NCBI GenBank assembly: GCA_903844155.1
Contig: CAIMSU010000203.1
Coordinates: 1-35,338, forward strand
Length of the DNA stretch: 35,338 nucleotides
Direction: 5' to 3'
Origin: an uncultured Pseudomonadota bacterium
GTDB taxonomy: Bacteria; Myxococcota_A; UBA796; SXON01
In this document: positions 1-35,338 of the stretch, in pieces
Layout of the letters: every line of letters begins with the position of its first letter
Position numbering within the stretch: position 1 is the first letter of the stretch
Program-made: the position numbers and the translations under genes
Notes under the pieces: model-generated
Told to the model about the DNA's origin: nothing
Seen by the model: only the letters and a program-made list of their open reading frames with translations
The model's database searches: none

Positions 1-424
1 CCGGCCGCCAGTTTGGTCCTCGCGCGGCGCCGTCGCCGACTCCGCGTCGGGCGAGGACGCCCGACCCCGGGCCGGGCCCTAACGGCGATTTGGAGTACCA
101 AATCGCCGCGACTTTGCGCGGGCGCGAGCCGGCGACTACGCCGGGGCGCCCGCGCAAAGGTCCGGGCCGTCCGCCGGTTTGGTCCTCGCGCGGCGCCGTC
201 GCCGACTCCGCGTCGGGCGAGGACGCCCGACCCCGGGCCGGGCCCTAACGGCGATTTGGAGTACCAAATCGCCGCGACTTTGCGCGGGCGCGATCCGGCG
301 AGTACGCCGGGGCGCCCGCGCAAAGGTCCGGGCCGGCCGCCGGTTCGGTCCTCGCGCGGCGCCGTCGCCGACTCCGCGTCGGGCGAGGACGCCCAAAGGC
401 CCGAGCCGGCCGCGGGTTCACGTC
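1..424. repeat. 166-bp tandem repeat array with three hairpins per unit
   Basis: Unit 1 (1-166) and unit 2 (167-332) differ at only four positions. A third copy starts at 333 and matches to about 394. It then jumps to sequence like the end of a unit (AAAGG followed by a GCCGGCCGC-like stretch, to about 424), as if some 100 bp holding two hairpins had been deleted. Each unit has three inverted repeats, given for unit 1. An arm at 16-23 pairs with 51-58 around an inner CCGAC/GTCGG stem. An 11-bp perfect stem at 83-93/98-108 has an AGTA loop. A 14-bp perfect stem at 112-125/146-159 encloses a second 6-bp stem (129-134/139-144). Two of the four unit differences fall in unpaired bases of the last hairpin. 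The array probably continues left of the window. An open frame crosses it, but no coding signal is seen. Confidence 0.9.
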
Positions 425-456
425 CCTCGGCGCCGGCCCGGGGATACGTCGTCCCT

Positions 457-1413
457 GTGCCCCAGACCGATGCCCGCATCCGCCGTCCCGATCGGCTGAC
501 CACGTGGTCCAACCTCGGGTTTGTCGCGGTCCTGGCGCTCCTGGCGCTGCTGGGTTTGTGGTGGACGGTGCTCATCGGGCGGCTCGTGAACGAGAACCAC
601 GATCTGCGCGTGGCGATCGAGGGCGACAGCGCGGTGGTGCGAGCCGAGCATGACCGGCGACGGTTGATGGTGTGGGGCGAGAGCGGGACGATGGGGGTGC
701 TGACGGTCGCGGTGGTGGGCTTTGCCTGGGCGACAGCCATGCGCGAACGCCAGCAGTTGCGGCGCATCGAGGGCATCCTGGCGGCGAGCACGCACGAGTT
801 GAAGACGCCGCTCGCGGGTGTGCGCGCACTGCTGGAGTCGTTGGAGTCGGGCGTCCTTCCGCCCGAAAAGATGGGTCCACACCTGGCACGCGGGCTGGAG
901 GGCTGCGCCCGCCTGGAGCGGCTCGTCGACGGCGTCCTCACCTGGCAGACGGCCGTCGCGCACCCCGAAGCTGCCGGCGAACGCCGTGAAGATCGTCCCC
1001 TCGCCGGTTGGGTGGCGTTCCTGCCGGCGAGCGCCGTGGTCGACCTTGGCGCCACGGCGAGCGTGCCGGTGCGTGCGTCGCCGGAGGCCGTCCGCGTGAT
1101 CCTTGAGAACCTTTGGGAGAACGCTCACAAGTACGGAGGCACGCGCGTGCTGGTCTCGGCCGAGCGCGCCGGACCCTCCGTGCTGCTGCACCTGACGGAC
1201 GACGGTATCGGGTTCGAGCCGGGCGATGCGCAGCGCATGTTTGAGCCGTACGAGCGGCTCCACACCCACACCCGCGGCACCGGGCTCGGGCTCTACATCG
1301 CGCGGTCGCTCGCGCGCGCCATGGGCGGCGAGCTCTCGGCGCGCAGCAGCGGCTCCGGGCAAGGATCCACGTTCACGCTGGCGTTGCCAGCATCCACAGG
1401 GGAGCCGGGATGA
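457..1413 (+). CDS. Membrane-bound sensor histidine kinase
   Basis: Two-component sensor kinase of 318 residues. It has two membrane segments (about 20-41 and 76-95) enclosing a short loop of about 35 residues, so it may sense within the membrane or through that loop. The H-box STHELKTPLAG carries the phospho-accepting His113. The N-box (ENLWENAHKYGG), G1 (DDGIGFEP) and G2 (GTGLGLYIARS) of the HATPase domain follow. The frame is open back to position 13 across the repeat array, but GTG at 457 is preferred. It lies past the repeats, has GGGGA about 13 nt upstream, and leaves a short basic N-terminus before TM1. The stop overlaps the regulator start (ATGA), so the two are translationally coupled. 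The signal sensed is unknown. Confidence 0.9.
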   Translation: MPQTDARIRRPDRLTTWSNLGFVAVLALLALLGLWWTVLIGRLVNENHDLRVAIEGDSAVVRAEHDRRRLMVWGESGTMGVLTVAVVGFAWATAMRERQQLRRIEGILAASTHELKTPLAGVRALLESLESGVLPPEKMGPHLARGLEGCARLERLVDGVLTWQTAVAHPEAAGERREDRPLAGWVAFLPASAVVDLGATASVPVRASPEAVRVILENLWENAHKYGGTRVLVSAERAGPSVLLHLTDDGIGFEPGDAQRMFEPYERLHTHTRGTGLGLYIARSLARAMGGELSARSSGSGQGSTFTLALPASTGEPG

Positions 1414-2135
1414 TCCTGGTCGTCGAAGATGAAGAGCTCGTGGCGGACATGGTTCGCCTGAACCTCGAACATGCCGGTTTCACCGTCGAGGTCTGCGGAT
1501 CCGCCGAGGACGCCATGCCTTTTGTGGACCGGGCCGACGTCGTCGTCCTCGACCGGATGCTGCCCGGGATGGACGGGCTCGAGCTCGCGCGACAGCTCCG
1601 TCGGACGCCGGGGAGGCGGGTGCCGATCCTGATGCTGACAGCCCGCAGCGAGGTCGCTGCGCGCGTGGCGGGGCTCGACGCCGGCGCAGACGACTACCTC
1701 GCCAAGCCGTTTGCCATGCCCGAGCTGCTGGCGCGCGTGCGCGCGCTGTTGCGACGGGCCCCCACCCCGGACTCCGCTCCGGTCGCCGGCAAACCACCCG
1801 TGAACGAGCTGGTCTTTGACCGCTACCGCGTGAATCTCGCCACGCGGGAGGCCGTCACCAACGATGGCCCGGAGATCCTCACGGAGACCGAGTGCCAGCT
1901 CCTCATGTACTTCCACGCCCACCCCGGCGAGCTGCTGAGTCGGACCGACATCCTGGAGAACGTGTGGGGGATGGACCGTTTTCCAACGGCGCGGACGGTC
2001 GACAACTACGTGCTTCGGTTGCGAAAGTTGTTTGAGCCGGACCCCGAAAACCCCCGGTTCCTGCTGACCGTACGGGGACGCGGGTACTGCTTCCGCCTGG
2101 CGTCCGAGGCGGGCGGGACACCGGCGCCCGGGTGA
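1410..2135 (+). CDS. OmpR/PhoB-family response regulator
   Basis: DNA-binding response regulator of 241 residues and the evident partner of the kinase it overlaps by 4 bp. The receiver domain (about 1-118) has acidic pocket residues Glu6/Asp7, phospho-acceptor Asp48 (VVLDRMLPGMDG), Thr77 and Lys99 (AKPF). A linker leads to a winged-helix Trans_reg_C domain (about 145-233), with ETECQLLMYF, the recognition-helix stretch ARTVDNYVLRLRKLFE and the terminal VRGRGYCFRL. Length and architecture are standard. Targets cannot be read from the sequence. Its stop overlaps the next GTG start (GTGA), which ties the following unknown gene to the same transcript. Confidence 0.95.
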   Translation: MILVVEDEELVADMVRLNLEHAGFTVEVCGSAEDAMPFVDRADVVVLDRMLPGMDGLELARQLRRTPGRRVPILMLTARSEVAARVAGLDAGADDYLAKPFAMPELLARVRALLRRAPTPDSAPVAGKPPVNELVFDRYRVNLATREAVTNDGPEILTETECQLLMYFHAHPGELLSRTDILENVWGMDRFPTARTVDNYVLRLRKLFEPDPENPRFLLTVRGRGYCFRLASEAGGTPAPG

Positions 2136-2872
2136 GCCGTACGGTCGACCTGCTCCGCGTGCTCGCGGCCAGCGCCTACGCGCCCCTCGCCGTGCACGAT
2201 GGCGTCGAGATCGACGTCGTCGCGGGCTCCTGGGCTGCTCGCATCCGTTCGCCGGGCGGTCGCATCGCTGTAGTCGAGTCGCCTGCTGCGACGGTGTCGC
2301 CTGCCCCATCGCCGTCCCCCGCCGACGGCCGCATCACCTGCTCGCCCGACGACCTCGATCGCATGCTCCGCCGCCTTTCCCCGGAGGGCGGCGTCACGCT
2401 CACCGCCGGGTCCCGCGACATCGCCCCACGCCGTCGCCAGGCCCATCTCGTCCTCGTCGCCGCAGCCCTCAGCTGGGATGGGCCCTGGCCTGCTCCCACC
2501 GAGACCACGGTCGCGAACCCCCATCGCCCGCTCGTCGCCGAGGCGCTCTGTGACCTTGCCATCGGCGCCCGCGACCGCGGTTACGTCGCCGCCAACCTCC
2601 CCATCCGCGCGACCGACACCGCCGCCGGAACCACCCTCCTCCTCGACGCCGGCACCCACGCGCTGCGCCTGGACGTCCCCGCGCGCGAGCCCGTCACCGA
2701 GGGCATCCGAACCCTCGCGCGGCTCGGCCGCCACGTGCACGAGCACGGCGCCCCGCAGGGCGATGCCTGGATCGGCCCAGTTCGCTGGACATTCGAGCCG
2801 GATCCGGCCTTTCCGCGTGGCTGGACGATGCCGGAGGGGGTCGGCGGGGTTTGGCTGCTGCGGCGGTCCTGA
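2132..2872 (+). CDS. Unknown protein coupled to a two-component system
   Basis: Protein of 246 residues, family not recognised. It starts at a GTG overlapping the regulator stop by 4 bp, so it is very likely translated with the kinase and regulator. There is no signal peptide or membrane segment, and the composition suggests a soluble alpha/beta protein. An Ala/Pro/Ser-rich stretch lies near residues 50-65. The C-terminus is Trp-rich (WIGPVRWTFEPD, then GWTMPEG). The coupling suggests either an accessory regulator of the system or a conserved passenger. No catalytic motif was identified. A convergent lipoprotein gene ends 164 bp away; that gap (2873-3036) holds no clear gene or T-tailed terminator. 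Confidence 0.7.
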   Translation: MSRTVDLLRVLAASAYAPLAVHDGVEIDVVAGSWAARIRSPGGRIAVVESPAATVSPAPSPSPADGRITCSPDDLDRMLRRLSPEGGVTLTAGSRDIAPRRRQAHLVLVAAALSWDGPWPAPTETTVANPHRPLVAEALCDLAIGARDRGYVAANLPIRATDTAAGTTLLLDAGTHALRLDVPAREPVTEGIRTLARLGRHVHEHGAPQGDAWIGPVRWTFEPDPAFPRGWTMPEGVGGVWLLRRS

Positions 2873-3036
2873 CCGACAGGGCTCACGCCCCGAAGTTCGG
2901 CGCCATCGAACCCCCCTCCGGCCTGGCGAGGTCCCCCACGCCAGCGAGAAGGTGGCCGCGACGCGGAGCAGTCGCCCAAAGGTGCCCGCGAGAGTGCCGG
3001 GAAACCCACGGTCCCCTCCAGCCTGAAGCCCCCCGC

Positions 3037-4380
3037 CTACCCCGGCAAGGGAACGGGCGGATCAAACACGAATTGCACCGGGCTCGGCAGGTCCGGCAGC
3101 CCGGTTTCCAGCGAGAGCGTGCCGTCGGTCGGGTCAAAGCGCTGGAGATCGCCGGCGCCCGTCTGCGGGTCGTTGCCGACCCACATGCCGTTGCCGCCGT
3201 CGCGGACGAGGCCGGAGGGCAGCGCGAGGACGCCGAGTCCGTAGGTAAAGTTGCTTTGGACGTCGCCATTCGCGGAGCGGGAGAGGTGGGCGACGATGCC
3301 GGAGGTCTGGTAGAGCACCCACAGCCCGGTGCTGTCGAGGGCCATGTCCGCTGGGTAGGAGAGGCCGCGGGGGCCGGTGCCGTCGTCTGTGTAGGAGGTG
3401 AAGGCCGTGTCGGGCGTCAGCGCGCCATCGGCCGGAGCGACCGGCGAAGTGCCCGAAATCGCGCCAACTGCCGGGACATGAAAGACTGTGTCTGTTCCGG
3501 GATCCGACAGGTAGAAGCCCGCGTCTGCGTCGAAGTACGCGCGCGATGGAGCCGTCGCCCCCGTGACCGTCCACGAGCGCGCGGGGGTCAGGTCGGTCGT
3601 CCCCAGAAAGCTGTTCCGCAGGTCGTCGACGCTGTAGACGAGCACGCCCGCAAAACCGTCGTCACGCGAGGCGACCGTGACCCACAGGTTGCCCTCCGCG
3701 TCTGGGACGAGATCCTCGACCTGCGCCGAGTCCAGCGCCGACGACGTCACCTCGTGCAGCACCTTCGCGTCCCCCTTCCCGGTGATGTCCTGTGGTTCGA
3801 CGACCAGAAACCGCACACCGTACGTCGGCGACGAGATGGCCCAGAGGTTGCCCCAGGGGTCCCAGGCCGCGCCGCGAAGGTCGTTGGTGTTCGGGAAGGA
3901 GAGCACGGCGTCGGCCTGCACGGTCGCGCCCGGGTCGGAGATCCCAGGGTAGCCGGCCAGATCTTCGCCGGAGATGCCCCACATGCGCGCGCTCGACGGC
4001 TGCGGCTGGGCATCCACGGTCAGGTCCGTGGTCCCGCCGTCCGGAATGCAGACCTCGCTGACGGTCCCGGTGAGCAACCCTGACGCCGACCCGGCGTACT
4101 GGTCGGGAGCGGCCACTCCCCGACGCACCGAGATGGTGTAGGTCCCACCAGGCACATCCAGCGTGCCCGTCGCCGTGAGCGTACCGGCGAGCGCGCCCGA
4201 GCTGTCGTGCACGTCGACCGCGGGTGCGGAGATCCACTGCCCGTCAACGTGCTTGGCGGTCAGGCTGAGCGTGCCCGTACCGCCGGAGGCGCAGGCGCCG
4301 GAGTCAGCGCCTTTTCCGGCGCAGGCGGCGAGGGCGAGGGCGAGGGACGAGGTGCTGATGCTGCGTGCGATCATCGTCAA
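3037..4380 (-). CDS. Lipoprotein, predicted beta-propeller
   Basis: Predicted lipoprotein of 447 residues. A signal peptide ends in the lipobox LAAC (Cys20; +2 residue Ala, so no Asp retention signal). A prealbumin-like beta region follows (about 35-120). The rest reads as repeated blades with motifs such as GAAWDPWGNLWAIS, VEDLVPDAEGNLWVTV, PADMALDSTGLWVLY and SGLVRDGGNGMWVGN. This spacing resembles NHL/SMP-30-like propellers, usually binding or scaffolding modules and sometimes lactonases. No catalytic residues could be assigned. An alternative ATG lies two codons downstream. The next lipoprotein lies 60 bp upstream on the same strand, so the two may be co-transcribed. Confidence 0.8.
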   Translation of the reverse strand: MTMIARSISTSSLALALAACAGKGADSGACASGGTGTLSLTAKHVDGQWISAPAVDVHDSSGALAGTLTATGTLDVPGGTYTISVRRGVAAPDQYAGSASGLLTGTVSEVCIPDGGTTDLTVDAQPQPSSARMWGISGEDLAGYPGISDPGATVQADAVLSFPNTNDLRGAAWDPWGNLWAISSPTYGVRFLVVEPQDITGKGDAKVLHEVTSSALDSAQVEDLVPDAEGNLWVTVASRDDGFAGVLVYSVDDLRNSFLGTTDLTPARSWTVTGATAPSRAYFDADAGFYLSDPGTDTVFHVPAVGAISGTSPVAPADGALTPDTAFTSYTDDGTGPRGLSYPADMALDSTGLWVLYQTSGIVAHLSRSANGDVQSNFTYGLGVLALPSGLVRDGGNGMWVGNDPQTGAGDLQRFDPTDGTLSLETGLPDLPSPVQFVFDPPVPLPG

Positions 4381-4440
4381 TTCCTATCCCGCGCCCGTGC
4401 CGAACACCCGCCTGACAGGCCACGTCGGCGTGCTTCCCGG

Positions 4441-5544
4441 CTAGAGATCGTACAGCATGTACTGCAGGATCTTCAGCACATCGTCGTTGGTGTTCGGCAC
4501 GACGCGGAACGTGGAGAACACCACCTTGCCCTGCACATCGTTGAAGCTGATGAGCATCGGCGACGAGGTCAGCGTGTAGTCGTCCAGGCCGTCCGAGTAG
4601 CTCACGTTGCCGGTGAGGTGCACGGACACCGACGTGTCTACGTTCTCGATGGGCGGCCAGACCGGAAGATCGTATTGGATGCTGACGAAGTCCTTGGTGA
4701 GGTACTCGGCCATCGCGGTATCCGAGACGGCTGAGTTCACGACGTCGTAGTTGCCCGTCTGCGCGTCGTTCGGGATCTCGTCCGCGCCTACCCAGTCCAC
4801 GCGGTCCGGCCAGGCAAGCTCGACGGCGTCGTACGCCCAGTCGCTGGCGTAGAAGCTGCCGCCAGCCTCCACATACTGCTGGATGTTCGCGATGTTCTGC
4901 GCGGGCACGGGGTCCGAGGAGTCGGTCAGGTTGTAGATGACACCGTCCTCCGTGAAGCCGCCGTTCACGAAGATCAGGTCGTACGCGGCCATGCCCTCGG
5001 GGTCCCCGAAGAATGCGTTTGCGGCGTCCATGCTCTCGCCGTCGATGACGGTGTAGTTGGTGAAGCCGAGCTGCTGCAGCACGACGTCAAAATCATCGTA
5101 CAACCCGCTGACGATCGCGATGTTCAGGTTCTGCGGATCAAAACAATCCGGCTCGGCGAGGGTGATGTCCTGCCCGGACCCGACGTAGATGTCCTCCTGG
5201 TCAAGCAGCGTGTCGCCAGACTGGACGTAGAGGGTGTACGTGCGGTCGCCCGGGAGGTCCGCGAGCATCCACCGCCCGTCCTGGTCCGAGTAGGCGCTGA
5301 CGGTGTCGTAGATCACACCCTTGTCGTCCGTCACGTTCACGTACGCCATCGCGTCTGCCAGCCAGCTACGGCCTGACGGATCGCAGACGCGCCCGCTGAT
5401 TGTGCCGGGCTGGGTCGTCGGCACGTCCTTCGGCTTGTAGACGAGCGCGTTCTCCTGGCAACCTGCAGCCAGGAAGGCGAGGAACACCAGGGACATGGTC
5501 CCGGGGCTGGAGCGGGTGGGGGTGCGGGGCGTGAGGCTGGTCAT
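4441..5544 (-). CDS. Lipoprotein with carboxypeptidase-regulatory-like and GATase1-like domains
   Basis: Predicted lipoprotein of 367 residues with lipobox LAAGC (Cys29, then Gln). Residues about 45-130 read as a carboxypeptidase-regulatory-like/prealbumin beta-sandwich (GTISGRVCDPSG; YSDQDGRWMLADLPGDRTYTLYV). Residues about 140-367 resemble a flavodoxin-like class I amidotransferase/ThuA-like fold: it begins NIAIVSGLYDDFDVVLQQLGF, then YDLIFVNGG and a Gly-rich turn, and ends with KVVFSTFRVVPN. No Cys-His-Glu triad is visible, so a binding role is as likely as an enzymatic one. The start is supported by GGAG 8 nt upstream and a TATACT box 23 nt upstream of ATG. Confidence 0.8.
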   Translation of the reverse strand: MTSLTPRTPTRSSPGTMSLVFLAFLAAGCQENALVYKPKDVPTTQPGTISGRVCDPSGRSWLADAMAYVNVTDDKGVIYDTVSAYSDQDGRWMLADLPGDRTYTLYVQSGDTLLDQEDIYVGSGQDITLAEPDCFDPQNLNIAIVSGLYDDFDVVLQQLGFTNYTVIDGESMDAANAFFGDPEGMAAYDLIFVNGGFTEDGVIYNLTDSSDPVPAQNIANIQQYVEAGGSFYASDWAYDAVELAWPDRVDWVGADEIPNDAQTGNYDVVNSAVSDTAMAEYLTKDFVSIQYDLPVWPPIENVDTSVSVHLTGNVSYSDGLDDYTLTSSPMLISFNDVQGKVVFSTFRVVPNTNDDVLKILQYMLYDL

Positions 5545-5566
5545 CGAGGGCTCCAGGACGGTCGGC

Positions 5567-5572
5567 AGTATA
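5567..5572 (-). promoter_or_regulatory. Candidate -10 box for the 4441-5544 lipoprotein gene
   Basis: TATACT reads on the minus strand in the 34-bp gap behind the glycosyltransferase gene. The implied leader is about 16 nt and contains GGAG at a good RBS distance. The -35 region is poor, so this is a moderate prediction. Confidence 0.35.
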
Positions 5573-5578
5573 TCCGAA

Positions 5579-6709
5579 CTACGGCGGATTCGGTCCGGAT
5601 GTGACGCAGAGTTCGCTGTACAGCGTCAAGAGCGCCGAGACGCGCCTCGGCCACCCCCATTCGTCGAGGACGACGGCCGCGTCGAGCGGACCGGCTGCAT
5701 GCGCGGCGAGGACGGCGTCGGCGAGGGCGACGGGGTCGGTCCCCCGCGCCACCACCTCCCCGGGCACGCCTCGCGCACACCCGGGCGACACGACCGTCCG
5801 CAGCCCCAGCGCGGCATAGTTCAGCAGCTTCATGGGAAATCCGCGACAATGACGTCGCGGGACGACGGCAACGTCAGCACCCGCGATCCAGTCGCGGGCC
5901 GCGCTCCAGTCCGGCGCCCGGACGACGGTCGCACCAACGGGTAGCGAGGTGGGCGCGGCTTCCTGCGCGTGGGTGACGATGAGGAGACGCCAGCCCGGCA
6001 GGAGCGCGAGGGTCGATGAAAGGGAAGCCAGATCCTGAAAAGCATCCAGCGTTCCGGCGTAGACGAGCCAGCGGCCGGGACCCGCTCTCCGGGGGCGGAC
6101 ACCGGCAAACTCCCGAGGTTCGACGCCCGGCGGAACAACGGCGACGGGGCAGAGCGTCGTCCGGCACAACCCACTCCCACCCCACAAAGCGACCGCGCCG
6201 TCCGCGAGCTTCGGGGCGATGAGGTCCAGCACCCGCCCCAGCCTCCGCCCGAGCGTTCCCCCCGTCAGCCCGCCATACGTCGGGAGCTCCTCCGCCATCG
6301 CCGTGTGCTCGCCGTAAACCAGCCTTGCCCCAGGGACAGCCGTGATCGCTGCACGACACGCGAGCACGGCTTCGTGGTTGTGGGCGTGGACCAGGTGCGG
6401 CCGCCAGTCCCGAAGCAACCGGGCGACGGATCGGCTGAGGAAGCCGTCCAGCAGCGGCTTGACGACGTCGGGACCGCTCCGGCTCCGCCGGTAACCGGGC
6501 ACGCCCCTCGCCCGAACGATCGGGATTCCGTCGCCGGCCCCGTCAGCCCCGGAGCGACCGTGACCGTAGCATGCGATGATCACGTCGTGACCGGCATCCC
6601 GCAGGGCACGCGCCGTTCCGGCAAGCAGCACCTGCGAGCCCTGTGGCGCGGGGAAGGCGAACGCGCCGACCTGGAGGATCTTCAGTCGACCCGCCACAGG
6701 CTCGCCCAC
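5579..6709 (-). CDS. Family 4 glycosyltransferase
   Basis: GT-B fold glycosyltransferase of 376 residues. The N-terminal acceptor half opens with KILQVGAFAFPAPQGSQVLLAGTAR, includes the Gly-rich loop typical of GT4, and has HLVHAHNHEAVLA and YGEHTAMAEELP. The donor half contains WLVYAGTL, ADVAVVPRRHCRGFPMKLLNYAALG and VSPG. In most relatives the nucleotide-sugar site reads E-x7-E; here the residue after KLL is Asn rather than Glu, so donor binding may differ. The GTG start at 6709 overlaps the upstream membrane-protein gene by 28 bp; a GTG at 6697 is an alternative. Context suggests cell-surface glycan assembly, but the sugar and acceptor are unknown. Confidence 0.85.
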   Translation of the reverse strand: MGEPVAGRLKILQVGAFAFPAPQGSQVLLAGTARALRDAGHDVIIACYGHGRSGADGAGDGIPIVRARGVPGYRRSRSGPDVVKPLLDGFLSRSVARLLRDWRPHLVHAHNHEAVLACRAAITAVPGARLVYGEHTAMAEELPTYGGLTGGTLGRRLGRVLDLIAPKLADGAVALWGGSGLCRTTLCPVAVVPPGVEPREFAGVRPRRAGPGRWLVYAGTLDAFQDLASLSSTLALLPGWRLLIVTHAQEAAPTSLPVGATVVRAPDWSAARDWIAGADVAVVPRRHCRGFPMKLLNYAALGLRTVVSPGCARGVPGEVVARGTDPVALADAVLAAHAAGPLDAAVVLDEWGWPRRVSALLTLYSELCVTSGPNPP

Positions 6710-8340
6710 AGGTCCGCGCCGTCCCGCAGCTCGCCCACCTCGGTCACGGACACCCCGGCCGAAAGGGCGGCCCTTCGCACCTGATCAGGGTTTGGACTCC
6801 AATTGTAGATCATCGGCGCCGTCGCACGGAGGGAGAGGTAGTAGCCCCCGCGCGCCAACGTGAGCACCCGCCACGGCTCGCGCACCTTTCGGGAGAACGC
6901 CGCCCAGGTGTGGGTGACGAGGATTTCCGGAGCCCGAATGTCGATCATGCCGTACACCTCGTAGTCGCTGGTGACGAGCTCATGCACGTCGTTCGCGCGG
7001 AGCAGGCCGACGAGCGCTGCCTGACCGCTCTCGCGAAAGGTCGACTGTGGGGCCGTCGCGAGCACCGCGTCCGTCTCCAGGAGCTGATTCGCCCCAGCGC
7101 AGACCGTGGGGGCGATGAGAACGCCGGCGAAGATGGCTCGAGGAACCGACCGCGGACGGAAGACGAGCGCGGCAAATCGACACGCCGCCAACGCCATCCA
7201 CAGGCACCAGAAGATGCTGGCCTGGGCGAGGTGATGCAGATCGTGGTTCGCCAGGTACAACAGACCAACCTGTAGTGGACACAGCAGCGACAAAAACCGC
7301 AGCAACGCGTCTGACGGCGACGGAGCCCCCGAACGATCCCGCCAGGCGAGCGCACTGCCGGCCACGAGGATGACGAACCCGAACGCCCGACCCGCCGACA
7401 GCACCGGCACCGACCGCGCCCCCAGCGCCCAGCTCCAAAATGCATTCGGATCGCCGAGGAACGCCATCAGGTTCTCCCCGCTCTCCCGGGCCATGGCGCC
7501 GGTCGAAAACAGCCTGGACACCTGCAGATCCAAGGTGTCATGGCTGTGAACCCGCAGCGCCTCGGGCACCATCGCGCCGTGCGCGATCCCGACGAGGGCT
7601 GGCGCCAGGCCGACCAGCCCAAACGCCAGGATCGGCCAGCGGATCGGCGCTGGCGCCTTGACCGCCGGACGATCCCAGCGCGTCAGGAGCGCCGCGACCC
7701 CGATCGCCGTCAGCGTGCACACGAACGTGACCTTCGCCTCCAGCCCGAACGCGATGCCGAGCATGATGCCGAGCGTGCCGTGGGCGCCGCCCCGCCACCG
7801 TCTCGACCAGATGGCCCACACCGTCAGGAGCGCGCCTGCTTGCAACAGCACTTCCGTCCCCGACAACACGCGCTTGTAGAACACGAAGCTCCAATCCGAC
7901 GCCAGGAGCAGCGCGGCGATCCCCGCTGGCAGCTCTCCGGCGTGAATCATGACAAAGCGCGACGCGAGGAGCAGGAGCAATCCCCCGAGCGCGACGCCCG
8001 TCCACGCCCCCGCCCGCCAGCCCAGCAACGCCCGAGCGCACGCGGCGGGGATGTCCGAGAGGCCGCCAGTGTAAGCGTTCACCGCGACCGGCACAGAAAC
8101 GGGGCCAAAAACCAGCCGTTCCACGGGCCGCGTCTGTTGGGACGTCAGCGGCCCCAGCGCCGGAGCGGCGAGCGTGTCGGGAGGCTCAACCTGGGCCAGC
8201 ACCCGCGGTGGCGACGTCGTCCCCCAGCCGATCGCCACCTCGCCGACCAGCCCGACCTCGCGCGCCGAAAGGCACGCCAGCATGACGTAGACCGCCAGCC
8301 CGGGGAGCCAGAAGGCCTGGAAGCGGGGCCATCGCACCAT
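6682..8340 (-). CDS. Multi-pass membrane protein, possibly GT-C glycosyltransferase
   Basis: Polytopic membrane protein of 552 residues. A membrane segment lies at the N-terminus (FWLPGLAVYVMLACLSA), followed by a large polar loop (about 35-95) and then roughly 8-10 further segments. A polar C-terminal domain of about 130 residues starts after VLIAPTVCAGANQLL. This plan (periplasmic first loop, many helices, soluble tail) resembles PMT/ArnT-type GT-C enzymes that use lipid-linked sugars. The family is inferred from topology, not from a firm motif. It shares a unit with the GT4 gene it overlaps. The start ATG lies 52 bp beyond the terminator of the small lipoprotein gene, so it needs its own promoter, which I could not identify. 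Confidence 0.7.
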   Translation of the reverse strand: MVRWPRFQAFWLPGLAVYVMLACLSAREVGLVGEVAIGWGTTSPPRVLAQVEPPDTLAAPALGPLTSQQTRPVERLVFGPVSVPVAVNAYTGGLSDIPAACARALLGWRAGAWTGVALGGLLLLLASRFVMIHAGELPAGIAALLLASDWSFVFYKRVLSGTEVLLQAGALLTVWAIWSRRWRGGAHGTLGIMLGIAFGLEAKVTFVCTLTAIGVAALLTRWDRPAVKAPAPIRWPILAFGLVGLAPALVGIAHGAMVPEALRVHSHDTLDLQVSRLFSTGAMARESGENLMAFLGDPNAFWSWALGARSVPVLSAGRAFGFVILVAGSALAWRDRSGAPSPSDALLRFLSLLCPLQVGLLYLANHDLHHLAQASIFWCLWMALAACRFAALVFRPRSVPRAIFAGVLIAPTVCAGANQLLETDAVLATAPQSTFRESGQAALVGLLRANDVHELVTSDYEVYGMIDIRAPEILVTHTWAAFSRKVREPWRVLTLARGGYYLSLRATAPMIYNWSPNPDQVRRAALSAGVSVTEVGELRDGADLWASLWRVD

Positions 8341-8392
8341 GGCGAGGACTTATTGCAGGCGTGGTCGCCGGGCCCGCTCCGGACGCCGACCC

Positions 8393-8429
8393 GAAAAATG
8401 AAAGGGCCCCGGTCCGAAGACCGAGGCCC
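8393..8429 (-). terminator. Rho-independent terminator of the small lipoprotein gene
   Basis: On the minus strand an 11-bp GC-rich stem (8419-8429 with 8404-8414, one G-T pair) closes a TTCG tetraloop. It is followed by a T-rich tail (TTTCATTTTTC, 8403-8393). It lies 40 bp past the stop codon of the 36-residue lipoprotein. Confidence 0.85.
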
Positions 8430-8468
8430 CGCGCGCAACGCCCCGCCGAAGCGGAGCGCCGCAGCTCA

Positions 8469-8579
8469 CTACGACCCCATGGTCGTGGAGCTGTCGCTGG
8501 TGCTGCCCGTGCAGGCCACAACCTGGGTGGTGACGGCGAAGGCGACGATGAGGGCGAGCAGGATCTTGATAGCGTTCAT
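8469..8579 (-). CDS. Very small lipoprotein (36 residues)
   Basis: The predicted product is 36 residues: a Lys-containing n-region (MNAIK), a hydrophobic core (LLALIVAFAV) and the lipobox VVAC with Cys23. Cleavage would leave an acylated 14-residue peptide rich in Ser and Thr. The ATG is favoured over an upstream in-frame start because GAGGAG sits 8 nt before it. It has a TTGACA-17-TACCTT promoter, a leader of about 72 nt and its own TTCG-loop terminator, so it is a monocistronic and probably well-expressed unit. Size and plan recall entericidin-type small lipoproteins, but I see no specific family match. The function is unknown. Confidence 0.8.
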   Translation of the reverse strand: MNAIKILLALIVAFAVTTQVVACTGSTSDSSTTMGS

Positions 8580-8658
8580 GGTAGGGGTCTCCTCGAAGTT
8601 ACAAACCCGGTGGTCGCCGGGCACGAGCGCCGGACCGGGGAGGAGCCAGCGCACGCGA

Positions 8659-8687
8659 AAGGTACCGAAATGCTACGTGGTTGTCAA
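8659..8687 (-). promoter_or_regulatory. Sigma70-type promoter for the small lipoprotein gene
   Basis: A perfect -35 TTGACA (8687-8682) is separated by 17 bp from TACCTT (8664-8659) on the minus strand. The predicted transcription start near 8652 gives a leader of about 72 nt. Confidence 0.7.
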
Positions 8688-8847
8688 GACTTTTTTGTGA
8701 ACTGGGATGCGATGACGGCGTGAACGGCGCCCGGCAGGGGGCCGAGCGAGGCGGGACTCAGCCGCCGCCCGCCTCTGGGCGCCAGCCCCGCGCATTCGTA
8801 TTAGACCCCGGGCCTCGCCGCAGGCCCTCCTGGACTCGTCCACGCCC

Positions 8848-10257
8848 ATGTTCCGCGTCACCCCGCTGTTCTGGATCGGGGTGATTCTCGCGCAGATCCT
8901 GCTGCTGGCCCTGTTCGTCTACGACTACCGCATCTCGATCGTGCTCGTGGCCGGGATCGTGGCGGTCACGGTGATGCTCGACCGGCCGATCTGGGCGGTC
9001 GGCTTCATGCTCGGGGCGCGCATCTCGTCGACAGCCACCACGAGCTTTTTCACGATCGGGAAGGTGTCCGTCGGCATGTTCGAGCCGGTGCTGTTGTTCA
9101 CGCTGATCGCGCTGACCTTCAAGGCCGTGCTCGTCCAGAAAAGGCTCATTCGCTGGTGGCCGTGGCAGCCGGTGTACCTGGCCTACTTCGCCTGGAGCAG
9201 CCTCGGCCTCTTGTGGTGCACCAAATTCTCGGACGGCCTGAAGGACATCATCGGGCTCTGCGTCATCCTCGCCACCAACCTCGTGATCATCTGCTTCATC
9301 GAGACCTGGGAAGACGTGAAGTTGATGCTCTGGTTCTGGATCATCACGTGCGCGACCATCGGCGTGCTGTCGATGTTCGGCGACAAGCTCGGGCTCACCA
9401 GCTACGCCTCGATGTGGAAGGCCAGCGCCGGTGGCGGCCGCGAGACGGGCCTTGGCCAGCAACCCAACTGGTACGCGATGAACTTGATGTTCGTCATCCA
9501 CTCCTGCGGCGGCTTCGCGCTGATCCAGAAGCGGCCGATCGTCCGGTGGGGGTTGATGCTGACCACGGTCTGGATCTTCCTCTCCATGATGACCAGCGGC
9601 TCCCGGGGCGGCGCCTACTCCATCGTCATCGGCGGCTTCCTGGCGGCCCTGGGGCAACCCCGATTCCGGGCGTGGTTCGTTGGCTTTGCGGCTGTCGGCA
9701 TCGGACTCTTCGCCCTCGCGTACGTCGGCGACCTCGGCGACCTTGACAAGGGTCTCGACCGCATCAGCCTGAACCTCGGGGTCCTGTTCACCCAGGACAT
9801 CCGCGGGATGAACTGGGCGGCGTGCATCGGCATGTTCTGGGATACGCACGGCATTGGCATCGGTCCCGGCGGGTACATCGACAACCTTCAGAAATACTCC
9901 GATTGGCTCTACCATTCGGTCTATCGCTACCCGCACGGCATCTTCTGGGGGGAGGTCGCGCACCACGGCGTCATCGGTGTGATCCTGCTCTTCGGGATCG
10001 TGCTGTCCGTCACGCTGATGGCGCGGGACGTCATCAAGTACACGAAGGGCACCGAGGCAGAGGTGCTGGCGTGGTCGATGCCCGCGAGCATGGCGGGGTA
10101 TTTCGCGTGGAGCTTCGTCGAGTTCAACTTTGACGAGAAGCCGTTCTGGGAATGGCTGGGGCTCTACACGGCGCTGTACTTTGTGGCGCGTCGATCCTGG
10201 GAGGCCCGCGAAAAGGGCTTGCCGGGCGACATCCCGAAGTGGACGCTGAACCTGTGA
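8848..10257 (+). CDS. O-antigen ligase/polymerase family membrane protein
   Basis: Polytopic membrane protein of 469 residues with about 11-12 hydrophobic segments. Features of the Wzy/WaaL (O-antigen ligase) family are present. MMTSGSRGGAYSIVIGGFLA gives the conserved SRGG segment. A large loop contains GMFWDTHGIGIGPGGYIDNL, and HGIFWGEVAHHGVIGVILLFGIVL fits the conserved His-Glu-Gly region before the last membrane segments. Members polymerise or ligate lipid-linked glycans on the outer face of the inner membrane. The start is ATG; no strong RBS was seen. The interval 8700-8847 upstream holds no recognised gene. Glycosyltransferases lie divergently, which supports a surface-glycan role. Ligase and polymerase cannot be told apart here. 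Confidence 0.85.
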   Translation: MFRVTPLFWIGVILAQILLLALFVYDYRISIVLVAGIVAVTVMLDRPIWAVGFMLGARISSTATTSFFTIGKVSVGMFEPVLLFTLIALTFKAVLVQKRLIRWWPWQPVYLAYFAWSSLGLLWCTKFSDGLKDIIGLCVILATNLVIICFIETWEDVKLMLWFWIITCATIGVLSMFGDKLGLTSYASMWKASAGGGRETGLGQQPNWYAMNLMFVIHSCGGFALIQKRPIVRWGLMLTTVWIFLSMMTSGSRGGAYSIVIGGFLAALGQPRFRAWFVGFAAVGIGLFALAYVGDLGDLDKGLDRISLNLGVLFTQDIRGMNWAACIGMFWDTHGIGIGPGGYIDNLQKYSDWLYHSVYRYPHGIFWGEVAHHGVIGVILLFGIVLSVTLMARDVIKYTKGTEAEVLAWSMPASMAGYFAWSFVEFNFDEKPFWEWLGLYTALYFVARRSWEAREKGLPGDIPKWTLNL

Positions 10258-10261
10258 CGCA

Positions 10262-11011
10262 TTGACCCAGGTCGACGCAGCGCTCTGGGCGTGCGTGGTG
10301 CCCCTGTTCCTCACCGCGGTCTGGCTCTCCCGGCCGCGACCGCGTGCGTGGAGCATCCCGGCGATGTTCGCGCTTTGTCGATCGATCTTGAACGGCAACA
10401 CGGGCGACGGGAACGCCGTGCTCAACGTGCATCCCGTGGTCCGGGTTGGCGTGGCGTGCACCGATGAAGCGCTGCGCGCCTGGGTCGCCAGTGGAGAGGC
10501 GCAGGCCGACGAAGCCCTTCAACGCCGCGGTGCCACCTTGCTCTGGTGGGGACCGCGCGCCGCTGCGCTCCCTTCGGCCGCAGGCTGGCCGCAGGTGGAC
10601 CTGGGAAGCGAGCCGAACGCCGAGACCGAGGCAACGCTCGAGGCCCTGCTTGCGTTGCCCGCGGACCGGTTTGTCGTGGTCGTGACGGCGGGCATCGAGC
10701 GGTTCCTACCGTTCTTTTCAGAGGTGCCGGGGCTGCGCGATCGCGTGCGTGCCGTGGTGCTGATCGGCGTTGACCTCTCCCCGGTGGCCGACTGGCTCGC
10801 CGAGTCGTTCACGCATGCGACGTTTGACCTGGAGATGGACCGGGCGCTGCCGTGGCTCACCCTCAGGACCGGTCCCGGTCAGGTCCTCCGCACCCCGGCG
10901 GACGACGCGACAGGCCGGAACAGCGTCGAGGTTGTGGATCTCGGCGAGGTCGATCCGTCCGCCCCAGGCGTTGGTCCAGCGCTTCTCCTAGTGCTCGCGG
11001 CGCTCGCCTGA
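10262..11011 (+). CDS. Unknown membrane-anchored protein
   Basis: Predicted product of 249 residues, family not recognised. One N-terminal membrane segment (about 6-23, ALWACVVPLFLTAVWLS) is followed by a soluble alpha/beta region with hydrophobic strands (DRFVVVVTAGIERFLPFF, RVRAVVLIGVDLSP). The C-terminus is hydrophobic (PALLLVLAALA). It starts at a TTG 4 bp after the ligase-like gene; no clear RBS was seen, so coupled translation is inferred. The GTG at 10295 would cut into the membrane segment. Placed between a glycan ligase and cobQ, it could act in either context. No catalytic motif is evident. Confidence 0.6.
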   Translation: MTQVDAALWACVVPLFLTAVWLSRPRPRAWSIPAMFALCRSILNGNTGDGNAVLNVHPVVRVGVACTDEALRAWVASGEAQADEALQRRGATLLWWGPRAAALPSAAGWPQVDLGSEPNAETEATLEALLALPADRFVVVVTAGIERFLPFFSEVPGLRDRVRAVVLIGVDLSPVADWLAESFTHATFDLEMDRALPWLTLRTGPGQVLRTPADDATGRNSVEVVDLGEVDPSAPGVGPALLLVLAALA

Positions 11012-11028
11012 GGAGCCGGGACGGGCTG
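11010..11028 (+). promoter_or_regulatory. RBS deciding a CTG start for cobQ
   Basis: GAGGAG (11010-11015) overlaps the preceding stop codon and lies 10 nt before a CTG at 11026-11028. The cobQ frame has no ATG, GTG or TTG between 10852 and its conserved P-loop. The ATG at 10852 would add a long Arg-rich extension inside the upstream gene. Confidence 0.55.
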
Positions 11029-12519
11029 CCGGCCGTCGCCGTCCTGGGAACCGCCTCGGACGTCGGAAAGACCACGATCGTCGCGGCCTTGTGCCGGATC
11101 CTGAGCGACCGGGGCGAGCGGGTGGCGCCGTACAAGGCCCAGAACATGTCCAACAACGCCGGCGTGGGGCTGACGACAAGCGGGCTCGGGGAGCTCGGCC
11201 GCGCGCAGATCCTGCAGGCCCAGGCGGCGCGCGTAGCGCCGCACGTGGACATGAATCCGGTGCTGCTAAAGCCGGCCTCGGACCGTCGCTCCCAGGTGGT
11301 CGTGCTTGGCGACGCGCGGGGCGACCAGGAAGCCTCCGCCTATTTCCGCGACACGTCCGCGCTGCGCGACGTCGCATACGCGGCATACGACCGGTTGGCG
11401 GCTCGGTTTCACCGCATCGTCCTCGAAGGCGCGGGCTCCTGTGCGGAGGTGAACCTGCGCGACCGCGACTTCGTCAACTTCGAGGCTGCGCATCACGCGA
11501 ACGCACGCGTCGTCCTCGTCGCCGACATCGACCGCGGTGGTGTCTACGCCCAGGTCGTCGGCACGCTGGCCTGCCTCGATGATCGCGACCGGGCGCGGAT
11601 CGTTGGCGTCATCGTCAACAACTTCCGCGGCGACGCGGCCTTGTTCGACGACGGGCGCGCCTGGCTCGTCAATCGCACCGGCCTCCCCGTCCTCGGCGTC
11701 CTCCCCCACCTGCGTGGAATCGGCCTCGAATCGGAGGATTCGCTTCCATCCGACGTCCCCCTGGACCCGACCTGGGATCCCGCCCGGGTGCGCGTCGGCG
11801 TGCTCCGGCTCCCACGGATCGCCAATTTCACCGACGCCCTCACCCTCTCGCGCTTTCCCGACCAGATCCAACCAGCGTTCCTGACGAATCCGGCGCTCGG
11901 CCTGGGCTGCGACCTGCTCGTCGTGCCCGGAACCAAGAACACCCGCGCTGATCTCGCCTGGCTGCACGCATCCGGCTGGGCCGACGTCATCCGCGAGCGC
12001 GTGCGACTGGGAAAGGCGGTCATCGGCGTTTGCGGCGGCTACCAGATGCTCGGGCGGGCCGTCTCGAACCCGGAAGGGGTCGAAGACAGCCCGGGGACGA
12101 CTGCGGGCATTGGCGTGCTGGACGCAACCACCGTTTTCGAGCGCGGAAAGCGGGTCACCCTGGCGCGCGGACTCCTGCACCTTGGGTCGGGCGACGAGCC
12201 CGTCGCGGGCTACGAGATCCACGTTGGCCGAACCCCCTCCAGCCACCGTTCCGCCACCTCGCTGGGGGCATCGTTGACCGCAGACGGCACCGCCCACCCC
12301 GATGGCGCCTACGTCTCCGACCGCCTCTGGGGCACGTACCTGCATGGCGTGCTGGACGAGCCGCGCACCCTTTGCGCCGTCCTGCAACCGCTTCGCCCCG
12401 ACGTCGACCTGTCAGGGGTCGCCAGCGCTCCCTCCTCGGCGCAGGCTCGCGACACGGCGCTCGACCGACTCGCGGCGCACGTCCTCGCCCACGTCGACCT
12501 CGACGTTGCCGTGGACTGA
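11026..12519 (+). CDS. cobQ: Cobyric acid synthase (CobQ)
   Basis: ATP- and glutamine-dependent enzyme that amidates four side chains of adenosylcobyrinic acid a,c-diamide in cobalamin synthesis. With a CTG start it is 497 residues, within the family range. The dethiobiotin-synthase-like ATP domain opens with a P-loop (GTASDVGKTT, 8-17) and the substrate motif YKAQNMSNNA. The C-terminal GATase1-like domain has nucleophile Cys336 (GVCGGYQMLG), YEIHVGRT and His440 (YLHGVLDEP). The CTG start is inferred from GAGGAG 10 nt upstream and from lack of another usable start; a second CTG at 11008 overlaps the previous stop. No other cobalamin gene is in the window. The next gene is convergent, 32 bp away. 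Confidence 0.93.
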   Translation: MPAVAVLGTASDVGKTTIVAALCRILSDRGERVAPYKAQNMSNNAGVGLTTSGLGELGRAQILQAQAARVAPHVDMNPVLLKPASDRRSQVVVLGDARGDQEASAYFRDTSALRDVAYAAYDRLAARFHRIVLEGAGSCAEVNLRDRDFVNFEAAHHANARVVLVADIDRGGVYAQVVGTLACLDDRDRARIVGVIVNNFRGDAALFDDGRAWLVNRTGLPVLGVLPHLRGIGLESEDSLPSDVPLDPTWDPARVRVGVLRLPRIANFTDALTLSRFPDQIQPAFLTNPALGLGCDLLVVPGTKNTRADLAWLHASGWADVIRERVRLGKAVIGVCGGYQMLGRAVSNPEGVEDSPGTTAGIGVLDATTVFERGKRVTLARGLLHLGSGDEPVAGYEIHVGRTPSSHRSATSLGASLTADGTAHPDGAYVSDRLWGTYLHGVLDEPRTLCAVLQPLRPDVDLSGVASAPSSAQARDTALDRLAAHVLAHVDLDVAVD

Positions 12520-12551
12520 AAGTACCGCCAACGCCCTTTCCGGCGCGGCTG

Positions 12552-12881
12552 TCAGTACGTCGGCATCGACGGGTCGATCTCCTTCGCCCAGCCGACGATC
12601 CCGCCTTCCAGGTTGACCGCGTTGTACCCGGCTTGTGCGAGCACCGCGCACGCCATGGCGCTGCGGCCGCCAAGCTTGCAATGCACGAGGATCTCCCGGT
12701 CCTTCGGGATCTCCACGAGGCGGGCGGCGACCTCGGTGTGCGGGATCAGCCTGTCCGCCCACGGGAATTTCACGATCAGCGCCTCGGCTGGGGCGCGGAC
12801 GTCCAGCACCCACGGGCGCCAACCCTCGGCCCGCTTCTTCGCGACTTCTGCCACGGTCAAACGTCGAAAATCACTGGACAT
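12552..12881 (-). CDS. Single-domain rhodanese-like sulfurtransferase
   Basis: Protein of 109 residues with one rhodanese domain. VLDVRAPAE (about 26-34) begins the core, and HCKLGGRSA holds the active-site loop with persulfide-forming Cys68 and Arg73 in the usual relation. The end, AVNLEGGIVGWAKEIDP, is the family's C-terminal signature. There is no signal peptide, so it is cytoplasmic. The ATG at 12881 is preferred over an in-frame start 99 bp upstream because GGAGGAT precedes it and the extension overlaps the GST gene. It lies 25 bp downstream of the GST gene and is probably co-transcribed, suggesting thiol or sulfur handling. The substrate is unknown. Confidence 0.9.
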   Translation of the reverse strand: MSSDFRRLTVAEVAKKRAEGWRPWVLDVRAPAEALIVKFPWADRLIPHTEVAARLVEIPKDREILVHCKLGGRSAMACAVLAQAGYNAVNLEGGIVGWAKEIDPSMPTY

Positions 12882-12906
12882 CTCGCCATCCTCCAGGGTC
12901 GTTGGT

Positions 12907-13512
12907 TCAAGCCATCGCGCGCTGACGGGCCGGGCGGGCCCCACAGCGCTCGGCGTAGGCGACGAGGAGGGGCTCGTCATCGAGCATCCCCTGCCCCTTC
13001 GCCCAGATCAACAGGCCCGACATCAGCAGGTCGCAGGCTGAGAACGCATCGCCGAGCAGGTAGGGCTTGCTGGTCAACTCCGCGCGGATCGGCGGCAGGA
13101 GCGTGGCGAACTTTGCGCGGGCGGCAGCGACCAACGCCGGGTTCTGCTCGGCAGCGGGCAGGCGGCTGTCGCGAAAGACGGCGTAGACCTCGGGCTCCAG
13201 TGTTACCTGCGTGTAGAAACACCACTGGTAGAACCGGCCACGTTGCCCGCTCGGCGGGATGAACGCCGCGCCATCCGGGACCCGGCCGTACGCGTCCGCG
13301 AGGTGGACGACGATGGCGTGGCTCTCCATCAGCACCGTGCCGTCGTCCTGGACGAGCGCGGGCACCTTCAGCAGTGGATGCGGGTTTTTCGCGGGGTCGC
13401 GGTGCTCGCCGGTCCGCATGTCGAGCACGATGCACTCGTAGGGAAGACCGAGCTCCTCGAGCATCCAGCGCACCCGACTGCCGCGCGAGAACTTGTTGAA
13501 GTAGAGCTTCAT
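12907..13512 (-). CDS. Glutathione S-transferase family protein
   Basis: Protein of 201 residues with the two-domain GST plan. The thioredoxin-fold half (1-80) starts MKLYFNKFSRGSRVRWMLEE, with Ser9 or Ser12 as the likely glutathione-contacting residue. It includes the cis-Pro motif LLKVPALVQDDG and ESHAIVVHLADAYG. The all-helical half (90-201) has the N-capping/hydrophobic staple region KPYLLGDAFSACDLLMSGLLIWA. The start ATG is 52 bp from the divergent mvaD start. The substrate cannot be inferred. It leads a two-gene unit with a rhodanese. Confidence 0.88.
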   Translation of the reverse strand: MKLYFNKFSRGSRVRWMLEELGLPYECIVLDMRTGEHRDPAKNPHPLLKVPALVQDDGTVLMESHAIVVHLADAYGRVPDGAAFIPPSGQRGRFYQWCFYTQVTLEPEVYAVFRDSRLPAAEQNPALVAAARAKFATLLPPIRAELTSKPYLLGDAFSACDLLMSGLLIWAKGQGMLDDEPLLVAYAERCGARPARQRAMA

Positions 13513-13522
13513 GCCCGGCTCA

Positions 13523-13566
13523 CTAACCCGGCAGGCAGCGGATCCGGGGGTTAGCCGACCCCGGAT
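13523..13566. promoter_or_regulatory. Two overlapping inverted repeats in the gst/mvaD divergent gap
   Basis: CTAACCC (13523-13529) pairs with GGGTTAG (13548-13554). ATCCGGGG (13542-13549) pairs perfectly with CCCCGGAT (13559-13566), whose last two bases are the first two of the mvaD ATG. The two share bases 13548-13549, so both cannot form together. They could be operator sites or alternative RNA folds; only the pairing itself is observed. Confidence 0.45.
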
Positions 13567-14557
13567 GCCTCCTCGTGCCGCCACCGCGATCGCGCACCCG
13601 AACATCGCGCTCTGCAAGTACTGGGGCAAGCGGGACGCAGCCTTGAACCTGCCGAGTACGCCGAGCCTCTCGCTCACGCTGGCGCCGTTCCACACGCGGA
13701 CGACGGTTGCCTGGGGCGTGGAGGCAGACAGCGTCTGGTTCAACGGCGTGGCGAATACGGGCGTAGAAGCCCACAAGATCCTCGCCACCCTCGACCGGAT
13801 GACGGAGGCGACGGGCGCTGGGCCACGCCCTCCCTGCCGCGTGGAAACGCGGAACGACTTTCCCACAGCGGCGGGGCTTGCGTCCAGCGCGTCTGGCTTC
13901 GCTGCGTTGGTGGTCGCGGCGAATCGGGCGTCGGGGCTGGACTTGTCGGCGGAGGCGCTGGCGGTCCAGGCGCGTCGCGGGTCGGGCAGCGCCACCCGGT
14001 CGCTGCAGGGCGGCTGGGTGGAGTGGCCGCTCGGCGAGCGCGACGACGGTGCTGACAGCTACGGCCGCCAGCTCGCCCCCGCGTCGCACTGGGACGTGCG
14101 GATGCTCGTTGTGCTCGTTCGTGCAGGCAAGAAGGCGATCGGCTCGACCGAGGCGATGAACCACACAATGCGGACGAGCCCTTACTACCCGGCCTGGGTC
14201 GCCGGGGCCCCGGGCGACGTGGAGGAGGCGCGGACGGCGGTGCTGGCGCGCGATCTCGAGCGGCTGGGTGCGGTCACCGAGCGCTCGGCGTTGCGCATGC
14301 ACGCCTCGATGATGGCGGCGGATCCGGCGGTGGTGTACTGGAAACCGGAGACCTTGCTGGCGCTCGACGTGGTGAAACAGGCGCGAGCCGCGGGGCTCGG
14401 CGGCTGGGCGACGATGGACGCGGGGCCGAACGTGAAGGTGCTTTGCGGCGCAGCCGATGCTGAGGGGCTCGCAGCGCGGTTGGCCGAGGCGGGGCTCGCC
14501 GTCCAGATCCTCGCCCCAGGTGGCCCGGCCTGCGTCGTGGACGACACCGGCCCGTGA
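13565..14557 (+). CDS. mvaD: Diphosphomevalonate decarboxylase
   Basis: Catalyses the ATP-dependent decarboxylation of mevalonate 5-diphosphate to isopentenyl diphosphate, last step of the mevalonate pathway, in the cytoplasm. The 330 residues match the family length. Seen motifs: HPNIALCKYWGKRD (11-24, substrate site), PTAAGLASSASGFAAL (100-115, GHMP phosphate-binding loop), RRGSGSATRSLQGGWVEW (137-154, family signature) and DAGPNVK with catalytic Asp285. The ATG at 13565 is chosen because the conserved start follows directly; an in-frame ATG at 13511 overlaps the divergent GST start. It heads the plus-strand run to 19187, and its stop overlaps the kinase GTG (GTGA). Confidence 0.95.
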   Translation: MPPRAATAIAHPNIALCKYWGKRDAALNLPSTPSLSLTLAPFHTRTTVAWGVEADSVWFNGVANTGVEAHKILATLDRMTEATGAGPRPPCRVETRNDFPTAAGLASSASGFAALVVAANRASGLDLSAEALAVQARRGSGSATRSLQGGWVEWPLGERDDGADSYGRQLAPASHWDVRMLVVLVRAGKKAIGSTEAMNHTMRTSPYYPAWVAGAPGDVEEARTAVLARDLERLGAVTERSALRMHASMMAADPAVVYWKPETLLALDVVKQARAAGLGGWATMDAGPNVKVLCGAADAEGLAARLAEAGLAVQILAPGGPACVVDDTGP

Positions 14558-15924
14558 GCGGGCTCATCCCTTCCTCCGTCCCGGCCACCTGGCGCGCGCC
14601 TGGAAAGCTGGTGCTACTTGGCGAATATGCCGTTCTCGACGGCGCAGGGGCCATCGTCGCCGCGGTCGACCATGGCGTTGACTGTCGGCGTTCTCCCGGG
14701 CGTCTCGGCTGGTCGACGCCAGGGGACGACCGGTTCGTGCGCCACGTCCTGCAAACCCTGCCCCTGGAGATCGGCCAGTTCGCCTTCACCGACTGGAACC
14801 CCGTCCAACTCCAGGGGGCCAAGGCGGGGTTTGGCGGGTCTGCAGCCTCCGTGGTCGCCGCAGTCCTGGCAGCCGGGCGCCCGCCGCTGAGCGCGTTCGA
14901 TGTGCACCGGGCGGTGCAGGGTGGCGGCTCCGGCGTCGACGTCTATGCCAGCCTCAACGGCGGGGTTCGCCGGGTTCCCGACGGCAAGCGCGTGCCGATG
15001 CCCCCGTTTGCCGTGGTCTGGAGCGGCCGCAGCGCGTTGACCGGGCCGCGGCTCAAGCAGTTCGAGGCGTGGGGGCGCGCCGACCCGCGCGCAAAACGGG
15101 CGTTCGTGCGGGCGTCCCGCGCGCTCGTGGACGGCTTCGGAGGCAACCCCGTCGGGGCGACGCGGGAGGCCTGGGGGCTCTTGAGGGCGATGGCCCGGGC
15201 CGCGCGCCTGGAGTACGAGACCCCGGAGCTGGTCGCGCTCGCAGCCCTCGCTGAGAGCCTCGGCGGTGCCGGGAAGCCGAGCGGGGCCGGCGGGGGTGAC
15301 ATCGCGGTTTCGGCGTTTGTAGACAGCGAGCGGCGCGACGCGTACACGGCGCGTTGTGCGGACCTCGGCTTCACCGTCATCCCCTGCGCCATCGCCGAGC
15401 CCGCCTGCCTCTACGCGATGCACGGCCCGCGGATCGACCTCGTTCCGTTCACTCCGGAGCGGCTGGTCCTGGCGCTCGAGGACAGGCCCGGCCTCGCCCG
15501 CAGCCTCGGGGCGTCCATTCCGGCGAGCTGGCCGCAGCCCGACTACGCTGCTGTGATGCGGGTCCTCGCCGAGCGATGGTCGCTGGACGCTCGGGAGGCC
15601 GACTGGGCGTGGCTGGTGGTCGACGCGCCGACTGATGGCCCGCGGCGCCTCGTGGGAGAGATCGGCGGAAAGGTGGGACCAAGCCGGAAAGGCGAGCTGG
15701 AGTTCGGCTACGCCATCATCCCGGAGCGCCGGGGCGAAGGGCTGGCGAAGGAGGCGGCAGCGGTGTTCGCAGCGTGGGCCCGAGGGCAGCCGGGGGTGAA
15801 GGTGCTGACGGCAGAGTGCGTCGAGAGCAACCTGGCCTCACGCGCAGTGCTGAGATCGGTGGGGCTCTCGGAGGTTGGGGCGAGGATGGAAGCGGGGAAC
15901 CGGCTGATCCGGCTGCGGGGGTGA
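14554..15924 (+). CDS. Phosphomevalonate kinase fused to a GNAT acetyltransferase domain
   Basis: Protein of 456 residues with two parts. Residues 1-288 are a GHMP kinase of phosphomevalonate kinase type: APGKLVLLGEYAVLDG (15-30), AGFGGSAASVVAA (91-103), GSGVDVYAS (125-133) and PSGAGGGD (242-249). It would phosphorylate mevalonate 5-phosphate. Residues about 289-456 look like a RimJ/RimL-type GNAT domain: GPRIDLVPFTPERL at its start, FGYAIIPERRGEGLAKEA (384-401) as the acetyl-CoA loop, then ECVESNLASRAVLRSVGL (421-438). Met289 (ATG 15418) would be a natural start for a separate acetyltransferase, but no stop codon intervenes. The start GTG overlaps the mvaD stop. Fusion of these activities is unusual; the acetyl acceptor is unknown. 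Confidence 0.88.
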   Translation: MSGLIPSSVPATWRAPGKLVLLGEYAVLDGAGAIVAAVDHGVDCRRSPGRLGWSTPGDDRFVRHVLQTLPLEIGQFAFTDWNPVQLQGAKAGFGGSAASVVAAVLAAGRPPLSAFDVHRAVQGGGSGVDVYASLNGGVRRVPDGKRVPMPPFAVVWSGRSALTGPRLKQFEAWGRADPRAKRAFVRASRALVDGFGGNPVGATREAWGLLRAMARAARLEYETPELVALAALAESLGGAGKPSGAGGGDIAVSAFVDSERRDAYTARCADLGFTVIPCAIAEPACLYAMHGPRIDLVPFTPERLVLALEDRPGLARSLGASIPASWPQPDYAAVMRVLAERWSLDAREADWAWLVVDAPTDGPRRLVGEIGGKVGPSRKGELEFGYAIIPERRGEGLAKEAAAVFAAWARGQPGVKVLTAECVESNLASRAVLRSVGLSEVGARMEAGNRLIRLRG

Positions 15925-15971
15925 TGCGGCCTCGGGCGGCATCCGAACCGGGATCCGGCTACCCTCCGGCA

Positions 15972-16328
15972 ATGACCACGCTCTACTGGAAGTCCACCTG
16001 CACGACGTGCCGGGAGGTCCGCTCGGCGCTCAAGGCGCGTCCCGGCGGCGCCGACCTCGCCGAGAAGAACTACAGCAAGGACCCGCTGACCGAGGCGGAC
16101 GTCCGGGCCATCGTCGCCGCGAGCGACGTGCCGACCTTGCTGAATGCGACCCATGAGACGGCGAAGGCGCGCGGTTGGAAGGCAGCCCCGCCCGACGCCG
16201 CCACTTTCATCGCCGCCGCGTTCGTCGAGCCGAACCTGCTTCGTCGTCCAATCCTGCTGGTCGACACGCCCGCCGGACCCCGCGCCTGGGTCCATCGCGC
16301 GTGCCTCGACGCGCCGGTCGGACGGTGA
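15972..16328 (+). CDS. ArsC/Spx-family thioredoxin-fold protein
   Basis: Protein of 118 residues resembling the ArsC/Spx/YffB family. It opens MTTLYWKSTCTTCREVRSAL with Cys10 and Cys13 as a CxxC pair, continues with EKNYSKDPLTEADV, and has RRPILLVDTPAG near the C-terminus (the conserved RRP segment). Relatives include glutaredoxin-dependent arsenate reductases and Spx-type regulators. No arsenic-resistance genes are nearby, so a thiol-redox role is a safer statement than arsenate reduction. The ATG lies 47 bp after the PMK-GNAT gene, and the stop overlaps the next start (GTGA), coupling it to the copper monooxygenase lipoprotein. Confidence 0.85.
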   Translation: MTTLYWKSTCTTCREVRSALKARPGGADLAEKNYSKDPLTEADVRAIVAASDVPTLLNATHETAKARGWKAAPPDAATFIAAAFVEPNLLRRPILLVDTPAGPRAWVHRACLDAPVGR

Positions 16329-17551
16329 TCCACACCCCAACCGGCCTCGCCGGCCTGCTCGTCGCCAGCGCCCTCGTCGGCTGTCAGGCCGCTGCGCCCG
16401 CAAACGTCGGCGTCACCTACTACAAGGACGTGCGGCCGATCCTCGACAACAACTGCGCGCGTTGCCACACCGCCAACGGCATCGCCCCGAGCTTCGACGA
16501 CCCCGCCGTGGCCGTAGCCGAGGCGCCCAACATGGTCGCCCGCACCGAAGCCGGCGACATGCCGCCGCCCGCTCCCCTCCCCGGCTGCCGCGCGTACGAA
16601 GACGACGACAGCTACTTCCTCACCGACGCGGACAAGGCGACGATCGCGGCGTGGTCGGACGCTGGCGCGCCGCTCGGCGACGTCACTGAAGCCCCGGCGC
16701 CCTGGGCCGCCCGCACCATCGCGCCGTTTGACATCGAGATGCACGCCTCAGCGCCGTACAGCCCAACGTTCGCCGACGGCGAGAACGATTATCGCTGCTT
16801 TGAGCTTGATCTCAACAACGACGCCGCCGTCTACGTCACCGGGTTCGAGGCCCTCGTCGACAACCCGAAGATCGTGCATCACGTCGTCCTGTTCAACAGC
16901 AACGGCGTCAACCTCGGGGACACCACGGGCGGCGATCCGCACGAGGGCTTCTCCTGCGGCGGTTTTGGCAACAGCGGCTGGGATTTTGTCAGCGGCTGGG
17001 CGCCAGGCGGCGAGCCGATCGCCTTTCCGGACGGGCTCGGGCTCAAGCTCAAGCAGGGCACCCAGCTCGTGCTGCAGATGCACTACTACAACAGCTTCGA
17101 AGGGGCGGATCTGGAGCAGGACCAGTCCGGCTATGGGCTGACGACGTCCTCGTCCGTCTCCAACCAGGTCTACCAGATCCCGGTCGGCACCTACGACTTC
17201 ACCATCCCCGCGAACGACGCCGCGTACTCGTCCAGCTTCGTGTTCCCGTGGACCTACGGCGACTACCAGATCCTCGGCGTATTTCCTCACATGCACACGC
17301 GCGGCAGCGGGTTCCAGTACGAGATCGCGCACGCGGACGCATCCCGCACCTGCCTCGTCGACATGAACCAATGGAGCTTCCACAACCAGGTCACAGCGCT
17401 CTACGACGAGCCCGCCACGATCACCGCGGGCGACGCTGTGAGCATGACATGTACCTGGGACAACGCGGGGAATCCGAACGACCTGGTGTGGGGTGAGGGC
17501 ACCGGGGACGAGATGTGCTTTGGGTTCACGTACGCGGCGAAGGTCCGGTAG
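16325..17551 (+). CDS. Cytochrome c/copper type II monooxygenase-like lipoprotein
   Basis: Protein of 408 residues. The lipobox LVGC (Cys20) predicts a lipoprotein exposed outside the cytoplasm. Residues 33-120 form a short cytochrome c-like domain with the heme-attachment motif CARCH (44-48) and a possible distal Met in GDMPPP. Residues about 130-408 match the peptidylglycine/dopamine beta-monooxygenase fold. All six copper ligands have candidates: His185/His186 (VHHVVLF) and His253 (LQMHYYN) for one copper; His322/His324 (PHMHTRG) and Met397 (DEMCFGF) for the other. The heme could supply electrons. The substrate is unknown. The GTG overlaps the ArsC-like stop, and mevalonate kinase follows 3 bp later. 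Confidence 0.88.
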   Translation: MIHTPTGLAGLLVASALVGCQAAAPANVGVTYYKDVRPILDNNCARCHTANGIAPSFDDPAVAVAEAPNMVARTEAGDMPPPAPLPGCRAYEDDDSYFLTDADKATIAAWSDAGAPLGDVTEAPAPWAARTIAPFDIEMHASAPYSPTFADGENDYRCFELDLNNDAAVYVTGFEALVDNPKIVHHVVLFNSNGVNLGDTTGGDPHEGFSCGGFGNSGWDFVSGWAPGGEPIAFPDGLGLKLKQGTQLVLQMHYYNSFEGADLEQDQSGYGLTTSSSVSNQVYQIPVGTYDFTIPANDAAYSSSFVFPWTYGDYQILGVFPHMHTRGSGFQYEIAHADASRTCLVDMNQWSFHNQVTALYDEPATITAGDAVSMTCTWDNAGNPNDLVWGEGTGDEMCFGFTYAAKVR

Positions 17552-17554
17552 CCA

Positions 17555-18511
17555 GTGCTGTCCGAATCGGGCCCATTCGTCGGCCAGGCGCCCGGCAAGC
17601 TGATCCTCTGCGGCGAGCACGCGGTCGTTGACGGACACTCGGCGATCGCCGCGGCGATCCCCCGGTTCACGACGGTCACGCTCCGGCCGCGCCCGGGCCC
17701 GAGCACCCTCGCCGAAGCGCCCCACCGGCTCGTCACCGACGACCCGCGCCTGCTCCCCGCATTGCTGACCGTGCTGCCGGCTGAGGGCCTGGAGATCGGC
17801 ATCACCAGCGAACTTCCGATCGGCTGCGGCCTCGGGTCCTCCGCGGCGTTGGCGATCGCGTCGCTACGGGCGTTGGCGGCGATGGAAGGACGAACCATGG
17901 GTTTCGACGAGCTGCACGCCCGCGGCTTTGCGGTCGAGAGGGCGTTCCACGGCACGCCCTCGGGCGTCGACCACGCCGTGAGCGCGCTTGGGGGCGTGGT
18001 GCGGTACCGACGGGAGCGGGGGGGCGACGGGGCGACGATCGCAAGGATCGAGGCGCTGAAGCTGGAAGTTCCGCTGTCGCTTGTGCTCGTCAACACGGGG
18101 ACGCCGAGCCGGACGACAGCGGAGATGGTCGCGGGCGTGCGAGCGCGCGGCTGTGCGAAGGAGCTCGCTGCCATCGGCGTGATCGTCGAAGGGGTCGCCA
18201 GGCACCTCGGTGGCGACGGCGACGTGACGGCGATTGGACGGCTGCTCGACGCCAACCACACGTTGCTCCAGGCCATCGGGGTGAGCACGCCGGCGTTGGA
18301 CCGGGCTTGCGCGGTCATGCGGTCCGCCGGTGCGCTCGGCGCCAAGCTGGCGGGTGCGGGTGGCGGAGGGGTGGCGTTCGGGCTGTGCGCGCCCTGGAGC
18401 CACGAGACCATCCTCGCAAGCGTCCGGGACGCCGGCTTTTCGGCGACGGACTCGTTTTTGTGCACGGTCGGTCACGTCTCCACCGCTGGCAGCACGGGCG
18501 CTTTCGGATAG
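17555..18511 (+). CDS. mvk: Mevalonate kinase
   Basis: GHMP kinase of 318 residues that phosphorylates mevalonate with ATP. Motif 1 APGKLILCGEHAVVDG (12-27), motif 2 PIGCGLGSSAALAIA (88-102), the GTPSGVDHAV segment (133-142, catalytic Asp139) and motif 3 KLAGAGGGGVAF (264-275) are all present. They fit mevalonate kinase better than other GHMP members, and context agrees: mvaD and phosphomevalonate kinase lie upstream. It starts at GTG 3 bp after the copper monooxygenase gene. With those two enzymes it completes mevalonate-to-IPP conversion. Orthologues range from about 300 to 400 residues, so this is a short, bacterial-type form. Confidence 0.92.
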   Translation: MLSESGPFVGQAPGKLILCGEHAVVDGHSAIAAAIPRFTTVTLRPRPGPSTLAEAPHRLVTDDPRLLPALLTVLPAEGLEIGITSELPIGCGLGSSAALAIASLRALAAMEGRTMGFDELHARGFAVERAFHGTPSGVDHAVSALGGVVRYRRERGGDGATIARIEALKLEVPLSLVLVNTGTPSRTTAEMVAGVRARGCAKELAAIGVIVEGVARHLGGDGDVTAIGRLLDANHTLLQAIGVSTPALDRACAVMRSAGALGAKLAGAGGGGVAFGLCAPWSHETILASVRDAGFSATDSFLCTVGHVSTAGSTGAFG

Positions 18512-18521
18512 CCCCCGCGCC

Positions 18522-19187
18522 ATGCTGAAGAAAATCCTCGCCCTCCCCGTCCGCCTCGCCAGTCGCGTTGCCGCAACCATCATGGGCCGCAACAGCGCGC
18601 CTCCGGCCGACCCGCCGCCTCCCCCGCGTCGCGCGACGCGCCCCAAGGCCCCGCCGCCACCCAGGGCTGCGGCCGAGGACGAGGGTCAGGATCACGGCCA
18701 CTCCCACGATCACGGCCATTCCCACGACCACGGCGCGCCTGCCCCTGTCGCCCCGGCCGCGCCAGTCGTCGACCACGGCCACTCCCACGACCACGGCGAG
18801 CCCGCGCCCGTCACGCCCGCCCCGGTCGCCGACCACGGCCACTCCCACGACCACGGCGAGGCTGCGGAGGCTGCCACGCCCGTGGAGAAGCCCGCCAAAA
18901 AGGCCGCGCCGAAGAAGAAGACCGCCGTCTCCGTCCGCTCGGAGGAGACGCCGAACCCCAACGCGCGGAAGTACGTGGTCGGGCAGAAGGTCGTGGAGAA
19001 GGGCTCGCTCTCGTTCAACACCGCAGCCGCTGCCGCCGATCACCCGCTTGGAGCCGCCATCTTCGCGGTCCGTGGCGTCGCCAGCGTGTTTGCCGTGAAC
19101 GATTTCGTGACCGTCATCAAGACCGCGGACGCCGACTGGAACAAGCTTGACGCCGCGCTGATCGCCGCCATCGCCGCCGCGGTCTGA
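18522..19187 (+). CDS. His-rich protein with a stand-alone Nfu N-terminal domain
   Basis: Protein of 221 residues. Residues 1-24 are hydrophobic and basic (MLKKILALPVRLASRVAATI), possibly a membrane-associating helix. Residues 25-50 are Pro-rich. Residues 57-112 hold three His clusters built on DHGHSHDHG, a likely Zn/Ni/Co/Cu-binding region; a Lys/Ala-rich linker follows. Residues 141-221 match the Nfu/NifU N-terminal domain (EETPNPNARKYVVG; ADHPLGAAIFAVRGVASVFAVNDFVTV). The CxxC Fe-S scaffold domain of true Nfu proteins is absent. It starts 10 bp after mevalonate kinase and is probably the last gene of the unit. Metal storage or delivery is plausible but unproven. Confidence 0.8.
   Translation: MLKKILALPVRLASRVAATIMGRNSAPPADPPPPPRRATRPKAPPPPRAAAEDEGQDHGHSHDHGHSHDHGAPAPVAPAAPVVDHGHSHDHGEPAPVTPAPVADHGHSHDHGEAAEAATPVEKPAKKAAPKKKTAVSVRSEETPNPNARKYVVGQKVVEKGSLSFNTAAAAADHPLGAAIFAVRGVASVFAVNDFVTVIKTADADWNKLDAALIAAIAAAV
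18691..18860 (+). repeat. Direct repeats encoding His-rich clusters
   Basis: A 30-bp segment starting GACCACGGCC occurs identically at 18771-18800 and 18831-18860. A related longer version lies at about 18691-18732. Each encodes DHGHSHDHG. Near-identity at DNA level points to recent duplication inside the gene. Confidence 0.85.
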
Positions 19188-19208
19188 TCCCGGGCCGCCG
19201 GCCGGCAA

Positions 19209-19499
19209 TCACGGCAGGTAGAGCGCGCGGAGCTCGTCGCAGCTCGCGGCGCTCAGGTCGGCCGAGGCGCCGTCGCACTCGGCGTCCGCCTCGGGGATCT
19301 GACGCGCCGGCCAGCCGCCGCGGTCGATGGCGAGATCGTCCTTGCAGGTACGCTGCATGTCGGCCTTGCTTTTTGCACCGAGATCCTCCCATGTCGCGCC
19401 CCACTCCGCGCGGCAACCGTCCAGCCGGCGCGCCACAGAGACGCAGAGGGCGTCGCAGGGGTCCGGCTTGCAGGCCAGCATGACGAGCAGGAAAAGCAC
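19209..19499 (-). CDS. Small Cys-rich lipoprotein
   Basis: Predicted product of 96 residues: a very short hydrophobic leader ending VMLAC (Cys10, then Lys). The mature part has five further Cys (CDALC, GCRAEW, RTCKDD, ECDGA) plus one near the end (SCDEL), suggesting disulfides outside the cytoplasm. The family is not recognised. The GTG start lacks the usual basic n-region, and the RBS is weak (GGGGT), so the true start could differ. It lies 58 bp downstream of tRNA-Phe on the same strand and may be reached by read-through, since no tRNA terminator was seen. It is convergent with the His-rich Nfu_N gene, 21 bp away. Confidence 0.65.
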   Translation of the reverse strand: MLFLLVMLACKPDPCDALCVSVARRLDGCRAEWGATWEDLGAKSKADMQRTCKDDLAIDRGGWPARQIPEADAECDGASADLSAASCDELRALYLP

Positions 19500-19557
19500 G
19501 AGGCGTTCTACCCCGAGGACGCGTCGCGCGCGGATCGGCAGGGGAACAGGGAGGGGG

Positions 19558-19630
19558 TGGCCGAGGACGGGGTTGAACCGCCGACACCAGGATTTTCAGT
19601 CCCGTGCTCTACCAACTGAGCTACCCGGCC
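19558..19630 (-). tRNA. tRNA-Phe (GAA)
   Basis: A 73-nt minus-strand cloverleaf from G1 at 19630 to discriminator A at 19558. It has a 7-bp acceptor (one G-T), D-stem GCTC/GAGC, an anticodon stem with loop CTGAAAA (anticodon GAA), and a T-arm with loop TTCAACC. The 3' CCA is not encoded (the next bases are CCC), so it must be added enzymatically. Confidence 0.97.
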
Positions 19631-19639
19631 GGGCCAACG

Positions 19640-19667
19640 ATTCTAACCGGCGGCACGGCGTCGTCAA
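19640..19667 (-). promoter_or_regulatory. Promoter of tRNA-Phe
   Basis: TTGACG (19667-19662) and TAGAAT (19645-19640) on the minus strand are 16 bp apart. The predicted transcription start near 19633 puts the tRNA 5' end only about 3 nt into the transcript. Confidence 0.7.
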
Positions 19668-19683
19668 GAGCCCCAGCGGGCGC

Positions 19684-20070
19684 TCAAACGTCGAAGCTGG
19701 ACCCGCAGCCGCACTTGCGCTTCACGTTCGGGTTCTCGATGTGGAAGCCCGCACCAAGCAATTCGTCCTTGAAGTCGATGACCGAACCCCGGACGTAGCC
19801 CATGTGCAGCGGGTTGATGAAGACCCGCACGGCAGCCTCGCCCTCGCCGAACGCGTGCACCTCGTCCTCCTCCTGCGGGGCCTCCTCGAACTCCAGCAGG
19901 TAGCTGTAGCCGGAGCATCCGCCGCCCTGCACGCCAAAACGCAGGCCGTAGCCCTTCATCTCGTTCTCGCCGAGCAACCGGAGGATGTGGGTGCGACCGG
20001 AGTCGGTCATCTGGACCGCCGGCATGGCGTGGGTGTCGGGGTTCTCGACGAAATTGAGCGTGGCTTCCAT
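19684..20070 (-). CDS. A-type iron-sulfur carrier (IscA/ErpA/HesB family)
   Basis: Protein of 128 residues of the A-type carrier family, which accepts Fe-S clusters and passes them to apoproteins in the cytoplasm. The three conserved Cys are present: Cys52 (QGGGCSGYSYLLEFEE) and Cys120/Cys122 (KRKCGCGSSF). A longer open frame exists upstream, but ATG 20070 is chosen because GAGG lies 8 nt before it and the family start follows. The N-terminal extension of about 17 residues is slightly longer than in E. coli IscA. No IscS/IscU genes are adjacent. The client proteins are unknown; the Nfu_N protein lies 0.5 kb away. Confidence 0.92.
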   Translation of the reverse strand: MEATLNFVENPDTHAMPAVQMTDSGRTHILRLLGENEMKGYGLRFGVQGGGCSGYSYLLEFEEAPQEEDEVHAFGEGEAAVRVFINPLHMGYVRGSVIDFKDELLGAGFHIENPNVKRKCGCGSSFDV

Positions 20071-20095
20071 GAGACGTGCCTCAAGAGTGGATCCC

Positions 20096-20101
20096 AGTAT
20101 A
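20096..20101 (-). promoter_or_regulatory. Candidate -10 box for the IscA-type gene
   Basis: TATACT on the minus strand lies 25 bp before the ATG, giving a leader of about 19 nt that includes the GAGG ribosome site. No good -35 was found. Confidence 0.35.
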
Positions 20102-20128
20102 GTCACACTGCCGCCCGCAGGTACCCGA

Positions 20129-20767
20129 GTGTCGGTAGTCTCCACCCCCGATCCGCATCCGTCGGCTGGCGGAGGATCGCATTCCGACGTCGTGCTGATC
20201 GACAACGAGGACAGCTTTACAGGGAGCCTGGCCAGGTACTGCCGCGAGGCCGGCTGGTACGTACGCGTCGTGCCCGGGCGCACTGCGAGCCCCGGCGACT
20301 GGGCCTGCGCATCCCGGATCGTCCTCTCACCCGGTCCCGGTCGACCCGAGGAGCACCCCGCGTGCGCCGAGGCGATCGCATCCGGACGTCCGGTGTTCGG
20401 CGTGTGCCTTGGGATGCAGGCGTTGGCGCTGGCGTTTGGCGGTGAGGTCGTCCACGCGCGCGCGATCGTCCACGGGCGTACCAGCCCGATCCATCACCTC
20501 GGCGAGGGCTGCTTTGTCGGCCTCCCAAGTCCATTTCGGGGGACGCGGTACCACTCCCTCGCCGTCCGCCGCGCAACGTTGCCGGCCTGCCTCCTCGTGA
20601 CCGCCTGGACGGATGACGGCGAGATCATGGGCCTGAAACACCGGACGTTGCCGCTCGAAGGCGTGCAGTTCCATCCCGAGGCCGTGAGGACAGAGCAGGG
20701 GCAGCTTCTGGTTCGGCAGGCGCTCGGGTTCACCAGCGCATCGGATATCGGGCCCACCACCACGTAG
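20129..20767 (+). CDS. Glutamine amidotransferase, PabA/TrpG-like
   Basis: Class I glutamine amidotransferase subunit of 212 residues that would release ammonia from glutamine for a chorismate-using partner. Motifs: LIDNEDSFTGSLARY (23-37), SPGPGRPEE (67-75), nucleophile Cys93 (GVCLGMQAL), GRTSPIHH and the His182/Glu184 pair in GVQFHPEAV. The GTG at 20129 is chosen; GTG 20192 would give MLIDNEDSF, closer to typical N-termini, with GGAGGA about 15 nt upstream, so that start is also possible. No TrpE/PabB partner is in the window. It could serve folate (aminodeoxychorismate) or tryptophan synthesis. Confidence 0.85.
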   Translation: MSVVSTPDPHPSAGGGSHSDVVLIDNEDSFTGSLARYCREAGWYVRVVPGRTASPGDWACASRIVLSPGPGRPEEHPACAEAIASGRPVFGVCLGMQALALAFGGEVVHARAIVHGRTSPIHHLGEGCFVGLPSPFRGTRYHSLAVRRATLPACLLVTAWTDDGEIMGLKHRTLPLEGVQFHPEAVRTEQGQLLVRQALGFTSASDIGPTTT

Positions 20768-20777
20768 AGCCGCCATC

Positions 20778-20926
20778 TTGTTCCTTTTCAGCTTGCTCGC
20801 CTGCGCCCAGGGGGGAGCTGCCGCTGCCGCCGATCCTGGCGCTCGGCATACCTCGCGCCAGCCTCGGCGCTGCAGAAGAAGATGCAGGTTCAGGTGGCCA
20901 ATCTTCCACTGATCACGGACCTTTGA
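20778..20926 (+). pseudogene. Possible remnant of a small lipoprotein gene
   Basis: A TTG-initiated frame at 20778 gives a hydrophobic leader ending in a lipobox-like LLAC followed by AQGGAAAAADPG, then becomes Arg-rich. From about 20837 a different frame reads as ordinary protein, ending ALQKKMQVQVANLPLITDL at a TGA (20924-20926). A single-base change could join the two. This rests on sequence appearance only; it may be non-coding. A perfect 7-bp inverted repeat (20933-20939/20948-20954) lies just beyond, without a T-tract. Confidence 0.25.
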
Positions 20927-20944
20927 GCCGCCTTCGGGGCGTGG

Positions 20945-21862
20945 TCACCCCGAAACCCAGCACCAGTCCGCATCCGCACCCAGGCCACCGGACACGTAGG
21001 GCGACGGCTGCGCGAACACCTGCCCGCTCGTCCACGCGACCGCGATCGCCCAGTCCCTGTCGCCCTCCTCGTGCCCGTTCTCGTCCTGGCAGCGGACGGA
21101 GAAGTGCCCGTCAGCGAGCAACTTGCCCTCCAGCGTATCGGTCGCGGCGTTGAAATCGACCATGACCATGGCGGTCGTCGGCCACACGTCAACGCCGTCG
21201 GCGCCCGTGGTCATCAACATCGGCAGGTTGGCCGGGGGCGTGGTGTACGGCGCGAACGGCGCTTCGAGGCCGGCAACGACGGCGTCGCTGCCGCCGGAGA
21301 GCTCGACGCCGGTGGAGATGGCGTCCGCGCGCTGTCCGATGAGCACCGTGTTCCACAGTGCACCCGCCGAGAAGCCGACGGTCGACAGCCGCGTGAGGTC
21401 GACGTCGAGGTTCTGGGCAGCGCACGTGCGCAAGTCGTCGAAGAGGACGAGGTCCTTGTCGTCGAGCACCATGACGTCCCAAAGGTAGACGGTGACGGTG
21501 TCGAGGAGGGTCTGGACGCGCGCGTCGGGCATCAGCCACACGGTGTTGGTCGCGTCGGCGATGCCCTGGACGTCGTGCAGCACGGCGATGTCGGCGGCAG
21601 GTGTGGATGTCGCCGTCGGGAACGCGGTGCCGTGCAGGTAGACGGTGATGGCCATGCCGGGTTTTGGGGACGAGGGCAGGACGACGTCGACCTGCCGTGG
21701 CTCACCGCTCGACGTGAACGTGGAGAGTCCGGACTTCGTGAGATCGGGGCATTCGCCCGATGACAATGTCGCCAGCGCGCGTGTTCCATGGGTGTCGATG
21801 GGCGTCGGGGCGCAAGCGGAGAGCAGGAGCAGCGCGACGAGCCCCTCAACGCCCGCCTTCAT
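20945..21862 (-). CDS. Alpha/beta-hydrolase (esterase/depolymerase-like) lipoprotein
   Basis: Predicted lipoprotein of 305 residues (lipobox LSAC, Cys17, then Ala). The mature part resembles LpqC/PHB-depolymerase-type alpha/beta hydrolases. VYLHGTAFP gives the oxyanion-side HG motif, VGFSAGALW contains the G-x-S-x-G nucleophile Ser165, an Asp in TTGADGVDVWP fits the acid, and a late His (DGHFS or NGHEEGD) could complete the triad. Four further Cys may form disulfides. The ATG overlaps the stop of the upstream amidase gene (ATGA), so the two are coupled. The substrate is unknown, with a polysaccharide ester or polyester possible. Confidence 0.82.
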   Translation of the reverse strand: MKAGVEGLVALLLLSACAPTPIDTHGTRALATLSSGECPDLTKSGLSTFTSSGEPRQVDVVLPSSPKPGMAITVYLHGTAFPTATSTPAADIAVLHDVQGIADATNTVWLMPDARVQTLLDTVTVYLWDVMVLDDKDLVLFDDLRTCAAQNLDVDLTRLSTVGFSAGALWNTVLIGQRADAISTGVELSGGSDAVVAGLEAPFAPYTTPPANLPMLMTTGADGVDVWPTTAMVMVDFNAATDTLEGKLLADGHFSVRCQDENGHEEGDRDWAIAVAWTSGQVFAQPSPYVSGGLGADADWCWVSG

Positions 21863-22920
21863 GGGGACGCGGCCGCGTCCAACGCCTGCTTCCTCGCCCA
21901 GAAGTGGTCGTAGTAGTCCGTGCGGTCGGCTTCCCGGGCGTGCGCGGGGCCGGTAGGCGTGACGCCTTCCGGTGCCAGGGTCTTCTCCCCTTCCATCGCC
22001 AGGTTCTCCGCGGGCGTCTTGTCTGCCGTCACTGCCGCCCGGCTCCCCTGCTCCCGAGCGAGCAGCGCCTTGAGCTTGCCAAGCTCCTCAGCGGACGATT
22101 GGGGGTCCGCCTGCATCTTCGCTATCCGAGCCTCCAATGCTGCGATCTTCGCCGGAACATCTCGCATCGCCGCCAGGAATTCGATGATCGGCTCGCCCTC
22201 CCCGGTCGTCTTGTAGTCCACCTGCTCGTGCCCCTTCACGTCCGTCGCCGGGTTCAAATGGTTCGTCGCCGTGAGCTGATTCACCAGGTTGTAGTTCGCT
22301 CGTTTCTGCGGCCCCGTGATGTCCGTGTGCAGCGCGTACTGCATCACGCCCTTTTTGTTCTTGCCGTCCGCGAGGCTCTGTTTCAGCGCCGGCTCGGGCA
22401 TCGCCAGCAGACGCTTCTTCATCTCCGGCGAGAGCGTCAGCCGGTCGACCTGCTCGTGCACGTCCTTGTCGGGGTCGATCTTCGCGGGCATCCCGACGTT
22501 CTCGATGCCGATGGCCCACGCGTTCGCGCCCTTCCACGCCTTGTCCTGGTTGCCGCGGACGTGCGAGGTCTTTTTGTCCGTCGGAACGGTCAGGCTGGTC
22601 TCGCCCTCGGTGCCGATCAGGTAGTGAGCGCCGATGGATCCGTGGGTGGCGACCTGGTGGGCGTAGCTGTTGCGGGCGGCGTCCATCGTCGGCGATTCTG
22701 TCCGATGTTCGACGATGCCACGGACGGGCTCGGTGCGCGGGCCGGAATTCATGGCGCCGTACGCGCCGGTCTCGTCCTTCATGCCCAGGTCGGGGAAGTA
22801 GCCGGCGGGCGACGGGGGAGGTGCAGGTGGCGTTTTTGCGGTGGCGACAGCGGCGGTCTGCGAGGGAGCCGGCGAGGCGGTCGCGGACGACGTTGTTCGA
22901 CGCTGCTGCTTGTCGGCCAT
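21859..22920 (-). CDS. N-acetylmuramoyl-L-alanine amidase-like protein without signal peptide
   Basis: Protein of 353 residues. After a Ser/Ala/Pro-rich N-terminus (8-40) comes an Amidase_2 (AmpD/PGRP-like) domain, about 65-250: IVEHRTES with candidate Zn ligand His72, IGAHYLIGTEG (96-106), WAIGIENVGMP (135-145, conserved Glu140) and VKGHEQVDYKTTG with His231 as second ligand. The usual K-x-D-P-G closing motif, which carries the third Zn ligand, reads KTTGEG, so the metal site may be altered. A Lys/Glu-rich segment (about 255-290) could form a coiled coil. No Sec signal is seen, so it is either cytoplasmic or exported another way. It is coupled to the esterase lipoprotein gene. Confidence 0.8.
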   Translation of the reverse strand: MADKQQRRTTSSATASPAPSQTAAVATAKTPPAPPPSPAGYFPDLGMKDETGAYGAMNSGPRTEPVRGIVEHRTESPTMDAARNSYAHQVATHGSIGAHYLIGTEGETSLTVPTDKKTSHVRGNQDKAWKGANAWAIGIENVGMPAKIDPDKDVHEQVDRLTLSPEMKKRLLAMPEPALKQSLADGKNKKGVMQYALHTDITGPQKRANYNLVNQLTATNHLNPATDVKGHEQVDYKTTGEGEPIIEFLAAMRDVPAKIAALEARIAKMQADPQSSAEELGKLKALLAREQGSRAAVTADKTPAENLAMEGEKTLAPEGVTPTGPAHAREADRTDYYDHFWARKQALDAAASP

Positions 22921-22996
22921 GAGGACTCCGGATGCGGAAACGTAATCCGACGATGCCGACGTGGAGCGGGTTTGGGGCCGTCCGGACCGGCCGCCG

Positions 22997-24619
22997 TCAG
23001 CCCCCGCCCGGAATCAGCCAGGCGACGCCCGAACCGGCATCGTCGCCATCGCCGTAGGGCTCGCCGACGAGGAGATCCGCGTGCCCGTCGCCATCGACGT
23101 CACCGGCCGCGCCGACGACGCCGAGGCCGTGGTTGGGCCCGAGGCCATCGAACCGGGCGTCTGCGTCGGAGGCGACGTGGCTACCGGTGACCGGGCCGTA
23201 AAAGAGGAAGGCGGAGCCGCTGTTCGTCCCGTTCGCGAGCGCGCCGGTCGCGCCGATCCAGAGATCCTCCGCGCCGTCCCCGTCGACGTCGCCGGGCGTG
23301 GAGACGGTGGCGCCGAGCGCCTCGTAGGTGTTCTCGCCGAGGATCGTGGCCTTGGCGGTCGAGATGTCGGTCTTGCCGCTGGCACCGCCGTCGACGATGT
23401 AGACCGCGCCGGACCCGTCGCCGCCATCATTCTCACCCGCCGCGCCAAGCACGAGATCCGCCGTGCCATCGCCATCGAGGTCCCCGGGTGAAACGCCCGA
23501 AGTACCTGCGGTGGGCGCGCCACCGGACATCGAGTTCTCGTAGTAGGCGAGGCCGCCGATGGCGGTGTAGTCTGAGCTGCGTTGCCAGTACGCGTCGGCG
23601 TCGTCCGCGCTTCGCAGGCGCGTCAGCGGCCCGTGAAAGAGCCACACCTCGCCGCCGCTGGTCGTCGTGCCCTGACCGCCGACGATCATGTCGTCGAACC
23701 CGTCGCCGTCGACGTCTCCGACGCCCTGCGCCGCCAGCCCGAACGACTCGCCAGCTTTGATGACAACCGACGCGTCGGACATCACCCCCGACGCACCATC
23801 GGCCGCAAACCAGGCATACGCCGTACCGGAACCGTAGAAGTCGGTGGCGAGCCAGTCCGTCCGCCCGTCGCCGTCGAGATCGCCGCCGCTGGCCACGACC
23901 CAGCCAGCGTAGCCCGTCGGATCCGCGCCGGTGAAGTGCAGGTCGGCGTCGCTGGTCGCGAGGTCGCCGGTGAGCGGGCCGTAGTACAGCCAGGCTTCCC
24001 GAGGCGTGCTTCGGTTGGATCCGCCGGATTCGCCCGCGCCAACGAGCAGATCGGCGACGCCGTCACCGTTCACGTCGTGGAGTACGGCGACGTCCCAACC
24101 CACCTGTTGCGAATCTTGATCGCCAAGGATCCGGGCATCGGCGTCCTTGAGGCTGACAGAGCCGGCGATCGTCCCCGAGACCACGTAGACTTCCCCCGAC
24201 GCGCTCGCAGACGCCGTCGCACGCGGGGCGTCCACGACGAGGTCCGGGACGCCGTCGCCGGTCAGGTCCCCTCCCCCTTCGACGCAGGCGCCAGCGCGAT
24301 CGCCCGCCCAGGTCCCCAGCAGCGCGACCCCTGCCTCGTCGACATTCGACTGGCCGGACCAGCGATATCCGTCCGATGTCGGACCGGTGTCTGAGCCCGA
24401 GTCAGCGTTCGTGTCGGTGTCGGTGTCGGTGTCGGTATCGGTGTCGGTGTCGGTATCGGTGTCGGTGTCGGTGTCAGAATCGGCGTCGGTGTCGGAATCT
24501 GTGTCCGCGTCGGAGTCGGCGGTCGTGACGGCAGAGTCGGCGGCGGAGTCAGCGGCGGGCTTGTCCGAGCGGCATCCGCCGAGGACGATCGACGCGAGAA
24601 AGGCGGTGGCGAGCGGCAT
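22997..24619 (-). CDS. FG-GAP repeat lipoprotein with Asp/Thr stalk
   Basis: Predicted surface lipoprotein of 540 residues, with lipobox LGGC (Cys16, then Arg). Residues about 35-75 are an extended acidic linker of alternating Asp/Thr/Ser, likely holding the head off the membrane. The rest is a seven-bladed integrin-alpha-like propeller. It has repeated calcium-loop motifs (DLTGDGVPDLVV, DVNGDGVADLLVG, DLDGDGRTDWLA, DVDGDGFDDMIVG, DLDGDGTADLVLG, DVDGDGAEDLWIG, DVDGDGHADLLVG). Such propellers usually bind ligands or act as adhesins. It is followed on the same strand by the amidase gene after 76 bp. A second protein of this plan lies at 33322-34944. Confidence 0.9.
   Translation of the reverse strand: MPLATAFLASIVLGGCRSDKPAADSAADSAVTTADSDADTDSDTDADSDTDTDTDTDTDTDTDTDTDTDTNADSGSDTGPTSDGYRWSGQSNVDEAGVALLGTWAGDRAGACVEGGGDLTGDGVPDLVVDAPRATASASASGEVYVVSGTIAGSVSLKDADARILGDQDSQQVGWDVAVLHDVNGDGVADLLVGAGESGGSNRSTPREAWLYYGPLTGDLATSDADLHFTGADPTGYAGWVVASGGDLDGDGRTDWLATDFYGSGTAYAWFAADGASGVMSDASVVIKAGESFGLAAQGVGDVDGDGFDDMIVGGQGTTTSGGEVWLFHGPLTRLRSADDADAYWQRSSDYTAIGGLAYYENSMSGGAPTAGTSGVSPGDLDGDGTADLVLGAAGENDGGDGSGAVYIVDGGASGKTDISTAKATILGENTYEALGATVSTPGDVDGDGAEDLWIGATGALANGTNSGSAFLFYGPVTGSHVASDADARFDGLGPNHGLGVVGAAGDVDGDGHADLLVGEPYGDGDDAGSGVAWLIPGGG
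24411..24476 (-). repeat. 6-bp microsatellite coding for the Asp/Thr stalk
   Basis: Eleven consecutive 6-bp units of GTGTCG type (plus-strand reading; units 5 and 8 are GTATCG and the last ends in CA). They encode alternating Asp-Thr on the minus strand. In-frame length changes would alter stalk length without frameshift. Confidence 0.9.
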
Positions 24620-24670
24620 GTGCGGCTGACTCCGGGGTCAGGGTAACCGACCGTCGCGATACAGGGGTGC

Positions 24671-25393
24671 ATGCCCCGTCCCAACCACTGCGCGCCGCTC
24701 CGACCAGGCCCGAAGTGGCGCGCGGCCTCGTTGTTCCTGACGGTCCTCGCCTGTGGTCGCGGCCACGCCGATTCTGCGGGCGACAGTCCCGGCCCAACCG
24801 GCTTTGAGTCCGAGACCTGCGCCCCCGTCGTCCAGTACGACGCGCCCGACACCCTCGGAACCGCGGACGCCGGCCTCGAATACTGCTGGAACGACGACCC
24901 CTTTCACCCGCGCTGGGCCCGGACGAGCGCCCCCGCGTGTACCGGCGACGGCGCCGCCTTCGTGCCCGAGTGCGACGCGACAAACCCCGGCGCAACCTGC
25001 TCAACCGACGCCGACTGCGGCACCGACCAATGCACCAACGATGCCTATGGAACGAGCTGCGTGTGTCAGCACGTCTGCGACAGCGACGACGACTGTGCCT
25101 CTGGCGAAAGCTGCCTTTGCGCCTCGGGATACGTCACGCCGGGCGGCTCCGTCCTCTCGCCAAGCGCCTCGACGGCCTTCGCACCCGCCTGCCTCCCGTC
25201 AGAATGCCGGTCTGACGCCGACTGTGCGGGTGAGCCCTGCGGCCTGTACATCGACATGTGCCAGAACGCAGGCGGCTTCGCCTGCCATACCCGAGCGGAC
25301 ACCTGCCGCTGGGACAGCGACTGCAGCGGCGCCAACATCTGCAGCTTTGATGGGACTCGTTGGGGATGTCTGGAGCTGGCGAGCTGTGAGTAG
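24671..25393 (+). CDS. Cys-rich lipoprotein with repeated C-x-SDADC motifs
   Basis: Predicted lipoprotein of 240 residues (lipobox TVLAC, Cys28, then Gly). The mature part has more than 20 Cys, many in repeated short units (CSTDADCGTDQC, CDSDDDCASGESC, CRSDADCAGEPC, CRWDSDCSGANIC). Such modules are common in secreted myxobacterial proteins and probably form tight disulfide knots. No enzymatic motif. The divergent FG-GAP lipoprotein gene starts 51 bp away, so promoters for both must lie in 24620-24670; no consensus was found there. Its last 8 bp overlap the alpha-galactosidase gene, so the two lipoproteins are probably made together. Confidence 0.82.
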   Translation: MPRPNHCAPLRPGPKWRAASLFLTVLACGRGHADSAGDSPGPTGFESETCAPVVQYDAPDTLGTADAGLEYCWNDDPFHPRWARTSAPACTGDGAAFVPECDATNPGATCSTDADCGTDQCTNDAYGTSCVCQHVCDSDDDCASGESCLCASGYVTPGGSVLSPSASTAFAPACLPSECRSDADCAGEPCGLYIDMCQNAGGFACHTRADTCRWDSDCSGANICSFDGTRWGCLELASCE

Positions 25394-27113
25394 GCGCGCT
25401 GTCAGCTCGCGCTGCGCCATCGTCGCCGTGGCGCTCGGCGCAGCAGTGTCGTGCAAGCCCGCGGCATCGCCCGTCCTCCCCCGGTTCAGCGCCGATGGCG
25501 TCACATTGGACTGGTTGGACGCCGATGTCACGGGCGGCACTGTCGCGCTCTCGGGCGGCGCGCTTCGAGGGACGTCGGACGGGGGCGACGTCGTCCTCAA
25601 GATGCATTGGACGGTCGACGGCACCCAGCCGGCGCGATGGTGGCGACAGGGCTGGCAGTCCTGGTCCTGGAGCGGCGTGGTGGATGTGCCGACGAACGAC
25701 GACGACCCGGTCGCGGGCGGCGACGGCGACGCGATCAGCGTGCTGCAGGAGACCGCGAACACGTCGTGGGAAGCGGCGGTCCTCGGGCGGGCCGACGGCC
25801 CCTCGCTGCACATGGGTGCGCAAGGAGCGACCGTCGGGAAAGTGTGGCTCGGGGTGACGGCGGACGAGGTCTGGCTCGTTTGGGACCACCCCGCCGCCGG
25901 AGTGCTGGAGCCCGTGTTCCTGACCACCGGCACCGACCCGAACGTGCTGTGGCAGGACTGGGCGGACCAATTTGACTGGCCCCGTCCGCTTGGGACCCCA
26001 CCCACCGGCTGGTCCGACTGGTACACCTACTACGGCCATGCGACCGAGGACGACATCCTCCGCAACGCCGACGCCGCCGCAGCGATGGGCCTCGATCTGG
26101 TGCAGGTCGACGACGGCTGGGAGCAGGCCTGGGGCGACTGGCAGGCCAACGCAAACTTTCCCGACGGCACCGCCGGGCTCGCCTCGCAGATCACGGGACG
26201 CGGCCTTCGCGCGGGCATTTGGATGGCGCCGCTGCTCGTCGACCGCTCCACCCCGACCTACGCCGCCCACACCGACTGGTGGGTGCGCGACGACGCCGGC
26301 GTCGAGCTCACTGACAGCTCCTGCGACTGTGCGACCCTCGACGTCACCCAACCCGACGCCGCTGCGTGGATGCAGGCCCAGATCTCTGCGCGCGTCGCTG
26401 AGGGATGGACCTACTTGAAGCTGGACTTCCTCTACGCGGGTGCGCGGGAGGGCGTGCGGGCCGACGCGGTCACCGGCGCGCAGGCCTACGCGCTGGCCAC
26501 CCAACTCATGCGTGGGGCGGCCGGCGACGACACCTGGATCCTCGCGTGTGGGGCGCCGATGCTCCCAAGTGTGGGGTTCGCGGACAGCTTCCGCAGCGGC
26601 GCCGACATCGCATTCTCGACGTTGCCCGACCCGGATCGCGCGTTCCTGCGGTGGCAGGCGCGCAACACGGCCGCGCGCGGGTGGGCGAACGGGCGGTGGT
26701 GGTGGAACGACGCGGACAACCTCATGCTTGGCGCGGACCCGACCGCCGCCATCGCGGCGCAGGTCGCGAGCGGCGGCCCGTGGCTGTACGGCGAGGAGCT
26801 TTCGACCGTCCGGGCGGCCTCGCAATTCCCATTGACGAACCTGCAGTCCCTGCGCGGCGTCCGCTACGCGCCGACCGACCCGTTGAACTACGCCAGCGGC
26901 ATCGACGGCTCGCCGGTGATCGAGCGCGCGGACCCCAACGACACCGTGCCTACCGAGTGGATCGGCGAGGACGGCACGACCGTGCTGCTGAACGTCTCGG
27001 ACGACAGCCTGACCGTCGACGGGCCCGGTGGCGTCGAGCAGATCACGGGCGAGCGCGCGACCGCTGGGACGCGCACGCTAAGTGCAGGCACGGGCGAGGT
27101 CTGGCGGAAGTGA
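25386..27113 (+). CDS. Alpha-galactosidase-type GH36 lipoprotein
   Basis: Predicted lipoprotein of 575 residues with lipobox AAVSC (Cys23, then Lys). An N-terminal beta-domain contains WWRQGWQSWSWSG. The (beta/alpha)8 barrel of glycoside hydrolase clan D follows: VQVDDGWEQAWGDW, GIWMAPLLV, the nucleophile motif YLKLDF with Asp347, and the acid/base motif RSGADIAF with Asp407. A C-terminal beta-domain ends the protein. Family 36/31-like clan D enzymes hydrolyse alpha-galactosides or related alpha-glycosides; the exact sugar is not readable. The GTG at 25386 overlaps the Cys-rich lipoprotein gene by 8 bp. A long open frame upstream is read-through of that gene in another phase. Confidence 0.88.
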   Translation: MSRRAVSSRCAIVAVALGAAVSCKPAASPVLPRFSADGVTLDWLDADVTGGTVALSGGALRGTSDGGDVVLKMHWTVDGTQPARWWRQGWQSWSWSGVVDVPTNDDDPVAGGDGDAISVLQETANTSWEAAVLGRADGPSLHMGAQGATVGKVWLGVTADEVWLVWDHPAAGVLEPVFLTTGTDPNVLWQDWADQFDWPRPLGTPPTGWSDWYTYYGHATEDDILRNADAAAAMGLDLVQVDDGWEQAWGDWQANANFPDGTAGLASQITGRGLRAGIWMAPLLVDRSTPTYAAHTDWWVRDDAGVELTDSSCDCATLDVTQPDAAAWMQAQISARVAEGWTYLKLDFLYAGAREGVRADAVTGAQAYALATQLMRGAAGDDTWILACGAPMLPSVGFADSFRSGADIAFSTLPDPDRAFLRWQARNTAARGWANGRWWWNDADNLMLGADPTAAIAAQVASGGPWLYGEELSTVRAASQFPLTNLQSLRGVRYAPTDPLNYASGIDGSPVIERADPNDTVPTEWIGEDGTTVLLNVSDDSLTVDGPGGVEQITGERATAGTRTLSAGTGEVWRK

Positions 27114-27116
27114 GCC

Positions 27117-30100
27117 CTACTGGGAGCTGGCGACCGGCAGGTACAAAGTGCCAAACGCCAGGTCGTACGCCGTGAGCACGTTGTCCGCGGGGCAAACGAG
27201 CGCGGAGGGCACGCCGAGGATGTCGTCGCTGGTCAACGGCGTGACGCCGGAGCAGAGCTGCTGGCGTAGATCCACGGTGTTTGTAGACCAGGTGTTGCCG
27301 CTGACCGTCGCGGAGGCGCCGTCGAGCAGGACGGAGACCGCGGACGCGCCGGAGAGCCTGTTGGCGACGAGGAGCAGCCCGGTCGACCCGTCCCACGCCG
27401 TGACCCCGTTCTCGGCGAACACCGCGTTTCCGTTCACGACGCCCGCACCGATGGTCACGCCGCTGCTCCCGCTGAGCGTGTTGGACTCGATGTCGTAGGC
27501 CCCGGGACCGTCCAGCCAGACCGCGGCGTAGGGGTGCGGCCCGATGGTGCAGTCGATCAGGCTCACGCTCGAATCCCCGGCGCTCGAGGTCGCGTATACG
27601 CCAATCCCGCCGCCGAGCTCGGCGTCCGGCAGCGTCCCCTTGATCGTTGTGTTGGAGAACGTCAGCACCCCAAAGATCGTCGCTGTGGCGCCCGCAAAGC
27701 TGTTCCCGTTCAGCGTACACCCGTCGCAGAGCACCGTTCCGGAGGCGCTCGAGAGGCCCGGGCCCTCGGTCCCGGACACGGTCAAGTCGGAGCCCGTCAG
27801 CACCGCACCCGCCTGCACCTGAACCCCAAGCGCGGCGCCTGCGACCGCACCGCGGCGCGTACCCGAGACCGTCGTGTCGACGAGGGAGATCGTCGTCCCG
27901 GCCCCGTCGGCGATCACGCCTGCCCGGACGTTGTCGTCGATCGTCAGCCCCTCGCCGTCCAACGTGGCGCCGCCCCCGACCTCCACGCCCGTCCCGAAGT
28001 CGCCACCGGCCCTTGGCGACGTGCTCGCGACCGTCGAGTCCTGGAGCGACAGCGTTGCGCCCGCGCCGAGCACGAGCACCCCGACCCCAGTGTTCCCGGT
28101 GATCATCGCGCCGCTGACCGTTGCCGTCGCTCCCCCGCCCACCGAGAGGCCGTCTCCGTACGTTCCGTCGGGCGCCGGGAGGCTGCCGACGATCTCGGTG
28201 TCCGTGATCGTCAACGCCGTCCCGATCCCGTCGGCGTACACGCCGCCCGCGCTGTTATCCGCGATGGAGCACGCGCTCATGGCCATCGTGGCGCCAGACA
28301 GCACGTCGACCCCGTCTCCCGGCGCTGTTCCCGCCACGGAGGGGGTTCCGACGACGTCGGTCCCCTGCAGAGCAACGCGGGTTCCGGGCTGCTGCGCCAC
28401 GACCCCAGCGCGCGCGTTCCCGGACACGAGGCTGTCGGTGACGGTCACGGTCGCTCCGCCGGAGGCTGCGATGCCGATCCCGTCGTCGCCGGTGGACGTC
28501 GCCTCGGTGTCGAGGATCGAGCACGCGTCGACAGACACCGTGGTCCCGGCCTCAATCGCCTCGACGCCAATCGCAACGTTGCGTTCCATCGTGCTCCGCG
28601 TGACGGTGAGGCTCGCCGCGCTTTGCACGACGATGCCCTGACCAGAGCCTGGCGTGACGTCGGGGACGGTGTCGCGGACGCACGAGTCGCTCACGGTCGC
28701 CACCGTCCCAGCGCCCCGAACCGAGATTCCGGTCTCCGCGCAACGCTGGACCGTCGTCCCGCTCACCGTCAGCGTCGCTCCGGTCGAAGCCTCGATTCCA
28801 ACGCCGCCCGATCCATCCCCCGACGGCGCCGTGTCCGAGAGTACGCTGTCCGTCATGGTCAGCGCAGCGCCTGCGCCGTCGACGATGGCCGCTGCGTCGG
28901 CGTTCTCCTCGATGTGCCCCCCGTCGAAGAGGGCGGTCCCGCCGGACTCCACCACGAGCCCGATTCCGTAATCTCCGTTCCCCGTAGGCAGCGTGCCGAC
29001 GATCGCGGTGCCGATCAGATTCACCCAGGCACCGGCCCCGTACACCACTACCCCGGCTTCGGAATTCCCCTGAATCTCCCCACCGATCACGGTAACGCTT
29101 CCGCCCGAATCGACCTGGAGGCCGTCGCCCCCGGTCCCGTCCGCCGAGGACTGCGTCGAGGCAATCGGGGTGCCCTGCAAGAGGGCGGTGCTGCCCGACA
29201 GCTCCACGACCACCCCGCGCCCGGCGTTTCCCGCGACCGTCCCCCCGGTAGTCGTCAGCGCCGCGCCGTCGTACACGACCATGCCCCAGCCGCCCGAGCC
29301 GTCTGCGCCCGCCTGCGTGTCGGCAACGGTCGAGTCGACGAGGGTCGCGCGCGTGCCCGCCCCGGAGACCAGCAGTCCGGCGCCCACGTTGCGTAGGATC
29401 TGGACGTCGCTCGCGGTCAACGACGCCGCGAAGGTGACGTCGACGCCATGCCCAAAGTTGCCGTCGCTGTCGGGCAGTGTGTCTTCCACGGTGACATGGT
29501 CGAGGGTCAGGTCCCCGTTGCGCGTCAGGGAGACGCCCGCGCCCGAGCTCTTCTCGACGCTGACGCTGGACGCCGAGACGATCGCATTCGACACCGTCAG
29601 CCCGATGTACCCACCCGCCAGCGTCAGCCCCGCCAACGTGACCTCCGGTGGCGTGCGGCTGCCGACGACCGTCACCGCGGACGCCGACGACGCTCCGCTC
29701 CCGTCCACGGTCACCATCTGCGCGCACCGGCCGATCACGCTGACGCCGTCGTCGCCGTCGGTCAAGGACAGGTTCTCGCTGTAGGTCCCCGCTCCCACCG
29801 CGACCCGTCCGCCACCCCGCGAAGCCGCCAGATCCACCCCGGCCCGGATCGTCTGGACGGGCGCCGCCATCGACCCGTCGCCGCCCGCCGCAGCGGTCTC
29901 GTGGACGTAGACTGTCGCGTCGTCGACGGGGATGGTCCCCCAGGTGCCCAGCCCGCACGCAGCCGGCTCGCAGACACCGTCCACGACCACCTCGTTGGCC
30001 CCGCAGGCAACGCCAACATCACGGTGAGGACGGGTTCCCGTGCAGCCGACGAGCAGGAGGAGGGCCGCGGTGCGAACGGGGAGCGTGAGATCCCGCGCTA

Positions 30101-30185
30101 ACGCATCCTTGCGCCGGCTTTCGCTACTTGCACGTAGCGAAGTCGAAGGCGCCGATCGTGTACTTCGCGCCGTACGCCTTCTCAA
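27117..30185 (-). CDS. Large parallel beta-helix lipoprotein
   Basis: Predicted lipoprotein of up to 1022 residues. A hydrophobic segment (TAALLLLVGC, Cys48) gives the lipobox, followed by a small Cys-containing region (GVACGANEVVVDGVCEPAACG). Then some 850 residues of right-handed beta-helix repeats of about 22-24 residues start with APVQTIRAGVDLAASRGGGRVAVGAGTY and continue with turns such as GAGLLVSGAGTRATLVDSTVADT. These folds are common in polysaccharide lyases and adhesins; no catalytic residues are evident. The only standard start in frame ahead of the lipobox is TTG at 30185. It overlaps the upstream gene by 62 bp and gives an unusually long n-region, so the start is uncertain. It is convergent with the GH36 gene, 3 bp apart. 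Confidence 0.82.
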   Translation of the reverse strand: MRRRTARSTRSAPSTSLRASSESRRKDALARDLTLPVRTAALLLLVGCTGTRPHRDVGVACGANEVVVDGVCEPAACGLGTWGTIPVDDATVYVHETAAAGGDGSMAAPVQTIRAGVDLAASRGGGRVAVGAGTYSENLSLTDGDDGVSVIGRCAQMVTVDGSGASSASAVTVVGSRTPPEVTLAGLTLAGGYIGLTVSNAIVSASSVSVEKSSGAGVSLTRNGDLTLDHVTVEDTLPDSDGNFGHGVDVTFAASLTASDVQILRNVGAGLLVSGAGTRATLVDSTVADTQAGADGSGGWGMVVYDGAALTTTGGTVAGNAGRGVVVELSGSTALLQGTPIASTQSSADGTGGDGLQVDSGGSVTVIGGEIQGNSEAGVVVYGAGAWVNLIGTAIVGTLPTGNGDYGIGLVVESGGTALFDGGHIEENADAAAIVDGAGAALTMTDSVLSDTAPSGDGSGGVGIEASTGATLTVSGTTVQRCAETGISVRGAGTVATVSDSCVRDTVPDVTPGSGQGIVVQSAASLTVTRSTMERNVAIGVEAIEAGTTVSVDACSILDTEATSTGDDGIGIAASGGATVTVTDSLVSGNARAGVVAQQPGTRVALQGTDVVGTPSVAGTAPGDGVDVLSGATMAMSACSIADNSAGGVYADGIGTALTITDTEIVGSLPAPDGTYGDGLSVGGGATATVSGAMITGNTGVGVLVLGAGATLSLQDSTVASTSPRAGGDFGTGVEVGGGATLDGEGLTIDDNVRAGVIADGAGTTISLVDTTVSGTRRGAVAGAALGVQVQAGAVLTGSDLTVSGTEGPGLSSASGTVLCDGCTLNGNSFAGATATIFGVLTFSNTTIKGTLPDAELGGGIGVYATSSAGDSSVSLIDCTIGPHPYAAVWLDGPGAYDIESNTLSGSSGVTIGAGVVNGNAVFAENGVTAWDGSTGLLLVANRLSGASAVSVLLDGASATVSGNTWSTNTVDLRQQLCSGVTPLTSDDILGVPSALVCPADNVLTAYDLAFGTLYLPVASSQ

Positions 30186-31218
30186 AGGCCGCGAGCTGGA
30201 CCTTTCGCGCGTTCAGGCGTTTCAAGGCCGTGTCGATGTACTTGCTCCCCTTGATCCCCGCGGATTTGGTGTCCCACGCGATCGCGCCGTCCAGGTCGCC
30301 TAGCCCCTCCAGCATCCCCGCGAGGTCGTAGGCGACCGTCGCGTCCGCCTTCGTCGCAAACGCGGTGTTGAGCATGCAGGCCGCGCCGACGAGGTCGCCG
30401 TCCTCCTGCAGCTTGATCGCGTCCTTCACCGCCTTCCCGCCCGCGAGGTCGATGCGGTATTCGTGGATGTGGGGCGCGAGCCTGTTCGCGAGGGCCACCG
30501 CGACACCGTCGATCGCACCGGCGGCGAGCGAATCCCCCATCGGGAGCGACGGAACAGCGCTGTCACACGCCGAATCCGCCGTCGGGAGGCTCTGCTGGTC
30601 GCTGAGGAGGACGGCGCCCTTCGCGCTGGTGAGCGCCCACGTGTAGTTGACGGTGACGTCCCGCCGCACACAGAGCACGGTCTTGTCGTAGGTCACGCCG
30701 TTCTCCGTCACGCTCTTCGTGTCCGTATAGTTCACGTCGTTGCTGGTGTATTCTGCGCTGCCCGAGAAGACCGCGTCACCGCCCGAGGTGACAAGCTTCA
30801 CCACATCCATCGTGATGCCGTCATTGAGCACGACCTGGTGGCTGGTCGCGTTGCCAGCGTCGCCGTTCGCGGTCTGGCCAGCAAAACCGAAGCTCATGCC
30901 ACTCAGCATCGCCTGGCCGACGGAGGGGCCGGTCGTGGCGACGTCGCCACGGTTCGGGTTCTTCATCGCCGCGGCGAAGTCGTCGCCGAGCTGGTGGCCC
31001 TTGAAGCCGGTCATCGACCCGACGCGCACGCTTCGTACACCGGCGAGGGGCGCGTCCGGCGGGACGACCTGACGCACCGGGATGGAGGGCCCCGCCAGGG
31101 CGACGGGGACGTAGACGAAGAGCGCGATGGGGACGAGGAGTAGACGCAGGGGGCACCCGGGGCGGCCGAAAACTACCGCGTTCAGAGGCGCGAAGCCAGC
31201 AGGCGCTGGTAGCCCCAT
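30124..31218 (-). CDS. Secreted protein with TPR-like C-terminus, function unknown
   Basis: Protein of 364 residues with a signal peptide: a long n-region, then LRLLLVPIALFVYVPVALA, with cleavage expected near residue 42. The mature part has a beta-rich region with lipoprotein-like surface repeats (GFKGHQLGDDFAAAM, TYDKTVLCVRRDVTVNYTWAL) and a paired-helix C-terminus (DAIKLQEDGDLVGAACMLNTAF; YDLAGMLEGLGDLDGAIAWDTKS) like one or two TPR units. Two Cys (CVRRD, DSACDSA) may bridge. The start follows the 5-formyl-THF cyclo-ligase stop by 1 bp, with GGGAG inside that gene 7 nt before ATG. Co-translation with housekeeping genes is likely; a specific function cannot be assigned. Confidence 0.72.
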   Translation of the reverse strand: MGLPAPAGFAPLNAVVFGRPGCPLRLLLVPIALFVYVPVALAGPSIPVRQVVPPDAPLAGVRSVRVGSMTGFKGHQLGDDFAAAMKNPNRGDVATTGPSVGQAMLSGMSFGFAGQTANGDAGNATSHQVVLNDGITMDVVKLVTSGGDAVFSGSAEYTSNDVNYTDTKSVTENGVTYDKTVLCVRRDVTVNYTWALTSAKGAVLLSDQQSLPTADSACDSAVPSLPMGDSLAAGAIDGVAVALANRLAPHIHEYRIDLAGGKAVKDAIKLQEDGDLVGAACMLNTAFATKADATVAYDLAGMLEGLGDLDGAIAWDTKSAGIKGSKYIDTALKRLNARKVQLAAFEKAYGAKYTIGAFDFATCK

Positions 31219-31219
31219 C

Positions 31220-31750
31220 TCAGTACTCCCACACCCCCGCCTCCGTCGCGATCGCGTCCAGCCGCTGATCGTGGGGCTCGACCGGCAGGCGATCGACCTG
31301 CTGGACGAGAAACGCCAGGCCGACGACGGGGATGGCCAGCCCCTCCGCGCGCAGCCGCGCGATGAGCGCGTCGTAGTGCCCCTTCCCCTGCCCGATCCGG
31401 CTCATCTCGGAGTCGAAGCCGAGGACGGGGACGACGAGGACGTCCCCAGTGCGCGGCTCGGTCGACTCGCCGGTCGGCTCGAGAATCCCCCGGTAGCCCG
31501 GCTGCAATTCGCCTGTCCGGAACCGCAGGACGTCGTCGATGACGACAGGCATCGCGCAGACCTTCTCCCGTCGCAGCACCGCCGTGTCCACCTCCGTCCC
31601 CACGCCGACGTAGACCAGCAGCCGCTCAGCGAGGCGACAGGGCTCCCACGCGAGCAAGGCGTGCTGGACGGCCACGCTCCGGCCCTCGCGGTCGGCCAGA
31701 CTAGCACGGCGCGCGCGCAGGATCCGTCGTAGCTCCGGCTTGGTCGCCAT
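31220..31750 (-). CDS. 5-formyltetrahydrofolate cyclo-ligase
   Basis: Enzyme of 176 residues that converts 5-formyl-THF to 5,10-methenyl-THF with ATP. It has the N-terminal KPELRRILRARRASL typical of the family (basic, contacting ATP), VYVGVGTEVDT, VVPVLGFDSEMSRIGQGKGHYDALIARL (the conserved R-x-G-x-G-x-G-x-YD loop, here His before Tyr) and a C-terminal EPHDQRLDAIATEAGVWEY (normally E-x-HD-x-x-x-D). The ATG at 31750 has a purine-rich GGAGAGGGGGAGGGG tract before it. A longer open frame upstream lies inside ffh. It sits 14 bp after ffh in a minus-strand unit. Confidence 0.93.
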   Translation of the reverse strand: MATKPELRRILRARRASLADREGRSVAVQHALLAWEPCRLAERLLVYVGVGTEVDTAVLRREKVCAMPVVIDDVLRFRTGELQPGYRGILEPTGESTEPRTGDVLVVPVLGFDSEMSRIGQGKGHYDALIARLRAEGLAIPVVGLAFLVQQVDRLPVEPHDQRLDAIATEAGVWEY

Positions 31751-31764
31751 CCCCTCCCCCTCTC

Positions 31765-33279
31765 CTACCGGTTCTTCTTCCGCGCCTTCCTGGCTGCCTT
31801 CTCCTTCTTCCGCCGCGCCTCGACCTCCGCGGCCGAGACCTGCGGCGCCACCGGGCCGACGATGGCGTCCAGCCCGCTCATCCCGGGCATCCGCCCCATC
31901 CCGGCCTGCGACATCTTCGCCATCTGCTCGCGCAAACGCCGCTGTTCGGCCTTCGTGCCGGTCACGCCGGTCGCCACGCCAACGTCGCGCATCATCAGGC
32001 GCGTCATCTGGAAGCGCTCCTTCAACTCCACGACCTCGCTGTACGGACGCCCGCACCCGATCGCCATGCGCTTCATCCGGCTCTCGTTCAGCAGATCCGG
32101 CTTCGCCCGCTCCTGCTTGGTCATCGAGTTGATGATGGCTTCGACCTTGGTCAATTCGCGGTCGTCCAGCGCCTCGGCCGGCAACTGGCCCATGATCTCG
32201 TCCATGAACGGGAGCTTGGACATCACCTCGCGCAAGCTGCCCATCTGCTTGATCATCTTCATCTGGTTCTGGAAGTCCACGAACGTGAACTCGCCCTGCA
32301 GCATGCGATTGGCGTCCTTCTCGGCTGTCGCCGGGTCGACGTGCTTCTCAAAGTCCTTCATCAGGCCGACGACGTCGCCAAAGCCAAGGATCCGACTGGC
32401 GAGTCCCTCGGGCCGGAACTCGTCCAGCTTGTCGAGCCCCTCACCCATGCCAACGTACACGATGGGCTTGCCCGTGACCGCCTTGATCGAGAGCGCGGCG
32501 CCACCACGTGCATCGCCGTCGAACTTCGTTAGGACAAAGCCGGTGAACGCGAGGCGACGGTCAAACTCCGCGGCGGTGCGGACGGCGTCCTGGCCGATCA
32601 TCGCGTCGCAGACGAACAGGATGTTGGCGGGCTGCGTCTTTTCCTTGATCGCGTCGAGCTCGGCCATGAGGGTCTCGTCGAGGGCGAGGCGGCCGGCCGT
32701 GTCGAAGATGACGACATCGCGGCCGACATTTCGCGCCTGCGTGACCGCCAGCGTGCAGAGCTGGACCGGGTTCATGCCCTTGATCGAGAAGACGGGCACG
32801 TTGAGCTTGCGTCCGAGCGTCGTGAGCTGCTCGACGGCGGCGGGGCGGTAGATGTCCGCGGCGACGAGCATCGGCTTCTTCCCGGCGAGCTGCAGCTTGC
32901 GGGCGAGTTTTCCGGCGGTCGTCGTCTTGCCGGAGCCCTGCAGGCCCACCATCATGATCAGCGCGGGCTTGCCCGAGAGGTCCAGCGGGGTCTCCGTCCC
33001 GCCAAGCAGCTCCGTCAGCTCGTCCGAGCACGCCTTGATGAAGTAGTCCGCGGGGGTGACGGTGAAGCCCTTCGGAGCCTTGATCTGGACCGTTCGACCG
33101 AGCGTCTTCTCCTTCACGCGGTCGAGGAAGCTCTTCATCACGCCAAGCTCGACGTCGGCCTCCAGCAGGCTCACGCGCACGTCCCTGAGCGCGTCCACGA
33201 CGGCATCCTCGGTCAGCTCGGCCTTTCCGGAGAGCTTGTTGCGTGCGTTGCGAAAACCACGGGAGAGGGCGTCGAGCAT
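31765..33279 (-). CDS. ffh: Signal recognition particle protein Ffh
   Basis: GTPase of 504 residues that binds 4.5S RNA and signal sequences and delivers nascent membrane proteins to FtsY. The N-domain spans about 1-90. The G-domain has the P-loop GLQGSGKTTT (112-121), ADIYRPAAVEQL, DTAGRLALDE, TKFDGDARGGAAL and GMGEGLDKLDEF. The M-domain (about 330-475) is Met-rich (RFQMTRLMMRD; MAKMSQAGMGRMPGM). Its RNA-binding loop reads AIGCGRPY where most Ffh have GSG, an unusual Cys. The C-terminal tail is Lys/Arg-rich. The start ATG lacks a clear RBS. The preceding FG-GAP gene ends 42 bp upstream. Confidence 0.97.
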   Translation of the reverse strand: MLDALSRGFRNARNKLSGKAELTEDAVVDALRDVRVSLLEADVELGVMKSFLDRVKEKTLGRTVQIKAPKGFTVTPADYFIKACSDELTELLGGTETPLDLSGKPALIMMVGLQGSGKTTTAGKLARKLQLAGKKPMLVAADIYRPAAVEQLTTLGRKLNVPVFSIKGMNPVQLCTLAVTQARNVGRDVVIFDTAGRLALDETLMAELDAIKEKTQPANILFVCDAMIGQDAVRTAAEFDRRLAFTGFVLTKFDGDARGGAALSIKAVTGKPIVYVGMGEGLDKLDEFRPEGLASRILGFGDVVGLMKDFEKHVDPATAEKDANRMLQGEFTFVDFQNQMKMIKQMGSLREVMSKLPFMDEIMGQLPAEALDDRELTKVEAIINSMTKQERAKPDLLNESRMKRMAIGCGRPYSEVVELKERFQMTRLMMRDVGVATGVTGTKAEQRRLREQMAKMSQAGMGRMPGMSGLDAIVGPVAPQVSAAEVEARRKKEKAARKARKKNR

Positions 33280-33321
33280 GATGCCCGCGGGGCTAACCGG
33301 GCGGCCTCGCTTCGGGGAGGT

Positions 33322-34944
33322 TCACTTCCCGGCGGGCACGAGGTAGACGGCGCCGGTTCCGCCGTCTGCCCCCGGGGCGCCGATGGCGATGCCGGGCGAA
33401 CCTTCGCGGTTCGGGTCCCCGCCGTTGGAGATCGCCCAGCCCGCCTCGTCGCCCGCGGCCGCGCCGGTGAAGGTCGCGTAGGCGTCGCCGGGGTCCTCGC
33501 CCCACGTGTCCGGGCCGCGCCAGAGCCAGACGCGGCCAGCGTCCGTCGCGCCGTCACCGTCGTTGGTGCCACCACCGAAGAGGAAGTCGTCGTGGCCGTC
33601 GCCGTCGAGGTCACCGGCGTCCTCGACCGCCGCGCCAAGGTCGCCTTCGTAATCGGAGCCCACGAATTCGACGGTGTCGGTAAACGAGCCGGTGGCGATG
33701 ATGGTCCCCTTGACCGGGCCGGCGATCAGCCAGGCGGCGCCGGTCTTCGCGAGGTCCCCTTCTTCGGTCGACGCCCCGACGAGGACATCCACGTTGCCAT
33801 CGCCATCGACGTCCCCTGCCCCCGCGACCCCGGTCCCGAAGCTGTCCCCGGCGTTCGCCGTGAGGGTGGCGTAGGCGTTCCCCGGGCCCGCGTAGCCCGA
33901 CCAGCCGCCGGTCGCTTGGAACACGTACGCGGTGTCGGTCACGCCGACGAGGAGGTCGTCGAGACCGTCCCCGTCGATGTCCCCGGCTCCGCGGAGCGAC
34001 TGCACGCGGCTCGGCAGGCCGGAGATGTCGTAGACCTCTCCCCCGATCTCGCCATCGGAGCTGCCGTCACCCTTCACCCCGAAGACGACCCACTGGCCGC
34101 CCTGCCCGGTGCACGCGAAGATGTCGTCGAGCCCGTCGCCGTCCCAGTCGAGGTCCGCCGCCATCGCGAGGTTTGACGCGTCGCCGTACCCGCGGGTTGG
34201 GACGCTGGCAGTCTCCAGTGAGTCCAACGTCGCTGACCGCGGAAAGTCACGACTACCAAGGATGATCCAGGCTCCTGACCACCCCGGGGCATCGACAGCG
34301 ATATCCGCGATGCCATCGCCGTTTGTGTCGCCGATGATCCGCGCCTGGGTTCCGAGGTAGCGCCCGTCGACGGTGAAGGTGATCTTCGAGCTGGCCGCGT
34401 CAAGGATGGAGCCGGAGGTGATTGGCCCGGGCACGACGTAGAGCGCGCCTGCCTCAGAGCCGCCATCGTCATCGCCGGGTGCGCCGATGATCAGGTCGTC
34501 GACGCCGTCCCCCGTCACGTCGCCGCCGCCGGAGACGGAGGTTCCAAACCCGTCGTCCGGGGACTCGCCGGTCAACACGACGCCGTCCGGCAACGTGATC
34601 GCGCCCGACGGGCCGCACCCGTTGTCGGCGACCCCGTCGCAGTCCTGATCGAGCCCGTCCGCGCAGATCTCGGTCGCGTCGGGGTGAGTCGCGGGGTCCG
34701 TGTCGTCGCAGTCCTCGGTGGCTGGGTAGCCGTCGCCGTCGGCGTCCGGGGCAGCCGTGTCCGTGTTGGAATCGGTGTCTGTGTCGGTGTCGGAATCGGT
34801 GTCGGTGTCCGTGTCGGAGTCGCCCGAATCCACCGTTTCCAGGCCGGAGTCGTTCGAGGTCGCCACGGTGTCCGCGTCGGAGCTCGGCGCGAGCTTCGGC
34901 ACGCAGGCGAAGAGCGAGAGCGTGAGGATCGGAACGAGGTGCAT
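33322..34944 (-). CDS. FG-GAP lipoprotein with MopE-type metal-binding motif
   Basis: Predicted lipoprotein of 540 residues (lipobox LFAC, Cys14, then Val). An acidic Asp/Thr stalk (about 40-65) leads to a MopE-like motif: DADGDGYPATEDCDDTD, PDATEICADGLDQDCDG (about 68-107), a conserved Asp/Cys metal-binding unit. A seven-bladed FG-GAP/integrin-like propeller follows with calcium loops such as DVTGDGVDDLIIG, DTNGDGIADIAV, DLDWDGDGLDDIFA, DIDGDGLDDLLVG, DVDGDGNVDVLVG and DLDGDGHDDFLFG. The ATG at 34944 is chosen over an open upstream extension because AAGGA lies 8 nt before it and the signal peptide follows. It has the same architecture as the 22997-24619 protein plus the MopE unit. Confidence 0.9.
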   Translation of the reverse strand: MHLVPILTLSLFACVPKLAPSSDADTVATSNDSGLETVDSGDSDTDTDTDSDTDTDTDSNTDTAAPDADGDGYPATEDCDDTDPATHPDATEICADGLDQDCDGVADNGCGPSGAITLPDGVVLTGESPDDGFGTSVSGGGDVTGDGVDDLIIGAPGDDDGGSEAGALYVVPGPITSGSILDAASSKITFTVDGRYLGTQARIIGDTNGDGIADIAVDAPGWSGAWIILGSRDFPRSATLDSLETASVPTRGYGDASNLAMAADLDWDGDGLDDIFACTGQGGQWVVFGVKGDGSSDGEIGGEVYDISGLPSRVQSLRGAGDIDGDGLDDLLVGVTDTAYVFQATGGWSGYAGPGNAYATLTANAGDSFGTGVAGAGDVDGDGNVDVLVGASTEEGDLAKTGAAWLIAGPVKGTIIATGSFTDTVEFVGSDYEGDLGAAVEDAGDLDGDGHDDFLFGGGTNDGDGATDAGRVWLWRGPDTWGEDPGDAYATFTGAAAGDEAGWAISNGGDPNREGSPGIAIGAPGADGGTGAVYLVPAGK

Positions 34945-35338
34945 TCGATGGGTCCTTGTGGCACGGATGGTAGCACGATGCCCCCGCGGGCAGCTCGGCA
35001 ACCGGCCAGGGTGCCCGGTCAGACTGCCACACTGCGGGTCATGGTGCGGTTTTTGGCGCAGTTCGGGAGCCATGGTCCTGTATTTGGCGCGGCTCCCGGC
35101 TCTGGCGTCCGGGCCGCCACCGGCCGCACCCTCGTCGTCCCGTGAAGCGTCCGTTGCGTCACAACTATCGGCGTTTGTCCGTAAGCGGTCTACGACGAGG
35201 CGGGGGGCCAGGGGGCCAGTGCTGGCGCTGGGCAAACATTCACCTCGTAAGTGGCTGAAAGCGCGCGATTGGCGAGAGCAATGGCCCCCCGGCGCGGCGT
35301 TCCATGCACGTTCGGTGCCGGCTGCCGTCTTCGGCGGC
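34945..35338. other. Region without a supportable gene
   Basis: Open frames crossing here lack coding character. Two imperfect 31-bp direct repeats lie at 35040-35070 and 35071-35101 (21 of 31 bases match; both carry CATGGT and TTTGGCGC). A promoter for the lipoprotein is expected here, but none was recognised. Confidence 0.5.

Follow-up and report, generated by a model that had tools for sequence, protein, structure and literature searches.

The window (that is, the whole stretch of 35,338 nucleotides that was analysed) comes from an uncultured myxobacterium and contains, among the genes of the mevalonate pathway, a single open reading frame that runs unbroken from GTG to TGA over 456 codons and encodes a phosphomevalonate kinase (PMK) followed by a GNAT acetyltransferase. 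The features on which the argument rests are as follows.

13511–14557, + strand: mvaD, diphosphomevalonate decarboxylase (TIGR01240, 262.9 bits, cut-off 171.35)
14554–15924, + strand: fused PMK::GNAT gene, 456 amino acids; the GTG start overlaps the mvaD stop (GTGA motif)
14587–15411, + strand: GHMP kinase domain of phosphomevalonate-kinase type, residues ~12–286 (family matches, motifs)
15412–15423, + strand: junction of ~4 residues (287–290), with no conserved internal start codon
15424–15921, + strand: full-length GNAT domain of RimJ/RimL type (PF13302), residues ~291–456 (Pfam match, alignment)
15972–16328, + strand: small protein of the ArsC family
16175–17551, + strand: copper type II monooxygenase-like protein; the real start is probably within this frame
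17555–18511, + strand: mevalonate kinase (TIGR00549, 194.1 bits, cut-off 163.05)

The gene directly upstream of the fusion, in the same operon, is mvaD, the true start of which is probably near 13577. As the overlap with the mvaD stop (that is, an (A/G)TGA motif) recurs in all five members of the genus, the fused gene belongs to the mevalonate operon and is probably translationally coupled to mvaD. Two genes, for the ArsC-family protein and the copper type II monooxygenase-like protein, separate the fusion from mevalonate kinase, and each was found at this position in four of the five genus members. Separately, an Nfu_N-domain protein encoded 3′ of mevalonate kinase (18522–19187, +) carries a long His/Asp-rich tract (HGHSHDHG) ahead of Nfu_N; similar tracts occur at the same place in 5/5 genus members and possibly bind metal.

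The two halves of the fused protein

The sequence-only reading of this DNA described a GHMP phosphomevalonate kinase continuing in frame into a RimJ/RimL-type acetyltransferase with an intact acetyl-CoA loop, and this description is borne out: the frame is open, Pfam finds both domains and the loop reads RGEGLA. In the kinase half, GHMP_kinases_N matches residues 90–137 (26.3 bits versus a cut-off of 22.3) and GHMP_kinases_C matches residues 209–255 narrowly under its cut-off (19.0 versus 21). The top curated family is the phosphomevalonate kinase family TIGR01220 (E = 6.5e-12), with a score (45.2 bits versus a cut-off of 165.7) so far under the threshold that, unlike the curated members of that family, the kinase half is to be read as a distant relative, and it is from the motifs and the setting in the operon that its substrate is assigned. 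Both are shared with the bacterial phosphomevalonate kinases of TIGR01220 type (for example, the Streptococcus pneumoniae enzyme (1k47 and 3gon) and Lin0012 (3k17), the latter being the nearest solved structure), which are the best NCBIfam and PDB matches and have the GHMP motifs and the mvaD–PMK operon in common with the window. The kinase half contains the GHMP motifs with the catalytic Asp and the GGAGKxSGAGGGD motif, which here reads K241-PSGAGGG-D249. Residues K18, S96, D129, K241, S243 and D249, the functional roles of which are read from the GHMP family in general, are invariant in 5/5 of the fused proteins, and no fewer than 34 of 35 sister proteins have them too. In the alignment, the kinase half ends at ~283–286, the same place at which the sister PMKs end; neither these nor the matched PDB chains have a C-terminal GNAT, whereas the window protein carries one.

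The GNAT half begins at about residue 291, where free-standing GNATs start, and aligns with them from the first strand to the end. Acetyltransf_3 (PF13302) matches residues 325–438 (E = 5.5e-17, 63.2 bits versus a gathering cut-off of 25.4), and the full-length domain, the CoA pyrophosphate loop (Q/R-x-x-G-x-G/A) and the N-x-A-S-x-x-V-L signature are all held in common with PF13302 GNATs of the RimJ/RimL type; among free-standing proteins of the phylum, even the nearest relatives found lie far off (E ~1e-19). On these features, the C-terminal half would be expected to bind acetyl-CoA and to acetylate an amine acceptor.

Distribution and origin of the fusion

The fusion is present in 5/5 genomes of the genus examined, which are five separate, fragmented metagenome bins (four of them the public bins KTt_bin-1053, Baikal-deep-G128, HRS-HS13-bin-116 and Ki3-D2_bin-0965), at a protein identity of 64–66% and with no stop or frameshift. 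One record (L043, CALQBK020000066.1) is titled Bifidobacterium breve, yet groups with the fused myxobacterial genus; the title of this bin is probably a mislabel. A stop or frameshift near residue 288, which the sequence-only reading had named as the observation that would speak against a fusion, is absent from every genus member, and a stop is present there in other genera. Across the family and order, PMK matches outside the genus end near residue 284, and in 35/35 unfused order relatives inspected the frame closes within a short tail past the kinase end. A PMK match is present in 117 phylum genomes, and it extends through the GNAT in the five of this genus only. A pattern scan of genome contigs likewise returned its four other members only, although its patterns were built from this genus and it therefore says little on independent PMK–GNAT fusions in other phyla. 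As far as searched, the fusion thus appears confined to the genus, and no description of a PMK–GNAT fusion was found in the open-licence literature searched; the earlier remark was that such a pairing is not known to be established.

How the two domains came together can be approached through the sister operons. In most sisters the gene order is mevalonate kinase–mvaD–PMK, usually then fni (type-2 IPP isomerase, a name that we assign from reading of the sequence and gene position rather than from a family scan), which lies downstream of PMK in most of the 35 unfused order relatives. In the fused genus, mevalonate kinase is downstream of the fusion rather than upstream of mvaD, and fni is on another contig or ~50 kb away; HMG-CoA reductase, which shares a contig with PMK in several family genomes, is on other contigs. 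Loss of a stop between neighbouring genes, one of the two possibilities that the sequence-only reading suggested, does not simply account for the fusion: with a profile built from this GNAT and its relatives in the phylum, no relative was found near PMK (4–18 kb) in any of the 35 unfused order relatives, where fni is the usual neighbour, and the operon has been rearranged. In this search, the pair of separate genes that had been proposed as a check in sisters did not turn up for this GNAT, and we set aside stop loss between ancestral neighbours as unsupported. Searches for a donor gave only distant matches, both in 377 phylum genomes and in plasmids (30% identity), and a profile search found no close relative of the GNAT half elsewhere in the family.

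In a tree of the PMK domain, the fused proteins form one clade (support 100/99) that adjoins an unfused genus (g6), the joint fork having support of 95/82. Given this clade, the lack of a relative of this GNAT near PMK in the sisters and the operon change on the same branch, the simplest reading is that the fusion arose once, on the stem of the genus, along with the break-up of the operon. Most likely, an ancestral mevalonate kinase–mvaD–PMK–fni operon would have suffered a break at the 3′ terminus of PMK, to which a GNAT gene of other origin was joined in frame; an equally compatible route is that a GNAT gene may have been inserted behind PMK first and the stop lost later. Judged from these comparisons of sequence, the fusion is real, of single origin and genus-specific, and joins two known families.

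Use of the fused protein and the role of the acetyltransferase

DXP reductoisomerase was not found in 22/22 family genomes by a search that was positive in 10/14 control genomes, and HMG-CoA reductase is present in 21/22. Most genomes of another genus of the same family (g3; for example, L133 and L134) have two or three HMG-CoA reductase matches, and the others have one. A second PMK homologue was not found in the genus, each member giving one PMK match at the search level used. As the downstream decarboxylase is present in the genus, and neither DXP reductoisomerase nor a second PMK homologue is detectable there, the fused protein should be the working PMK, and the kinase half would run the essential step from phosphomevalonate and ATP to diphosphomevalonate. 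Phosphorylation of 5-phosphomevalonate by this half is, we infer, well founded by context, and one would expect the fusion to be essential as the sole PMK, unless a non-homologous PMK exists. The dN/dS ratios, which are rough because dS is near saturation (~0.8–1.3), are 0.17–0.26 for the PMK part and 0.26–0.47 for the GNAT part, indicating that both halves are under purifying selection and that the GNAT is less constrained.

We therefore regard the protein, with reasonable confidence, as a putative bifunctional enzyme, the product of genes that fused once, on the stem of this myxobacterial genus. Whether its two activities are chemically independent, and just tethered and co-expressed, we would put at an even chance. 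At a pLDDT of 59, the structure model is too weak to judge domain contacts; in comparison with the PDB it re-found mevalonate and phosphomevalonate kinases, and GNATs weakly.

A regulatory role for the GNAT is the stronger of the alternatives, yet we consider it rather unlikely. In such a fusion, the GNAT would acetylate a lysine of PMK or of a mevalonate-pathway partner, such that high acetyl-CoA alters flux, much as RibT acts on RibH. The sequence-only reading had suggested that the fusion may tie isoprenoid flux to acetyl-CoA status, a link that we regard as conjecture. A regulatory role would fit with a GNAT that is fused to and co-expressed with the enzymes of an acetyl-CoA-fed pathway, and RibT is a precedent for a GNAT of a biosynthetic operon that acetylates a pathway enzyme (PMC9048828). 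However, no acceptor lysine came to light, sequence change is faster in the GNAT half than in PMK, and the fusion is limited to one genus, the sisters of which run the same pathway without it. Acetylation of PMK or of a neighbouring pathway enzyme, taken by itself, seems to us a minority prospect, and its fuller form, in which the acetylation occurs in cis and one protein both senses acetyl-CoA and sets isoprenoid flux, is more doubtful again.

Somewhat less probable than a regulatory role is that the GNAT is a captured passenger or structural domain, which has lost catalysis or is kept only to stabilize PMK or its oligomer. The higher dN/dS of the GNAT would agree with this, as would the last position of the CoA loop, which is A in 3/5 genus members and C in 2/5, but the residues of the GNAT core do not vary between lineages whose domains are 54–70% identical, and the ratio is well under 1. 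We reject as highly improbable both a fault in the assembly and the production of two proteins from a single message through an internal start: the junction is common to five separate bins, and although the window copy has an ATG at residue 289, the other four members lack it and none of the start codon positions around the junction is common to all five, which argues against a separately translated GNAT.

Comparison with known systems

As an example of gene fusion within an essential pathway, this one is clean and datable, and sister genera without the fusion are at hand for comparison. If the GNAT acts on the pathway, the fusion would link acetyl-CoA directly to isoprenoid synthesis; if it does not, it would be an example of a stranger domain riding on an essential enzyme. 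A similar layout, with an N-terminal kinase and a C-terminal acetyltransferase in one protein, is found in the bifunctional N-acetylglutamate synthase-kinase (NAGS-K) of arginine synthesis in Xanthomonas (PMC1865377). The NAGS-K kinase has the amino-acid kinase fold, whereas that of the window is a GHMP kinase and not an amino-acid kinase, and the activities of NAGS-K are consecutive steps of one pathway, whereas no consecutive acetylation step is known for the PMK fusion. RibT of Bacillus subtilis, which acetylates RibH, an enzyme of its own riboflavin operon (PMC9048828), is likewise a GNAT tied to a biosynthetic operon; it is, however, encoded by a separate, unfused gene and serves another pathway, whereas the GNAT of the window is fused to PMK. 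Fusion of a GHMP kinase to another enzyme is reported for Fkp, a bifunctional fucokinase/GDP-fucose pyrophosphorylase (PMC11982464), in which the partner is a nucleotidyltransferase that works on the product of the kinase, whereas the partner in the window is a GNAT.
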